Shown here: positions 1 to 64,000 of the stretch, piece by piece
How the letters are laid out: every line of letters begins with the position of its first letter
How positions within the stretch are numbered: the first letter of the stretch is position 1
DNA from: a virus
IMG/VR virus record: IMGVR_UViG_3300009508_001156
Location: 47,069 to 111,068 of that record
Reading direction: 5' to 3' (one strand)
Length of the DNA stretch: 64,000 nucleotides
The notes under the pieces: generated by a model
The model's input: the letters and a program-made list of their open reading frames with translations, nothing else
Told to the model about the DNA's origin: nothing
Database searches by the model: none
Made by a program: the position numbers and the translations under genes

Positions 1-111
1 ACCATAATTCTCATAGTTACGTCCAATAAGATCGATACTGTAGTCACTGTTAAGACTACCGTCAGGTATCGTTATTGGTTCGCCGCTTGCATTCTCAATA
101 ATATATGGCAC
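1..111 (-). CDS. Phage fibre/structural protein, N-terminal fragment (runs off window)
   Basis: The minus strand reads GTG CCA TAT ATT ATT GAG and stays open to the window edge, giving 37 residues that end in the motif IGRNYENYG. The start is a GTG at 111-109, chosen because AGAGGA lies 7 nt upstream and the previous gene stops at 124. A short opening 'xxTIPDGSLNxDxSxxLIGRNYxxYG' is, as I remember it, the usual N-terminus of structural or fibre proteins in T4-like cyanophages; this is recall, not a search. It is the last visible gene of the minus-strand baseplate operon. The rest of the protein lies outside the window, so its domain content and length are unknown. Confidence 0.6.
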   Translation of the reverse strand, partial: MPYIIENASGEPITIPDGSLNSDYSIDLIGRNYENYG

Positions 112-123
112 TGTTTAATCCTC

Positions 124-792
124 TTAGCTTAGTTGTACTCTAATAGTGTAAATTACTTCTATCTCTCTGTTTGAACTTTTTTGTACTGGATGAAAAAGTA
201 CATGGGTTAACATTGTGCTTGTGTTTATAATTTCTTCTGGGGTTGCTAATCCAGTATCAGTTGGGTAAGAAAATAAAGCAAGCTCATCGAAAATGTAATC
301 TCCTTCATTAGTTGTACTACTATCAAACGTGTCTTGACCACTTGGTTCATTATATGCTAACGTACAGGTACATTTAATATCAGTGTAACTTTGTCCTGGG
401 ATTATCGATATATTATTATTAACTTGATCGCTGTTTTCGTCGCTGTCGCTAATAGCCTTCCAATATGTCCTACTGTATAAGTTTGCACCTGATTCATATC
501 CTTCGGTGACCCTAGGGGTTTTATATGATACTTTTCCAGCTGTATCTACACTAGTTCCGCCATTTCCGAAAGCAAGATAATGAATATATGCTGTTTCATT
601 ATTACTTAATGCTTGAGCTACTATGTATGCCATATTACCGTAATGAATAGCATTTCTTTTGTTTACGATCTCCTGACCGGTTTGCTTGTCGCGGATTAAA
701 ATATGCCCGCTCACGTTCAATCCCATTTGGTCATCTGGTTTTGTAGATTGATTCATAACTTGTTTTTCCGAATTTGGTTTATTAACATCCAT
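124..792 (-). CDS. T4-like marine phage virion structural protein (222 aa)
   Basis: This is a 222-aa protein with no signal peptide or membrane segment. Residues about 28-60 (GHILIRDKQTGQEIVNKRNAIHYGNM) and the later stretches YIHYLAFGNGGTS, YIFDELAL and LTHVLFHPVQKSSNREIEVIYTIR resemble a conserved family of virion structural proteins in T4-like cyanophages, recognised from memory. Its role is probably at the baseplate rim or fibre attachment, inferred from its place directly downstream of gp25, gp6 and the giant protein. The start is the ATG at 792. There is no Shine-Dalgarno, but a GATAAATA late-promoter box ends 6 nt upstream, so the mRNA may be leaderless. The alternative is translation as part of the upstream operon without a ribosome-binding site. 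Confidence 0.7.
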   Translation of the reverse strand: MDVNKPNSEKQVMNQSTKPDDQMGLNVSGHILIRDKQTGQEIVNKRNAIHYGNMAYIVAQALSNNETAYIHYLAFGNGGTSVDTAGKVSYKTPRVTEGYESGANLYSRTYWKAISDSDENSDQVNNNISIIPGQSYTDIKCTCTLAYNEPSGQDTFDSSTTNEGDYIFDELALFSYPTDTGLATPEEIINTSTMLTHVLFHPVQKSSNREIEVIYTIRVQLS

Positions 793-798
793 TGTTGT

Positions 799-806
799 TA
801 TTTATC
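799..806 (-). promoter_or_regulatory. Late promoter box GATAAATA directly before the 222-aa gene
   Basis: The minus strand reads GATAAATAACAACAATGG. The box matches T4 late promoter TATAAATA except at the first base. By T4 geometry (box at -13 to -6), transcription would start near 793, one base before the ATG at 792. It lies in the 37-nt gap after the giant gene and could give the 222-aa protein and downstream fibre genes their own transcript. Confidence 0.6.
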
Positions 807-829
807 ACTTTTAAAAAACACTAATTTAC

Positions 830-3800
830 TTATGGGGTCGGATCTTCGCCGAAGTGCATAAATCGCATAATGCTGTTAAAAGAACTATAATCAGCATTTG
901 CTCTATCTGCCAAACTTTGTGCTGTTTGACCAGCAAGTCTTGCACTATCCCACGCTACATCTGAATTGCCTGTTTCAATCACTTCAACTTCAACAGTAAC
1001 AGCGTCGTTGAATAAAATTCTATTAAACGTTGACTGCCAACCTTCAGCTGCACTAGGAACAACATTAACTATTTGTCCCGGGCCTGCACCAAATGTTTCA
1101 TTTACAATTGCAACATCTCTCCAATACAACTCAACAGTTTGTCCTGCTGTTGGTAAGAGACTAGATAATTGATTACTTAGTGTAATATTACCTGACCCAT
1201 AATTCAAGTCTCCTATAAACCCTAAGGTATCAATACCCCGTTTAATTTCCATGCCTGGTACATATCTTGAGAACCACAATTGTGTAAGTTCATTAACTTT
1301 CTGATACACTGGAGTATACAACTGGTATTCATGTTTACCGGGCTCTGGTTCGCCTAAGTAGGACTGAATTTGTCCAATATATTCACCAGCTGTTCCACTA
1401 GCTGTCTGCACAATTAGTATATCATTAACATTATGTCCTGGACTACTTACTCTTATAGTACTATTACCTTGAGGAACATCTTCCATTACGACAGCCGTAC
1501 TAGTGTACAATGGAGCTTGTAATTGTAAAATATTAGTATATTGTACTGCCGACTGCGCTAGTACAGCTGGTTGTGAGATAGTAGATTTTATCTTAATAGC
1601 TTTGTTAGTTATATCAAACATTCCTGTAGTCATTACTAAGTTACTTGTTTCTGCACCACTCTCTATTAATACTGCGGTATCGCTCTGTGTGCTTAATACA
1701 TTGGCATTTTCGTCCCAGCTATTAATCTGTAACCAAAAGTTATCATCCTGATTACCAAGAGTAGCATCTCCTGCTTGATCCCACTTAGTTACGTCTTCGT
1801 AACGTGTTCCTATTTCAAGCCATACTGCGCTCTCTGGCATCAAGTCATTAAACAAATCTACATTGTAAGCAGAGTACACTGGAGTTCCTGCTGGGTGGTG
1901 TTGTATAGTGGTGCCTTTAGCACCCCTAGTTATAAAATCAACTTTATCGTCGATCTTCCTACCATATTGTATTAACTCATCACCTATCCACAAAGCCTGA
2001 GGCTGGTCTAAAGATGCTGGCTGTACCCACGAAACATTGTCAAGGAATAATTCGCTCCCCCATATTTCTAAGTCTTTTGATAGGGCAGATGTCTTTCTAC
2101 TGCTTATTCTTAAATAATCTGTACCGCCAAATAAGTTCATATGCACTCTATGTGTAACTTCACGTGAGTTGGGTGCTACTTGCTCAACGATATTTTCTTG
2201 TATGGTTTCGGTGACTAAGTCCCAAGCTCCAATAGTACCATTTTCTATAGCAGTATCCCACCCAGAGACTGTATCGATGCCGTAGAAATTAGTATTGCTA
2301 GTAGGATCTACACCAGCCTGAATCACTGCGTTAACAAAATCAATATTTGTAAACTCTGCAAGTGTTGGAGAAATTATAGTGTATTCTGATGGATCATAAT
2401 TTTCTTCTGCAAATTTCTTATCAATTAAAACACTTGCTTCAGTTGTTATTCCATAAAAACTTCTACCAGTAAAGTTACTTCCGCTAACTGACACTGTTGA
2501 TCCGTTAAGCAGTGTATCTTCTAAGAAAGTGCTGATAGTTGCATTTGCACCATCTATTGACACAATTTCTCCATACAATATATTACCTGTAACACTGGTT
2601 ACACTTTGTCCAACAATTAATTCTGCAGGATTACTTAATTTAAGTACGTTTGTTCTTTTGTTTGCTTGCGCTGTTAAAGTTTGAGTATAACTTTCAGAAA
2701 CAACTATGTTAAGTTGACTTTGTAACCCGATAATTTGCGCGGCACCAAGGGTAATGTTTATAGCACTAATGGTCGAACCGTCGCCATCTGGTACTACTGT
2801 AGCAGTTGCTGACCACAGGCCAACCTCACTGTTAGTAAAATCGTTATAGAAAGTAACTGTAGGATTAATCCAACCCCTTCCACCATCTAATACTGTAGTG
2901 CTTACTAAATTGTATACAGTATGTTGAAGATCAAGGTTTGCAGGTAAAACATCATACTGTGCCACAACTTCCGTGGTACCTCTAGCAAATTCTGAGGTTA
3001 CAACTGTCATTACAACAGACTCTAACGGATCAAACAATGCTAACTCTTCTGGCATTTCTTCGCCGTAAAGCATTCTATGAAAAGTAATACTATCAAATCC
3101 TTCGTAAACTTCATCGTTACGTCTCAGCGTTACAGGGCCATCTATATCTTTATTAATTATGCCTTCATAGATTACATATTCTTTTACTTGGTCCCAAGGA
3201 TGATCTCCAACTCCTATGCTTGTAACATTACCGTAATTGGCACTATTTCTGCTGTCCGTAACTGTTACGTTATCATAATCAGTGTTTTCGTCCCACGGGT
3301 CGCTGTCGAAACCAAACTGTGTAACTACGTCAGTTATGGAATCAAAATTATCAACATATTCTTTGAAGGTATATGCATTTACAGTTTCCCCTTGGAAATC
3401 ACCGCCGGATTTTGTTTTTAGCAGCGATAATGTAGTATCCATTTGATTGCTGCCAATCATGTTATTAAGTAACAAATAGTTCCCTACAATACTTGTATTA
3501 GCAGACGCAGTAGGGTCATTAAAGAACGTGTTTACTTCAGTGTTGAATGCTGCCTGAACATCTGAATCATATTTAAATATTCTATCTATTGCTCTTATGT
3601 TACTGCTAGGATCAGCCATAACTGCTGCATTAGCTACTGATAAAAACGCAATATTTTTAGATATAGCTATACTTTCTGTATCAGTAGCCGGATCCCATCC
3701 AAACAATGTTGGTAACCAGTTTGTTCTGTCGAAAGTAAGATTGACTTTGCCTTTTCTTATAGGAGTAGTATTATCAGTTGTGATGGCTGTCCAATAGTCA

Positions 3801-6800
3801 ACGTATCGAGCATTTGTTCCCATAAGTTCTAGGTCTGCTGGTATTGTTTCGTCCAACACTCTAATTTTGTTGGCTTCCGGATCAACAAAGGGAGGTTTAT
3901 CATAATCGCTGATATTGTTTTGTCCTATGTAATCAAGTGGTGCTCGCTTACCATCTTTGTATTCACGAATCTTAGCATTGTATGGTTTAACTTCATTCAT
4001 GTAATCAAGTACTTTCTGGAAGTTGTCAGGCTTAAATCCAGTAAATTTAACTAAGTCTTCTTCTTCTTTTTTAACAAACAAATAAGAAGTTTTAAATGCC
4101 CAGCTCAACTGTCCTTGCTCAACATATGCATACTTTAACATTTCAAAGAACAACTCATTCCATTTGTTTGTGTTGAAGAATACTTTATCTTTTAGTGTAG
4201 TTAACAGTAAACGTATTTCGTTACTCATAATAGCATTAGTATCATCAGTGTACAACGCAGAGCTTAACTGAATTGTTTCGTCTTTGATATTAATCTGTTT
4301 GTATCTATTCTGGTTTCCTATGTAAATCCATAATTCAACACTAGTGTTTTGCTCGTTACTTACTTGTGCAATACTACCATCTGGAACATTTTGCAATCTG
4401 TATAATTCTGCTACACTGCTAACTTTGTAGACAGGCTTATAAGAATCATTAAATCTAATATTTTCGTTTGTTTCGTTATCAACTGTTCTAACAGCAAACC
4501 AATCAACAGTTTTAATATATGTTCTAACTGATGGTAAAGTTGAATCCCATTCAGGATACTCTGTTTCTAATCTCAAGTCACTAAGCAGTCTATTAATTAC
4601 ATTAACCATAACTCGTCTTGCTTCTTTGATGTTTTTAAACATTGTTTGACGAGGTCGGAAACCTATACCGTAACGTTCTACATCACTTAACAACGGTGAC
4701 GGTACTACTTGGCCTATTGCGTTTTCTGCTGCTAAACTATCTATAAGCTTGTTTGATAAATCATTTGGGATAACGCTATCCTTGTCGCCTTCTCTTGCTA
4801 ATTCCCATGCAGTGTGATCTATGCCGTCGGGATTAAGGTTTCTACTAAAATTAATTTGCAATCTATTTTCAAATTTATTTAAGCTAGGTCCTGTGTTACC
4901 TATTAACATTGACGAGGGACTTATATACGAAACAGTTTCAATACCATACTTGTAAGGATTAGCTATGTATCTTGCGATAGTGCGTGTATCAAGGGACCTG
5001 TTTAAATCTCTCTTGATTCTGTCATCTATTATTGATCTATTCTGCACCCAGTAATAGTAATACAATTTAAACTCGCCTGTTATAGGATCTTGATGTCTTT
5101 CTGTGATATATCTATCAAGGAATCGAGGAGTTCCATCGCCAGCCCAATTTTCTGGCAAAGCTTCGCTTTCTATCCATTCACATATTGTAATGCTGCTTCC
5201 AGGGAAGGCACTTCCCCAAGCGTTCCGGCGCTCAACTGCTGACCCTTGCTCATACCAAAAATAACGTATTGTACTGGTATCCCACCAAGTTTTGCCTATA
5301 TTATTTCTACCAAACACACTTCTTGCACTGCTGTAACCTACAGGGTCTACTTCGCTAATATAGTAAACTTCGTCAGCAATAAATTTAGGTAACACCCCTT
5401 TAAACGGATCCCATTGGTATAAATCTAAGAATTTCTCGCCAGTAGTTCCATTGTACATTAATGTGCTACTGACATACCGAGAATCAACTAATGGCTCTTG
5501 CTGCCTGATTAACACACCATTCTCGAAATAAGCCCAACTGCCGTTATAATTATCAATCCAACGCTTTTCGACAACTGGTAGGTTTGTAGAAGGGACATTT
5601 GTGTTAATAACTGGTTGACCAGGGTATAATACTGTATTAACCGCATTAGTGGCTGCATCGGTAGTCTCAAAGTTTACAGGTAGTGTATTAAAATTATTAT
5701 ATCTTCTGCTTTCAAAAACATTAACGCTAACGTCCTGTCTATTGCTAACCGTGTTTAAACTAATATCTTCGCCAAATATGTTGCTAACTGTATACTTAAA
5801 TAATTCTCTTAAACGTATAATGTTGTTACCAGGAAATATACTGTTATTATCATTTAACAGATCCCCAGTGTTAACACCAGCTGGTACTTTAGGAGATATA
5901 CGCTGAACACAAGCAAAACTTAATACATCAACGTTTTTAACATCTTCTCTTGAACGGCCAGTAATAGAACTTAGCTCGTCTGTACTGAGGTTACCATACG
6001 ATCCTGATTGGTACAGTTCATTAATTACTTGCTGTGCTTCTTCGTCTGTTGTATTCGGATCTTGGAGTGTGCTTTCAATACACAACATGCCCAAATTATA
6101 ATCACCTGTGGGTAATCCAAATTTCTCTAAGAAACCAGGTGTTGACGAATCTAATCTTATTCCAGGGAAACTGGTGCTTAAACCAAACTCCCCCAAATCA
6201 CCGTTAGGAGTAACACTTGCATTTAGTGTATTTGGATTATATCCTGCAGCCTCAATAGCATCGTTGATATTTTTTGCTAAGGATAACGGAGCATTTACTT
6301 TCTCAACAATCTCTGGTAAACCTAATGCTTCTCTAGCAGTGCCTTTTTCGGAACAATCAGGTATTTCTTGCGCTGTTAAAAACACTCTAGCACCTGAGCC
6401 TCCTGCAAGCGTTCTAGGTGTAATATATTTTCCGTATGTGGTGCTCGCTACATTGTCGTCTATAAGATATGTTTTACGTAGTAACTGTCCAGTAACATAA
6501 AATCTCTCAATTTGTTCTGCTGTTAAATTTTCCCACGCATCATTAATACTAATGTCTTGGCTGGTAGAAGGATCTCTGGTATCAACAATTACCCATGTGC
6601 TAGGATCATACTCTCCTGGAGTTCCTTTATAAGGAACCCATTGCACACCATTAAAATAAAATTCAGGATATCTAAACCAGTCTGGATGGCGCTCATTTGA
6701 AGTATCGCCGTACGGATCAACCTTATATTCTGGATGATCTGGTCCGTATTGCACAGACCACAGTGGGTCGCTGACGCCTAATGTAGTGCCACGTTGGCTA

Positions 6801-9800
6801 GGAAGTACTGTTGCTACTCCGTTTAATAATTGTCCGCTACTTGTTCCTGGTATTTCGTAATCATACTCTAAAGGTAATCCACGGGTTAAATCACTTGGGA
6901 ATATTTTGTATACTCCTCTGTCGATAATCCTTAAACTAGTAATAGCACCAAAACTATCTACACCAGTAACAATGAACTTAGCAATACGCTGTGGGCCTGC
7001 CATGCCTTGGTATCCAGCTTTCAGTGCATTATCATTGAAATTTAAGTTAGTGCCGTATGTATCACTGGTTCCCATTAATGCACTTAATTTTGCACTATTT
7101 CTAGGCACACTAGGATCAACAATATCTTGTAATACAGGAACGCCGCCTGGAGGATTAACCAGTGTTTCGGTCCACCATGCCTTCTTATAATAAACATAAA
7201 CAGTGTCGGGCTGCATAATCCCTGTATAAACATCTGGTAAGAAACCGTTTCCAAACATGCCACTATTTTTAAATGATGGGAACGTTCTAAACATGTCACT
7301 TTCTATAACTACAGTAAGTGTGCTTAATCCACTATTATATGTAACAGTAGGATTGTTGTCAGTAGGCTGAGGAATAAAGAATTTAGATTCAATTGCTCTA
7401 CCTATAAGTACTGGTCTGTCAGTTCCGCCTACAGTAGCGTCTGCGAAAGTATATCGTGCATCGACAGTGGTTGTAAATACGAGGTCAGTGCTGCCTCCGT
7501 TATCTGTTGCACTATCTATCTGTAACTGTATATATCTTGGATCTGGCAAACTAATCGAACCATCTTCTTTTTCTAACTGTTCATTTTGATCGAGGAATGT
7601 AATTACATCTCCTGGCTGTATAATTGCCTGATAGTTGCCTGGGATGGTCATTGTGCTGCTTAACTTAGACAAGCTTCCAGCTGTAATTGTGGCTACGTTA
7701 TCGAATGCAGTTCTCGGAAAATGAGCGATTTCTACAAAACTGTTTGGTCGGATACTTTCTAATATAGCTGAGCCTGAACTAACGCCAGTCAATGTAATTT
7801 GTGCTCTTCCAGTAAAACTATTATCCAGCGTTTGCGGATCGATCCATGCCACATTACTGTTTATATTTACTGGGGAAACTAACCCGTCAAAAAGTCGTTG
7901 TCCTATCGTAAACGGAGCGGTAGCTTTGAGATGACGCTTGTCTATATATAAATCTTTGCCGTCTATAGAACTACTATAATTATCTATTTCTAAAATATCT
8001 CCACCATTAACACTTAAACTGCCGCCGGCGGATGCGCCTGGCCATCTGCTGTCTATAGTTCTTGTTGCAGCACTAGGATTAGCTAAATCAATAATTTCTA
8101 CAAGTGGTGGTCTATTTATGTCGTACCCAGTACCGCCGTTAACTATTTCTATTTCTGCTATACCGCCATTAATATCCAGTGCAGTAACTATTGCGGCTGC
8201 GCCTACTCCAGGCGTAGCGTTATTTGAATTAATTACTACTTGCAATTTAGTAACATCGGTATAACCTGATCCTGCACTGTCTATACAAATTTTAGTTAGA
8301 GGAGCTTTTGCAGAATTTATTGGAGTACCGCCAATTAATCTCAGTCTGTCACCTATTCTATATCCACTACCAGCTGTCTGATATTCACTAGTGATGCTTG
8401 TACTGGGCATAGGGGCAATAGTGCCAGTGCTGTTGCCTTCAAATTCAACAAGGTTTATATCACCAGCAGCATCAACATAAGTTTGGTTTGTGGTGTATCC
8501 TGTTTCCCCAGTACCAGTATTTAAACCAAATCTAACATAGGTATTTGCTGGTATAATTTCGCCTGCAACACCTATAGTTTGTTCTGTAACATAAGTATAT
8601 TTTGTATATACTGTACTAGCGGCTGCCTGTCCTGTATCAACAACAGCATCAGTTAAGCTACTTACTGCTGTTCGAGATTGTTCAAAACCTCTGTTAATAT
8701 GGAAGTCACCAACTTGCGAATATACTCCGCCACCGCAGCCATTTGCTACTCTCCATGCTTGTCCAGTACAACTTGATATAACTAGTGTAGGTTGTCCTGC
8801 CTGGTTTACAATACCAGCCTCTAATCCGAACACACCGCAGTTAATTTGATTTTTAAGATCCTCTAGTGTTCTAGCTCTAACAACAAGTCGCCTTCCATTT
8901 ATGTAAAGTTCTTCTCCTTCTTTGGTGCCCAGCAAATCTTCTTGGGTAATACTTGCTGTAGGTGTAGGTCGAGAAATTTGTGCTTGCACAGTAGTACCTG
9001 CTGGCAAGTAGTTTCCGTTAGCATCAATATCTAGCGGTGTTATATCAATAACAGGCACTTTGGTAAATCTTATACCTGTGTTTACTTTAGAAAACTGTAA
9101 CGGTTGTAAGCTCGTAGTTTGATTTGCTACAACTCTAGTTACATCGCTGCGATCTTCCTGCAAAACCGTGTCAGGGGTTGTGAATGCTGGACCATTATAA
9201 TCTAAATCATTACTGTTAATGGTAGGTTTAACATTCGTTAAATTACTGTTGTTAACATTAATACTACTGCCAATTCTGCGAGGGTTATAGGTTAAAGAAT
9301 TTACATTTGTTAAATTATCAGCCCATGGCTGATCTTGTACTTCGTATCTTTTTAACACTGTTGGGGTCTTTGGTACAGTTGTTGTAAGTGGTTTAGCTAA
9401 AGATATAATTGCACCACCTGATATACGTTGACTATTAGGACCAACTACTTGACCTTCTGGTATAGTATTTTGTGTGGTATAAGTATTTTGGCTTGGTTGC
9501 ACTAACTTCACAGTGGTTTTCTTAAACACGCCAGGATAAAAATTGTATCCGGTCATCTGTGGCTTGCTGTATCCTACATAGTTACCCCAAACATAACCTC
9601 TGGTTTGCCCTTGCTCTGAGGTTGCAATACCACCAGTCCACCCTCTCTGCACATCTTGGCGATCATCTATTAATGGCTCGAAAACAATTTCTTGTGTTTG
9701 TTCATCATTATCTGGATCGTTACCTTGGTCCGCAGGATATATAGGTGTTTCTGGTTCCTGTGTAACATTGCTACATGAATTTATAATTGCAAGTTTTTGT

Positions 9801-12800
9801 TGGTCGTTTAATGATTGTCCAGCATACTGTGATGTTAACTGATTGGTTATGCAAGCAGCTAAATCAGCTGTACAAAACGTTGCAATACTAGTAGTAATAG
9901 ACGTAGGTATTGTTCCTGAAAAGTTAGGATCTGTATTAGTATAAAAATCTAAAGTGTTAACAGCACCATCGTTAATGTCAATATAACTATATACCCCTGA
10001 TTCGCCTTCATATGATACATCAATTGCTAGTGTTGTAGAAGTTTGATAAAGGTTAAAATTTTGACCGATAGGTGTTCCAAAGCAATCATAAACTGGTGCA
10101 GGATTAGTCACTGGATCTATTGGTTGTGCAGGATCCTGCACTACTGGAGGTGCATTATCCTGAATATCAGCAGCGCAAGTTCTTCCTGAGAAGCCTAAAC
10201 GTCCAGTAGTAAAATTAGTTGAACTAGGAAGCAAGTTTTCTGGTGCATCACTAAACGCATACTGCAAGTGCATCACTGCTTCTACTAGGTGGTTAGTAGC
10301 TAATGCTCTAGTAAAATAAAATGATCCTTCTTTTAAGAAAATCACTGTAGTTTGACCGGTCTGTGAATGAGTATGTGAACTAGCTGCATTGTCTCTGTGG
10401 TATGCTACACTATTAATATATTGCTCCTGAGTTTCGTCACCAGTTAATTGGTAGCCGTCATTTACAAAATATTCTTCTGCTACTGCTGTTTCATTCCCTG
10501 CAGAATCTATTTGAAGTTTAGCATCATCAACCCCGTATCTTTTCCATAAAATCCTGGAGTTTACATGTGTTAAACTGTTAGAAGGATCAGCTGACGAACT
10601 TACCCAAATCCACGACCTAGATAGATTTTCGGTTTCATTGGTTATATTATCAAATTTATACCAGCCTGTTTTAGGTGCTCTAAAATAACCTTTAAGTTCT
10701 ATAGTAGAACCACTATTCGTATTTCCTGCTTTAACAGGAGTATTAAACGCATTAACTATGTTTTCTGACACCAGCAAATTATTAGTTTTATCCACATGAG
10801 AAGTGAGGTTAACTACATCTGGGCTCGGAGTGTCGGCCCAGTTATCAATTGTGTCGTATGTAAAGCCAGTTCTAGTTCCTAGAGGTATTTGCAGTTCTAA
10901 TGCTTTATAAGTATCTTTATTTGCATAAGGAGAATCGGCTGCTCCTGCTGTCCAATAAATATTATCCACTCTAGATCTAAAATCCACAAACGATGTTACT
11001 GAGCCTGATTCAGATATACTACTAAAATAATCGTATAATATGGGATTGCCATTGGCATTTGCAAATATAGTACTAAACGTTCCATTTAGAGGAGTTACAT
11101 TGTTGCTCCATGCTCTTACAGTTGCGCCGGCAGAATAGTTTCTGCTGTTTGTTAAAACGTCGTCCGTGCACTCACCAGTTATTGGAGCTACTTCTTCTGT
11201 AACTACAAGTTCTTTGAGGTAACTTAATACTAGTGTGAAGTCATCGGTGCTAGCGCGACTATCTGTTGCAACAAACACAGTCACATATGGTCCAGGTACA
11301 CTACAAATTAATTGTTCTTCTCTGATAAACCCGATACCACTTACAGCCATTTCGTTATCTGGGAATAGCAAATTGAATGCTGACCCAGTTATGCTAGGGA
11401 ATGTTACTTCGCTACCAGCAGCAGTGTAAGTTTGTATGCCAGGTAACGGTGCGTTTGTTATTAATCCTAATGCATTACTAACAATGTTAGTAACAGGTAC
11501 GCCAGTATTAATGTCTCCATATGAGAACACTTGTCCTTGTAGACTTCCTGCTCTGCTAGTACCTGTATTATTTTTAATAAACGGCTGTTCTCCACCAAAC
11601 TGTGCCTGAACAGTTGTTTCAGTTGGAGTGTATATATTTTTGGATTGTGTTAACCCTAGAGCAATTGAGCTACCTCCTGAGTTAAAAAATACTGTAAACG
11701 GCGAGCGGCTTCCTGCAATCTTAACTGTTTTATAGTATACATTATAATCACTGATGATTGTAGGATCTGATATCAGCTCCATATCGTCTTTAGTAAGTGT
11801 TAAAGCTTGTACTGATTCCTGAGGAACTTTATCGCAATCGCCGCCGATGCCTGACTCAGGATCCCCAGGTTGTTGCACAGTGTCACACGGACCAGTAAGT
11901 CCATCAAGCACACCGCCTGTAATAACTGGTCCTAAAGATGTAGTAGGAACGAATATTTGCTGCGTTTCAGGAGCAGTGCTACTTTGAATTTGTTCGCCGG
12001 TAGGGGCATCAGCAGTGTTTTGTACAGTAGCTGTTGTTAATGCTTCTGTTGTTGTACCTGCTGATACGTCTGCTGGCTTAAATAAATCCCAAATTTGATT
12101 TTCATTGTCGTTGGTAAATTGCACACCTACATTGTCAACTATTCTATTTGACCAAGGTTTACCACCCCAACCTGTATCAGGGATTAATCTACGTGTTATA
12201 GCATTTGCTGGTAACTCTGTAATTCTAATATACTTAAACCTAACAACAGTGCCTTCATAATCGCTGTAAATTGGTGCCGGTTTGCCGGAACTGTCAATGT
12301 TATTGTTATTATATCCAACTAGTTGATTAGTATAAACGAAAGGTTCAGTCCAAAAACATGCTACATATATCTGATCTGGACGTAATCCAAGCTCACCTAA
12401 ATCAGTATTTGTTAGAGGTATGTATTCTAATGTGTCATCTCTATTAGTTACAGGAGGACTTACTTTATAATTTTTAGAATATACAAATCTAGGAATTGGA
12501 CGATCGTATTTTACTGTGTAACCAGGATAGTTACCTGCATCAGTGTGGCCATCGCCAGCACTGTAATAGCCCTTTCCGAAGCCTGCTGATACTGGAACGC
12601 CGTTGTATCCATTTAATGGGCCAGGGCCTTCTGGTGAAGGCCCCCACTTACCTGGTGTTAGTCCCGGCGTCCACAATAAGAAACTGTTATATCCGTTTGC
12701 GTTGTCATTTTCATTGCCTAGCGTAATTGTTGCTTTACCTAAACTACCATTTTGATCTGATGACGCTATTTCCAAGTATGGTAAGTTTCTAAAGTTTTCA

Positions 12801-15800
12801 ATTGCATTAGTATTGTTGCCACCTGAAACAGCAAATGGTTCTGCGAGCAATTGCTTGCCTATAAAAGATGCAGGTTCTGCTGGTCCTATTTCTAACACAT
12901 AACCAGTCTGTTTCATCTTTAACGGATCACGGTTGTAGGTTATTCTCTGATTAACATCCAGGTAATTGCTTAATGTAATATTATTAGTATAATAAAAGTC
13001 TACTGCTTCGTACCCACTAAAGTTACTGTATGCATTTATAGTCCTATAAAAATCATGTCGAGTTAATGGCGGGCTAACCTCATCTAGTTTTATGTAATAT
13101 ATGTCATTATTGTCGTTCCTTACAGCTTGATAAATTGCATATGATTTATACTGATTGGGCTGTAATCTGTATCTTGGTATGACTGTGCCGACCGGATCAT
13201 TGTAGCTAGGTTGTACTAGCAGTCCGTTTAAATCAGTTTTTTCAAGCATGTTATAACTCTTACGTTTTACTCCTGGTATATTTGCTGTACTAGTCCCAGT
13301 GCCAGGCAAGGTAGTAAGAGTTAGCTGTTCATTTATTGCTGACTTAATAGCATCTGAATTGTTAATTGCTCGCCAAGTGTAAACAAATTTGCCATTAATA
13401 TTAGTGCGTATTAGGTCTTGATCTGGAAATTCACGATCTTGATACGGATTACCGCCGTCAGAACCAAATGTAGTATTGTCTGACAACATTATATCTATTA
13501 GCGCAATCCAATATTGCGAATTGTAAATTACCACACTACCCTCAGGATATGCAATATCTCCATATACACCAGGTACTTCATATAATATTCCTTCCGAACT
13601 CCAACTTGATATTGCAGGTCCTTGAATTGTTGTTATATGTCCTTCTGGATCAGGGTATTCAACAGTATTAGTGATGCTTTGTTCTTCTAATTCCTGCTGA
13701 GCAGTATATTCTGCTCTGTAATCTTTTATACTTGGGCTCCAGTTATACTTGATTCCTGTTATAGCATCAGTGTAACTTAATCCTTGAGTAGGACCAGCTA
13801 TCTTCGGCCCTTGGTTAAAGTTTTCATTGTATATCTGTTCTACAGTGTCAGCAATTTTTAATTCGCCAGTTGCTTGTGCATTTTGGTTTCCTAATCGATT
13901 AATCGTCTCTGCATCACGCACGTAAGGACCATAATTAGAAATAAATGCTGCTGGTAGCTTATTACCTGAGCTGGTTTGTGCAACAGGAGTGAAAGGATCT
14001 GTTAACATATTGAATGCTAATCGAAATCCTGCACTAGTAGGTTGTGTTAAGTCAGTGTATGCTCGGCGCAGAGCAATAGCTCTATTAATAGCTTCGTTCA
14101 TACCAGACAAGTTATTATAGCTGTCAACAGTTATTTCACTACCGTTCATATTAATTCTATTATGATCAAGTGTTGTCACTACAGGGAATTTAGTTTCTCT
14201 TTTTACTGATCTAACTAATGTTATACCTGTGCTTACGCTGGTATTACTAGGTAGTGCACGTGGAGAAATAATAACAACATTTCCATAAAAATTAATCATA
14301 CCGTCACTTAATATTGACGAATTACTGTCCCACGTTGCTTGATAATCACTGAGCAGAGGATTCTCTACTATCTCTATAATATTAGTAGCATTTTCATAAT
14401 CAGGATTTTCTTTGTCAAACAGTGCAGAACTACTTAGTTGTGCAACTTTTTCCTCGTAGAATACATGAGTAGTGTCAGTTCTGGGCCACACATTGTTTAT
14501 GATTAATGTTGTTGGTGTGACGCTATCTACATAGTACACCTTGTTATAGTACAGTGGCGACACAAAGTGTACTGCTATTCGTTTATCTGATTTAGCATAC
14601 AACGAACTAATGCCATGTGGTGCAACTGTTTCTATCTTGATTCCTTTTTTAACAATATTGCCTGACTCACTAACATATCCTGGAAGCCATCGGGCACCTA
14701 AATCCATTGTGTTGGCGGTAACCGTGTCTATGCTAAAAGTGCCTGATACGTTTGGAGTGTTTATCCTAACAATATCTCCTGGAAATAGTTCGTGCGGTGC
14801 ACTAGTTGTTATTCTAGATTTATTCAACAGTGCCCCGGTAACATTGGTACTAGGAGCAGTACCAGGACGTTCAATTTCAAAACTGTTGTAAGTTACATTA
14901 GCAGCTATAAAATAATTACCGCTAAGAGGCGTATATTGTTCGTAAACGGTAACAGTGTAACCTGAAGTCTCTAAATTAGCAGCTAGATTAGAAGTAAAAA
15001 TATAATTATCTGCTAAATTACTATCCTTTCCTTTAGGGTCTGTTAATGTAACAGTGTTACTGCCCGTACTCACCGAGTCAACAGCAAACTTTTTGCCATT
15101 TATTGCTGTGATTAATTCAAAATTTAGCTTGTCTTCTAATGTTAATGTAGATGCGTTTGCTGTATACTCTCCATACAAATAGTCACTGACCTGGACATTA
15201 AGCGTAACATATAAATTTCCGGCACCTGCTGCTGTTACTAAAGGATCAAGTAAAAGTACATCTTCATTGTCAGCAGACAATGTTAACTTTCCGTCGGTTG
15301 AAGAGGTAGCGGCGCCTGCTGAAACATTACTGCTATAGTTAGTACCTAAATTATCAAGCAGAGTTATAGCATCACCTTCGTTAATTCTACCATTGAAGGA
15401 ACCGGTAACAATTACTGTATCACTAACCAACTGTGGTATTAGTGTAAGGTTGTTTACATAACCGCCTACTATAGGATCAACACTAGTGATACTCAATAAG
15501 TCAGATGGTCCGATGCTCTTTATAAATGCTTCAACCATCCTAGGTGCTTGTACGTCTTCTACAGTGCTGCTTTCAGTTAATACTACTTCTTCATTACTCC
15601 ACACCAAAACATTATCACTTACGTTTGCATTATCAAGTGTGATATAATAATCCATGAACTTGCCAGTGTTAGGCTGTCCTATCTGGTTAGTATCTATAAA
15701 GTTAAACAAACTTTTGTCAGTGTAAAGACTTACATTGCCTGATTGGTTTTTACTCAGGAAACTAACATCACTGCCTATGTTTAACAGTTTATATACATTC

Positions 15801-18800
15801 CAATCATTGTGATCGTCTTTTGCCATATGAATATGGCTACCGCTATATGGTTTAATTAATATATTATCGTCGTAAAGATCAGGCAAGCTAGCTATATCAA
15901 AACTTTGATATTCTACATTACCTGTTGCAACGTATCCTGCGTTAAGTACTGTAGGATATGCTTGGTCGGTAATACCGCTTGCATTTACTGCATTTGTAGT
16001 TGCCCACAAATTATTAGTCCTTACGCCTGTTGGTTTCTTTAGGAATCTTTCTGTATTGTCAATATCTACAAAAAGTATATTATCGTTTTTCTGATCTCGG
16101 GTTACTTCATATGTTCGTACTTGTCCAATTCTTGTAACAATTCCGTCTTGTGTTGTTACTTTAATTCTAATGTCTGATTCAGCAATATCGTCAGTAAATC
16201 CAGCATTAAATTGTATAGTGCTTGATTCTACAACTTTAATTGTGTTAGCTGAGGTAAGACTAAAATATGTTTCTCTTTGGTATCCGTTAGGTACAGGTTC
16301 ACTTAACGGAGGATTAAACTGATATGTTAACAGTGCTATAGGTAGTCTACTAATATCAGGAAATTGTATTCTTCCTGTTCCACCAGCGCCGCCATTATCT
16401 ATAACGTATAAAGTCCCTGCACCTGTTCCACCGTCTGCAAAATTTTCAATCTTCTGATCGTCTATGTATACTTCAATAAATTTATACTGTCCAGAATTAT
16501 CAATCTGTAAATTCTCTGTAGCAAATGCAGGACCTAAGTCTAAACTAGCGTTATTATTAATTAAGGTATATTCTCTAAGATCGTATGCATTATTAATTGC
16601 ATCTACTGTTACTACTTGATGTTCTCGTAACGACAGTGAGCTTCTTAAAATAAATGTATCTCCTAGAACATAATCTTGTCCACGGTTTTGTATCGTGATA
16701 TCTATCTCTACTTGCCAGGTTTCTGATCCGTATGGTGCGCCGCCAATGTTAGTTCTACTAACAGTTATTATATTAAATATTACTCCGGTGCCAGATCCCT
16801 GTAGTGATAGTGGAAGTAGTTCAAACTGCCCGTTCTCAGTTGAACCGGGTTCGCCGTACATGTTGAAAATAGCAGTATACGTTACAGAGTCAACGTCTCC
16901 TTGCTGACGTTTTGTATTGCTAATTACTGGCGTACTACTACTTGGGTTAGTAGACACAATTTGTCCTAAATCAAAGTCCCAGTTTGAATCTGAAACAACA
17001 ACATTAGCCACAGTCACAGTTATATCACTTGCAACTGTTACATTACTTCCTTGTTGTACAGTGCTGTCTAATCTGTATCGCTGAGTGTTTATATAAGTGC
17101 CGTTTGTAAGTAACAAATCATTTCCGTCATCAATTACTAATTCGTTTGTTGCTAGCAGTGTAAACAACCATTTTACGCTACCTGAAAGGTCATGTGTTTC
17201 TCTAGCAACAACAAACAGTTCCTCTGGAAATGCATCTTCTAATGCTGAAACTATGTCGGCAGGTAATACATCTACCACACCCGGATTTGCGCTAGGAATA
17301 GAAACAAGAGTTGACGAACTACCGTTAACACTTATAGTAATATCAATCTGGTTAACAGAAAGATTAACATAATTTGTGCTAGTAGTGCTTGCATAGTCAA
17401 AGTCGCTGTTTAAATCATATAGTGTTACATCAGAAGCAATAACATTAGACGTTACACCTTCTAGTGAGTAATTACTACCAGGCTCTGTAACCTCTATATG
17501 ACTTAGCGTACCATCAGTGTTTAAAAAACTTTGCGCGGTTGCTTGTATGCCAGGAGATAAAGGTGCAGCTATTTCGATAGCTGGCGCTTCAGTGTATATA
17601 TATCTTGCATCTACAACTTCAATACTTTCTACTACATTAGTAATATCTTCTGGAAAGCTTAGTGTAATTAACTGGGGATCTTGTTTTAAATCTGTTTTTT
17701 CCAGTCTCAACTCTACGTGCTGGTTGTTACTAGTGTCGCCAAACTCGCCAATCTTAAGCGCCCATTCGTCAAAAATAGTTATGTCGCCATCCAGTATACT
17801 GCTGCTCTTAGCAATTCGAGTTAAACTGGTTTGCGTACCTTTACTCTGTAACATACCTCTGTAAAAATCAAATTGTTGATCATCAAGTACATCCAATTCT
17901 GTTAAATATTCTCTTGGTACATATCCGTACAATGCTCTACTTGCATCATAGACATCTTTTTGTACAGGCACAAACCCTAGTTCATGATAGCGTCCAAGAT
18001 TTTCTGCTAAGTTATCAGGATTAGGTATTAATTCGCCACCGTCAACAATGTATCCTGATGCGTTTAATCGGCCATCCCAATCTTTAGTACGTTTAGTTTT
18101 TAATTTTATTCTGCTTTGTCGTTGATTGAGCAAACTGCTGAATATAATATCATTAAATTGCGTTGTGTTATTGAAACTTATCACATGTTCTATTTCTTTT
18201 ACATACAACATTACACCATATATTTGCTTTCCTGCAGGCGGTTTAATAGAGATCATTCTATCCGATCTAACAATTTCACATTCACTTGCATCAATAATAC
18301 TACCATCTTCAGTTACAAGAGTAAATTGCTGCCTATCTGTACGATTTATTTTTGCAACAAAGCCTCTGTCAGGGGATTCAAACGTAATTTGTGTTGCTGC
18401 AGGACTAAGTTCTAATGTGTTTCCTACTTCCCAATTTCCTGTGGTCCAAAATAGGAATTGTTTTGCAGCATAATCCCAATTTCTAATATCGCTTATTGAG
18501 ATGTCGTATTCTCCAAACTGAAAACCACTAAGTTCATTGAATCTTCCTAAACTGATTAAAAAGTCATATACATCATCAATATTAGTGTACTCTGTACCAT
18601 AATATATTCTTCGAACTATTCCAGTAGTATTTTGATATCTAGTACCTCTAGCAGCATTCAATTGTGGTAAAGATGCAAGTGGTGCCCATAGATCTCTGTC
18701 GAAGGTTTCTCCGCCCGTTATTCTAACTCTTGCTTGAAAATATCTTCCTTGGTATTCTACAATAGCAGTTTTATTATAAGTGAGGTTAGGTTGCCACTGG

Positions 18801-21800
18801 CTGTATCCTGCTGGTGATCCGCCAACTTCAACTCTGTTACTTCTGCCTTGCCTGTCGCTTTCTAATATTTCAAAATATCCGCGGTTTTTATCAAAACCAG
18901 TAACAATATATCCTTCAGAACTTCGCTGAACAATAACTCCGCTGTAAAAGTTTCTTGATTTATAGTTACTACTGTGTAAGTCAACAGATAAATCATCTTT
19001 AGGAATTATTAAACTGCTAGCACTTCCTTGGATACTGTACTGATCCGTTCTTGCTGTTAGTGTGTCTTGGTCTATAAAACTGCTCATACGATGAGATAGT
19101 TTAACATTCAATGTTCTAATCTTTTCAGCAAAATCTATGTTGGTGTCTAATCTTTGAAAAGTTAGCCAACTGTTAATAAACTGAGTGTAGCCAATATTTG
19201 TTGTAAACACATTATCCACTATTTCGCCATGTATTTGGAACTCGCTTGGATTTGAAAAATGCCAAGATTTATTTGTGTCAATGTTAACCAAAATTCTTTT
19301 ATTGACTGGAGTTCTAGCAATTTTAATAGGATTACTAAACACAGTAGCAAACTTACCTGGCTTGCTTAATAACAATGCTTCAGTTACTGCAAAAGGATAG
19401 CCAGATGAATATTTCCATGCTTGCTCAACAGGCGCACCGTCACCAAATTTCCAATTCTTGTCTAAATTACGATTAGAAGTAACTGTTAGATTTTCAACAC
19501 TTACTAGGGCAGAAGTCGCTGACACATTTACTTCGCAATTGTTACTGTTATTATCTTCAGTGTCTATAATAATTTCAATTACAGCACGGACGCCATCACC
19601 TACTATTGCAGCAGTTGCAGTGTTATAATCTTTCCCTTTATTAGTAATCACAACGCTGGTAATTCCGCCGTCTGTAACAACAACATTAGCAGTTGCTCCC
19701 GAGCCGTCACCTTCTATGACTACTGATGTATTACCCTGGGTGTACAAACCCCCTGGATCTAATACGTTTATTCTAGCAATACCTCTGGTATTACTGGCTT
19801 GGAATCTAAAAGTGTTAGACCATGCATTAAAAAACAGGCCTTCAACTGTGCGAGTTTGCACACCGCCACCGACAGCATAAGGAAATGCTGGCTTTAAATT
19901 GTTATCTAATGTTGCAACATAGTGATAAAAGGGTTGCTCGCTATCAGGAGTAACACCAAACACTGCATTAAATTCATCGGCTGCGTGTGGTGTTTCAGAG
20001 AAGAAATCTTCGTCAAAGTAATAATCTTCTACAAATACCCCCGAAAATGCTCCGCCAACTGATCCAGGTCTAGTACCAAACGTAGGATTTTCTCTACGTA
20101 GTTTCCATGAACTTTCTACTCTCACGATAGCACTACTGCTGTCAAGAGGATCAGCATAACCATACGGACCATATATAGGCAAACCGTCAAATGCCCAGCC
20201 TACTATGGGTGAATGTTCTGTAGTACTCCATGAGCTCAATCCTGCTACTTCTGGAGTGATTTTATTATAGTGTAACAATCCTTCGCTGTCTATAGATTTG
20301 TCTTCACCTAAACGATTGTTATCATAATGCCAACTGCCTTGAGATTCCCAAGTAGTGTTTTCATCGTAAAAATTGTACAACGGTAAGCCGTTAACTAATA
20401 CTGCTATAGCGTCATTGCTCATCTTACTGGCATTACCCAGTGCAGTGAGAGAAGTATCATTCCAGGTTGCAGAATCATCCCAATAATCGGCATCGTTCCA
20501 TGTCTCAACATTAACACCTAGATCCGTGAGTGGTTTTCTTGGTACGCAATATGATATATCTTGGCTGAGTATGGGTATGTCACTCAGTGATTGTTCACCC
20601 GATACATTAATTGGTTGGTTTTCATCGCTGTAAACAGGAATACCTCTACCTTGTACATACACGTTGTCGTTGTCCCAACTAACATTAATGCCGTTTAAAT
20701 TATAAAATTTGTTTGTTCTAAACGCAAAGTTTGCGTCATGATTACCAGTGTCAGTGTTTGTATATGAAATACTGCGAGTAACATTTTCAGTAGTCATAAC
20801 TTGATCAGGCGATTTTAAATTACCATCGCTGTCTACTGGTAATACTGCATTTAATCCCATTCTTCTAAAACGATTGTTTTCTAAGTATAAATTGTTAGTT
20901 ACGTTTTCACGTGGGCCTTGGCGTATAATACCTTCTTCAAGATCTTTCCACATCTTGGTATTAACTGAGCCGTAATTAACATATGGAATGTTTAACCCAA
21001 AATCGTCTTCTATGAACAGTGCATATTCTGTATCCCACCATGATGGCTTTTCTGTGAATCCTAACATTTCCCATGGACTAGTATGAGGATTTATAGTATC
21101 ATAGTAATATTCGTATAAACCTTTCCAATGTCCGGGTAATTCTGTGTTATAGTTCCAGGTAAAACTGTTAATTTGATCATAAAACTCGTTAATGATATAA
21201 TCTAGTTCATTTGCTCTGGACCATTCGATAAAATAATATCTTAATATATCGCTCCATTCTTTTACAGTATACCCTGTTTCTCTGAAAGCACCTGCTCGAA
21301 CATCAGCATAATTATATTCAGGTAAACTGTTAGATTTCCTAAATTCTTTTTTTGCACTGTTATAAATTCTTTTTTCAAATTCTAACAGCAACGTGTCTCT
21401 GTCATCGTTGTTAACAGGAGTTCTACTACCGTCGTGTCCCACTAATACTGTGATAGGAGTTACAAAGCTGGTGTCTTGTTCGATTCTAGGAATAAACAAC
21501 GGATATAAGCCCATTGTGCTAGGAGTTGGAGGACATTGAGCGCTATCTCTTAAAACATTATATATTTTCACAGTGATAGTATCGTTAATTACTAACTCTG
21601 TAGATATGTCAATTGTTACTGGAAACGTAAGACTACTAAACGTGTAATCAACATCTGCTGTCAATAACACACCGTTTCTATATACCATAACGGAGTTTTC
21701 TATTTTGTTTAAATCCAAGTCGGTTGTAAGTGTAAGTTGTGTTTGATCTAATGCAATTGAAAATTGTTGTACGTCGTAGATATCGCCAAATGGTACCACG

Positions 21801-24574
21801 TAAGTTCTGTTAAAAACATCCTGACTTACTTTATAAGAAATCACTCTCTTAATAATATTTTCTAGAGTTTCTTCTACTGACAAATCTTCATTAAACTCGT
21901 TACTGTAATACTTGTTAATTTCATTAATTAATCTGTTTTTATATTTGATATATTCATTAGCATTGAAACGTAGCGCATCAACTAAATTATGTGGTTGATC
22001 ATCTAGTAAAAATGCACCTAATACTAAATCATCTTGACTTACTATTATATCGGTTGCATGCTTGATGTCTTTTTTAGTGTCGTTGAAATTATTGATGCCG
22101 TAGACTTCGCCAGTAAACCCTTGTTGCCTTTGCATGTAATTTGCAAAATGGCCTGCATAACTTGGCTGGCTGATTGTGTTTATGTCTTCATTAAAGATGT
22201 TACTGTACAATGCTAACGGAAGTTCATATTTACTAGTAGTGCGTTCGCTAATTAATCCCGTAGTGCAATTTGCTGTAATGTATATAAAATCAGATTCGAT
22301 TAAATTGAACGTGTCAAATTTAATATACCCTGCTCTATTTAGATTGTAAGTCCAATCGGTTCGTTTTATTCCATTGACTGTGACTGTTATATCGTACCCA
22401 TTGTTTAAATTTTGGTCTACATCTGGGACTCCGCCAATATACCATTCTTGTTGTACCCCATCAATATCAAACTTGTTTACCAGATAGCTGCTTACAATAC
22501 TCTGCCGAGTTTTCACTGGCACAGTTCGCATGTAAGTTTCATATGATTCGACATCATCGCTAACCATTTTATAAAAATAGTAACCGTTAATCTCGCCTTG
22601 GTTGTCTGAATATCTTATTGTTTCTTGAAAATTATCAAATAATATTTCGCTACCGCTTTTAAAGTTTTCAAATATAAAATTAAAACCTAATTCAGTGTCT
22701 TCAACAACACTTCTGGAAATGTTTTGTGCGTTTGCTGGTACTTCGGTCGCATAACCAAATATTTTACTGCCTGCAAAATTATTGCCTGGGCGATCGCCTA
22801 AGTAAGTTCCTCGGGTGTCATAAAGTGTAAACAGTGGTGGTTGGTTTAAGTACAGTTTCTCCTGACACTGTAACCAGCCTGTAACATCCCATTTAAATTC
22901 TTTACCTGCATTAGAACCCAGAGAAACCTGTACAGGTTTATCAACATCTATTTTGTAAGGGACAAACGCTAAATTTTCTTCAGTGATACCGCTAGGATTT
23001 AATATAGGGTCGCCTACTTGCTGTACTTTAATTGAGCCTTCAGTATAATACCCAGCGCCTGGATTTAATACAAAACTGAGCGCTTCGTAAACAAGGCCGC
23101 CGAATGAACCGATTGCTACTATTGCATCTGATCCATATGGTGAAGTTATAGTAGCTATTATTGGAGTAAAGGCTATATAGGGTGTCTGGAGCGCTAGGTT
23201 ACGATAAATGGTTATCGGTTCTACAGTAGTAATAATTCTATTTACAGTGTCAACAGTATCTACAATACCATAAGTGTATTCGCCATTAGTACCAACTGCC
23301 GGAATCCAAACAGCCATTCCTGGCAACACAGAAGTTACTGGAGCTACAATGTTTATAGTACTTGTAGTGACTACATCGCCTTCTTCTAAGAGGGCGTAGT
23401 CCAGATCAAGAAGTTGAAAGGAAGTGATTGACGAGCCTTGGTCAAGTACTGTTATAGACGATAATTCATACCCTAACTTATTTTTTGATCTAGTCCAGTT
23501 TAAATCAATGTTTGCGTTAAATGTGCCAGTAACGTCTGTTATATTTAATTGCGGTGCTGTGTTTGAATCTATTTCAATAGCCGTGTGCACAATATTTCCC
23601 ACTTCTAGCTCAGACTGATTTAAAAATATAAATTCTTTGCCTATTACATTTTCATCTGTCAGCTGTGCGTCGGCAAGTGATCCATCTAATTGATTAAGGG
23701 GGGCGTTGGTTGCTAAATCTACAACGGTTGCAAACTCAGTTCCGTGATTAAATAGTTCTAATTCTTGTGCAAATTCTAGGATAGGTCTGTTTGCACGATT
23801 AACTCTAGGAGGCAAGTCTTGACCTGCGTCACGGAAATTATTTACATGATACCAGTAGTTAATTCTACTCCATAAATTTTGATTTTTTGCTCCCCTAGCT
23901 TGTAGGATATAATCTTTATCTTTAGTGTAAGAAGTAATATTGTTTAGATCTTTTTGTATTAATTGTATTGCAGTACCTACGCCTTGCACAATGTATTCAA
24001 TATTTACTCGGCTAGCAGGTACACAGTTATCACCTGAGAACTGAAGAATCATTCCGTTACGCAGGTTAACTGATCCGTAAGTGAATTCCTTTTTGCCTAT
24101 CACTTCATTGTCTATGTCTAGTACTACATCTGCTGTAGGAGTTATAGTAATTGTGTTAGGTCCGTTTTCTATCCAGTAGTATTCTTGATAGTTTAAAAAT
24201 TTATCGATGTCTATCGGCGGTAAGTATGTTAAAAATTCTGAACTGAATATTTTATTATGATTATGAGTATCCACTCCGTAAGTATGAAGTGTATCTATTA
24301 TTTCGTCGTAAAAATAAAAGTTCTCACTCTTAGCTGTTACACTATTAATAGTATTAACTGTTGGAGTTAAGGCGTAAAAACGTTTTGTAGCAGTTGGTTC
24401 AGTTAAAAACTGTCCTCTGGCGTTAACATCTTCGTTACTAGGTGATCCTATAAAGCCTTGAACTATTTCTGCGTCTTGCTTGCTAAACAGTTGTTCTACA
24501 GTATTCTCAAAAAAGTTTTTGATCGTTGTCGTTTGTAGAACTGCCGGTAACTTTTTATAAATTTTATCAGCCAT
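830..24574 (-). CDS. Giant virion structural protein (7,914 aa), baseplate locus
   Basis: One uninterrupted reading frame of 7,914 codons, an estimated 870 kDa. It starts 3 nt after the gp6 stop (TAA CGT ATG) with no Shine-Dalgarno, so translation is probably coupled to gp6. The N-terminus (IYKKLPAVLQTTTIKNFFEN) resembles the large structural protein that follows gp6 in T4-like cyanophages, the position of gp7 in T4 (1,032 aa); homology to gp7 is not shown. Visible modules: a YHYH-type domain at about 1400-1560 (GWAFDGLPIYGPYGY from G1459, FYHYV with H1551); a CBM5/12-like stretch between W1927 and W1963; a possible PA14/GLEYA-like segment around W4638 (FRAPKTGWYKFDN); and several beta-rich repeats of the type 'GSGYxxG...VxVxxxGxGY'. 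It probably forms an extended baseplate or fibre-like structure. No frameshift or stop breaks the frame. Confidence 0.85.
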   Translation of the reverse strand: MADKIYKKLPAVLQTTTIKNFFENTVEQLFSKQDAEIVQGFIGSPSNEDVNARGQFLTEPTATKRFYALTPTVNTINSVTAKSENFYFYDEIIDTLHTYGVDTHNHNKIFSSEFLTYLPPIDIDKFLNYQEYYWIENGPNTITITPTADVVLDIDNEVIGKKEFTYGSVNLRNGMILQFSGDNCVPASRVNIEYIVQGVGTAIQLIQKDLNNITSYTKDKDYILQARGAKNQNLWSRINYWYHVNNFRDAGQDLPPRVNRANRPILEFAQELELFNHGTEFATVVDLATNAPLNQLDGSLADAQLTDENVIGKEFIFLNQSELEVGNIVHTAIEIDSNTAPQLNITDVTGTFNANIDLNWTRSKNKLGYELSSITVLDQGSSITSFQLLDLDYALLEEGDVVTTSTINIVAPVTSVLPGMAVWIPAVGTNGEYTYGIVDTVDTVNRIITTVEPITIYRNLALQTPYIAFTPIIATITSPYGSDAIVAIGSFGGLVYEALSFVLNPGAGYYTEGSIKVQQVGDPILNPSGITEENLAFVPYKIDVDKPVQVSLGSNAGKEFKWDVTGWLQCQEKLYLNQPPLFTLYDTRGTYLGDRPGNNFAGSKIFGYATEVPANAQNISRSVVEDTELGFNFIFENFKSGSEILFDNFQETIRYSDNQGEINGYYFYKMVSDDVESYETYMRTVPVKTRQSIVSSYLVNKFDIDGVQQEWYIGGVPDVDQNLNNGYDITVTVNGIKRTDWTYNLNRAGYIKFDTFNLIESDFIYITANCTTGLISERTTSKYELPLALYSNIFNEDINTISQPSYAGHFANYMQRQQGFTGEVYGINNFNDTKKDIKHATDIIVSQDDLVLGAFLLDDQPHNLVDALRFNANEYIKYKNRLINEINKYYSNEFNEDLSVEETLENIIKRVISYKVSQDVFNRTYVVPFGDIYDVQQFSIALDQTQLTLTTDLDLNKIENSVMVYRNGVLLTADVDYTFSSLTFPVTIDISTELVINDTITVKIYNVLRDSAQCPPTPSTMGLYPLFIPRIEQDTSFVTPITVLVGHDGSRTPVNNDDRDTLLLEFEKRIYNSAKKEFRKSNSLPEYNYADVRAGAFRETGYTVKEWSDILRYYFIEWSRANELDYIINEFYDQINSFTWNYNTELPGHWKGLYEYYYDTINPHTSPWEMLGFTEKPSWWDTEYALFIEDDFGLNIPYVNYGSVNTKMWKDLEEGIIRQGPRENVTNNLYLENNRFRRMGLNAVLPVDSDGNLKSPDQVMTTENVTRSISYTNTDTGNHDANFAFRTNKFYNLNGINVSWDNDNVYVQGRGIPVYSDENQPINVSGEQSLSDIPILSQDISYCVPRKPLTDLGVNVETWNDADYWDDSATWNDTSLTALGNASKMSNDAIAVLVNGLPLYNFYDENTTWESQGSWHYDNNRLGEDKSIDSEGLLHYNKITPEVAGLSSWSTTEHSPIVGWAFDGLPIYGPYGYADPLDSSSAIVRVESSWKLRRENPTFGTRPGSVGGAFSGVFVEDYYFDEDFFSETPHAADEFNAVFGVTPDSEQPFYHYVATLDNNLKPAFPYAVGGGVQTRTVEGLFFNAWSNTFRFQASNTRGIARINVLDPGGLYTQGNTSVVIEGDGSGATANVVVTDGGITSVVITNKGKDYNTATAAIVGDGVRAVIEIIIDTEDNNSNNCEVNVSATSALVSVENLTVTSNRNLDKNWKFGDGAPVEQAWKYSSGYPFAVTEALLLSKPGKFATVFSNPIKIARTPVNKRILVNIDTNKSWHFSNPSEFQIHGEIVDNVFTTNIGYTQFINSWLTFQRLDTNIDFAEKIRTLNVKLSHRMSSFIDQDTLTARTDQYSIQGSASSLIIPKDDLSVDLHSSNYKSRNFYSGVIVQRSSEGYIVTGFDKNRGYFEILESDRQGRSNRVEVGGSPAGYSQWQPNLTYNKTAIVEYQGRYFQARVRITGGETFDRDLWAPLASLPQLNAARGTRYQNTTGIVRRIYYGTEYTNIDDVYDFLISLGRFNELSGFQFGEYDISISDIRNWDYAAKQFLFWTTGNWEVGNTLELSPAATQITFESPDRGFVAKINRTDRQQFTLVTEDGSIIDASECEIVRSDRMISIKPPAGKQIYGVMLYVKEIEHVISFNNTTQFNDIIFSSLLNQRQSRIKLKTKRTKDWDGRLNASGYIVDGGELIPNPDNLAENLGRYHELGFVPVQKDVYDASRALYGYVPREYLTELDVLDDQQFDFYRGMLQSKGTQTSLTRIAKSSSILDGDITIFDEWALKIGEFGDTSNNQHVELRLEKTDLKQDPQLITLSFPEDITNVVESIEVVDARYIYTEAPAIEIAAPLSPGIQATAQSFLNTDGTLSHIEVTEPGSNYSLEGVTSNVIASDVTLYDLNSDFDYASTTSTNYVNLSVNQIDITISVNGSSSTLVSIPSANPGVVDVLPADIVSALEDAFPEELFVVARETHDLSGSVKWLFTLLATNELVIDDGNDLLLTNGTYINTQRYRLDSTVQQGSNVTVASDITVTVANVVVSDSNWDFDLGQIVSTNPSSSTPVISNTKRQQGDVDSVTYTAIFNMYGEPGSTENGQFELLPLSLQGSGTGVIFNIITVSRTNIGGAPYGSETWQVEIDITIQNRGQDYVLGDTFILRSSLSLREHQVVTVDAINNAYDLREYTLINNNASLDLGPAFATENLQIDNSGQYKFIEVYIDDQKIENFADGGTGAGTLYVIDNGGAGGTGRIQFPDISRLPIALLTYQFNPPLSEPVPNGYQRETYFSLTSANTIKVVESSTIQFNAGFTDDIAESDIRIKVTTQDGIVTRIGQVRTYEVTRDQKNDNILFVDIDNTERFLKKPTGVRTNNLWATTNAVNASGITDQAYPTVLNAGYVATGNVEYQSFDIASLPDLYDDNILIKPYSGSHIHMAKDDHNDWNVYKLLNIGSDVSFLSKNQSGNVSLYTDKSLFNFIDTNQIGQPNTGKFMDYYITLDNANVSDNVLVWSNEEVVLTESSTVEDVQAPRMVEAFIKSIGPSDLLSITSVDPIVGGYVNNLTLIPQLVSDTVIVTGSFNGRINEGDAITLLDNLGTNYSSNVSAGAATSSTDGKLTLSADNEDVLLLDPLVTAAGAGNLYVTLNVQVSDYLYGEYTANASTLTLEDKLNFELITAINGKKFAVDSVSTGSNTVTLTDPKGKDSNLADNYIFTSNLAANLETSGYTVTVYEQYTPLSGNYFIAANVTYNSFEIERPGTAPSTNVTGALLNKSRITTSAPHELFPGDIVRINTPNVSGTFSIDTVTANTMDLGARWLPGYVSESGNIVKKGIKIETVAPHGISSLYAKSDKRIAVHFVSPLYYNKVYYVDSVTPTTLIINNVWPRTDTTHVFYEEKVAQLSSSALFDKENPDYENATNIIEIVENPLLSDYQATWDSNSSILSDGMINFYGNVVIISPRALPSNTSVSTGITLVRSVKRETKFPVVTTLDHNRINMNGSEITVDSYNNLSGMNEAINRAIALRRAYTDLTQPTSAGFRLAFNMLTDPFTPVAQTSSGNKLPAAFISNYGPYVRDAETINRLGNQNAQATGELKIADTVEQIYNENFNQGPKIAGPTQGLSYTDAITGIKYNWSPSIKDYRAEYTAQQELEEQSITNTVEYPDPEGHITTIQGPAISSWSSEGILYEVPGVYGDIAYPEGSVVIYNSQYWIALIDIMLSDNTTFGSDGGNPYQDREFPDQDLIRTNINGKFVYTWRAINNSDAIKSAINEQLTLTTLPGTGTSTANIPGVKRKSYNMLEKTDLNGLLVQPSYNDPVGTVIPRYRLQPNQYKSYAIYQAVRNDNNDIYYIKLDEVSPPLTRHDFYRTINAYSNFSGYEAVDFYYTNNITLSNYLDVNQRITYNRDPLKMKQTGYVLEIGPAEPASFIGKQLLAEPFAVSGGNNTNAIENFRNLPYLEIASSDQNGSLGKATITLGNENDNANGYNSFLLWTPGLTPGKWGPSPEGPGPLNGYNGVPVSAGFGKGYYSAGDGHTDAGNYPGYTVKYDRPIPRFVYSKNYKVSPPVTNRDDTLEYIPLTNTDLGELGLRPDQIYVACFWTEPFVYTNQLVGYNNNNIDSSGKPAPIYSDYEGTVVRFKYIRITELPANAITRRLIPDTGWGGKPWSNRIVDNVGVQFTNDNENQIWDLFKPADVSAGTTTEALTTATVQNTADAPTGEQIQSSTAPETQQIFVPTTSLGPVITGGVLDGLTGPCDTVQQPGDPESGIGGDCDKVPQESVQALTLTKDDMELISDPTIISDYNVYYKTVKIAGSRSPFTVFFNSGGSSIALGLTQSKNIYTPTETTVQAQFGGEQPFIKNNTGTSRAGSLQGQVFSYGDINTGVPVTNIVSNALGLITNAPLPGIQTYTAAGSEVTFPSITGSAFNLLFPDNEMAVSGIGFIREEQLICSVPGPYVTVFVATDSRASTDDFTLVLSYLKELVVTEEVAPITGECTDDVLTNSRNYSAGATVRAWSNNVTPLNGTFSTIFANANGNPILYDYFSSISESGSVTSFVDFRSRVDNIYWTAGAADSPYANKDTYKALELQIPLGTRTGFTYDTIDNWADTPSPDVVNLTSHVDKTNNLLVSENIVNAFNTPVKAGNTNSGSTIELKGYFRAPKTGWYKFDNITNETENLSRSWIWVSSSADPSNSLTHVNSRILWKRYGVDDAKLQIDSAGNETAVAEEYFVNDGYQLTGDETQEQYINSVAYHRDNAASSHTHSQTGQTTVIFLKEGSFYFTRALATNHLVEAVMHLQYAFSDAPENLLPSSTNFTTGRLGFSGRTCAADIQDNAPPVVQDPAQPIDPVTNPAPVYDCFGTPIGQNFNLYQTSTTLAIDVSYEGESGVYSYIDINDGAVNTLDFYTNTDPNFSGTIPTSITTSIATFCTADLAACITNQLTSQYAGQSLNDQQKLAIINSCSNVTQEPETPIYPADQGNDPDNDEQTQEIVFEPLIDDRQDVQRGWTGGIATSEQGQTRGYVWGNYVGYSKPQMTGYNFYPGVFKKTTVKLVQPSQNTYTTQNTIPEGQVVGPNSQRISGGAIISLAKPLTTTVPKTPTVLKRYEVQDQPWADNLTNVNSLTYNPRRIGSSINVNNSNLTNVKPTINSNDLDYNGPAFTTPDTVLQEDRSDVTRVVANQTTSLQPLQFSKVNTGIRFTKVPVIDITPLDIDANGNYLPAGTTVQAQISRPTPTASITQEDLLGTKEGEELYINGRRLVVRARTLEDLKNQINCGVFGLEAGIVNQAGQPTLVISSCTGQAWRVANGCGGGVYSQVGDFHINRGFEQSRTAVSSLTDAVVDTGQAAASTVYTKYTYVTEQTIGVAGEIIPANTYVRFGLNTGTGETGYTTNQTYVDAAGDINLVEFEGNSTGTIAPMPSTSITSEYQTAGSGYRIGDRLRLIGGTPINSAKAPLTKICIDSAGSGYTDVTKLQVVINSNNATPGVGAAAIVTALDINGGIAEIEIVNGGTGYDINRPPLVEIIDLANPSAATRTIDSRWPGASAGGSLSVNGGDILEIDNYSSSIDGKDLYIDKRHLKATAPFTIGQRLFDGLVSPVNINSNVAWIDPQTLDNSFTGRAQITLTGVSSGSAILESIRPNSFVEIAHFPRTAFDNVATITAGSLSKLSSTMTIPGNYQAIIQPGDVITFLDQNEQLEKEDGSISLPDPRYIQLQIDSATDNGGSTDLVFTTTVDARYTFADATVGGTDRPVLIGRAIESKFFIPQPTDNNPTVTYNSGLSTLTVVIESDMFRTFPSFKNSGMFGNGFLPDVYTGIMQPDTVYVYYKKAWWTETLVNPPGGVPVLQDIVDPSVPRNSAKLSALMGTSDTYGTNLNFNDNALKAGYQGMAGPQRIAKFIVTGVDSFGAITSLRIIDRGVYKIFPSDLTRGLPLEYDYEIPGTSSGQLLNGVATVLPSQRGTTLGVSDPLWSVQYGPDHPEYKVDPYGDTSNERHPDWFRYPEFYFNGVQWVPYKGTPGEYDPSTWVIVDTRDPSTSQDISINDAWENLTAEQIERFYVTGQLLRKTYLIDDNVASTTYGKYITPRTLAGGSGARVFLTAQEIPDCSEKGTAREALGLPEIVEKVNAPLSLAKNINDAIEAAGYNPNTLNASVTPNGDLGEFGLSTSFPGIRLDSSTPGFLEKFGLPTGDYNLGMLCIESTLQDPNTTDEEAQQVINELYQSGSYGNLSTDELSSITGRSREDVKNVDVLSFACVQRISPKVPAGVNTGDLLNDNNSIFPGNNIIRLRELFKYTVSNIFGEDISLNTVSNRQDVSVNVFESRRYNNFNTLPVNFETTDAATNAVNTVLYPGQPVINTNVPSTNLPVVEKRWIDNYNGSWAYFENGVLIRQQEPLVDSRYVSSTLMYNGTTGEKFLDLYQWDPFKGVLPKFIADEVYYISEVDPVGYSSARSVFGRNNIGKTWWDTSTIRYFWYEQGSAVERRNAWGSAFPGSSITICEWIESEALPENWAGDGTPRFLDRYITERHQDPITGEFKLYYYYWVQNRSIIDDRIKRDLNRSLDTRTIARYIANPYKYGIETVSYISPSSMLIGNTGPSLNKFENRLQINFSRNLNPDGIDHTAWELAREGDKDSVIPNDLSNKLIDSLAAENAIGQVVPSPLLSDVERYGIGFRPRQTMFKNIKEARRVMVNVINRLLSDLRLETEYPEWDSTLPSVRTYIKTVDWFAVRTVDNETNENIRFNDSYKPVYKVSSVAELYRLQNVPDGSIAQVSNEQNTSVELWIYIGNQNRYKQINIKDETIQLSSALYTDDTNAIMSNEIRLLLTTLKDKVFFNTNKWNELFFEMLKYAYVEQGQLSWAFKTSYLFVKKEEEDLVKFTGFKPDNFQKVLDYMNEVKPYNAKIREYKDGKRAPLDYIGQNNISDYDKPPFVDPEANKIRVLDETIPADLELMGTNARYVDYWTAITTDNTTPIRKGKVNLTFDRTNWLPTLFGWDPATDTESIAISKNIAFLSVANAAVMADPSSNIRAIDRIFKYDSDVQAAFNTEVNTFFNDPTASANTSIVGNYLLLNNMIGSNQMDTTLSLLKTKSGGDFQGETVNAYTFKEYVDNFDSITDVVTQFGFDSDPWDENTDYDNVTVTDSRNSANYGNVTSIGVGDHPWDQVKEYVIYEGIINKDIDGPVTLRRNDEVYEGFDSITFHRMLYGEEMPEELALFDPLESVVMTVVTSEFARGTTEVVAQYDVLPANLDLQHTVYNLVSTTVLDGGRGWINPTVTFYNDFTNSEVGLWSATATVVPDGDGSTISAINITLGAAQIIGLQSQLNIVVSESYTQTLTAQANKRTNVLKLSNPAELIVGQSVTSVTGNILYGEIVSIDGANATISTFLEDTLLNGSTVSVSGSNFTGRSFYGITTEASVLIDKKFAEENYDPSEYTIISPTLAEFTNIDFVNAVIQAGVDPTSNTNFYGIDTVSGWDTAIENGTIGAWDLVTETIQENIVEQVAPNSREVTHRVHMNLFGGTDYLRISSRKTSALSKDLEIWGSELFLDNVSWVQPASLDQPQALWIGDELIQYGRKIDDKVDFITRGAKGTTIQHHPAGTPVYSAYNVDLFNDLMPESAVWLEIGTRYEDVTKWDQAGDATLGNQDDNFWLQINSWDENANVLSTQSDTAVLIESGAETSNLVMTTGMFDITNKAIKIKSTISQPAVLAQSAVQYTNILQLQAPLYTSTAVVMEDVPQGNSTIRVSSPGHNVNDILIVQTASGTAGEYIGQIQSYLGEPEPGKHEYQLYTPVYQKVNELTQLWFSRYVPGMEIKRGIDTLGFIGDLNYGSGNITLSNQLSSLLPTAGQTVELYWRDVAIVNETFGAGPGQIVNVVPSAAEGWQSTFNRILFNDAVTVEVEVIETGNSDVAWDSARLAGQTAQSLADRANADYSSFNSIMRFMHFGEDPTP

Positions 24575-24577
24575 ACG

Positions 24578-27500
24578 TTAAATATCCGCTCTTAGAGTTT
24601 GGTTATCAATTCTGCTAATAATTTCTATATCATTAACAGAAGCAGTACTAATGAATAATTCATTTGACTCTGCTTTAACTTGGAATAACTCTCCAAATTT
24701 ACCTGAAATATTCTTGGGCAATATAACAATACTGCCTATGTTACTACCTAATTTCTGATGAATGTATGTGCTCAATTCTGTAAAATAAAATGTTTCACCA
24801 AACTCCCAATTATTAACGTCAAAATATTCGTTAATTGTCGATATAATGCCACTTTTTAACTCATTATCACTTATCTGGTCGCTGAGTTTAACAACACGAA
24901 ATTTAGCTTTAAACTCTTCATCTGCTTGATTCCCAAACAACAATTTAAACTTTGAGCTGCGGAACACTAATGTATCGCTAGCAGTCTTGTATGTATTTAG
25001 TCCTGAAAATTCCAGGCTTAGTTGATCGGTGGTTGGCTCTATGGGAAACTCTCCTGATTGATTGGATTTCCATCTGTTAACCAAATCGTTATAGCTTTGC
25101 GTTAATAAAATCATTTCCACTATGTTACTAATGCTAGGATCAACACGTACACTACTGCTAGCATTGTGCTGCCATCTAATAATTCCGTTTGTCGTGCTGT
25201 CTGTTGCAGTGTTTTGATTTTTACCTCTACCGATACGTACAAAGTAGTCTGAGGTTTCTAGCACTAAGAGTTCAGTGTCGCTTGTACTAACTCGTGTTAC
25301 TTGAAAAACTTTTCCCGAACCTACGCTAAAAATAACTAAGCCTGCTGCTGAACTAATGTTAATAAACAGATTCGCTACAGCATCATTCTTGACAATGATC
25401 CATTTTAGGTCACTAAAACTATATATGTCTGTATAACGCAAAGGCGTAACAGTGCCTGCAGTATTATTAATTAATAAATTATCCTCACGTCTAAAATCAG
25501 CAATAACGCCGCTCACTGGAATATCATAACTAGTGCCGTCAAAATCTTTGTAGTATTCAAACAGCACGTAGTCTTCTGGATTAACATACTCTGAGAATTG
25601 TAAAGGACGATCAGGCACCAAATCTCTATCGGTATCAATAGGTGCTACTTTAACTTTTCTAGGATCAACATACCCATCAGATTCTTTAAAAGTGTCTATT
25701 AGTTCCCAATCAATTGGAACTGACAGTTTTTCTTTATTGGTAATGTATCTTAAAACTAACTTGTCTCTGCTTACTGCGCCAGTGATATCTGAACTGGAAT
25801 GTAGATCATGATTTTGAATATTTCTGTATTCAATGTTTCCTGTTTCAGTTACTGGATTATAATCTAACAAATATAATCGACCGACAGTGCTAGAGTCTAA
25901 ACTGTTACCACCCTCGCCATAGCTATATGGTACACCGCCTTCTTCTGCTTTAAATATTACTTCGTCTGTGCCAGGGACGCCATTATTAGGTAATTGCCTG
26001 TATGCAATAAATGGCGTGCCGGTGCTTTCTACTACATTAACACCAAATGTGGTATTATTAAAAGGCACTGTGATTTTACTAGGCAACACACTTATAAGTC
26101 CAGTATTAGCTGCGATAACCAAGTTACTTTCACTTGCAAGGGCGCCAGTTTTAAAATACACATTCAATCCGGTAGACGCTTCGCTTACATATTGATTATT
26201 GTTTGTAATACTAACCAAGCTGCTGTTTATTGGTTTCAACAAACCAAAATTACTCACCCATTGAGCTTCTAAATCTTTCCAAGTAGTGGCTCTGGTTTTA
26301 AGCGGAAGGTTAGCACTAATTCCAATAGGCTCAAATGTGGTTCCAGTAAAACTGTTTAAAAATGTAGTGCCTTGCCAACTGAATGTTTCGGTATCACCGC
26401 TTCGTGTATTAACTGTGGTAAAAGTAATTTTGTCTTTTATTGTGCCTGAATTTTTCACATTATAAAAACGGATATCGTCCCTGCTTTGAACTACATAATC
26501 ATTTCCTCTTAGGGTAACATCATATCTATAACTGAATTGATCTACAGGAGAGTAATTTAATAATACTAACCAACTGTATGCGCCAGCTTGGCCATTATCT
26601 AATGCAAACTTTCCTGCCTTGCTATCTGCTGTCAGTAAACTGTCTGGAATAATGTAAAAAGTGTCTGTTTGTAAATTATAGCCTAGGCCAAAACTTCTTT
26701 TGTTACGTATTTCAGTTTGTATTAACTCTGCTTCAGCAACAGTAAAAAGTTTTCTCAAACTAACAATTACTTCACAAGCCTGCCAAGTTGCCTCTATTTC
26801 TTCACTAAGTGTCCAAGGACCAACTGATGTGTTTACACCTGCGCTAAGTGCTCCGCTATTTTCCACATTAATAATCCTACACCACTTGTATTCTGAGCTA
26901 TCTATAGGATTAACAAACTTAATAAAGTTGTTTTGTTTTAGAATTTCTGTTTTGCCTGCAACATTGTTAACTAATATGTTCCTTGTGCCTGTGGTAAAAG
27001 TTTCAGTTAAATAGCCGGTCTTGCTGCGTTCTGCACTTGGTAATGGATTCCATAACACATTGTCTGCTTCGCTGAATTCGAACACATCTACAATACCGTT
27101 CTTAGCAGGATCAATCCAAATGTTTCTCAGTGTGTAATAAACAAAATTATTTACAGGTTGTCCTTTTAATCTGTTAGGGATAATACTAGTTGCTAGTTCT
27201 AGAGGAGTTACATTGCTGTTAACAATAATAGTCTCTGTAGGATTCCTATCGTCAATGTATAGATATGCATCGTCAGCAAAAGTGTCTATGTTTTGAAATG
27301 TACCTGTAGGATCGTTAATGTCAACATAACGACTGTGTCCAGCATGAGTTTTGTTAGTTGCTTTTAGTTTTAATATATTATTACTTTGACTCAGCGGGAA
27401 AACATTATAATCCTGTGCATTGACCATTCTGTTTTGCGTATAAAATGTTTGCGGTGCACGTTCTTTGATCGCCGCAATGCTTTCTGCTGGTAAACTGTTA

Positions 27501-28714
27501 TTAACAGTATATTGCAAGCTACAGGTGAGGCTGAGCGTGTGCTTTTCGCCAATATTGTTTGTATACGGCACACTCAATACTATGTTACGTGCATTTTGTG
27601 GTTGTATGCTATAACGCTCTGGGTCACTAGTTCTGTGCCATAATCTATATACACCTTGAGGGACATTAGCAAAGTTACCATCTGAATATCTAACACGTAT
27701 TCCGCTAGTACCTAAATTTTCCACGCTGTACAAGTTTCTGCTGTTTAATGCTAATGTGTTATATGTTAAAGTTTGACCGACAGTGTTGGGAACTTTTGTC
27801 CATTTGTTAACCACAGCACCAATAGTATCTATTTCTTGCAGGTAAACATCGCTTTCGTTAATGTTTGCTACTGCAAGATCTTGTGTACGATTTTCCACTG
27901 GAGTAGTGTAATTAAAATCTAAAAAGTTCAATATACCTTGTCGGAAAAACAAAAAGAATCCAGTGTCTGCACTGCTAGACCCTTTGCTATCATTTCGATA
28001 TATTAAATTAAATAAATTAGTTGGATCAGGATGTCTTTCATAAAAGTATCCTTCGTCCTCAAAATCTGGATTACACACATTAAAGTTTCTTTCTGTTCCG
28101 TTTATTCTAAGTGTAAAATTATACGCAATAGGGGAACCTGCAGGAGTGTTTAACTGATATAGTTCAGTTTTAACATTTCCAACTTCACCACTTTTAATTG
28201 GTGAAGTGAAACGATTAGTCTTACTCATTGCACTGTTTAAAATAGTAATAAACTGTTCGTAGCTTTGTGTATTGTTTTCATCGTCCCAATATATATTTCT
28301 ATTATTCAGTGTAGTACCTAAACTATCTGTGATGTTTTCGGTGGTTTTAATGTTAACTATTTTTAACAATCCGCTCGCTGGCACATTTCTTTTAGGATTA
28401 TATCCTAACATACGTGCTAGTTTGAACACCGAATCTCTGCGTTCTGCAGTTTCTAAAAAGTTTTCTCTGGAATTTAAATCCATCCTAAACGCTAAACTCT
28501 GCGCTAAGTATGCTAATAATTCAATGATACTAATGAATTCACTACTTTCGATGTAGTCATTAAAGTTTTCTGGAAAATTTGTTTTAATATAGTCTACCAT
28601 TGCAAGACGCATGGTATCAAAGTCATACGCCTGAAAATTAACATTATTAAAAACTTTATATGCTATTTTCCAATCTTCAGCAGCAAACAAGTTTTGTTGT
28701 CTAGATACGGTCAT
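24578..28714 (-). CDS. 6: Baseplate wedge protein gp6 (T4-like), 1,378 aa
   Basis: This is a core baseplate wedge subunit, which in T4 dimerises to form the ring around the hub and triggers sheath contraction. The N-terminus (EDWKIAYKVFNNVNFQAYDF, then FISIIELLAYLAQSLAFRMDLNSRENF and LARMLGYNPKRNVPASG) is the characteristic gp6 opening of T4-like marine phages. At 1,378 aa it is about twice T4 gp6 (660 aa), as is usual in that group. The C-terminus (FDVNNWEFGETFYFTELSTY, then NIGSIVILP) keeps the baseplate J-like pattern. The start ATG at 28714 follows AAGGAA, 11 nt after gp25 ends, so gp25 and gp6 form one operon. The giant gene follows 3 nt later. Confidence 0.9.
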   Translation of the reverse strand: MTVSRQQNLFAAEDWKIAYKVFNNVNFQAYDFDTMRLAMVDYIKTNFPENFNDYIESSEFISIIELLAYLAQSLAFRMDLNSRENFLETAERRDSVFKLARMLGYNPKRNVPASGLLKIVNIKTTENITDSLGTTLNNRNIYWDDENNTQSYEQFITILNSAMSKTNRFTSPIKSGEVGNVKTELYQLNTPAGSPIAYNFTLRINGTERNFNVCNPDFEDEGYFYERHPDPTNLFNLIYRNDSKGSSSADTGFFLFFRQGILNFLDFNYTTPVENRTQDLAVANINESDVYLQEIDTIGAVVNKWTKVPNTVGQTLTYNTLALNSRNLYSVENLGTSGIRVRYSDGNFANVPQGVYRLWHRTSDPERYSIQPQNARNIVLSVPYTNNIGEKHTLSLTCSLQYTVNNSLPAESIAAIKERAPQTFYTQNRMVNAQDYNVFPLSQSNNILKLKATNKTHAGHSRYVDINDPTGTFQNIDTFADDAYLYIDDRNPTETIIVNSNVTPLELATSIIPNRLKGQPVNNFVYYTLRNIWIDPAKNGIVDVFEFSEADNVLWNPLPSAERSKTGYLTETFTTGTRNILVNNVAGKTEILKQNNFIKFVNPIDSSEYKWCRIINVENSGALSAGVNTSVGPWTLSEEIEATWQACEVIVSLRKLFTVAEAELIQTEIRNKRSFGLGYNLQTDTFYIIPDSLLTADSKAGKFALDNGQAGAYSWLVLLNYSPVDQFSYRYDVTLRGNDYVVQSRDDIRFYNVKNSGTIKDKITFTTVNTRSGDTETFSWQGTTFLNSFTGTTFEPIGISANLPLKTRATTWKDLEAQWVSNFGLLKPINSSLVSITNNNQYVSEASTGLNVYFKTGALASESNLVIAANTGLISVLPSKITVPFNNTTFGVNVVESTGTPFIAYRQLPNNGVPGTDEVIFKAEEGGVPYSYGEGGNSLDSSTVGRLYLLDYNPVTETGNIEYRNIQNHDLHSSSDITGAVSRDKLVLRYITNKEKLSVPIDWELIDTFKESDGYVDPRKVKVAPIDTDRDLVPDRPLQFSEYVNPEDYVLFEYYKDFDGTSYDIPVSGVIADFRREDNLLINNTAGTVTPLRYTDIYSFSDLKWIIVKNDAVANLFINISSAAGLVIFSVGSGKVFQVTRVSTSDTELLVLETSDYFVRIGRGKNQNTATDSTTNGIIRWQHNASSSVRVDPSISNIVEMILLTQSYNDLVNRWKSNQSGEFPIEPTTDQLSLEFSGLNTYKTASDTLVFRSSKFKLLFGNQADEEFKAKFRVVKLSDQISDNELKSGIISTINEYFDVNNWEFGETFYFTELSTYIHQKLGSNIGSIVILPKNISGKFGELFQVKAESNELFISTASVNDIEIISRIDNQTLRADI

Positions 28715-28725
28715 TTATAATTCCT

Positions 28726-29100
28726 TTAGCTGAGTCTTTCTTCTGCACTTCGTGTATAACTGAGATAAAGAGTATCGCTGTTTCCTGAAAAAACATACTC
28801 TAATTGGACTTCGCTTCTCAGTGTGTGTTCTGCTACCACAGTATTAATTCTAAGCAGTTTCACTCGAGGATCTCTAGCAATAATCCTTTTTATATCCTCA
28901 TCTACAGCACTTTCCAGTTCTACAGTGTCAGGATCCATTAACACTTCCCAAATAATACATCCGTAATTTGGTCTCATTACTCGTTCACCGCGCTTAGTAT
29001 AAAATTCGTTTAGCAGATCACGTTTTACTAGAACATCGTCGATCACGGTGTAAGGTGCTCGAATTGTATCTACGGTGCTCATTCCAATAAAATTTGCCAT
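28726..29100 (-). CDS. 25: Baseplate wedge protein gp25 (T4-like), 124 aa
   Basis: gp25 is a small lysozyme-fold baseplate wedge protein at the inner ring; with gp6 and gp53 it forms the wedge core. The length (124 aa) is close to T4 gp25 (132 aa). The segment 'VLVKRDLLNEFYTKRGERVMRPNYGC, then IWEVLMDPDT' contains the family's hallmark 'RGERxMxPxxG...ixxxlfep' (an E-R-V-M core). It is the first gene of the minus-strand operon. The start codon ATG at 29100 has no Shine-Dalgarno. A GATAAATA box ends 6 nt before it, placing the predicted transcription start on the A of the ATG. Expression may therefore be from a leaderless late mRNA. Confidence 0.92.
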   Translation of the reverse strand: MANFIGMSTVDTIRAPYTVIDDVLVKRDLLNEFYTKRGERVMRPNYGCIIWEVLMDPDTVELESAVDEDIKRIIARDPRVKLLRINTVVAEHTLRSEVQLEYVFSGNSDTLYLSYTRSAEERLS

Positions 29101-29105
29101 ACTGT

Positions 29106-29113
29106 TATTTATC
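29106..29113 (-). promoter_or_regulatory. Late promoter box GATAAATA of the gp25-gp6 operon
   Basis: The minus strand reads GATAAATAACAGTATGG. Five bases separate the box from the ATG of gp25. If the box occupies -13 to -6 as in T4, base +1 is the A of the start codon. It is the only evident promoter for the 29-kb operon. Confidence 0.7.
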
Positions 29114-29139
29114 GGTTAAATTAACTAGTACTTTAATAC

Positions 29140-29168
29140 TTGACTTTGATTAGAAGTGCATGTATAAT
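29140..29168 (+). promoter_or_regulatory. Sigma70-type promoter (TTGACT-17 nt-TATAAT)
   Basis: TTGACT at 29140-29145 and TATAAT at 29163-29168 are separated by exactly 17 nt. This near-consensus host-type promoter points at the two small plus-strand genes and would allow early transcription by unmodified host RNA polymerase. The predicted start is about 29175, leaving a leader of about 70 nt before the ATG at 29245. Confidence 0.8.
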
Positions 29169-29173
29169 GGTTA

Positions 29174-29209
29174 CTAAGCGTAAGAGATTTTACGTGAGGC
29201 GGTACTTAG
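29174..29209 (+). other. Nested hairpin in the leader of the small early genes
   Basis: CTAAG (29174-29178) can pair with CTTAG (29205-29209), enclosing a perfect stem CGTAA/TTACG (29079+100 to 29094+100, i.e. 29179-29183 with 29190-29194) with loop GAGATT. It sits at the predicted 5' end of the transcript from the sigma70-type promoter. The role is unknown: mRNA stability or translational control are possibilities. I do not recognise a riboswitch class. Confidence 0.35.
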
Positions 29210-29244
29210 CGGTGCCATTTAATTAAGATAATCTGGTAATAGTT

Positions 29245-29544
29245 ATGCGAAAAATTAAGCTATCCAAACAGTTCGATGATATTTGGGCGTTGGCTAAAAA
29301 GCGTAATGAAGAACAGGGTGCTGTTTATGGATTTGAAGTAGATAAATCTCCTCGATTTCATAAAATCTTTACCAATTCAATATCTAAAGACAACAATAAT
29401 AGATTTGTTGTAATGGGTATCTACGATAGCGTAAAGAAAAAATACTCTTTGTTCGACACTATAAACTTGAGTGGTAACTATCGTTACAACAAAAACCAGG
29501 AACCAAAAGAGTTCCGGGATATGATCAAGTTGATTAACGGCTAA
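29245..29544 (+). CDS. Small phage protein of unknown function (99 aa)
   Basis: I do not recognise this family. The 99-aa product is basic and charged (MRKIKLSKQFDDIWALAKKR), with a central segment RFVVMGIYDSVKKKYSLFD that reads like two beta strands, and no signal peptide, membrane segment or cysteine pair. It is the first gene behind a near-consensus sigma70-type promoter and is followed by a strong terminator. Unlike its late, minus-strand neighbours it is therefore probably expressed early. Early phage genes of this size are often host-takeover proteins, but nothing here shows a specific target. The start ATG has only weak Shine-Dalgarno potential. Confidence 0.7.
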   Translation: MRKIKLSKQFDDIWALAKKRNEEQGAVYGFEVDKSPRFHKIFTNSISKDNNNRFVVMGIYDSVKKKYSLFDTINLSGNYRYNKNQEPKEFRDMIKLING

Positions 29545-29578
29545 ATCTAATATTTGCCATATTAAATAGTCGTACCTC

Positions 29579-29606
29579 TAGGGGGCAGTTACTGCCCCCT
29601 TATTTT
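29579..29606 (+). terminator. Rho-independent terminator after the 99-aa gene
   Basis: GGGGGCAG (29581-29588), loop TTA, CTGCCCCC (29592-29599), followed by TTATTTT. The stem is 8 GC-rich pairs plus one A-T pair. The T-rich tail is on the plus strand, so it ends the transcript from 29175. It may leak into the next small gene. Confidence 0.85.
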
Positions 29607-29636
29607 AATGTTTTTATATGGTTAGGATAAGTATAT

Positions 29637-29852
29637 ATGACACAATTAGAATTGGAGATCCCCGTAGTGGCTAATCACGAAAAGTCAGAATTAGAAATGT
29701 ACAGACGAAAAGTTGTGAGCATGAGCAATGAAATTGACCTGCTTAGATCTCAAATTGCCGAAGAAACAAAACAAAAATACGCTGCCTATATAAAGATTGC
29801 TGAACTTACTAGTAATAAGATTATTGATGGCCAGACCAAGGTTCTGCCGTAG
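29637..29852 (+). CDS. Small coiled-coil protein of unknown function (71 aa)
   Basis: The 71-aa product has a long helical, heptad-like stretch over residues about 17-58 (LEMYRRKVVSMSNEIDLLRS onwards), consistent with a coiled coil and oligomerisation. No enzyme motif is seen. The start ATG at 29637 follows AGGAT. It lies beyond the terminator at 29579-29606, so it depends on read-through or an unseen promoter. Its last 32 nt overlap the 3' end of gp5 on the other strand (29821-29852), a tail-to-tail arrangement in which the two transcripts would be complementary. I do not recognise a family. Confidence 0.6.
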   Translation: MTQLELEIPVVANHEKSELEMYRRKVVSMSNEIDLLRSQIAEETKQKYAAYIKIAELTSNKIIDGQTKVLP

Positions 29853-31353
29853 GCATAGTTGATACTATAGTATCTATTTGATTTTGTGTTCCTGTTCTTT
29901 CCCCATTAGTAGGAGCTGCTGCCGCCTGTCCTGACAAAGCATTAGTTCTAACAAACTCAGGTGGTTCTAACGCAGCATCTAAAAAGCTCTGTACTGTTAT
30001 AACAGGCGCCCTAGGAGTACTAGCAGCTCCGTTTGCTATTGAAGTTCCTTGTGAGCCAATTTGGGGTCCTGAAGAACTGTTTAAATTCACTGTGGAACCT
30101 GTAACATAGGTAGAGCCTCCGCCGTATAAACTGGCTGTGCCTCCGGCGCTGATTAAGCCTTGCCCGTCTGCGCCAACAACAAAATCGCCTTTTGTGGATA
30201 CTATAAATCCAATTGGTCCGCTAACGCTTTTGGTTGCTAGTCCGCTAATCAGTTGTATCTCTCCTGTAGCAGCCGTTACTTTGGCATTCAGACTAGCAGC
30301 CACATTAAAATCTGTTTTTGCTTCTACAGTAACTTGCCCTCCAGTTCCTGAAGCAGGAGTATATTCTCCAGCATCTCCAGTATAGTTTTCTGTTCCTGTG
30401 TTATCCCCTGCTGCTTTAATGTTTACGTTTTGTCCTGCTTCAATATTAACATTTTGATCTGCACGTATATTAAAATCACCTTTTGCTCGCATGTTAATGT
30501 CAGTATCTGAATAGACATTAACATCACCATCTGCACCAAGCTCTACCCATGCTGTGCCTTTTTTGTTTATTACATACGTAATACCAGTTGTGTCATCCAT
30601 TAATATTTGGGCGCCGCCAGCTGTTCTCAATCGAATCAAGCGACTTTCTATACTATCATCCATTACAAACTGATGGCCACCTAATCTATCACGATTGTTA
30701 TCTGGATCAACTGGTCCAGGAGTTAGTATGCCAAACACTTCTGATGGAGACTCTCTCCTTGCGCCTGATGTGCCGGCGCCGCGTACAGGATCGTTAATTA
30801 ACCCTTGTTTAACAATACCTTCTGCTAAATCAACTGCTACTGCTCTTATAGCATCGTTATGTGTTGCTCGTTCGTCATATTTGTTTTTCTCTGCAACTGG
30901 CATTGCAAGTCCAGGATCACTAAAATTTTTTCCTGCTGGCATACCAGGCACCATATGCTGTCGTTTATCTGAATATATACAACTAATCACATAAGGATAC
31001 TTTGTGTTATTATCTGCAAATGCAACTAAAAGCAAATTACCGATATCAGGCGGGACCATCCACATACCATATGATTTTTGAGTGGTGGTGTAGCCTTCTA
31101 TTGGGTTGTCACTAGTATTATCCACATTGGTTGTGCCTGCAAACGGCGAGGTCCAAAAACAATCAAATTGCTGACTGGTAAATTCTACATCCTTACCAAT
31201 ACTAGGTATCTCAACTTTTATCATGCCACTTCGACCTAGATCTTTTGTGCTAATAACTTCCGCAAGATAGATTCCGAACAACGGATTGTTACTCATTGTT
31301 TGTCTAAATGCAGAGTTTTTTCTGCTTTGTTTGTTAGTATCCATTTTAGCCAT
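29821..31353 (-). CDS. 5: Baseplate hub/spike protein gp5-like, without lysozyme domain (510 aa)
   Basis: This is the central hub and spike of the tail tip. Residues about 20-130 form the N-terminal OB-fold region (NPLFGIYLAEVISTKDLGRS, then MIKVEIPSIG, ending with WMVPPDIGNLLLVAFADNN and PYVISCIY). Residues about 265-430 contain short alternating V-x-V/I-x-A repeats (VNVYSDTDINMRAKGDF, VNIEAGQNVNIKAAG, FNVAASLNAKVTAATG), typical of the gp5C triple-stranded beta-helix needle. T4 gp5 (575 aa) has a lysozyme domain between these parts. Here the middle is a different linker (about 130-230) with no recognisable lysozyme catalytic motif. Its ATG overlaps the end of the 785-aa gene by 8 nt, so the two are translationally coupled. 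Confidence 0.85.
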   Translation of the reverse strand: MAKMDTNKQSRKNSAFRQTMSNNPLFGIYLAEVISTKDLGRSGMIKVEIPSIGKDVEFTSQQFDCFWTSPFAGTTNVDNTSDNPIEGYTTTQKSYGMWMVPPDIGNLLLVAFADNNTKYPYVISCIYSDKRQHMVPGMPAGKNFSDPGLAMPVAEKNKYDERATHNDAIRAVAVDLAEGIVKQGLINDPVRGAGTSGARRESPSEVFGILTPGPVDPDNNRDRLGGHQFVMDDSIESRLIRLRTAGGAQILMDDTTGITYVINKKGTAWVELGADGDVNVYSDTDINMRAKGDFNIRADQNVNIEAGQNVNIKAAGDNTGTENYTGDAGEYTPASGTGGQVTVEAKTDFNVAASLNAKVTAATGEIQLISGLATKSVSGPIGFIVSTKGDFVVGADGQGLISAGGTASLYGGGSTYVTGSTVNLNSSSGPQIGSQGTSIANGAASTPRAPVITVQSFLDAALEPPEFVRTNALSGQAAAAPTNGERTGTQNQIDTIVSTMPTAEPWSGHQ

Positions 31354-33703
31354 CAGTTTCGGTCTCTTCTGCTATAATTTCTGTTGCAGGCTCGTCTAGC
31401 CCGTGCAGTCTTATTGCTTTTGTTGTTACAGAAAATTGTCCTCCTGAAAACTTGTTAATGCAAGATTGGAATTTATACACTCCGCTAAAAGTTCTACTTG
31501 TTCCGTCGAATTTCCAATATCCTGTATTGTTGTCTTCGTCTCGCCAGTCAGGATCAGCTTTTTGTGGGCTTGCTATTCTCAGAAAAAATAAACTGTCATC
31601 TCTTTTAAAATTTGCTTTGGCTTCTGTGGGCTTGCTAAGATCTTGGCTAGCTAGAAACCAAGGGTCACCACGTAATTCTAAATCTATTTCAAGTAAAAAG
31701 TTTACACTATTTTGCTGCTCAGTGATAAAGCCAAACAATTTATTTCGTGTACTTCCGATCTGGGTTGTTCCTGCTTCGGCTACACTTTTAACATCTTTGC
31801 TGGCATCAGCTTTATTTGGTAGCGGTGGTATACTGCCTCCGGGTATATACCCTAGTTCTGCTAGAGTGCTAGCATCTACTGCACTATCGCTGGCAGCAGG
31901 AACAAAGTCTGTGCTGTACACATATCCGCTTGGTTCAGGAGTGTATGTTCCGCTTCCAGGACCAGCGCTTGCAACTTCAGGTGGTTCTGTGTTAAGTGTA
32001 GGTGAATTAATCGACAATCCCCCAAATAAATTTCTTTGTTCTTGATTTACCTGCTCTACTAATTCATTTAGTCCTGTTCGATCAGCCATTCTAGTCAATA
32101 TTTCGCTATCAGTTAGACCTAACACACTACCTAACTGATTTGCCACACTGCCCAATATATCTTCACTGCCTGACTGTAAACTAGTTACGGCATCTACAAA
32201 ATCACCGAACACGTTTTTATCAGCTTTTTCTTTTGCTTTTCCTAACATACTGTCTAGTCTACCAGCAAAGCTAGTATCTTCACCTGCTGGTGTAGAATCA
32301 CTTAACTTATTTTGGCTTGTCTGGCTAACTTCTCCAATTGCACCATACTTTGGCGGTAGCATTGATCCAGTACCATTATTATATTTTATATCTAGATTTA
32401 ATATCTGATCGTTTACCCCTGTAAAAAAGTACCCATATGCTTTTAATAAGCTACCGCTCTCTTTATACTGTTTTACCCTTTCTTTTAAATCTGATAATTC
32501 TGGATTTAATTCTTGTATATCCACTGCTACATTTGGATTTGCTGTTTTAAACAGCAGAGGCACAAATGTGTATTTGCGAGCGTAATCATTTCTACTAGGA
32601 TCAAATTCCAAACGTTCTACTCGGGTATCTATTTTAAACCAGCTAATAAATGCTTGGTCTTTTTTTACAGGACTATCAGGGTCGTCTATATTTTCCTTCC
32701 TAGAACACTTTGTATAAAACTCTGGACACATGCTCAACAGTATATACATATACTCTGCTATACTTGTTCCTTCTTTTATGCTTAGATTGTCGCCGTCAAA
32801 TTGTATTTCTGGAGCAGTACCACTATCAATAGGGTCAGCATCTAATGCTGCTTGTTGCTCTAGTTTTGTTCTTATATCCCATGTCTCGTTCATTATACGA
32901 TTTACTGATTCAGCTTGCCCTTTGTCTTTGCTGGTTATCAAAGAATCATCTGAAATGATGCTTAAACTGGTTCCCACAGATCCGTTTGAACTTGCACCAA
33001 TTAACTCTGATAAATCAATTTCTATTTTGTCTGAAACTTCGTATGAAGTTGTATTTTCGTGCCACTCTTTTAAGGCTGTGACAAACGATTCTACGTGTTC
33101 AGTTATAGTTGCTCCAGTAGACGTAATAGTTTGAGGTGTTCGATAAACAGTGTCTTTGTAAGCAACAGTGTCGGTAATTATTGCCTGCATATCATAAACA
33201 CTGCCACTTGCATCTAAACTTAAACTAAATTCAGTGAGATCAATTTTGTAAACTATTGGTCCCAGTATTACTTGGGGTACTCCGCCTTCTTCGTTGTCAT
33301 CAAAGTCTGTAGTATATCCTTGGAAGCGAATTTCGAGAAACATAGTTGTACTAGCAGAATTATCGTATCCTAGATATGCTTTTGCATATTGTATCTCGTC
33401 TAAAAAAGTAGCAGCACCAGGTTGTATAATGGTAAATCTGCATTTTAATTCAGTGCCCAAACTGGAATCTACCAGAGCATCTATTTCTAAATCGTCAATC
33501 TGTGTACCAGTAACTCCTGTTTGTGCTAATATAACAATGCCACTAGGTGGAGCAACCAGCGGACCAGAAGGGTTTGCCTCAAACTCAGGCTTAACCATTG
33601 TTAATCGTAAATTGTACGACGGGTTATCATAGAAATCTAGTATGTTCCCAAATACTTTGCCCACATAAGGGTCGTCAATTACTGGAACAGCATATTCTGG
33701 CAT
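31346..33703 (-). CDS. Baseplate hub-region structural protein (785 aa), gp27-like position
   Basis: I do not firmly recognise this family. The N-terminal third (about 1-230) is beta-rich, with segments such as NPSYNLRLTMVKPEFEANPS and TTMFLEIRFQGYTTDF that read like a tube or hub domain. The middle (about 250-460, e.g. MYILLSMCPEFYTKCS, FISWFKIDTRVERLEFD) would fit the second hub domain. A low-complexity linker rich in P, S and G (about 580-640) precedes a compact C-terminal domain (LLEIDLELRGDPWFLASQDL). It lies between gp53 and gp5, where the hub partner of gp5 (gp27 in T4, 391 aa) would be expected. The gp27 assignment is inference from context and overall pattern. The start ATG follows GGTGGG 9 nt upstream. 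Confidence 0.7.
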   Translation of the reverse strand: MPEYAVPVIDDPYVGKVFGNILDFYDNPSYNLRLTMVKPEFEANPSGPLVAPPSGIVILAQTGVTGTQIDDLEIDALVDSSLGTELKCRFTIIQPGAATFLDEIQYAKAYLGYDNSASTTMFLEIRFQGYTTDFDDNEEGGVPQVILGPIVYKIDLTEFSLSLDASGSVYDMQAIITDTVAYKDTVYRTPQTITSTGATITEHVESFVTALKEWHENTTSYEVSDKIEIDLSELIGASSNGSVGTSLSIISDDSLITSKDKGQAESVNRIMNETWDIRTKLEQQAALDADPIDSGTAPEIQFDGDNLSIKEGTSIAEYMYILLSMCPEFYTKCSRKENIDDPDSPVKKDQAFISWFKIDTRVERLEFDPSRNDYARKYTFVPLLFKTANPNVAVDIQELNPELSDLKERVKQYKESGSLLKAYGYFFTGVNDQILNLDIKYNNGTGSMLPPKYGAIGEVSQTSQNKLSDSTPAGEDTSFAGRLDSMLGKAKEKADKNVFGDFVDAVTSLQSGSEDILGSVANQLGSVLGLTDSEILTRMADRTGLNELVEQVNQEQRNLFGGLSINSPTLNTEPPEVASAGPGSGTYTPEPSGYVYSTDFVPAASDSAVDASTLAELGYIPGGSIPPLPNKADASKDVKSVAEAGTTQIGSTRNKLFGFITEQQNSVNFLLEIDLELRGDPWFLASQDLSKPTEAKANFKRDDSLFFLRIASPQKADPDWRDEDNNTGYWKFDGTSRTFSGVYKFQSCINKFSGGQFSVTTKAIRLHGLDEPATEIIAEETETDG

Positions 33704-33706
33704 AAT

Positions 33707-34012
33707 TTACCCACCAATTAGTTTTTGTACTGATTCTACTGCCGGTAAAATAATTTCTGTGCCTGCTTTAAAATCTCGTATAGGATCCTGTATAATATCT
33801 GGGTTTCGTAACGCAAAAACCCACCACACACTAGACTTTCCGTAAATTGAATGTGCGAGTAAATCAGGACGTTCATCATACCCGTGCCCTATTATATATA
33901 CTTCATCTTTAATGGATTTTTGTAATGCTGGTAAGTTGTTTACACCTAAAAAGATATCGCTAATCTTTTCTGCATTGTACATAAAACTGTCTTTACTATA
34001 ATTATAGTTCAT
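33707..34012 (-). CDS. 53: Baseplate wedge protein gp53 (T4-like), 101 aa
   Basis: gp53 clamps the gp6-gp25 wedges together. The 101-aa product ends in a LysM-like segment (WWVFALRNPDIIQDPIRDFKAGTEIILP): 'W..i...N...dp......Gt.i.iP' is the pattern shared by gp53 and LysM domains. T4 gp53 has 196 aa; the short form is common in marine T4-like phages. Its ATG overlaps the gp48 stop by one base (TAATG), giving stop-start coupled translation. It is followed 3 nt later by the 785-aa hub-region gene. Confidence 0.85.
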   Translation of the reverse strand: MNYNYSKDSFMYNAEKISDIFLGVNNLPALQKSIKDEVYIIGHGYDERPDLLAHSIYGKSSVWWVFALRNPDIIQDPIRDFKAGTEIILPAVESVQKLIGG

Positions 34013-34953
34013 TAAATAAATCCATCTTTGTAAAGTGCACCGTTTGCAACAGCTTGAAGGTCAAACTTTCTGCGTAGTTTTGTAGGTGTAAATGTGGGAC
34101 TCAGTGTGACTAATATGTTTGCCATTGTAGGCACATAAGTCACAGTGTCTTGAACTGTTACAGGCACATAGTCTACATTGTTGTCTAGTTGAAATTGATA
34201 GTTGGTTACTACTACTGGAACTTTATTAAAGCCGTGATCGCCCAAGTATTCAAAAACCATAACAGGAGGGGGTGTGCCATATCTGCCGTTTGCAACTGCA
34301 CTATCGCCATAAAACCCTTTAGTAGCAATACGTAAAAAAGTTAATACTGCTAACATGTATCTAGCTTCATATTGATCATTAGCAGTGAAGTCAGCAGTAA
34401 CAGGAATTTCAGGTGCCCTACTGTGAAAGTAAGTATTAATAGGGTAATTCATTCCCTGCATGTATTTTTGATCGTAATCGGCAGTACCGTTGAGAAAAAT
34501 ACTGGGGGTATGTTGCCATACCATACCGCCGCTTTCTTGTATAGGACGCATTAGGTAATCAGTAAATCCGTTACCACCTTCTCCGTTTTCAATACTAGCA
34601 GCATAAAATGTTTCTTCCCCACCTTTTTTTGGACGTAGTCTTGCTCTCCAATCATATGCATTTTCTAGTGCAGTACTGGATGCTACTTGCTCATCAGTTG
34701 GAAATGGATTAGCAATAGTTCCTTGTGCTTCAGCAATACTCTTAATGATTTTTTCACTAATTACCGCACCATAACTGTTATCACTATAGTTAGGAATACC
34801 ACCACCAAATCCAGGCAATGCAGTATTTAACAGGTTGCCAGCAGCATTTCGCAAGATAGGATTATTAATACTACGTATTGCGTCTCCAGCCTTATTGCTA
34901 AGAACGCTGCCTAGACTGTTTTTACTCTTATCAAAAAAATTGTCGAAAGACAT
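34012..34953 (-). CDS. 48: Tail tube cap/initiator protein gp48-like (313 aa)
   Basis: This protein caps the baseplate hub and nucleates tail-tube polymerisation. The segment 'DWRARLRPKKG' begins a tube-like beta domain. 'VWQHTPSIFLNGTADYD', 'EIPVTADFTANDQYEARYML' and 'AVLTFLRIATKGFYGD' match the pattern of gp48/gp54 proteins of T4-like cyanophages (T4 gp48 364 aa, gp54 320 aa). The N-terminal about 60 residues are a G/A/N-rich arm. It is the first gene of the minus-strand unit gp48-gp53-785aa-gp5. AGGGGAG lies just upstream of the ATG and a GATAAATA box lies 25 nt upstream. I cannot separate gp48 from gp54 by sequence alone. Confidence 0.75.
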   Translation of the reverse strand: MSFDNFFDKSKNSLGSVLSNKAGDAIRSINNPILRNAAGNLLNTALPGFGGGIPNYSDNSYGAVISEKIIKSIAEAQGTIANPFPTDEQVASSTALENAYDWRARLRPKKGGEETFYAASIENGEGGNGFTDYLMRPIQESGGMVWQHTPSIFLNGTADYDQKYMQGMNYPINTYFHSRAPEIPVTADFTANDQYEARYMLAVLTFLRIATKGFYGDSAVANGRYGTPPPVMVFEYLGDHGFNKVPVVVTNYQFQLDNNVDYVPVTVQDTVTYVPTMANILVTLSPTFTPTKLRRKFDLQAVANGALYKDGFI

Positions 34954-34977
34954 CTGCTCCCCTCTAAAGTATAAATG

Positions 34978-34985
34978 TATTTATC
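34978..34985 (-). promoter_or_regulatory. Late promoter box GATAAATA for gp48-gp53-hub-gp5
   Basis: The minus strand reads GATAAATACATTTATA. The predicted start is near 34972, giving a leader of about 19 nt that includes the AGGGGAG ribosome-binding site of gp48. Confidence 0.75.
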
Positions 34986-35008
34986 TGAATTATTAAACAT
35001 AGTTTTAA

Positions 35009-35016
35009 TATAAATA
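35009..35016 (+). promoter_or_regulatory. TATAAATA, exact T4 late promoter consensus, upstream of gp55
   Basis: TATAAATA at 35009-35016 points towards gp55 (ATG 35081). It is divergent from the GATAAATA box of gp48. It may allow late-phase autoregulated expression of gp55, but the exact match in AT-rich DNA could be chance. Confidence 0.4.
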
Positions 35017-35030
35017 ATCCGTTGTTTTGC

Positions 35031-35058
35031 TTGACTTTTATAGAAAATGTAGTAAAAT
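35031..35058 (+). promoter_or_regulatory. Sigma70-type promoter for gp55
   Basis: TTGACT (35031-35036) and TAAAAT (35053-35058) are spaced 16 nt apart. The -35 hexamer is identical to the one before the small early genes at 29140. The predicted start near 35065 gives a short leader with AAGGAG before the ATG at 35081. This would make the late sigma factor an early or middle gene. Confidence 0.6.
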
Positions 35059-35080
35059 TATGTATTAAGGAGTATGTTAT

Positions 35081-35968
35081 ATGACCCAGGATAAACCTAA
35101 AAAAATAAATTATTTAAACAACAAAGATATTTTAAAAGAAATACACAAAAGCAAACTCACATACTGTTATTCAGAAGATACAGAAAAATTTAATAACTAC
35201 GATGTGATTGTGGACTCTGCTGAAGATATTTTTAGCAATATTCAGACTGCAAAAAATAATAAAGCAGCAAAGATGCAATCTGAAAGTTATGCTAGTGCTA
35301 TGTTGACATATGATTCAACTAATTATAGAAATAAACCTAAACAAAAGGATTTTTTAGTTGATCCTAATAGTTTAGATACGTATGAATTAGTGTTTCGAGT
35401 AATGACATTTGACCATATACCAGAAGAGTTAGATAGAAAAAAGACACATAAAACAATTTCTGACTCAAAAGCAAAAATACATTTCCCACCATTTAAACAT
35501 TTCGTTATTACAGATCTAGAAAATAAAAAAATTCGTGAAGTTGTTCGTAGTCACTGGCAGGGAAGTTTGAGTAACGGCAAGTTCTCAATTGATCACGGCA
35601 GGATTACGAATAAGTTAGGCACAATGTTTTTAAAACTTGTTGAAAGGTATAGTCATCGTGCAAACTGGCGAGGGTATACGTATGTAGACGAAATGCGTGG
35701 ACAAGCACTTGTACAATTAAGTTATATGGGTTTACAGTTTAATGAAGCAAAATCTGATAATCCGTTTGCGTATTACACGGCTGCGGTTAATAATAGTTTT
35801 ACTCGAGTACTTAATTTAGAAAAAAGAAGTCAAAATATAAAAGACGACATATTAATTGAACAAGGGCATTTGCCTAGTTATAGCAGACAACTTAAACACG
35901 AAGAAGAGGTTAGGAACGTGCGTAAAGAAGCAGCAGATATCGAGGGAAATAATGAACCAGCTGTTTAA
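35081..35968 (+). CDS. 55: Late-transcription sigma factor gp55 (295 aa)
   Basis: gp55 binds host RNA polymerase core and directs it to late promoters (TATAAATA in T4). The sigma region 2-like helix set is visible at about 170-245: ITNKLGTMFLKLVERYSHRA, YTYVDEMRGQALVQL, FNEAKSDNPFAYYTAAVNN and FTRVLNLEKR. The C-terminal tail (about 255-295) is charged, where T4 gp55 carries the clamp-binding peptide; I do not see a clear hydrophobic clamp motif. At 295 aa it is much longer than T4 gp55 (185 aa). The extra length is an N-terminal extension of about 110 residues of charged, low-complexity sequence. AAGGAG lies upstream of the ATG. Its 3' end overlaps the start of gp47 by 17 nt. Confidence 0.88.
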   Translation: MTQDKPKKINYLNNKDILKEIHKSKLTYCYSEDTEKFNNYDVIVDSAEDIFSNIQTAKNNKAAKMQSESYASAMLTYDSTNYRNKPKQKDFLVDPNSLDTYELVFRVMTFDHIPEELDRKKTHKTISDSKAKIHFPPFKHFVITDLENKKIREVVRSHWQGSLSNGKFSIDHGRITNKLGTMFLKLVERYSHRANWRGYTYVDEMRGQALVQLSYMGLQFNEAKSDNPFAYYTAAVNNSFTRVLNLEKRSQNIKDDILIEQGHLPSYSRQLKHEEEVRNVRKEAADIEGNNEPAV

Positions 35969-36968
35969 GACGGCAGCATGCTTTACTGACATACACTATG
36001 GATTAAAGCAAAATAGTCGCCTGCACTTGGACGATTGTCACAGGTTTATGGACTGGTTTATCGCTGAAGCCAAAGCTAGAAATGCAGAGACCTGTATATT
36101 CTTAGGCGATTGGAGTCATCACAGAGCCAGTGTTAATGTAGCAACTATGAACGCTAGTATCAAAGACCTAAAACGTCTTAACGACAACTTTGAGAAAGTA
36201 TACTTCATCACTGGCAACCACGACTTGTACTATCGTGATAAGCGAGAGCTTAACAGTGTGGAGTACATCAGAGACCTATCAAACTTTGTAATGGTTGACG
36301 AATGGTTTGTTCAGGACGATGTTGCTATTATTCCCTGGATGGTGGGAGAAGAATGGCGTAAACTGGAAAAGATCAAAGCCAAATATTTGTTTGGTCATTT
36401 AGAACTCCCTCACTTCAGAATGAATGCTCACGTAGAAATGCCTGACCATGGCGGTGTTAATTCAACACACCTCAGTGGTCCTGACTATGTGTTTAGTGGA
36501 CACTTTCACAAACGTCAGTACAAAGGCAACATACACTATATTGGCAATGCTTTCCCTCATAACTATGCTGATGTCAGCGACAATGATAGAGGAGCAATGT
36601 TCCTAACTTGGGGGGATGAACCTCAATATGTAAACTGGCCAGACTGCCCTAAGTATAAAGTGTTAAGTCTCAGTGAGTTACTGGACAATCATCAGAACTT
36701 ACTTGACAAATACACCCATGCTCGTGTAAAATTAAACATAAGCATATCTTACGAGGAGGCAAACTTTATAAAAGAAAAGTTCGCTGAACAGTATAATGTG
36801 CGTGAACTACAATTGATTCAGGTCAAAGAAGAGCAAGAAGAATTTCAGGGCGGTGAGATAGAGTTTGAAAGTGTTGATGCTATTGTGGTAAGTCAGCTAG
36901 ATACTATCGAAAGCGACACTGTAAACAAAAACAGGTTAATTGACATTTACAACGGACTAACTGTATAA
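35952..36968 (+). CDS. 47: Recombination nuclease subunit gp47 (Mre11/SbcD-like), 338 aa
   Basis: This is the nuclease of the gp46/gp47 complex, which resects DNA ends for recombination-dependent replication and host DNA breakdown. The metallophosphoesterase motifs are complete: DIHYG (D13, H15), GDWSHH, GNHD and GHFHKRQ. I chose the ATG at 35952, not an in-frame one 32 codons upstream. It has GAGGG 6 nt before it, the catalytic DxH then falls near the N-terminus as in the family, and the resulting 338 aa matches T4 gp47 (339 aa). It overlaps gp55 by 17 nt and its TAA directly abuts the ATG of gp46, so the trio is one operon. Confidence 0.93.
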   Translation: MNQLFKTAACFTDIHYGLKQNSRLHLDDCHRFMDWFIAEAKARNAETCIFLGDWSHHRASVNVATMNASIKDLKRLNDNFEKVYFITGNHDLYYRDKRELNSVEYIRDLSNFVMVDEWFVQDDVAIIPWMVGEEWRKLEKIKAKYLFGHLELPHFRMNAHVEMPDHGGVNSTHLSGPDYVFSGHFHKRQYKGNIHYIGNAFPHNYADVSDNDRGAMFLTWGDEPQYVNWPDCPKYKVLSLSELLDNHQNLLDKYTHARVKLNISISYEEANFIKEKFAEQYNVRELQLIQVKEEQEEFQGGEIEFESVDAIVVSQLDTIESDTVNKNRLIDIYNGLTV

Positions 36969-38732
36969 ATGCTAAAAATTAAAAATATTAGCGCCAAGAA
37001 CTTTATGAGTATTGGTGCACAAACCCAGGCGGTTAATTTTGATAACGGTCAACTCACGTTAGTTATCGGACATAACGAGGACTTGGGTGGTGACGGCAGT
37101 CGTAACGGTACTGGCAAAACCACTATTGTGAATGCTCTCAGTTATGCACTGTACGGTGAGGCTCTCACTAACATCAAGCGTGATAACTTAATCAATAAAA
37201 CAAATGGTAAACATATGATTACCACTGTGGAATTTGAGATGAGTGGGCGTGAATATCGTATTGAGCGAGGAAGGCGTCCAAATGTATTACGTTTATTAGT
37301 AGATGGCGTTGAGCGTGAAGATGATGATGCGCAAGGCGATAGTCGTGAAACACAAAAAGAGATTGAAAAGATTATTGGCTTTCCGCATGAGATGTTCAAG
37401 CAGCTTATTGCACTAAACACTTACACTGAACCTTTCCTAAGTCTGCGAGCAAACGATCAGCGAGCTATGATTGAGCAATTGTTAGGTATTACAGATTTAA
37501 GTGCTAAAGCTGATGTACTAAAAGAGTTGCTTAAACAAACAAAAGATGGCATCAAAGAAGAAGAGATACGCATCAATGCAATGGAAGAAAGCAATAAGCG
37601 TATACAGAAAAATATCAAAGATATAGAAATGCGCGGCGCTGCTTGGCAAAAAAACAAGTCAGACAAGCTATCTCAAATGGAGACTGCTCTTACAGCATTA
37701 GCTGAGTTGGATGTAGATGCAGAAATTGACGCTCATAAGTGTTTGGGTGAAGCCAAAGAGGCGCAGAAACAGGTAGACACGCTGAGCAAAGAAGTTAAAA
37801 CTGTGGATACTAGTATTAGCAGAAGTCAGAACAGAATTACAGAACTAACAGGTAATATTGCGGATGCTGATGCAGGAGTGTGCCCTGCTTGTGGACAAGG
37901 AACTGCACACTTAACCACACATGCAGAATACAGGACAGAACTGCAAGAGAAGCTGGATGCCGAAACACTGTATCTGAAAGAAAAGTTAACAGAATTACAG
38001 GAACTTGGCGCAGAATTAGAGCAGCTGCAAGTGCCAGAATGCGAGAATCCGTTTTACAGCACAATTGAAGAAGCCTACGAACATAAACACAATTTAGAAA
38101 CACTAGCTGCTCAATATGCTGAAAAGAGCACAGAAGAAAATCCATACGTAGAACAAATAGAAAGCCTAAAACAAACTGGTTTACAGGAAACAGACTTTGA
38201 TGCTATTAACGACCTCACCGAGCTGCGTGAACATCAGGACTTCTTGTTTAAACTGTTAACCAGCAAGGACAGTTTTATTCGTAAGAGGATTATAGATCAA
38301 AATATTGCCTATCTGAATCACAGACTAGCGCACTATTTGGAAAGAATTGGGCTGCCGCATGAAGTCAAGTTTAGCTCAGACTTGGGTGTAGAGATAACAG
38401 AATACGGCAGAGACCTAGACTTTGACAATTTGTCAAGGGGGGAACGCAACCGACTTATCCTAAGTCTAAGTTGGTCGTTCAGGGACATATATGAGAGTCT
38501 CAACCATCCAATGAACTTTATGTGCATTGATGAGCTGTTAGACAGCGGGATGGATACTGTGGGTGTAGAAGCTGGCTTAGGAATTTTAAAGAAGATGAAC
38601 AGAGACCAGGGTAAAAACATTTTCCTTATATCTCACAAAGAGGAGCTAGTGGGCAGAGTTAATAATGTGCTCACAGTAATTAAGTCAGGTGGTTTTACCA
38701 GTTATAACACAGATACAGAATATGTTAACTAA
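36969..38732 (+). CDS. 46: Recombination ATPase subunit gp46 (Rad50/SbcC-like), 587 aa
   Basis: This is the SMC-like ATPase partner of gp47. Walker A lies at about 44-52 (SRNGTGKTT, K50). A long coiled coil follows at about 160-430, interrupted by the zinc hook CPAC (C305, C308). The ABC signature is LSRGE at 488-492, Walker B is MCIDE at 518-522, and ISHKEE supplies the switch histidine. The length of 587 aa is close to T4 gp46 (560). The start ATG follows the gp47 stop with no gap (TAAATG), implying tight coupling and 1:1 stoichiometry. The function is DNA end processing during replication and recombination. Confidence 0.95.
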   Translation: MLKIKNISAKNFMSIGAQTQAVNFDNGQLTLVIGHNEDLGGDGSRNGTGKTTIVNALSYALYGEALTNIKRDNLINKTNGKHMITTVEFEMSGREYRIERGRRPNVLRLLVDGVEREDDDAQGDSRETQKEIEKIIGFPHEMFKQLIALNTYTEPFLSLRANDQRAMIEQLLGITDLSAKADVLKELLKQTKDGIKEEEIRINAMEESNKRIQKNIKDIEMRGAAWQKNKSDKLSQMETALTALAELDVDAEIDAHKCLGEAKEAQKQVDTLSKEVKTVDTSISRSQNRITELTGNIADADAGVCPACGQGTAHLTTHAEYRTELQEKLDAETLYLKEKLTELQELGAELEQLQVPECENPFYSTIEEAYEHKHNLETLAAQYAEKSTEENPYVEQIESLKQTGLQETDFDAINDLTELREHQDFLFKLLTSKDSFIRKRIIDQNIAYLNHRLAHYLERIGLPHEVKFSSDLGVEITEYGRDLDFDNLSRGERNRLILSLSWSFRDIYESLNHPMNFMCIDELLDSGMDTVGVEAGLGILKKMNRDQGKNIFLISHKEELVGRVNNVLTVIKSGGFTSYNTDTEYVN

Positions 38733-38742
38733 ATAGTTGCTG

Positions 38743-39174
38743 ATGACGTGGACATACCAGGGTAAAGAAATTACAGAGTTGCCTGAGGGAACGGAAGCGT
38801 TTGTTTACTTAATTACGAACAATACAAATAACAAAAAATACATAGGCAAGAAACTAGCAAAGTTTAAAAAAACTAGGGCTCCACTAAAAGGGAGAAAAAA
38901 CAAGCGGCGCAGCACAGTCGAAAGTGACTGGCGCACATACTGGGGTAGCAGCGATCATTTAAATGAGGATGTTGCCCGGTTAGGCGAAGACATGTTTACT
39001 AGAGAAATCTTACACATGTGTCCAAGTCGAGGCGTTGCAAGTTACTTAGAGGCAAAATTACAGTTTGAGCATAACGTGTTGCTCACAGACGAATACTACA
39101 ATGGTATTATAAATGTGAGAGTAGGCGGATCAAACATACTAAAAGAAGCGCTCAGAGACCATCTTAAAAATTAA
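38743..39174 (+). CDS. GIY-YIG-like putative endonuclease (143 aa)
   Basis: The 143-aa product has the two halves of a GIY-YIG core: VYLI at 21-24 and KYIG at 32-35, then KGRKNKRRSTVESDWRTYWG with basic residues, and an E in 'ASYLEAKLQFE'. This matches a small protein family that sits next to recombination genes in many T4-like phages, usually annotated as putative endonuclease or hypothetical. Whether it is an active homing enzyme is unknown; there is no DNA-binding domain beyond the core. I prefer the ATG at 38743 over a TTG six bases upstream. There is no Shine-Dalgarno; it starts 10 nt after gp46 and is probably co-transcribed with it. Confidence 0.75.
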   Translation: MTWTYQGKEITELPEGTEAFVYLITNNTNNKKYIGKKLAKFKKTRAPLKGRKNKRRSTVESDWRTYWGSSDHLNEDVARLGEDMFTREILHMCPSRGVASYLEAKLQFEHNVLLTDEYYNGIINVRVGGSNILKEALRDHLKN

Positions 39175-39425
39175 CAGACACCCAGTCTAAAACTCCATCA
39201 AGGCACGTTACAAACAGCACACAAGGTTGATAGGCCGGATCTCCATACTATCTAGCATGTATTATAAAATGTACCGCTGCTAAAAGGTTTTTGTTGTTAG
39301 CCAATTCTAAACACTACCCGTAAAGGATGCTTAAACGTCCTCCCATATCAGGAGAGAAACGTTTGTTTAGTCTAAACAGTTGAAAAAACATTACAAAACT
39401 CAGTATTGCCATCTTGGAGCTTAGA

Positions 39426-39590
39426 ATGGCATTAAAAATCGGCGCAGGTAAAAGGTACGGTCAGAGCCTAACAAAGAGTGTAATGTACTTAAAATACCTG
39501 TCTCCTAGTTGGGCTGAAGCAACTCGCATGAAACCAATTTACTTGGAGCCGATATTGTGTCGGCTCCATGTGACTTCACAATCTGCATGA
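39426..39590 (+). CDS. Possible small protein (54 aa), uncertain
   Basis: ATG at 39426 has GGAG at 39416-39419 (6-nt spacing) and an open frame of 54 codons ending in TGA at 39588. The peptide begins MALKIGAGKRYGQSLTKS and has no recognisable domain. A perfect 8-bp hairpin (39545-39567) lies inside its 3' part, which is unusual for coding DNA and argues that this may instead be a structured RNA. It could be chance in a 640-nt gap. Confidence 0.25.
   Translation: MALKIGAGKRYGQSLTKSVMYLKYLSPSWAEATRMKPIYLEPILCRLHVTSQSA
39545..39567 (+). other. Perfect 8-bp hairpin without T-tract
   Basis: GGAGCCGA, loop TATTGTG, TCGGCTCC. It is strong and GC-rich in an AT-rich setting. No run of T follows on either strand, so it is not a standard Rho-independent terminator. 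It could be a 3' end stabiliser of the gp55-gp46 mRNA or part of a structured RNA. Confidence 0.5.
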
Positions 39591-39758
39591 ATAGCCTTAT
39601 GTTATTGTTAAATGATATCAATACAATACAAGTGAAGGTTTAATGTTTCCGATTAAAAAATATTTCCAACAAGTGAATGAACGTAACGAAGTGAAGTGAA
39701 TGAATGCAGTGGGAAAAGGTCCGTAGGACCTATTACTTGATAGAAAACATAATTAAAA

Positions 39759-39786
39759 ACAAAAAAAACAGATCGAACAATCTGTT
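39759..39786 (-). terminator. Rho-independent terminator of the tail chaperone transcript
   Basis: On the minus strand AACAGAT, loop TGTTCG, ATCTGTT is followed by TTTTTTTGTTTTT. It lies about 30 nt after the stop of the -1 frame (39817), not after the zero-frame stop (40038). This supports the extended frame as part of the gene. Confidence 0.8.
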
Positions 39787-39816
39787 AAAAAATTTTAGGG
39801 TTTAAAAGAAATAGGT

Positions 39817-40886
39817 TTAAAGCATTTCGTTAGTTGGTTTACCTGATTTTGCTCTGTTGCGATCGTTAATGACAGAGATGCAGAGAGATCTTTGCTCAGG
39901 ACTCATTTGCCAAGACTCAGTCCAGCTAATACTTCCTTCTGAATATACTGCAATTTCTACTATGGATTTTTCTAGTTTTGCCGCTTCCTGCTTTAGCCGG
40001 TTTAAGAGGTTCAGAATATCCTCACCGTCTGCTTGTGCTAGGAAGCTGTGAAAAAATTTACAGGATCAAACCCTATATCGTGTTCAAATGTGTGGTTACA
40101 TTTTTCACATTCTAACATTATCTTTCTTTGTACACCAATTTGATTAACCTTGGTGATACTTTCTTCGATGGTATTACCGATGCTACTATCGCAGTTTTCT
40201 AAAAATTCTCGGATAGTTTCTCTGTTAGTAACTACAAATGCTTCGCCGTCTGCTTCTTCCACGCCGCGCACACTGCTCACTGAATCAACTATTAAGTCGA
40301 AGTTAAGTGCAGCAATTTGCATAAAGTTTTTATTAAACGCTTTTAACTGCTCTAGTTCGTCGTCTATGTTTTGTAAACTTTGCAAACTGCGTGTGCTTTG
40401 GAAGTTTGTAATGCCTGCCTTAACTGTGCTTTCGTATGTAAACGGTCTAACTTCTATTATTAAATCATTTGGCGTTGTAAATTTATATGTTTCTTCTATT
40501 ACAGTCATGTTTTGTAATGCTTGCTCGATGCTAGCCACGCCACTTACAGGTTCAGAACATTCTGGACACTCGGTGCTTATATCTATATCATCGCCTGAAG
40601 TAGCAGCTTGTATTGCTATTAGTAATGCATCTATGTCGTTACTGACTAGTGATCTAGGTTTTTTTACTGCTGGAACACAGCTTGCTATCACTTGTGCAAC
40701 AGCTTCGCCGTTAAGCAATGCATCAGGATTTTTCATAATCATTTCATCTTTTGCTGTCATTGCAAACACGGGCAGCTCTTTGTTTTCTGGTAACACTAGT
40801 ACATCTTCAGAATAAAACTTACCTAGACTGGGTACTTGCACATACAGTTTAGGTGTCCTGTAATACTTACTTAACGGGTTACTCAT
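39817..40886 (-). CDS. Predicted -1 frameshift product of the chaperone gene (about 356 aa)
   Basis: A -1 shift at 40056-40050 bypasses the stop at 40038 and adds 77 residues up to TAA at 39819-39817. The extension contains DILNLLNRLKQEAAKLEKS and ends with WTESWQMSPEQRSLCISVIN followed by a basic tail. 'SW...MSPEQR..l...in' resembles the T-part C-terminal signature of phage tail-assembly chaperones. The extension frame has no early start codon of its own, is open for its whole length, and ends just before the terminator. By analogy with lambda gpGT, the longer form would be the minor product that recruits tail-tube subunits to the tape measure. The frameshift is inferred, not demonstrated. 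Confidence 0.65.
40038..40886 (-). CDS. T4_baseplate-family protein (gp26/gp51-like); probable tail-assembly chaperone, zero-frame product (282 aa)
   Basis: The N-terminus (NPLSKYYRTPKLYVQVPSLG, then LPVFAMTAKDEMIMKNPDAL and IDALLIAIQAATSGDDI) is typical of the T4 gp26/gp51 family (Pfam T4_baseplate, by recall). A zinc-ribbon-like pair is visible: CPEC near residue 107 and CEKC near the C-terminus. The family is annotated as baseplate hub subunit or assembly catalyst. Its location immediately beside the tape-measure gene, and a -1 slippery site eight codons before the stop, fit the tail-assembly chaperones (lambda G/GT type) better. It has its own GATAAATA late promoter, a leader of about 52 nt and a terminator. 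The ATG at 40886 has only a weak ribosome-binding site. Confidence 0.85.
   Translation of the reverse strand: MSNPLSKYYRTPKLYVQVPSLGKFYSEDVLVLPENKELPVFAMTAKDEMIMKNPDALLNGEAVAQVIASCVPAVKKPRSLVSNDIDALLIAIQAATSGDDIDISTECPECSEPVSGVASIEQALQNMTVIEETYKFTTPNDLIIEVRPFTYESTVKAGITNFQSTRSLQSLQNIDDELEQLKAFNKNFMQIAALNFDLIVDSVSSVRGVEEADGEAFVVTNRETIREFLENCDSSIGNTIEESITKVNQIGVQRKIMLECEKCNHTFEHDIGFDPVNFFTAS
40050..40059 (-). promoter_or_regulatory. Programmed -1 ribosomal frameshift signal
   Basis: In the zero frame the codons are GTA AAT TTT TTC. Two overlapping -1 heptamers exist: A AAT TTT (40059-40053) and T TTT TTC (40056-40050). An SD-like AGGG lies 14 nt upstream (40074-40071). A possible downstream stem pairs GGT and GAGG (40026-40020) with CCTC (40009-40006) and ACC (40001-39999). 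Confidence 0.65.
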
Positions 40887-40909
40887 TTAAAACTCCAGTT
40901 TATAATTCA

Positions 40910-40917
40910 GATAAATA
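40910..40917 (+). promoter_or_regulatory. Late promoter box GATAAATA for the tape-measure gene
   Basis: The plus strand reads GATAAATAGTTGTGTG. The predicted start is about 40923, 58 nt before the ATG at 40981. It faces the minus-strand box at 40944-40951. Confidence 0.7.
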
Positions 40918-40943
40918 GTTGTGTGAGAATATATCTGTATGTA

Positions 40944-40951
40944 TATTTATC
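40944..40951 (-). promoter_or_regulatory. Late promoter box GATAAATA for the tail chaperone gene
   Basis: The minus strand reads GATAAATATACATACA. The predicted start is about 40938, 52 nt before the ATG at 40886. Its transcript would run through the opposing plus-strand box. Confidence 0.7.
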
Positions 40952-40980
40952 ACCGTTAAAACTGTACTTAATGGATTTTT

Positions 40981-43900
40981 ATGGCCGACGTTCAATTACC
41001 AGACGGAAATGTAGCAAGAGTACCTGATTTTGCATTGGAAAAAACACAAGAGGATATGAAAAAACTCTTGCAAGCCATGGTGGGTTCAGATAAAAATGCA
41101 CTTAAAGTTTACGGAAAATTAGTTGATCTTGCTAAGGAACAAACAGACGTTACAGAAAGTGTAGCCGAAGAAGCAAAAGCATTACAAAAACAGCAACTCA
41201 AAGCCACAGAAAGCATTGCAAGTGCTGCTAGCAAAGGTAAAATCTTAGGCGATACCCTGTTCAACGGAGCTATGAAAGCAGACGCAATGCTAACTAAAAG
41301 CTTTTTGAGTTTAGGCAGCTCTGTAATGACTGTCGTTGGTACAATGTTTGAAGGTGCTCAGCAGGTTGGTAACGAACTACTCGAGTTACAGAAAGCAGGC
41401 GTAGGCTTTACTGATGCAACTGGTAGTGCAGAAAAATTAATTGCAGATCTCAGTTACTTAGGTATGACTGCCGGCTCCGCAGCTGATCTAATGAAAAATT
41501 TCAGTGGCGTTGTCCAGGTTATGGGCAAGACAGGTTTTGCTGACATACAAAAAACGTTCAACAACATCAGTGATAACGGTAATAAATTTGGTTTAAGCAT
41601 AGCGGAATCAGCTGAAGTATTAGGAGAAGATTTAGAGAGGCGTAAACAGTTAGGCGCATTAGGCGCAATTGATAGCCAGAGGCAAGCACAGAGATCAGCA
41701 GAATTGTATGGCATGCAGATGGAAGCTGCACAAGCTCTAGGACAAAGTGTAAAAGAAGTAAGAGACAAAAATGCCAAACTTTTAGACAGTAATTTTAACT
41801 TTCAGATTTCAAGAGCCAGAACAGTTGCTAGATTAGGTGATGAGGCAGGTGCAAAATATCTAGAAGCTGCCGAACAACTGGGTACACAGTTTGCGGGCAT
41901 GGGATTAGCAGACGGCGCATCGGATGCAATATTAACTGCTATGAGTGAACCTGCAGCATTCTTGGCCCAAGGCGGTAGTGAACTTTATACTGCACTGAGT
42001 GCAATGGGTGCTGGCGGCAAAGAAATTTCAAATGAAATGCAAACCATCGGCAAGTTAATGAATGGCAGTGCTGCCGAGCAGGAACAAGGCATGGCCAAGA
42101 TGAAAGAATTTGGTCCAATGTTGCAAAACAATTTAAGTGAATTGTTGGGCGATGAGAAAGCACTCAGCATGTTCCAAAATTTAGTTAACACCGGATCACC
42201 AGCAGCAGGCATGATGCAATCTCTTTTTGAAAGTGCAGGTTTAGCAAAAAGTGCATTAGCAGGCGCCGCCAATTCAGCAGGCAGCGTTCAAAGTGGATTA
42301 GCAAAAGCAGCCCAAGCATATGATGCAGCAATGAATACTATCAGTGGCACAATGAGTGGAGCAATGACAGATTTAAGTGCAGCTTTTGCTGGTCCAGCAG
42401 GTGCATTTGCTGATGCGCTAGTGAAAGACACTATATTACGCAATAAGGACGGCGAGATACTGGACAAAAACGGTAAAGCCATGATGCGAGAGATAGAAGT
42501 TAAAGACGCAGCTACTGGCGAAATGAAGAAACAACTGGTTGCTGTTAAGGATTATAACGAGCTCAGCCAAGAACAGAAAAAACAAATGTCCGGCACACAA
42601 AGTGTGATGGGCGCATTTAAGGATGCTATTCAAACTATACGGGTAACAATCATGGACAGCTTTGGCATGATTGGCGGTGATACTACTAATTTTGCAGAAA
42701 TAATTAGAAACAAGATGGTTCCTGCAATTCAGGATTTTGCAGAATGGTTTAAGAGTGGCGGATGGAACAGCATAAAGAGTGCATTTACGAATCTTAAAGA
42801 TGGTATAATAGCTGTAACCGCACCGTTTAGGGTTATCTACAATTTATTTACTGGTGACTTTACTGGTGCAGTAGAAAGCATGGGTGATGTATTTGGCAGT
42901 GTAGGCGCAGTAGTGGGCGGTGTAGTAGGTAGCTTTTTATTAGTAACAAAAACACTTAAACTATATAATGCTGCAATGGCACTTGGCGGAAAAGCTAAAG
43001 GTTTTCTAGGCGGCGGCGCTACCAAAGCTATAGGCGGGAACGCTCCTGTAGGGAACGCAGTTGCAGGCAAGGCAGGCAAAGGCGGCGGCCTAGGCGGTAT
43101 GCTTATGGGCGCAGCTAACGGACTAAAAGCAATAGGCAAAGTTCCCATGGCTGCAATAGGTAAAGCAGCACTGATATTAGGCGCCATTACACTTGCAACT
43201 ATTGGATTTGCTACAGCATTAAACATTGCAAAAGATGCGTTTGTACCTTTTGGGAAGATGATTAAGGAGATTCTAGAAGGAGTTGCGCCCATTGTAAGCG
43301 CATTTGGTGATGTGCTTAAAAGTGTTTTTGAAGGAGTTGGAAATGCGCTAGAATCTATATTCTCTGGATTTGAAGGGCTTGGCGCAGGTATTAAAAGCAT
43401 ACTAGAAGGTGTAGGCATAGCTGTTGAAAAAATTGGCGGAACCATAATGGGTGTAGTTGGTGGAATTGCAGAAGGCATTAGCAGCGTTATCAATGCAGTC
43501 AAAGGAGATAGCGAAACTTCTGTTTTAGATGCACAAACCGCCGCAATCGAACGACTTAGCATAATTCCAGCGGATACAATGTACGGAATTGCTAGTGCAA
43601 TAGATGCAATTACGTTCTCGTTAGGGTATCTTGGCGAGATTTCAGATGATATTGACACAGGAGAGTTAGAAGATCAAGTTAACATTTTTAGTAGATTATC
43701 CACTCTAGATGCTGCTGGTATTGCTGCTTCTGCTGTTAGCTTAGGTGCAATGGCAGACGTGTATGCACGATTCGCTAACTTAGACCATGCTGCACTAGCT
43801 GCATCAGCAGACGCAATAAGTAATATTAACGATGCATCTAGCCCTGGACTACTATCACAAGGAATGAGCTTTTTGGGTTTTGGGGCTAACGATGAAGAAA

Positions 43901-44205
43901 CCCCTGCTCTTGAAGCAAATAGCAAGAAAAAATTTGCTGACCAAGCACAAGTAGAAAAACTTACAGCAGCAAAAGGGACTGAGACAATTAATAAAACACC
44001 AGCTGGCCAATCTCTTAACGCACAAAACGATGCAAATACAGCAGCTAACAATGCCACGCAAACACAAAGTACTGGTAATAACAACTCTGGAGAAAATTCT
44101 GCAACAACTAACGTTGAAAGTATTATGGCAGCAATTGCATCTAACACTGCAAAAACAAACAAGTTAATATCTGCCCTCAACACCACGATCGAAAATTCGA
44201 CTTAG
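40981..44205 (+). CDS. Tail tape measure protein (1,074 aa)
   Basis: It sets tail length by spanning the tube lumen, and is likely ejected with the DNA. Evidence: long size, an Ala/Gly/Lys/Gln-rich and mainly helical composition with coiled-coil stretches over about 1-500, and two hydrophobic segments. These are VGAVVGGVVGSFLLVTK near 640 and a longer one near 728-750 (AALILGAITLATIGFATALN), as is typical of tape measures that interact with the host membrane. The C-terminal 120 residues are Asn/Thr/Ala-rich and disordered-looking. T4's equivalent is gp29 (590 aa). It is divergent from the chaperone gene, whereas in most tailed phages the chaperone is directly upstream on the same strand. The Shine-Dalgarno is weak. 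Confidence 0.85.
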   Translation: MADVQLPDGNVARVPDFALEKTQEDMKKLLQAMVGSDKNALKVYGKLVDLAKEQTDVTESVAEEAKALQKQQLKATESIASAASKGKILGDTLFNGAMKADAMLTKSFLSLGSSVMTVVGTMFEGAQQVGNELLELQKAGVGFTDATGSAEKLIADLSYLGMTAGSAADLMKNFSGVVQVMGKTGFADIQKTFNNISDNGNKFGLSIAESAEVLGEDLERRKQLGALGAIDSQRQAQRSAELYGMQMEAAQALGQSVKEVRDKNAKLLDSNFNFQISRARTVARLGDEAGAKYLEAAEQLGTQFAGMGLADGASDAILTAMSEPAAFLAQGGSELYTALSAMGAGGKEISNEMQTIGKLMNGSAAEQEQGMAKMKEFGPMLQNNLSELLGDEKALSMFQNLVNTGSPAAGMMQSLFESAGLAKSALAGAANSAGSVQSGLAKAAQAYDAAMNTISGTMSGAMTDLSAAFAGPAGAFADALVKDTILRNKDGEILDKNGKAMMREIEVKDAATGEMKKQLVAVKDYNELSQEQKKQMSGTQSVMGAFKDAIQTIRVTIMDSFGMIGGDTTNFAEIIRNKMVPAIQDFAEWFKSGGWNSIKSAFTNLKDGIIAVTAPFRVIYNLFTGDFTGAVESMGDVFGSVGAVVGGVVGSFLLVTKTLKLYNAAMALGGKAKGFLGGGATKAIGGNAPVGNAVAGKAGKGGGLGGMLMGAANGLKAIGKVPMAAIGKAALILGAITLATIGFATALNIAKDAFVPFGKMIKEILEGVAPIVSAFGDVLKSVFEGVGNALESIFSGFEGLGAGIKSILEGVGIAVEKIGGTIMGVVGGIAEGISSVINAVKGDSETSVLDAQTAAIERLSIIPADTMYGIASAIDAITFSLGYLGEISDDIDTGELEDQVNIFSRLSTLDAAGIAASAVSLGAMADVYARFANLDHAALAASADAISNINDASSPGLLSQGMSFLGFGANDEETPALEANSKKKFADQAQVEKLTAAKGTETINKTPAGQSLNAQNDANTAANNATQTQSTGNNNSGENSATTNVESIMAAIASNTAKTNKLISALNTTIENST

Positions 44206-44220
44206 AGTTTTGCTCTACCT

Positions 44221-44228
44221 GATAAATA
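44221..44228 (+). promoter_or_regulatory. Late promoter box GATAAATA for gp20
   Basis: The plus strand reads GATAAATACTACTAG, 15 nt after the tape-measure stop. The predicted start is near 44234, 28 nt before the portal ATG at 44262. Confidence 0.7.
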
Positions 44229-44261
44229 CTACTAGTAATACAATAAACATTTGGATTTAGT

Positions 44262-45974
44262 ATGAGTTGGAGAAAACATTTTACACCTGTTGATAATAGC
44301 GGATTACCGTTAAATATTCAGCCTAGCTCAACTGAGCAAGGTCCTGGGGCAGCATCTAATCAATTAGCAAGTTGGCTACCAGAAGTTTATGCTGGTTCTC
44401 CTAACAGATTAATGCGTTATCAACAATACGATAATATGGATAACGATCCAGAAATTAACACAGCACTAGACACTATTGCTGAGTTCGGCACACAAGAAGA
44501 AGATTCTACTGGGCTACCATTTAGTATCCATTATGATGAAGATCCAAGCGACACAGAAAGCAAAATTATTAATAAAACTCTAAGACAGTGGTGTAATCTA
44601 AACGATTTATACAAACGAGTGTTTAGAATTTTCAGAAATACTATTAAGTACGGAGATCAATTTTTTATTAGAGATCCAGAAACATACGAACTGTTTTGGG
44701 TAGACCCTGCTAATATTACTAAAGTTATAGTAAACGAAAGCGAAGGGAAATCGAAAGAAATTTACTTCGTTAAAAATCTTGAGCCGATTTTTGAAGAAAA
44801 GATTGCAACTAGCGCATCTCCACTACACGGAAAACCTTACGGAAGCGGACAAGCAATGAACGCAGGTATTATGAGTCCAACTAATAACGCCGCAGCAGGC
44901 AGTTACTTAACTGGTGCTGGTACAGATTCAGATCAAGGAATTCCTGTAGGCGCAGAACATATTGTGCATATTAGTTTAACAGAGGGTATGGATAATGCAT
45001 GGCCTTTTGGACAAAGCATATTAGATCCAATTTTTAAAGTGTTTAAGCAGAAAGAATTGCTGGAAGACAGCATACTGATATACCGTGTGCACAGAGCACC
45101 AGAGCGCAGAGTATTCTTTATTGATGTAGGCAACATGCCTCCGCATAAAGCACGGCAGTATCTAGAACAAGTCAAATACGAAGTGCAACAAAAGCGTGTT
45201 CCAGGAAAAAATGACAACGGCCAAAGTATAGCAGACAGCTCATACAATCCAATGAGTATGTTAGAGGATTACTTCTTTGCTCAAACAGCAGAAGGACGTG
45301 GCTCTAAAGTAGATACGTTACCGGGCGGAGAGAATTTGGGTCAAATCGATGATCTAAAATACTTCAACAACAAACTAGTAAGAGGGTTGCGAATACCAAG
45401 CAGTTATCTGCCAACAGGACCAGAAGATGGTACTGCTACATATAATGACGGAAAAGTAGGCGTGGCATATATCCAAGAGTATCGCTTTAGCAAGTATGTG
45501 CAACGTTTGCAAAAACAAATCCAAGAAGATTTAGATCACGAGTTTAAGATGTTTTTAAAATGGCGAGGAATTGATATCGATTCGGGTACATTTTACATAG
45601 AATTAACAGAACCTATGAATTTTAGTAGCTTTAGAGAATTACAGATAGAAACAGAACGTGCACAGTTGTTTAATCAAGTACAAGCTATACCATATCTAAG
45701 CAATCAGTTTAAATTACAGAAATATCTTGGACTTACTGAAGATGAGATCAAAGACAACGAAGAAATGTGGCGTAAGGAAAATAACGTATCGAGATATGAA
45801 AATTCTGCTGCGTCAACAGATACCAGTTTGGGATCTATGGGAATTAGACCGGAACCTGACGAGATGATTGATCCAGACGCAGATGCCGACCTCACTGGAA
45901 TAGAAGGCGTAGAGGGAGATACATCAATAGAGCCCGGTATAGCAGAACCAGCGCCAGGAGGAGAAGCAATATGA
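44262..45974 (+). CDS. 20: Portal protein gp20 (570 aa)
   Basis: Twelve copies form the DNA entry vertex of the head. Recognisable T4-like portal stretches include 'YQQYDNMDNDPEINTALDTI', 'YGDQFFIRDPETYELFWVDP', 'ILIYRVHRAPERRVFFIDVG', 'LPGGENLGQIDDLKYFNNKL' and 'SSYLPTGPEDG'. The length of 570 aa compares with 524 in T4; the extra is mainly an acidic C-terminal tail (DEMIDPDADADLTG). It opens the head module, followed in overlap by a small core-type gene (ATGA at 45971-45974). A clear ribosome-binding site is not seen; TTGGA is the best candidate. Confidence 0.95.
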   Translation: MSWRKHFTPVDNSGLPLNIQPSSTEQGPGAASNQLASWLPEVYAGSPNRLMRYQQYDNMDNDPEINTALDTIAEFGTQEEDSTGLPFSIHYDEDPSDTESKIINKTLRQWCNLNDLYKRVFRIFRNTIKYGDQFFIRDPETYELFWVDPANITKVIVNESEGKSKEIYFVKNLEPIFEEKIATSASPLHGKPYGSGQAMNAGIMSPTNNAAAGSYLTGAGTDSDQGIPVGAEHIVHISLTEGMDNAWPFGQSILDPIFKVFKQKELLEDSILIYRVHRAPERRVFFIDVGNMPPHKARQYLEQVKYEVQQKRVPGKNDNGQSIADSSYNPMSMLEDYFFAQTAEGRGSKVDTLPGGENLGQIDDLKYFNNKLVRGLRIPSSYLPTGPEDGTATYNDGKVGVAYIQEYRFSKYVQRLQKQIQEDLDHEFKMFLKWRGIDIDSGTFYIELTEPMNFSSFRELQIETERAQLFNQVQAIPYLSNQFKLQKYLGLTEDEIKDNEEMWRKENNVSRYENSAASTDTSLGSMGIRPEPDEMIDPDADADLTGIEGVEGDTSIEPGIAEPAPGGEAI

Positions 45975-46174
45975 GATTAAATGAATTTTATACACCTGAG
46001 GACGACAAAGGTACATATCGCAGTAGTACAGACACAAGAAAAACTAGATTAACACTAGAAGAATTAAATAAACTTCGTAAAGTTAGGGATATTAAAACAG
46101 CTGAAACCGCAGAACACGATCAATTTGTAAGAACGATGTATGCTGCACCTGCCGGCGAACAACCTCTAGCCTAA
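45971..46174 (+). CDS. Small prohead-region protein (67 aa), gp67-position
   Basis: The 67-aa basic helical protein (MRLNEFYTPEDDKGTYRSST, then RLTLEELNKLRKVRDIKTAE) overlaps the portal stop by 4 nt (ATGA), so it is coupled to it. The same place in T4 holds gene 67, an acidic 80-aa core protein. This one is not strongly acidic, so sequence homology to gp67 is not evident. Similar short proteins beginning MRLxEFYxPExD follow gp20 in T4-like cyanophages, by recall. A role in prohead core or assembly is inferred from position only. Confidence 0.65.
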   Translation: MRLNEFYTPEDDKGTYRSSTDTRKTRLTLEELNKLRKVRDIKTAETAEHDQFVRTMYAAPAGEQPLA

Positions 46175-46223
46175 GCAAAATGGTTCAAAATTAACCACTT
46201 CCTCCTATAATTTAATATTATAC

Positions 46224-46231
46224 TATAAATA
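46224..46231 (+). promoter_or_regulatory. TATAAATA late promoter box before the prohead core genes
   Basis: This exact T4 late consensus lies in the 119-nt gap before the acidic core gene. The predicted start is near 46237, 57 nt before the ATG at 46294. It would drive the core, gp21, gp22 and gp23. Confidence 0.6.
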
Positions 46232-46293
46232 TAATTTGTGGACGAGTATCTTTACTCGTTCAAACCTATGTACGATTAATTTAGGAGGCCACA

Positions 46294-47091
46294 ATGTCAG
46301 AATCACGTACTAAACTAGAGCAGATTCTCGAACTCCTTTTAGCTGAAGATACAGAACAAGCAGAAGAAATGCTACATGAATATGTAGTTTCTAAAGCACG
46401 TTCTGAGTACGAGAAAGTACTCGACGAATCCGAAGAGGATGAAGTTGAAGAATCAGCAGAAGAGGAAGTAGACGAATCTTTTGATGAAGTTGAAGAAGCT
46501 ATCGATGATAGCGATGCAGTTGGTGATTTCGAATCAGATATAGAAGAAACTGAAGACGAAATTGAAGACGAAGAAGTCTACGGCGAAGCCGATGAAGAAG
46601 AAATGGGCGACGACGAAGAAATGATGATGGGCGACGAAGAAGAAGGCGAAGAGGATCTCGAAGATAAAGTCGAGGGCTTGGAAGCTGAATTAGAAGATCT
46701 TCGTGCAGAGTTCGAAAAGTTAATGTCAGATGAAGAAGAAGGCGAAGGCGAAGAAGCTGGAGACGACTTCGAGATGGACATGGACATGGGCGACGAAGAA
46801 GAAATGGATATGGAATCAGTTGAGTACGAATTAGACGAAGCTGAAGAAGTTGACGAAGATGAAGAAGTTGTTGAAGAAGCAACTAAGTTATCTGATAACG
46901 TAGCTGATCCAAAAGGCGGAGCAGGCGATGCAGACAGCAGCGCAGGTTCAATGAAGCCAGCCAAGCACACATCAGTTTCTAGCCAGGGCAAACCTGTCCA
47001 TGCTAAAGACGGTGGCGAAGGCAACAAAGGCGATTCAGCAAAAGATCACACACCTACAAGCAACATTGACGTAGATCATAAATCAGCTTAA
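46294..47091 (+). CDS. 68: Highly acidic prohead core protein, gp68-like (265 aa)
   Basis: The N-terminus (RTKLEQILELLLAEDTEQAE, then HEYVVSKARSEYEKVLDES) matches the short helical start of gp68-type core proteins of marine T4-like phages. Residues about 45-195 are almost continuous Glu/Asp with Gly and Met (EEEMGDDEEMMMGDEEEGEE), strikingly acidic. The C-terminal 70 residues are G/S/K/H-rich and disordered-looking. Core proteins fill the prohead and are degraded by gp21; abundant E residues provide many cleavage sites. T4 splits these roles over gp67 (acidic, 80 aa) and gp68 (141 aa). This protein may combine both. AGGAGG lies 8 nt before the ATG. Confidence 0.7.
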   Translation: MSESRTKLEQILELLLAEDTEQAEEMLHEYVVSKARSEYEKVLDESEEDEVEESAEEEVDESFDEVEEAIDDSDAVGDFESDIEETEDEIEDEEVYGEADEEEMGDDEEMMMGDEEEGEEDLEDKVEGLEAELEDLRAEFEKLMSDEEEGEGEEAGDDFEMDMDMGDEEEMDMESVEYELDEAEEVDEDEEVVEEATKLSDNVADPKGGAGDADSSAGSMKPAKHTSVSSQGKPVHAKDGGEGNKGDSAKDHTPTSNIDVDHKSA

Positions 47092-47106
47092 GGTGGGGAA
47101 TAGATA

Positions 47107-47739
47107 ATGGCACGTAAAATATACGAATACATGAGTGCAGACCAAGCAGGTCTGAAATTGATGGAAGCTGACAATGGACAGGGCGGCAAGGATTTAATCA
47201 TGGCAGGTCTTTTCATTCAAGGCGATGTACAAAATCAAAACGGCAGGGTTTACCCTAAAGGGGAGATTGAACGTGCAGTAGAAAGTGTTAGAACTAGATT
47301 AAGCAAAGGCGAAACTGTGATGGGCGAATTAGATCATCCAGAAGAGCTCCAAATTAATCTAGACCGTGTGGCACATATCATAACAGATATGCACTGTGAT
47401 GGGTCAGACGGGTATGGTAAACTTAAAATTATAGATACTCCAATGGGTAACATTGCTCGTAGCTTGTTAAAAGCTGGAGCAAAACTGGGCGTTAGCAGTC
47501 GAGGCAGCGGTAATGTAAGTGAATCTGGTAAAGTATCAGATTTCGACATGATAACTGTAGACATTGTGGCCCAGCCTAGCGCACCAGATGCGTATCCTAA
47601 GACAATCTATGAAAGTTTGTTTAATATGCGTGGCGGCGAATCTGTTTACAGAACAGCCGCTGCCGTAACACACGACAAAAGTGCAGAAAAACATTTAATG
47701 AATGAAATCACTAAATTCATTAAAGAATTGAAATTATAA
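47107..47739 (+). CDS. 21: Prohead core protease gp21 (210 aa)
   Basis: This serine protease matures the capsid by cutting scaffold, core and capsid proteins after I/L-x-E. Length matches T4 gp21 (212 aa). The motifs are in family order: QNGRVYP near 44-50, the catalytic histidine in ELDHPEE (H77), and the nucleophile serine in LGVSSRGSG (S130 or S131), followed by DIVAQPSAP. The gene lies 15 nt after the core gene, with GTGGGG upstream, and 16 nt before the scaffold, as in T4. It is expected inside the prohead and to self-destruct after maturation. Confidence 0.94.
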   Translation: MARKIYEYMSADQAGLKLMEADNGQGGKDLIMAGLFIQGDVQNQNGRVYPKGEIERAVESVRTRLSKGETVMGELDHPEELQINLDRVAHIITDMHCDGSDGYGKLKIIDTPMGNIARSLLKAGAKLGVSSRGSGNVSESGKVSDFDMITVDIVAQPSAPDAYPKTIYESLFNMRGGESVYRTAAAVTHDKSAEKHLMNEITKFIKELKL

Positions 47740-47755
47740 CAGTAGGAGAACTACT

Positions 47756-48868
47756 ATGGCAGTGACATTTAACGAATTACTTGAAGGTGCAGGCTTGTCT
47801 CAAGAGGCAACTACTTCACTTCAAGAAGCGTGGGAGTCAAAACTGTCGGAAGCTAGAGAAGAATTAACAGCAGAATTACGTGAAGAGTTTGCCCAGCGAT
47901 ACGATCATGACAAAGGATTGATTGTAGAAGCAATGGACAAGTTTATCTCAGAGCGTGTTGAAGCTGAAATGACTGAATTAGCATCAGACAAAGCTGCTCT
48001 CGCAGAACAAAGAGTTAAGTATCGCAAAGCTGTCAGTGAACACGCTAAAATGCTAGACAAGTTTGTAACCACTATGGTTGCAAAGGAAGTCAAAGAACTA
48101 CGTGCAGACCGCACTCGTGTATCTGAGCACGTCACTAAGTTGGATGAATTCGTAACAGAATCACTAGCTGGTGAACTTGCTGAGTTCCATGAGGACAAGA
48201 AAGCATTAGTTGAGCATAAAGTCAAAATGGTTGCAGAAGGTAAGCGTCAGCTTGCAGAAGCAAAGCGTGACTTTATTTCTAAAGCTGCCAACTTGGTTGA
48301 GAACAAAATCAACACAGTTGTTGGCAAAGAAGTTAAGTCTTTCCGTAATGATATCACAGCAGCTCGCGAAAATGACTTTGGACGCAGAATTTTTGAAGCA
48401 TTCGCAACTGAGTACAACACTTCGTACTTAAATGAAGTTAAAGAAATTAAAACAGTTCAGAAACAAATTGCCCAAATGAAAAAACAAGTTACAATTGCAG
48501 AACAGAAAATCGCTATTAGCGAAAAGTCTAGACTGTTAACTGAAACTAAGTTACGTGCACAACAAGACCGCTACAATCGTAAAGAGAAGTTAGCAGAATT
48601 GATGAGCCCATTAGGCAAGGATAAAAAAGAAATAATGTCAGATTTGCTGGAAAGTGTTAAGACAGAAAAGTTAGAAGCCGCTTTTAATAAGTATCTTCCT
48701 TCTTTACTAGAAAGCACTGAACCACGTGCAAAGAAGACAATTAAAGAATCAGTGACAAGAGAACACACTGGTAATAAGCAGGCACCTGCAAAAGCAGAGG
48801 TCGCCGAAGATGCCGAAAGCGTAGTGCAATTAGACGCAATCCGCAAACTAGCCGGACTTTCAAAATAA
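47756..48868 (+). CDS. 22: Prohead scaffold protein gp22 (370 aa)
   Basis: This is the major internal scaffold around which gp23 assembles. The sequence is nearly all helical and charged, with long coiled-coil stretches (EELTAELREEFAQRYDHDKG, VKEIKTVQKQIAQMKKQVTI). A recurrent pattern 'KLDEFVTESLAGELAEFHED' / 'MLDKFVTTMVAKEVKEL' shows two or three internal repeats of about 35 residues at 80-160. The length exceeds T4 gp22 (269 aa), as in cyanophages. Several L-x-E sites offer gp21 cleavage. AGGAG lies upstream, and it is 15 nt before gp23. Confidence 0.9.
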   Translation: MAVTFNELLEGAGLSQEATTSLQEAWESKLSEAREELTAELREEFAQRYDHDKGLIVEAMDKFISERVEAEMTELASDKAALAEQRVKYRKAVSEHAKMLDKFVTTMVAKEVKELRADRTRVSEHVTKLDEFVTESLAGELAEFHEDKKALVEHKVKMVAEGKRQLAEAKRDFISKAANLVENKINTVVGKEVKSFRNDITAARENDFGRRIFEAFATEYNTSYLNEVKEIKTVQKQIAQMKKQVTIAEQKIAISEKSRLLTETKLRAQQDRYNRKEKLAELMSPLGKDKKEIMSDLLESVKTEKLEAAFNKYLPSLLESTEPRAKKTIKESVTREHTGNKQAPAKAEVAEDAESVVQLDAIRKLAGLSK

Positions 48869-48883
48869 CTAGGAGTTAAAACA

Positions 48884-50038
48884 ATGGCAAATTTATTTGA
48901 AAGCAACTGGTCAGCAACCAAAGACGCATTGATGGAAGGCCTTACAGGTCAACGTCAAAAGACTATGGACGTAGTCCTCGAAAACGCCAAAAAGATGATG
49001 GTAAACGAGGCTGCTTCTGCAGGAGCAACAGGTGCTGGTTCAGTAGCAACTTTAAACAAGGTTATGTTACCTTTGATCAGAAGGGTTATGCCTTCCGTGA
49101 TCGCAAACGAACTAGTAGGCGTACAGCCTATGACTGGTCCAGTAGGACAAATTCACACGTTACGTACTCGTTACGCCGAAACAGGCGGCGGTGCAGTAGC
49201 TGGTGAAGAAGCTTTGTCACCATTTAAGTTGGCAGCTTCATACGCAGGATCTCCAGACGCTACAGCAGCGGCTGAAGGCAATCCTGGACGCAAGATGAGC
49301 ATCCAAATCTTGAAAGAAACAGTAGAAGCTAAAACAAGACGTTTAAGCGCTCGCTGGACTTTTGAAGCTGCTCAAGACGCAGAATCTATGCACGGCGTTG
49401 ACGTCGAAGCAGAAATTATGCAAGCATTGGCACAAGAAATTGTTGTTGAAATCGACCAAGAAATCATTGGCTCGTTACGCAACTTAGCTGGAGCTGGTCA
49501 AGCTCTTGACTTTGGTGCATTAAGTGGCCAGTCAGTATACGTTGGTGATCGTCACGCAGCTCTTGCTATCGAAATCAACCGCGCAGCAAACAGAATTGCA
49601 GCTCGCACACGTCGTGGCGCTGGTAACTACGTTGTAGTTTCTCCAGAAGCTTTGACAATCTTACAAAGTGCATCAACTTCAACGTTTGCACGTACAACTG
49701 AAGGCTCTTTCGACGCACCAACAAACACTAAGTTTGCTGGTACATTGAATGGTACAGTTAAAGTATTCGTAGACAACTACGCTGCTGATGCTGCTTCAGG
49801 CGGACCAGTTGTATTGGTAGGCTACAAAGGTACATCAGAAACTGATGCTCCTGCGTTCTACTGCCCATACGTTCCATTAATGTCAACAGGTCCAGTAATG
49901 GATCCAAACACATTTGAACCAGTTGTTAGCTTTATGACACGTTATGGTTATAAAGAATTAACTAACACTGCTTCATCTTTGGGTAACGCAGCAGATTACG
50001 TTGACGCAATCACATTGCAAAACGTAGCATTCCAATAA
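48884..50038 (+). CDS. 23: Major capsid protein gp23 (384 aa)
   Basis: This is the HK97-fold shell protein. Diagnostic stretches are LPLIRRVMPSVIANELVGVQ, PMTGPVGQIHTLRTRY, 'KTRRLSARWTFEAAQDAESM', 'ANRIAARTRRGAGNYVVVSP' and 'CPYVPLMSTGPVMDPNTFEP'. The length of 384 aa is below T4 (521) but usual for distant marine T4-like phages. The N-terminus carries candidate gp21 sites: L-M-E/G at E18 and V-N-E/A at E42; the second is my preferred mature end. TAGGAG lies 9 nt before the ATG. Codons are more GC-ending than in its neighbours, consistent with very high expression. A strong terminator follows. Confidence 0.96.
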   Translation: MANLFESNWSATKDALMEGLTGQRQKTMDVVLENAKKMMVNEAASAGATGAGSVATLNKVMLPLIRRVMPSVIANELVGVQPMTGPVGQIHTLRTRYAETGGGAVAGEEALSPFKLAASYAGSPDATAAAEGNPGRKMSIQILKETVEAKTRRLSARWTFEAAQDAESMHGVDVEAEIMQALAQEIVVEIDQEIIGSLRNLAGAGQALDFGALSGQSVYVGDRHAALAIEINRAANRIAARTRRGAGNYVVVSPEALTILQSASTSTFARTTEGSFDAPTNTKFAGTLNGTVKVFVDNYAADAASGGPVVLVGYKGTSETDAPAFYCPYVPLMSTGPVMDPNTFEPVVSFMTRYGYKELTNTASSLGNAADYVDAITLQNVAFQ

Positions 50039-50061
50039 GAACTAGTTCTTATTAAAAACTT

Positions 50062-50088
50062 AAAAAGCCCCTAACGGGGCTTTTTTTT
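50062..50088 (+). terminator. Rho-independent terminator after gp23
   Basis: AAAAAGCCCC, loop TAAC, GGGGC followed by eight T. The five A of the 5' arm can also pair with the T-run. It closes the head-gene operon 24 nt after the gp23 stop. Confidence 0.95.
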
Positions 50089-50104
50089 GACTTTTGCAAA
50101 ATAT

Positions 50105-50112
50105 GATAAATA
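50105..50112 (+). promoter_or_regulatory. Late promoter box GATAAATA for the 1,285-aa gene
   Basis: The plus strand reads GATAAATAGTTTTAAA right after the gp23 terminator. The predicted start is near 50118, 24 nt before the ATG at 50142; AAAGGG serves as ribosome-binding site. Confidence 0.75.
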
Positions 50113-50141
50113 GTTTTAAATATTTGAGTTAAAGGGCAAGT

Positions 50142-53100
50142 ATGGCATCACTTATTAATCCGAGTCAAAATTTACTGTATGTTGCTGGAAATCTTATAGT
50201 AGAAGATAACTTAACAATATATAAAAATACAATTATTAACGAAGACTTAACTGTTAGTGGTCTTTCAACATTGCCGACCATCAATTCAGGTAACATAACG
50301 AATGAAGGCGGGATTATAACTAATCGACTTCTTGTTAATCAACTTTCTAGGTTTGAAGGTGATACCACAATAAACGGCGTCTTAACAGTTAATGGTGTTG
50401 ATACACAATCTATTGGAACATTAGGTAACATAATCGAATTTTATTATGGCGACCAAATGATTGTTAACACACTTACTGTTAATAATGAGGCCGACATTGC
50501 AAATCTAACTGTAGATGTGTTTGAAGCAAACACCGCTACTATTAATACAGAATTTATAAGTTTAGGCACAAGTGAAGTTCAAGACCTAACTGTTAACGAC
50601 ACATTAGATGTTACAGGACCCGCTACATTTGCCAGTGCAGTAACATTAGATGCAGAATTTGAAATGCTAGATAAGGATTATAAAAAAGACTTCTTTGACG
50701 AGCCAGTAGCGAATACAATTTATGTGAAAACAGATGGCGATGATGCACGCTCAGGTAGAGATCCTATTAACGCCCTCAAGACAATAGAAAGGGCTGCAGA
50801 CCTTGCTAGAGAGTTACGTCGAGAAGTTGAAGATCCTATTTTAATCAGTGTATATCCTGGTGTATATGTAGAAGATGGCGAGATTGCCTTACCAGACCGC
50901 ACTGGATTGTACAGCATCGGTGGTCAGTATGTAACAGAACTGCACATGAGTGACTTAGGACGTAAAGAATATCGTAACATGATATTAATGGATTCAGGTT
51001 GTTACTGTCAGGGATTTTCATTTAGAAATATGGAAGTAGATGACTTAGATGATCCTTCGGGTGGATTTGCTTATGCATTTGCCCCAGGCGCAATTATCAA
51101 GCGCTCACCATATTGCAGAGACAGTAGTCAACTCAGCAACGAAACTTATCTGAAGCCAGCACCACCCCTAGACCCAGCAACTGGTAACCCAGCTGTTGGC
51201 AAAGGCGGCGGTATGGTATTAGCAGACCGCTCAGTGGTAAGCGCTGGTAGTACATATCCATACATGCTGTGTTTTGGTGCCACGCCACGTTCTAACAATG
51301 GCTTAGGATATGTTGCTAAAAACGGTGCAGGCATCAACGGCATCAGCTCTATGACCATTTACCAGCGCACAGCATTCTATGCACTAAACGGTGGCCAGCT
51401 AACATTGAACAACTCAGGCACACAGTTTGGTGATATCAGTTTGAGATCAAGTGGTAATACCACAGTGGTATCTCCTTATACTGTGAGCAGTACAGATGTA
51501 TTGGTAGCGAACGCACAAATCGGTAACGCTATATTGTCTAATGCTGAAGTACTTACTGATCTAGTATGGCAAGATTTAGTAGATAACGGACCAGATAGAT
51601 ATGGCAATGTGAACACAGATCCAAACTTTGTGCCGTGGACGAACGGGTTCGAATACGATGTAGCAACTTGTCAGCGTGATGTTGGTTACATATTAAATGC
51701 AGTTAAACAAGATCTTTTAATGAGAACAAATTATAATACAATTACAGCAGGTATGAGTTATTTGCGTAATATTGCAGGTATAGCTTATGTAAATTCTACT
51801 CAGTATAATCAAACGTTAAATGCTATTGAATATGCAAAAGACGAAACAATTAAAATTACAAGTCCAGGTAACAAAACCGCAGTAAAAAAATTATTTAATA
51901 ACGTAACTAAAAAAATTCGCAACAAAGATACAAATCATGAATATATCTTTGAAACGCCTGGAGTACCACTGTACAATGAAGAGAAGTGCTATCGTGATGT
52001 AGGCCTTATTATAAAAGGTGTTATGCTAGACAGTATTTTAGGTACAAATTATAATACAGTAACAGCTGGGTTATCCTATGTTCGCGTTGCAGCAAACAAA
52101 GCAATTACAGATCAGCTTGTGTGGACAGTGGCAGCAATAGAATTTGCTAGGGATACTGCTATTGCTATACCTGGCTTAGATCCAGTAACAACGTCTTTAA
52201 TAAGTGCTGGGTTTGACGAAGTCTTAGATATATTGCAAAATGGTGAAGTAAATGCAAACCCACTGTCATTTCCTAACGCTTATGCTAGCTTAGGTTCAAC
52301 CGGAGATCATGTCACCGCATCAACAGTGTTACAGAATAATAGAGCATCACTTTCTAGCCAAGTGATAGGTTACATAAGCACAAATTATCCAGATCTGGAA
52401 TATGATCAGGCTAAGTGTGAACGAGATGTAGGTTATATCATTGACGGTCTAACTCACGATATATTATATGGTGGCACTTACGCTACAATAACAGTGGCTC
52501 AAAGTTATTTTGTTGATACTGATGGCCCTATTAATCCAGGAGTAGAAGGACAATTAGGGGAAGGAGAAAGTACAGCTACATTAGCAGCTTACGAAGCAGC
52601 AAAAAGTATTTTTAATTCAGTAGTAGTCACTACAGCAGAACAAAATCGTGTTGAAGATTTAATGGATACAATTATTTACGCAATTAAAAAAGGTACTAAT
52701 GCTTATATCCCCGAACCAATTGAGCCCACCAGCACAATTGGTGGTGCTGTTCAAGCAGACTACACTACAGTATTAGTAAAACGTAATCAAATTCAGGCGC
52801 AAACCATAGAATTTATTAACAGTGATTTATTTGCAATACTAGGTTATGCACCTACAACAAACGCAGATGATGCTAAGAATCAATTGTTACTAAACAAAGA
52901 ATTTATACTAACTAAAGCAATAGATTTTGTTACATCAAACTATCCAATGCTAAGTTATGACACAGCGTCATGTCGCAGAGATGCAGGATATATTTTGGAC
53001 GGTATCGTTCACGATGTGCTGTACGGCGGCAACTTTGCTACCATAGGTGTAGCACGGTCGTATTATACTTATGGCGATTTAGTTGTTCCTATAGCAGAAA

Positions 53101-53999
53101 AAGCAGCTACGATAGCTGCCTGGAACGACATGAGCGCAGTTATGCAAAACGTTATACAAGGGCTTGAAGCAGGACAAGAAACTTACCCGTATACTCTAGC
53201 AACTGCTACTGAAGCATCTGTGATTGCAAACTTAATGACAGTTATCACTGGCTATATAGATAATCCTATAGGAAATCCGCTACCCGCAGAAGTATTACCC
53301 AACACAACCTGGGTAGATACTGTCACTGTAACTGACAGTGTAAATATAGCAAGTAACGTTAGCACAATACAAACTAATACAACAGATTGGTTAGATGCTA
53401 CTTACAGCAATTATTTTGAAAACATCTGTAAAAAAGACGATAAAATAATCATTGAAAGTATTGGTCTTGATATAGTATCAGGAAAAGAAATGACCACTCA
53501 AGCCGCAGCACAAGCATATTATGATTATAAAGGAGGGCTAGTTGTTCCTGCAGAACAAATACCTGCATTTCAACATGTTTGGGCAAAGATAAAACAATTG
53601 TTACAAAATGAAGCCGGCGGCCCAGGAACAGACGTGGGCATAATGATAGGCGAACTAGTAGATGCGTTCGAAAACACAGTCACTAATCCAATAACAGTAA
53701 CATTTGGATCGCTAGTTGAATCGTTAGCACACCAATTTAATAATGCTGGTGCAGGTGTGAATACAAACGCCCTGCCGCTTAACTTTAACAAGCCTGGTTT
53801 TAATAGACCAGTGCCATTCAGCATATTGCAGGAAAACGGTGGACGTGTAAGATGGAGTGGTGCCGACGAAATAAATAATCAATACTTTGCAGGCGGTACA
53901 AAAATTAACGGCCAAACAGGAAAGTTTGAAGGCCGTCCATTTAACATCAGTGTACGTGCTATCGCAAGAAGATTAGCAAATTCAAGAGGAGGCTTTTAA
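50142..53999 (+). CDS. Large virion structural/fibre protein with repeats (1,285 aa)
   Basis: Residues 1-180 contain short beta repeats (LTIYKNTIINEDLTVSGLST) like fibre shafts. Residues about 190-430 (YVKTDGDDARSGRDPINALK, then ISVYPGVYVEDGEIALPDRT) read like a right-handed beta-helix of pectate-lyase type, common in T4-like marine phage structural proteins; no glycosidase catalytic set was identified. Residues 510-1130 carry five copies of a module starting with Cys and [R/K]D (C510, C616, C759, C944, C1096), best seen as 'CERDVGYIIDGLTHDILYGG' followed by YATITVAQSYF. The C-terminus (FNKPGFNRPVPFSILQENGG) is a compact tip. It is probably a tail-fibre or baseplate-attached protein. It is first in a new late unit and overlaps the next gene by one base (TAATG). 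Confidence 0.75.
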   Translation: MASLINPSQNLLYVAGNLIVEDNLTIYKNTIINEDLTVSGLSTLPTINSGNITNEGGIITNRLLVNQLSRFEGDTTINGVLTVNGVDTQSIGTLGNIIEFYYGDQMIVNTLTVNNEADIANLTVDVFEANTATINTEFISLGTSEVQDLTVNDTLDVTGPATFASAVTLDAEFEMLDKDYKKDFFDEPVANTIYVKTDGDDARSGRDPINALKTIERAADLARELRREVEDPILISVYPGVYVEDGEIALPDRTGLYSIGGQYVTELHMSDLGRKEYRNMILMDSGCYCQGFSFRNMEVDDLDDPSGGFAYAFAPGAIIKRSPYCRDSSQLSNETYLKPAPPLDPATGNPAVGKGGGMVLADRSVVSAGSTYPYMLCFGATPRSNNGLGYVAKNGAGINGISSMTIYQRTAFYALNGGQLTLNNSGTQFGDISLRSSGNTTVVSPYTVSSTDVLVANAQIGNAILSNAEVLTDLVWQDLVDNGPDRYGNVNTDPNFVPWTNGFEYDVATCQRDVGYILNAVKQDLLMRTNYNTITAGMSYLRNIAGIAYVNSTQYNQTLNAIEYAKDETIKITSPGNKTAVKKLFNNVTKKIRNKDTNHEYIFETPGVPLYNEEKCYRDVGLIIKGVMLDSILGTNYNTVTAGLSYVRVAANKAITDQLVWTVAAIEFARDTAIAIPGLDPVTTSLISAGFDEVLDILQNGEVNANPLSFPNAYASLGSTGDHVTASTVLQNNRASLSSQVIGYISTNYPDLEYDQAKCERDVGYIIDGLTHDILYGGTYATITVAQSYFVDTDGPINPGVEGQLGEGESTATLAAYEAAKSIFNSVVVTTAEQNRVEDLMDTIIYAIKKGTNAYIPEPIEPTSTIGGAVQADYTTVLVKRNQIQAQTIEFINSDLFAILGYAPTTNADDAKNQLLLNKEFILTKAIDFVTSNYPMLSYDTASCRRDAGYILDGIVHDVLYGGNFATIGVARSYYTYGDLVVPIAEKAATIAAWNDMSAVMQNVIQGLEAGQETYPYTLATATEASVIANLMTVITGYIDNPIGNPLPAEVLPNTTWVDTVTVTDSVNIASNVSTIQTNTTDWLDATYSNYFENICKKDDKIIIESIGLDIVSGKEMTTQAAAQAYYDYKGGLVVPAEQIPAFQHVWAKIKQLLQNEAGGPGTDVGIMIGELVDAFENTVTNPITVTFGSLVESLAHQFNNAGAGVNTNALPLNFNKPGFNRPVPFSILQENGGRVRWSGADEINNQYFAGGTKINGQTGKFEGRPFNISVRAIARRLANSRGGF

Positions 54000-54691
54000 T
54001 GCCTAGGATTACAACAGAACAAGCACCTAGTGCTAAACCATTAGCTACTAGCAGAAACCTAACAACTGACTGGATTACATTTGCAGAAATACCAGATTAC
54101 GACATCCCCGTAGTAGGGTTTGGTATTTCTCGAAGAATTGCTCCAGGTGTTGGCGAAGTTTCATCCCCAATACTGCTTTCTAATTATTTTAATGGTCCAG
54201 CAACTGTAGATATACAAGTTGTTAGGGGAACAAGATTAATAGCTGCCAGTCAAGACGAAACAGATTTCGTTGTTTTCACTGGCGGTTTAGGACATGCAGT
54301 CACAGATAATGTTACGTTAACTAACGGATGTGTAATAAGCGTTGCCGCTATTGACGGCGTAGGAAAAGTTACGTCTTTTAATGTAGACAGTTTTGTAGTT
54401 GGCGACCCAGTTCAGGCACTGCCTGAACCACTAGAACAGTTAAGTACTACTGGTATAGGAACAGGGTTTTCTGTAACAGTAACAGATGATAATTTGTCTC
54501 CAACCGATGGCCATTTTTACCTAGCAAAAGACATTAGAGTCGAAGCAGAAGATACATTAGTTTTTCCTATGAACGGCCAATTTTTACTTACTAGGGATAA
54601 ATTACAAATCAGAGCAAACATAGATGATTATATTCACGCTACTGTGAGCTACACAGAAGGACAAGCAGAAGAAGATGACATATTCTTTTAA
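53999..54691 (+). CDS. Virion structural protein, unknown family (230 aa)
   Basis: The product is beta-rich and has no cysteine-pair, membrane or signal features. It begins with a polar arm (residues 1-25) and then segments such as ITFAEIPDYDIPVVGFGISR, VDIQVVRGTRLIAASQDETD and FYLAKDIRVEAEDTLVFPMN. The last of these resembles the phage 'LxxxDxLxVxxG' adaptor strands seen near fibre joints. The ATG overlaps the previous stop (TAATG), so expression is coupled to the 1,285-aa protein, and the collagen-like gene follows 11 nt later. An adaptor between fibre parts is inferred from context; I do not recognise the family. Confidence 0.6.
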   Translation: MPRITTEQAPSAKPLATSRNLTTDWITFAEIPDYDIPVVGFGISRRIAPGVGEVSSPILLSNYFNGPATVDIQVVRGTRLIAASQDETDFVVFTGGLGHAVTDNVTLTNGCVISVAAIDGVGKVTSFNVDSFVVGDPVQALPEPLEQLSTTGIGTGFSVTVTDDNLSPTDGHFYLAKDIRVEAEDTLVFPMNGQFLLTRDKLQIRANIDDYIHATVSYTEGQAEEDDIFF

Positions 54692-54702
54692 GGAGAAATT
54701 AA

Positions 54703-57700
54703 GTGCCAATTAGATCCGTAGGCGGACGTGACCGAGTAATTGGACCGTCCAGAGAATACCCAGTACCTATACCACTTAGCGCAGAATACTACAAGGGTGG
54801 TATAGTTTTAGGCGATGACGGGTTGCTATATCATAGTGATGGTATTGACTGGATCCCTAGCACACAGGGTTTACAAGGATTACAAGGAATACAAGGACGT
54901 CAAGGCACTCAAGGTTTTCAAGGTATACAAGGCACCCAAGGCCTACAAGGACCGCAAGGTATTCAGGGCATCCAGGGGCAGCAAGGTATTCAGGGCATCC
55001 AGGGGCAGCAAGGTATTCAGGGCATACAAGGTATACAAGGAATGCAAGGCATTCAGGGAGTACAAGGACGCCAAGGCATACAAGGTAGGTACGGTCCATC
55101 TATTAATGTTCTCGGTTCAGTTGACGATGTTACTGTAGGGTTACCTGGACAAAATGAAAGTGATTATATCAGTTCTCAATTTCCAGGAGCAAGCCCAGGT
55201 GACGGCGTTATAGATGCAGCAACTTTAAACTTTTGGGTATGGGACGGTATATCTTGGGAAAATGTAGGTCAAATCGTAGGCCCCCAAGGACCTGAAGGAC
55301 AACAAGGCACAACTGGATTACAAGGTATTGGCGGCAACCAAGGCATAACTGGTATTCAAGGCGACAACGGCCTACAAGGTATTCAAGGCATCGAAGGCGA
55401 CGACGGAATTCAAGGTATAACAGGTACACAAGGTACCACTGGCGGCATAGGTCCTACGGGCATTCAAGGAATCCAAGGCATTACTGGCGACGAAGGAACA
55501 CAGGGCACCCAAGGCGTACAAGGACGTCAAGGACGTCAAGGACGTCAAGGAATTAGGGGTAACGACGGTTTGCAAGGCACAATCGGTATCCAAGGTATAA
55601 CAGGTGTACAAGGAAGCGAAGGCACCCAAGGCATCCAAGGTACACAAGGACTACAAGGTATCCAAGGTATTGACGCTATAGGTACACAAGGACTACAAGG
55701 ACTACAAGGACTACAAGGACTACAAGGAATAATAGGACCTCAAGGTGTACAGGGTATACAAGGTTTGCTTGGCGTTAGTGAAGGAAACATATGGACATAT
55801 GAATTAAACGGAGCTGTAACTATTACTGATCCAGGTAGTCTGAGCTTTTCTTTTAATACAACTAATGGTGCCACAGCTTCTCAAATAGTATACAGGGATA
55901 CTCCTAAAGATAGCGGCGGCACGGCGCTAGACCAAATGTTTAACGCCATTGACAGTATATCGAATCAAGTAAAAGCACAAGTTATTGTACGAGAAAAAAA
56001 CAACCGAGAAGTGTTTGCACTTTACGAAATTACTGACTGGACATGGGGATCAGGAAGTCTTTGGGGATATTTTGATGTAAATTTCATTACTGGTAATTTG
56101 CTATCTACTACTCCAGGAGACGACTATACTTCGTCATTCATATTTAATGGCCAGCAAGGAGTTCAAGGTGTTCAAGGTCTACAAGGATTAATTGGTATTT
56201 CTACTCAGGGCGTCCAGGGCGTCCAAGGCATGCAAGGAATCCAAGGTGAATTTGGTAACCAAGGCATCCAAGGAATACAAGGTTTACAAGGCGTTCAAGG
56301 TGTTCAAGGTATCCAAGGAGTTGATAACAGTACACAAGGCACAACTGGATTACAAGGTATTCAAGGAAAAGAAGGAAATTTTGGCGGAGCAACTTTCTAT
56401 TACCAATTTGACACCGCTACTACCCTTATTGCTCCTGACTTAGGAAATGTAAAAATTAATAACGCTGATTTAACCTCTGGCACTGCTATGATTATAAGCG
56501 AAACAGATTCGTTCGGCACCAACATTGAAGATTTTTTAATCACAATCGACGACTCTAGCTCAACAATAAAAGGGCATGTGCGTATCAGCAACAAGTTGGA
56601 CGCCAGTGATTTTGTATTATACACTATTTCAGGATCAACAGACTCTGGTTCATATCACACTGTCGACTTAGCTTACGTATCAGGATCCGCAACTACATTT
56701 GATTTACAAGAAGAATTAATTATAACTTTTGCTCGTACAGGTGATATAGGCTCCACTGGACTACAAGGCATTCAGGGGATGCAAGGCATACAAGGTATTC
56801 AAGGGTACCAAGGTATACAAGGTATTCAAGGTGCTATAGGTGAAGTAGGAACTAGAACTTACGGAGTTACAAATAATGGTAGTGTTGAATATTTAATTGA
56901 CGGTATTTCTAATCCATTAATACAGTTATTACGTGGATTTACATACAAATTTGCAGTTAATGCACCTGGCCATCCTTTCTATATTAAAACAGCACCAACT
57001 ACTGGAACTGGCGATCAGTATAACACTGGCGTAACAAACAACGGCACAGATGCTGGAGTAGTACAAATTACAGTATCTGATACTGCGCCTGCTACTCTTT
57101 ATTACCAGTGCTCTATTCATGCTGCAATGGGCGGTACTATTAGCACCAGTGACATAGGACCACAAGGCGTCCAAGGTGTACAAGGTGTACAAGGAATGAT
57201 TGGAATTTCTGTACAAGGCGTCCAAGGACTACAAGGAATAATAGGACCTCAAGGCATAACTGGTATTCAAGGATTACAAGGTACTGCTACACAAGGAGTT
57301 CAGGGTACTGCTACACAAGGTATACAAGGAATACAAGGTGTACAAGGTATTCAAGGCTCTGGCGGCGTTCAAGGATTACAAGGCAACACAGGCCAACAAG
57401 GAATACAAGGACGCCAAGGTATTACAGGTAATCAAGGTATACAAGGTGGCGATGGCGATGCAACAAAAATCTCGTCTGTTGAAGCTCCTGCATCCGGAAC
57501 TTATTATCCTGTATTAGTTTCAGGAACGGGAACCCAAGATGCTACAATTGACACATCGGGTAATTTATCATATGATGTAGGTACAGGCGTATTAACTACT
57601 GTTTCGTCTGGAGCATTGTTTGGCGATTTAGCTGAAAACTACATTGCAGACAAAGAGTACGAAACTGGCACAGTACTAGTAGTTGGTGGTTCTGCTGAAG

Positions 57701-57996
57701 TAACTCAGAGCACAACACTAGGTGAAAAACCAATTGCCGGAGTTGTATCAGAATTTCCGTCTTATCTAATGAATATGGCATTAGCTGGAAAGAATATTTG
57801 TAAAGTGGCATTACGAGGAAGAGTTCCAGTTAAAGTAGTAGGCATCGTTAACAAAGGCGATACGCTAATAGCAAGCAGCATACCAGGAGTTGCAAAAGTA
57901 ACAACTAGTAACGACGTTAATAAATTACAAATAATTGGCGTGGCTTTAAGCGATAAAGATTCAGAATCAGAAGGATTTGTTGAAATACTAATATAG
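54703..57996 (+). CDS. Collagen-like fibre protein with cupredoxin-like domain (1,097 aa)
   Basis: Five blocks of Gly-X-Y repeats, mostly G-I/L/V/T-Q, lie at residues about 56-129, 193-359, 484-558, 685-715 and 819-916. They should form trimeric collagen-like rods. Between them are globular inserts. The insert at about 720-815 is cupredoxin-like: APGHPFYI (H757) and YYQCSIHAAMGG (C803, H806, M809) give a complete His-Cys-His-Met set with amicyanin-like C-x2-H-x2-M spacing. The C-terminal domain (LAENYIADKEYETGTVLVVG, then VALRGRVPVKVVGIVNKGDT) resembles the peptidase G2-like or self-trimerising tips of phage fibres, by recall. The start is GTG at 54703 with AGGAGA upstream. It is likely a tail or head fibre involved in host contact. 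Confidence 0.8.
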   Translation: MPIRSVGGRDRVIGPSREYPVPIPLSAEYYKGGIVLGDDGLLYHSDGIDWIPSTQGLQGLQGIQGRQGTQGFQGIQGTQGLQGPQGIQGIQGQQGIQGIQGQQGIQGIQGIQGMQGIQGVQGRQGIQGRYGPSINVLGSVDDVTVGLPGQNESDYISSQFPGASPGDGVIDAATLNFWVWDGISWENVGQIVGPQGPEGQQGTTGLQGIGGNQGITGIQGDNGLQGIQGIEGDDGIQGITGTQGTTGGIGPTGIQGIQGITGDEGTQGTQGVQGRQGRQGRQGIRGNDGLQGTIGIQGITGVQGSEGTQGIQGTQGLQGIQGIDAIGTQGLQGLQGLQGLQGIIGPQGVQGIQGLLGVSEGNIWTYELNGAVTITDPGSLSFSFNTTNGATASQIVYRDTPKDSGGTALDQMFNAIDSISNQVKAQVIVREKNNREVFALYEITDWTWGSGSLWGYFDVNFITGNLLSTTPGDDYTSSFIFNGQQGVQGVQGLQGLIGISTQGVQGVQGMQGIQGEFGNQGIQGIQGLQGVQGVQGIQGVDNSTQGTTGLQGIQGKEGNFGGATFYYQFDTATTLIAPDLGNVKINNADLTSGTAMIISETDSFGTNIEDFLITIDDSSSTIKGHVRISNKLDASDFVLYTISGSTDSGSYHTVDLAYVSGSATTFDLQEELIITFARTGDIGSTGLQGIQGMQGIQGIQGYQGIQGIQGAIGEVGTRTYGVTNNGSVEYLIDGISNPLIQLLRGFTYKFAVNAPGHPFYIKTAPTTGTGDQYNTGVTNNGTDAGVVQITVSDTAPATLYYQCSIHAAMGGTISTSDIGPQGVQGVQGVQGMIGISVQGVQGLQGIIGPQGITGIQGLQGTATQGVQGTATQGIQGIQGVQGIQGSGGVQGLQGNTGQQGIQGRQGITGNQGIQGGDGDATKISSVEAPASGTYYPVLVSGTGTQDATIDTSGNLSYDVGTGVLTTVSSGALFGDLAENYIADKEYETGTVLVVGGSAEVTQSTTLGEKPIAGVVSEFPSYLMNMALAGKNICKVALRGRVPVKVVGIVNKGDTLIASSIPGVAKVTTSNDVNKLQIIGVALSDKDSESEGFVEILI
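54868..55089 (+). repeat. Collagen-like coding repeat block
   Basis: This block encodes 24 or so Gly-X-Y triplets. It includes an exact tandem duplication of 27 nt around 54966-55019 (GIQGIQGQQ twice). It is in frame with the 1,097-aa gene. Confidence 0.85.
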
Positions 57997-58020
57997 ATAA
58001 AGTAAATAATTGTGTCTTTA

Positions 58021-58028
58021 GATAAATA
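58021..58028 (+). promoter_or_regulatory. Late promoter box GATAAATA for the 1,277-aa gene
   Basis: The plus strand reads GATAAATACTATATT. The predicted start is near 58034, leaving a leader of about 66 nt. The leader contains a small foldback (CTGC about 58043, GCAG about 58056) before the ACAGGAG ribosome-binding site. Confidence 0.7.
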
Positions 58029-58099
58029 CTATATTATGTGAGACTGCGTAAATTATGCAGACCATGCAACTAACAGCATAGAACTTACAGGAGTATTCA

Positions 58100-61000
58100 A
58101 TGGCAGTCTTTGGCAATTTCAAAGGTACAACACATTCAAGTTTTAAAATAAGCAAAGGCGGAGCTAAAATTTATGCCAGTCCAGGCGAACCAACAGTAGA
58201 CATTACTACTGGTGATTTGTGGATTGATGCATCTGATACCGAATTAAAAATTTATAACGGTGCTGCCTGGATTAGCACAACTGCAAATGCTGGCGGTCTT
58301 TTTGACGTAGTCGATGATACAACTCCTCAGTTAGGCGGTAATTTAGATTTAAATTCAAACACTATTAACGGTACTGGTACTATTGATATTACTGGTACTG
58401 TTAAGGGTACAAGTTTACAAGACAGCACCTTAACAATTAATTCTGGTAATATTACTTCTGCAATTAACGCTACGTTTTCTAATCAAGTGTCAGCAAGCAC
58501 GTTTTCAGATAATACATTAACAATTAATTCTGGTTCTTTAACTAACGCAGTAAACGGTACGTTTAGCGGTAACTTAGAAGGTGGTACATTAACAGACGGC
58601 ACTGCTTCATTGACTGCTGGAAGCCTAACAGGCGTTGTTAATATAACAGCAAGTGGTACTGTTGATGCCAGTATAGTTGAATTTAACAGTTTAAGTGGTA
58701 CTGGTGCAGTAAGTGTAACTGACATCATAGATGACAACACAATGGCCACATCCAGCAACGCTACACTAGCAACATCAGAGAGCATCAAATCATACATTGA
58801 TACCCAATTAACTGCTGAAGATCTTGACTTTTCAGGGGATACAGGCGGTGTTTTGTCTGTTGATCTTGACAGTCAAACATTCACAGTAAGTGGTGGCACT
58901 AACATTAACACGGCAGGGTCAGGACAAACATTAACTGTTAACCTAGACAATGATGTCTCAGTAACATCTGTTACTGCTACTGGTAACTTAGAAGGCGGCA
59001 CAGTAACAGACGGTACATTAAGTATTAATTCTGGTAGTATTACTTCAGGTGTAGCGGCAACATTTAGTGGTGCGGTACAAGGTGGCAGTTTAACTGACGG
59101 TACATTAACTGCAACAGCCGGTAATATCACATCAGGCGTAAATGCAACATTTAGTGGTGCGGTACAAGGTGGCAGTTTAACTGACGGTACTGCTACATTA
59201 AGCAGCGGTGCATTAAGTGGCGCAACAACTGGTACATTCTCTAGTAACGTTAGTGCAGCTAACCTTTCAGCAACAGGTGAAGTAAGCGCAGTAACGGGTG
59301 AATTTAGTGGCAACGTTGCAATGGGTAATGCAACTGTTGCTGGCAAAGTAACAACACAAGCTCTTACAATTAACGATTATTCACTGCCACTTGCAGACAG
59401 TACTGCTGGTTTCGTCTTGGCCACAGACGGTGCAGGCACTGTATCATTCCAGGATCCAACAACCGTAGATGGACTCCAAGGTGTACAAGGCGTTCAAGGC
59501 GTTCAAGGAACACAAGGAATACAAGGAACACAAGGAATACAAGGAACACAAGGAATACAAGGACAGCAAGGCGTTCAAGGCGTTCAAGGCGTACAAGGTA
59601 CTCAGGGTATACAAGGAACACAAGGAATACAAGGACAGCAAGGCGTTCAAGGCGTTCAAGGCGTACAAGGTACTCAGGGAATACAAGGAACACAAGGAAT
59701 ACAAGGACAGCAAGGTGTACAGGGAACTCAAGGCGTCCAAGGTACTCAGGGAATACAAGGAACACAAGGAATACAAGGACAGCAAGGTGTACAAGGCGTT
59801 CAAGGCGTTCAAGGAATACAGGGAACACAAGGCGTTCAAGGTATACAAGGAATTCGCGGCGACATTTATGAAACTACTAGTTCCACAAGCATAGCAATTG
59901 GTACAGGCAGTAGAACTATCACAGTTGATACTGGTCTTGCTTATAGTTTAAATCAAACCATACTTGTGTCAAACAGTGGCACTAACTATATGGAAGGCAC
60001 TGTTACTTCGTATAACAGCGGAACAGGCGAGTTAGTATTTAACTCAGACCTCGCATTTGGCTCAGGTACATTTAATTCGTGGACAGTGAATTTAGCAGGC
60101 TCTACCGGTATACAAGGAATACAAGGCGTCCAAGGCGTCCAAGGAATACAAGGAACACAAGGAATCCAGGGACAGCAAGGAATCCAGGGACAGCAAGGTG
60201 TACAGGGAACTCAAGGAATCCAAGGAACACAAGGAATCCAGGGACAGCAAGGAATCCAGGGACAGCAAGGAATACAAGGCATTACTGGACCTGTCGGCGG
60301 TGTAGATACGCAAGTTATCTTTAATGACGGTGGTGCTGCTAACGGTGATGCTGGTCTAACCTACAACAAGACTACTGACATGCTAACTGCTGGTGCATTA
60401 ACAGTAAGCAATGATGCAGTTATTACGGGTAACTTAACAGTAAATGGAGCAACCACCGTGGTCAACACCACGGAGTTGACAGTAGAAGACAATTTTATAA
60501 CTGTAAACAGCGATGGCGATGCTAGCGATGCTGGTTTATCTGCTAATGTAAACGGTACACTTAGATCCTTTACTTATAGTAATGCACTAAACAAGTGGCA
60601 AGTAGATCAAGGCTTTATTACGCCTACTCTAAAAATCAATGACTACGATCTACCAAATGCAGACGGCTCAGCAGGTTACGTACTATCAACTAACGGTTCA
60701 GGTACAGTTGCCTTTACTGATCCAGGCACAGTTAGCGGATTACAAGGAACAAACGGAACTCAAGGAATCCAAGGAACACAAGGAATACAAGGACAGCAAG
60801 GCGTTCAAGGAACAACTGGTGCACAAGGAATACAAGGAACACAAGGAATCCAGGGACAGCAAGGTGTACAGGGAACACAAGGAATACAAGGACAGCAAGG
60901 CGTTCAAGGAACAACTGGTACTGCTACTCAGGGAACAAATGGTACTGCTACTCAGGGAACAGACGGAACTCAAGGAACGGACGGAACTCAGGGAATACAA

Positions 61001-61933
61001 GGACAGCAAGGCGTTCAAGGAACAACTGGTGCACAAGGAATACAAGGAACACAAGGAATACAAGGAACACAAGGAATACAAGGAATACAAGGCGTTCAAG
61101 GAACACAAGGAATACAAGGAACAACTGGTACTGCTACTCAGGGAACAAATGGTACTGCTACTCAGGGAACAGACGGAACTCAGGGAACAGACGGAACTCA
61201 GGGAACGGACGGAACTCAAGGAACAAACGGAACTCAGGGAATACAAGGAATAACCGGTGCACAAGGAATACAAGGAATAACCGGTGCACAAGGAATACAA
61301 GGACAGCAAGGTGTACAAGGTACTACTGGTGCACAAGGAATCACTGGCACACAGGGCACAACTGGTACGGCTACACAAGGCGTCCAAGGGTCTACTGCGG
61401 GAGCTGCTACTACTGTTTATGTTACTAGTAATGCAGGGATCTCGGCATCATACGGAATTGTGACTGCGCCTGCTGATTATGATGCTAATAAATCTCTTTA
61501 TAGTGATGATCAAACAGTGTCTAGTGGTAATTTTAATTATAATCCAGGCACCCAAACATTATTTGTAAGAAAGTTAGTAGCTGAAACCAAGAGCTTCTTA
61601 ATTGACCATCCTAGTAAGCCTGGATATAAATTACAATACGGTAACTTAGAAGGGCCTGAAAACGGTGTATATGTTCGAGGTAAAGTATCAGGCACCAATA
61701 TGATAGAACTGCCTGATTACTGGGTAGATTTAGTAGATGTAGACACCATTACAGTAAGTTTAACATCGTGCACTGAAGAAAATACTTGGTTAAAATCAAT
61801 TAACCACCATGTCGTAGTTACAGGAGGCTCAACAGAGTTTAATTTTATTGTGTTTGCAGAACGTAAAGATACCAATAAACTAATTGTAGAATATCCAAAC
61901 GCTTCCAAGGATGACAATTTGTCAGAGGATTGA
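58100..61933 (+). CDS. Collagen-like tail fibre protein (1,277 aa)
   Basis: The N-terminus (about 1-70; [20 protein letters not shown], then [10 protein letters not shown]) is the attachment-type domain frequent in T4-like marine fibres. Residues about 100-385 contain near-identical repeats of about 29 aa ([20 protein letters not shown]). Gly-X-Y blocks lie at about 458-586, 670-732 and 881-1097, the first built from a perfect 72-nt tandem repeat. The middle inserts carry DDTTPQLGG-like and '[20 protein letters not shown]' strands. The C-terminal 150 residues ([20 protein letters not shown], then [12 protein letters not shown]) form a conserved fibre tip known from many T4-like phages, by recall. 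ACAGGAG precedes the ATG. Function: host recognition or tail-fibre shaft; distal cofactors are not visible. Confidence 0.85.
58430..59250 (+). repeat. Coding repeats of about 29 aa in the 1,277-aa fibre
   Basis: About seven degenerate copies of 'L-T-D-G-T-L-T-x-x-x-G-x-I/L-T-x-x-x-x-A-T-F-S-G'. Two adjacent copies share an identical stretch of 35 nt at 59069-59103 and 59156-59190 (period 87 nt). Confidence 0.75.
59571..59858 (+). repeat. 72-nt tandem repeat array, four copies, collagen-like coding
   Basis: Unit starts at 59571, 59643, 59715 and 59787 are spaced exactly 72 nt. Each encodes 24 residues, i.e. eight Gly-X-Y triplets of type [18 protein letters not shown]. The first three copies are nearly identical at DNA level. 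Confidence 0.9.
60741..61390 (+). repeat. Long collagen-like repeat block with GTATQGTNG and GTDGTQ units
   Basis: About 217 residues of Gly-X-Y, including two near-identical copies of a segment coding [20 protein letters not shown] (about 60909 and 61119), about 210 nt apart. It is in frame with the 1,277-aa fibre. Confidence 0.8.
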
Positions 61934-61937
61934 TAAA

Positions 61938-62054
61938 ATGGATCCTAATGATTTAAACATATATGAAGACGAGCAAGGAAATGGATGGGTTCAAGATCAT
62001 AGTGTTTTAGACCCTATGGGTAATCCATTAGTTGTTCCTTATTTGGAAAACTAA
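61938..62054 (+). CDS. Small protein between fibre genes (38 aa)
   Basis: ATG at 61938 follows the fibre stop by 4 nt, with GAGGA 8 nt upstream, and gives MDPNDLNIYEDEQGNGWVQD plus 18 residues, ending 3 nt before the next ATG. The tight spacing on both sides and the good ribosome-binding site support a real gene despite the length. The sequence is acidic with one aromatic-rich stretch and no recognisable domain. It may be a fibre assembly factor or a small adaptor; this is inference from context. Confidence 0.6.
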   Translation: MDPNDLNIYEDEQGNGWVQDHSVLDPMGNPLVVPYLEN

Positions 62055-62057
62055 AAA

Positions 62058-63605
62058 ATGTCATTAACTAGGGGAATAAAACTATCTACTAGAAATTTAG
62101 CGTTTGCATTTGATATGGGAAACGATCTAAAAAGTTTTTCTGGCGCCCCGACTACCAATATAGTTCCAGATCCTGATAGAAATGCTAACTTTACAACATC
62201 AAATTATTGGTACAGTTATAATACAAACCAATATAATGGCAACAGTTATTTTACTATACCAAGCATTAGCAGTGTAAGCAGCAACATAGTTACAACATCC
62301 AGTGCACACCCTTTTAGAACATTTGATGTGTGCAGAGCAGAAACAACTGGTGGGGGTGTTACAGCCGGTGTTAATTATTTTATTAAAAAAGTTTCCGACA
62401 CACAATTTAGTTTACATGCATATAACGGTACTGAAAACGGTAGCCAAGGATATCTAGTAAACGATTCTTATCATAAAGTTCACGAGAGTATCGCATTAGA
62501 TCAACGTGTAAGTATTAACGCTACTAGCTTTCCAACTAGTTGGTGGGGACCACCGCATTTACCTAATAGCGCATGTGTTAAAGAAATTGTGCCTGGAGGA
62601 GGCCGAAGAGCTGGATCAGACAGCATGAGATTGCACATTACTAGATCTGCTGGTATTGCCGACGGAATGGCGTACGGAGTTTACTGTCCTGTAACAACAG
62701 GTGACACAGTTAGAGTCAGTTTTTGGCATAAGTTAACACGCGGAACCCAAACAAGCAACGCCAACTGGCAAACATATTTTGGATCTGGGTTTAGTGCACC
62801 CAGCGTAGGATATGCCGTATCTTCAGAATGGCAAAGATTTGAATATACTTGGACAGCTAGTAACACGATTGGTTTTTACCAGTATTGGTTTCCAGGATCA
62901 AACGGTATTGGTGCTTGGGCACACGATATATGTGATTTACATATCACAAAAAATGAAAGCACCTTTGCTGGATTTTATCCAGGTACACGAACGACTCAAG
63001 GAGTCATTAAAGATTGGTCGAACAATCCTAGCGTTGGCACAATAACTGCAAGTAATTTAGTTTATAACGATGCAACATCCTTTAGCTTTGATGGCACTGA
63101 TAGTGAAATAGCTACGGGATATACGCCCGGAACGGGAGTTGCCGCTGCAGGATGCACAATAGAATGCTGGTATAAAGGAACCAAAACTGCTAGAAATCAT
63201 TTGTGGAGTTGGGGGCAAAGTAGCAGCAATAATCTAGATATGAATTTTAATGATGGAACATATGCTTTGTGGATGTATTGGGACGGTGGTGGCAGCAACG
63301 CTATTCGATTTACTGATGCTTCATTCGGAGATAATTTTTTTACTGATTCTCAAGTACATCATATCGTGTTTACACACTCAGGAAGTACAAATACTGTATA
63401 CTTTGACGGAGTAGCTCTTACACCATCAGACACAATAGGAACTCAAACTTTTAGTTCTACTAATGGCACAACAGGTCAACTTACTATATCTGAGTCTCCG
63501 AGGTTTGCTGGAGATGTTTATACAACCAGAGTTTACGAGCGAGCACTCTCAGCAGCAGAAGTTGCACAAAATTTTAAATCGCAAAGAACAAAATACGGAG
63601 TTTAA
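62058..63605 (+). CDS. LamG-domain putative adhesin (515 aa)
   Basis: Residues about 350-500 show a concanavalin/LamG_3 pattern: FSFDGTDSEI, CTIECWYKGT, 'HHIVFTHSGSTNTVYFDGVA', then DVYTTRVYERALSAAEVAQN, the classic 'i.d.riYnRaLs.aEi.qny' ending. Residues about 190-320 look like a second beta-sandwich of carbohydrate-binding type (DSMRLHITRSA, VRVSFWHKLTRG, WQRFEYTWTASN). The N-terminus (MSLTRGIKLSTRNLAFAFDM) is short. No signal peptide is seen, as expected for a virion protein. It is likely a glycan-binding decoration or fibre tip. It follows the 38-aa gene by 3 nt and is followed by a small Cys-rich gene and another LamG gene, forming a small adhesin cassette. Confidence 0.75.
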   Translation: MSLTRGIKLSTRNLAFAFDMGNDLKSFSGAPTTNIVPDPDRNANFTTSNYWYSYNTNQYNGNSYFTIPSISSVSSNIVTTSSAHPFRTFDVCRAETTGGGVTAGVNYFIKKVSDTQFSLHAYNGTENGSQGYLVNDSYHKVHESIALDQRVSINATSFPTSWWGPPHLPNSACVKEIVPGGGRRAGSDSMRLHITRSAGIADGMAYGVYCPVTTGDTVRVSFWHKLTRGTQTSNANWQTYFGSGFSAPSVGYAVSSEWQRFEYTWTASNTIGFYQYWFPGSNGIGAWAHDICDLHITKNESTFAGFYPGTRTTQGVIKDWSNNPSVGTITASNLVYNDATSFSFDGTDSEIATGYTPGTGVAAAGCTIECWYKGTKTARNHLWSWGQSSSNNLDMNFNDGTYALWMYWDGGGSNAIRFTDASFGDNFFTDSQVHHIVFTHSGSTNTVYFDGVALTPSDTIGTQTFSSTNGTTGQLTISESPRFAGDVYTTRVYERALSAAEVAQNFKSQRTKYGV

Positions 63606-63606
63606 A

Positions 63607-63705
63607 ATGTATTGTTTAAATTGTAATCAAGAATGTGAAGAAAATTTTTGCTTTACAGCATGCCAAGAAGAGTTTGATGAGCTAAACTCCTCGGTAGATC
63701 AATAA
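63607..63705 (+). CDS. Tiny Cys-rich protein (32 aa)
   Basis: ATG at 63607 lies 1 nt after the LamG stop and gives MYCLNCNQECEENFCFTACQ plus 12 acidic residues. Five cysteines (C3, C6, C10, C15, C19) suggest a zinc-binding knuckle. Its stop overlaps the next ATG (TAATG at 63703-63707), typical of coupled phage genes. The ribosome-binding site is poor. Function unknown; it could be a metal-binding assembly factor. Confidence 0.5.
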   Translation: MYCLNCNQECEENFCFTACQEEFDELNSSVDQ

Positions 63706-64000
63706 TGGCCTTTCCTACACACTTTCTTCGGTGTTTGGTGGATGCTAAAAATCCTAGTAGTTATTCAGGCTCTGGAACCACTTGGACAGATCTTTCAGGA
63801 TATGGAAATAACTTTACATTAAATAGCGTGGCTTATGATACCGGAGGCTGGTTTTCTTTTAATGGCTCAACGAGTTATGCTCAATCAAATCCATCGACAC
63901 CTAATAGTTTTACAGCTGACAATGATGCGTCTACGGTTAGTGTTTGGTTTCGCCCAACTTCAAATCAAGGTGGAGTAAACAAAGCTATTATTACCGATAA
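63705..64000 (+). CDS. Second LamG-type protein, N-terminal fragment (runs off window)
   Basis: The ATG at 63705 overlaps the previous stop. The 98 visible residues (MAFPTHFLRCLVDAKNPSSY, then GTTWTDLSGYGNNFTLNSVA, FNGSTSYAQSN, DASTVSVWFRPTS) follow the LamG_3 start 'lv..ld..n..Sy.gsg..W.DlSg.gn.gtl...p.y....ggs..FdG...' found in many phage adhesins. It is probably a paralogue of the 515-aa protein's C-terminal half. The protein continues beyond the window. Confidence 0.75.
   Translation, partial: MAFPTHFLRCLVDAKNPSSYSGSGTTWTDLSGYGNNFTLNSVAYDTGGWFSFNGSTSYAQSNPSTPNSFTADNDASTVSVWFRPTSNQGGVNKAIITD

Follow-up and report, generated by a model that had tools for sequence, protein, structure and literature searches.

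The window (the whole 64,000-nt stretch of viral DNA analyzed here) contains, on its minus strand, a gene of the T4 gp26/gp51 family with two overlapping slippery heptamers near its 3′ end, and a large divergent gene beside it. The features are as follows:

40038..40886, minus strand: 0-frame gene with a T4 gp26-like N domain (putative TAC-N, 282 aa), assigned by PF12322 and phrog_150
40053..40059, minus strand: slippery heptamer A AAT TTT, in the X XXY YYZ phase of the 0 frame
40050..40056, minus strand: slippery heptamer T TTT TTC, overlapping A AAT TTT, in X XXY YYZ phase
39817..40049, minus strand: −1 frame extension resembling the gp51 C-terminus (T domain), ending at TAA 39819-39817; predicted fusion TAC-NC, 356 aa
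39983..40046, minus strand: candidate stimulatory RNA stem with arms 40046-40040 and 39989-39983, from fold z and covariation
39760..39786, minus strand: AU-rich hairpin followed by a U tract, probably a terminator, fold z=−2.95 against shuffles
40981..44205, plus strand: probable tape measure protein, 1074 aa, divergent and 95 bp from the chaperone gene

The slip site and its genomic neighborhood

The 282-aa protein matches PF12322 (T4_baseplate, the gp26/gp51 family) with 61.9 bits against a curated cut-off of 24.5 (E=9e-17), and phrog_150 with E=5e-20. The 3′ end of the 40886-40038 ORF reads GTA AAT TTT TTC ACA GCT TCC TAG, in which TAG is the 0-frame stop. The two heptamers that had been proposed for this position, in tandem as AAATTTTTTC, are present five to six codons upstream of the stop and in the correct 0-frame phase. 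Among the 19,891 codons of window ORFs of at least 150 aa, in-frame T TTT TTC occurs once, at the slip site, and in-frame A AAT TTT eight times. The −1 frame had been described as open and as lacking an early start, and both statements agree with what was found: no stop occurs before the TAA at 39819-39817, and about 45 codons past the 0-frame stop are free of ATG, GTG and TTG, the first such codon being the ATG of the MSPEQR stretch.

A strong terminator had been predicted about 30 nt past the −1 stop. An 8-bp hairpin followed by a U tract does lie there (39786-39767), but it is AU-rich with two G-C pairs, and it is not listed by a terminator scan requiring three G-C pairs. Beyond it, in non-coding sequence, is a perfect inverted repeat, AGGTCC GTA GGACCT (39717-39731).

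On the other side of the gene, the 1074-aa protein had no match in Pfam or PHROG, and resembles a PA5oct virion structural protein encoded at the same place (blastp, 2e-11). Position, size and this weak similarity suggest that the 40981-44205 product is probably the tape measure. The proposed adjacency of chaperone and tape measure thus holds as to distance; the orientation, however, is divergent, and the tape measure candidate is not downstream as in lambda. The same opposite orientation was observed in 37 of the 38 loci with a hit in marineA, the closer of the two groups of marine relatives described below.

Conservation of the heptamers and selection on the −1 frame

A scan of IMG/VR yielded 80 related marine loci (34-100% identity), which comprise a close group, marineA (53-100%), and a distant group, marineB (34-39%). 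At least one in-frame heptamer (A AAT TTT, T TTT TTC or both) was found in all IMG/VR relatives containing the gene end (80 loci), and in each of them the −1 frame encodes a similar protein and is open wherever the contig is complete. The −1 frames of two loci (L066 and L081) look short because the contig ends there, and one further contig (L050) is cut before the 0-frame stop. A AAT TTT is in frame in all close relatives; some marineA members carry TCC in place of TTC, leaving A AAT TTT alone (AATTTTTCC), and T TTT TTC is the sole heptamer in some marineB members. Judged from sequence, A AAT TTT and T TTT TTC are exchangeable as putative slip sites among the marine relatives. At one locus (L018, 2400-2451) the usual 0-frame stop is TCG, extending the 0-frame protein by 27 nt, and the −1 frame is unchanged.

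The site is also found well outside the marine set. T TTT TTC is kept in seven isolated jumbo phages (Atu_ph07, Phosso, 121Q, RaK2, GAP32, PA5oct and SCTP-2), and RAS14 and XacN1, likewise jumbo phages, have T TTT TTT at the slip site. A cyanophage query recovered 82 loci, of which 79 had T TTT TTC one codon 5′ of the stop together with an open −1 frame. Contig ends cut two of the remaining three, and S-SCSM1 is left as a genuine exception. In S-SCSM1 (L092, 3660-3874) T TTT TTC is kept and the T domain is in frame +1, and slippage by −1 would run into an immediate stop, possibly as a result of a sequencing error or of a switch to a separate start. Heptamer and open −1 frame were also recovered in Schizotequatrovirus, where the heptamer is T TTT TTC, and in Moby, SRB7757 and Melnitz. 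In Melnitz (L192, 2180-2200) T TTT TTT directly adjoins the stop codon TAA, and slippage and termination would therefore compete. In Ackermannviridae and Cygsa01 (L093, L191, L193 and L094) the T domain follows the N domain immediately and no heptamer is present; these phages seem to use a separate T-domain ORF. Stop and start overlap as TAATG in VAP7 and Cygsa01, and Kevin and Kuttervirus have ATC/ATT at the position of the ATG. Over about 170 loci, the expectation that homologs would retain the heptamer and be free of −1 frame stops holds with few exceptions.

Codon choice at the site was examined in 111 genes remaining after removal of near-duplicates, 104 of which have Phe-Phe at the slip site. 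This pair is coded TTT-TTC in 104/104 genes, as against 1 of 87 Phe-Phe pairs elsewhere in the same 111-gene set, and in the dereplicated genes the codon preceding it always ends in T. Median dN/dS values of the extension were 0.16, 0.08 and 0.12 (about 0.16 for the window lineage), near those of the 0-frame body, and the ratio was below 0.5 in 119/119 pairs, which share ancestry and hence are not independent. As estimated from these substitution ratios, the −1 extension is under purifying selection.

Alternatively, the selected −1 frame could yield a small protein of its own, through reinitiation or coupling past the 0-frame stop, and no fusion at all. The ATG overlapping the stop in Cygsa01 and VAP7 would fit such an arrangement, as would the tiny separate ‘gp51’ genes annotated in cyanophages by the databases. 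However, the startless stretch at the head of the window extension speaks against it, an internal start is ruled out by the lack of any start position common to the relatives, T4 gp51 is a fused protein, and separate synthesis leaves both the invariant heptamer and the TTT-TTC codons unexplained. We consider this explanation very improbable and favor translation of the extension as part of a fusion.

RNA structure downstream of the slip site

The candidate stem begins 3 nt past T TTT TTC (6 nt past A AAT TTT) and reaches the first base of the 0-frame stop. The 86 nt 3′ of the window slip site gave a fold z of −2.60, with 0 of 200 shuffles as stable. Among dereplicated relatives, mean fold z after the slip site was −2.2 in marineA (70 nt), −2.1 in marineB (45 nt) and −1.6 in cyanophages (45 nt), as compared with −0.15 to −0.46 for control windows in the same genes. 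A short 45-nt hairpin was considered for the window lineage and rejected, as no excess structure was found at that length; the stem spans about 64 nt.

In marineA, GCUUC[C/U]U pairs with A[G/A]GAAGC about 50 nt further on. Columns 22/75 of this group alternate between U-A (10) and C-G (6), at silent or wobble positions of the frames being read, and columns 16/81 between G-C (7) and A-U (5), while the marineB hairpin shows two-sided changes in four pairs. Since the covariation in marineA and marineB does not exceed every control on every measure, stimulation of slippage by the downstream stem is likely rather than shown. The marineA stem arm is absent from its usual place in one subgroup (L025 to L044), which may use another stem arm.

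Cyanophages carry an SD-like GAGGG upstream of the slip site in 64 of 66 cases. This is partly due to a conserved Glu-Gly, although the GAG codon is still favored there (41/66, vs 461/1495 elsewhere). As a stimulator in the window lineage an SD-like element was rejected (2/29, the same as controls).

The six consecutive T of the site could alternatively suggest that RNA polymerase slips on the T run, giving mRNAs of altered length from which the fusion would be translated. Polymerase slips little on T runs this short, however, and in some of the dereplicated close relatives the run is five T long (AATTTTTCC) and A AAT TTT is still in frame. Polymerase slippage would moreover need neither a downstream stem nor the ribosomal phase of the heptamers, and we regard it as extremely improbable compared with slippage by the ribosome.

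Relation to T4 gp26/gp51 and to tail assembly chaperones

A profile of the fusion aligns with T4 gp51 over its full length, N domain and extension included (97.8%, 1e-12), whereas its alignment with T4 gp26 ends at the slip point (98.2%). The family phrog_634 (‘baseplate hub assembly catalyst’) has matches to residues 147-246 of T4 gp51 as well as to the −1 extension of cyanophages; the latter was recovered with 2e-30, and by hhalign to gp51 with 1.7e-8. The window-lineage extension alone aligned weakly with gp51 (hhalign probability 31-48%), and the profile search that had been suggested for it matched no Pfam or PHROG family. Taken alone, this extension is too diverged to match gp51 strongly, and its link to gp51 consequently depends on co-linear alignment of the fusion and on intermediate sequences. 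The window protein had no hit among the Phage_TAC families of Pfam, and a fold search of the PDB with a good model (pLDDT 88) gave no significant match to a known chaperone such as HK97 gp13. The best structure matches of the model in BFVD were T4-type baseplate hub proteins.

T4 gp26 and gp51 share the PF12322 N domain with the window gene, the short product ends at the Phe-Phe site and the long product, gp51, has a C-terminal helical domain. T4 differs in having two separate genes where the window phage has one gene and a slippery site, and in T4 gene 26 the Phe-Phe pair is coded TTC TTT, with no heptamer there. A chaperone extension in the −1 frame of T4 gene 26 was looked for and is absent, the −1 reading entering gene 25. 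The cyanophages (Kyanoviridae) resemble the window phage in T TTT TTC, −1 extension and downstream hairpin, annotated as gp26 plus a tiny ‘gp51’, but usually have one heptamer, placed one codon before the stop, with the GAGGG upstream and a shorter hairpin. The tail assembly chaperones of lambda (gpG/gpGT) and HK97 likewise come in a short form and a longer one made by −1 frameshifting, encoded close to the tape measure gene (PMC5009743); the heptamers are different, no sequence similarity was found, and the window gene is divergent from its tape measure. The lambda tape measure is bound by gpG together with a little gpGT, the −1 frameshift product, whose T part brings in the tube protein (PMC5009743).

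The original prediction held that the T4 annotation as baseplate hub may be incomplete. This is correct and already known: T4 gp26 and gp51 have been listed as hub assembly chaperones, with gp51 absent from the particle (PMC3004832), and Vladimirov, Gautam and Davidson (2022, Virology 566:9-15), as cited in PMC10885494 and PMC12846349, described them as the short and the long form of the tail assembly chaperone. As far as these citations convey the 2022 work, tail assembly chaperones of T4-like phages were identified there and the novelty of the present finding is limited; what is added is a new lineage, the breadth of conservation and the lineage-specific stems. The hub annotation, together with some genetic work that put gp26 in the hub (PMC3004832), could mean that the gene encodes a structural baseplate hub protein only, with products that have no role at the tape measure. 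Against this stand the chaperone listing of both proteins and the missing gp51 in particles, and a short/long pair beside a tape measure gene is the mark of tail assembly chaperones. We therefore find a purely structural role improbable.

The conserved site, the selected extension, the stems and the co-linearity with gp26/gp51 largely support the G/GT-type −1 frameshift reading originally proposed, and the gene is very probably the tail assembly chaperone gene of a marine T4-like phage, making TAC-N (282 aa) and a frameshifted TAC-NC (356 aa). Most ribosomes would terminate at the TAG to give the short product, and some would slip by −1 on the tandem heptamer, aided by the downstream RNA stem, to give TAC-NC, whose extra domain would correspond to the T4 gp51 C-terminus. 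By analogy with lambda gpG/gpGT, the tape measure could be covered by many short and few long copies, which would bring in subunits of the tail tube or the hub. Slippage, its rate and tape measure binding are what we infer here; a lambda-like arrangement, with the divergently encoded 1074-aa protein as tape measure, appears most likely by this analogy.

Whether a single −1 frameshift chaperone was ancestral in the T4 superfamily, the two-gene pair of T4 being derived, seems to us evenly balanced. Lineages would then have swapped slippage aids, the marine lineage using tandem heptamers and a long stem running into the stop codon and the cyanophages an SD-like site and a hairpin, and some would have moved to a separate T-domain ORF. 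A 2016 review of frameshifting treated T4 as an exception among long-tailed phages (PMC5009743). If the frameshift is conserved across the superfamily, this exception would be explained by T4 having split the pair. If the present reading is true, annotation could be corrected in many phage genomes, and the natural variants (tandem or single heptamer, stem, hairpin, split gene) could be used to study how the chaperone ratio is set. According to Sullivan et al. (2010), gp51 in cyanophages reaches only about 20% of normal length, which was left unexplained; it lacks the first 200 residues and yet resembles the gp51 C-terminus (PMC3037559). Conservation of the frameshift would account for this length too, the ‘truncated gp51’ then representing the −1 part of a fusion protein.

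Elsewhere on the minus strand of the window, one uninterrupted reading frame covers 833-24574; at about 7,900 codons it would encode a very large protein by phage standards, and it is followed by an open frame of about 1,380 codons at 24581-28714.
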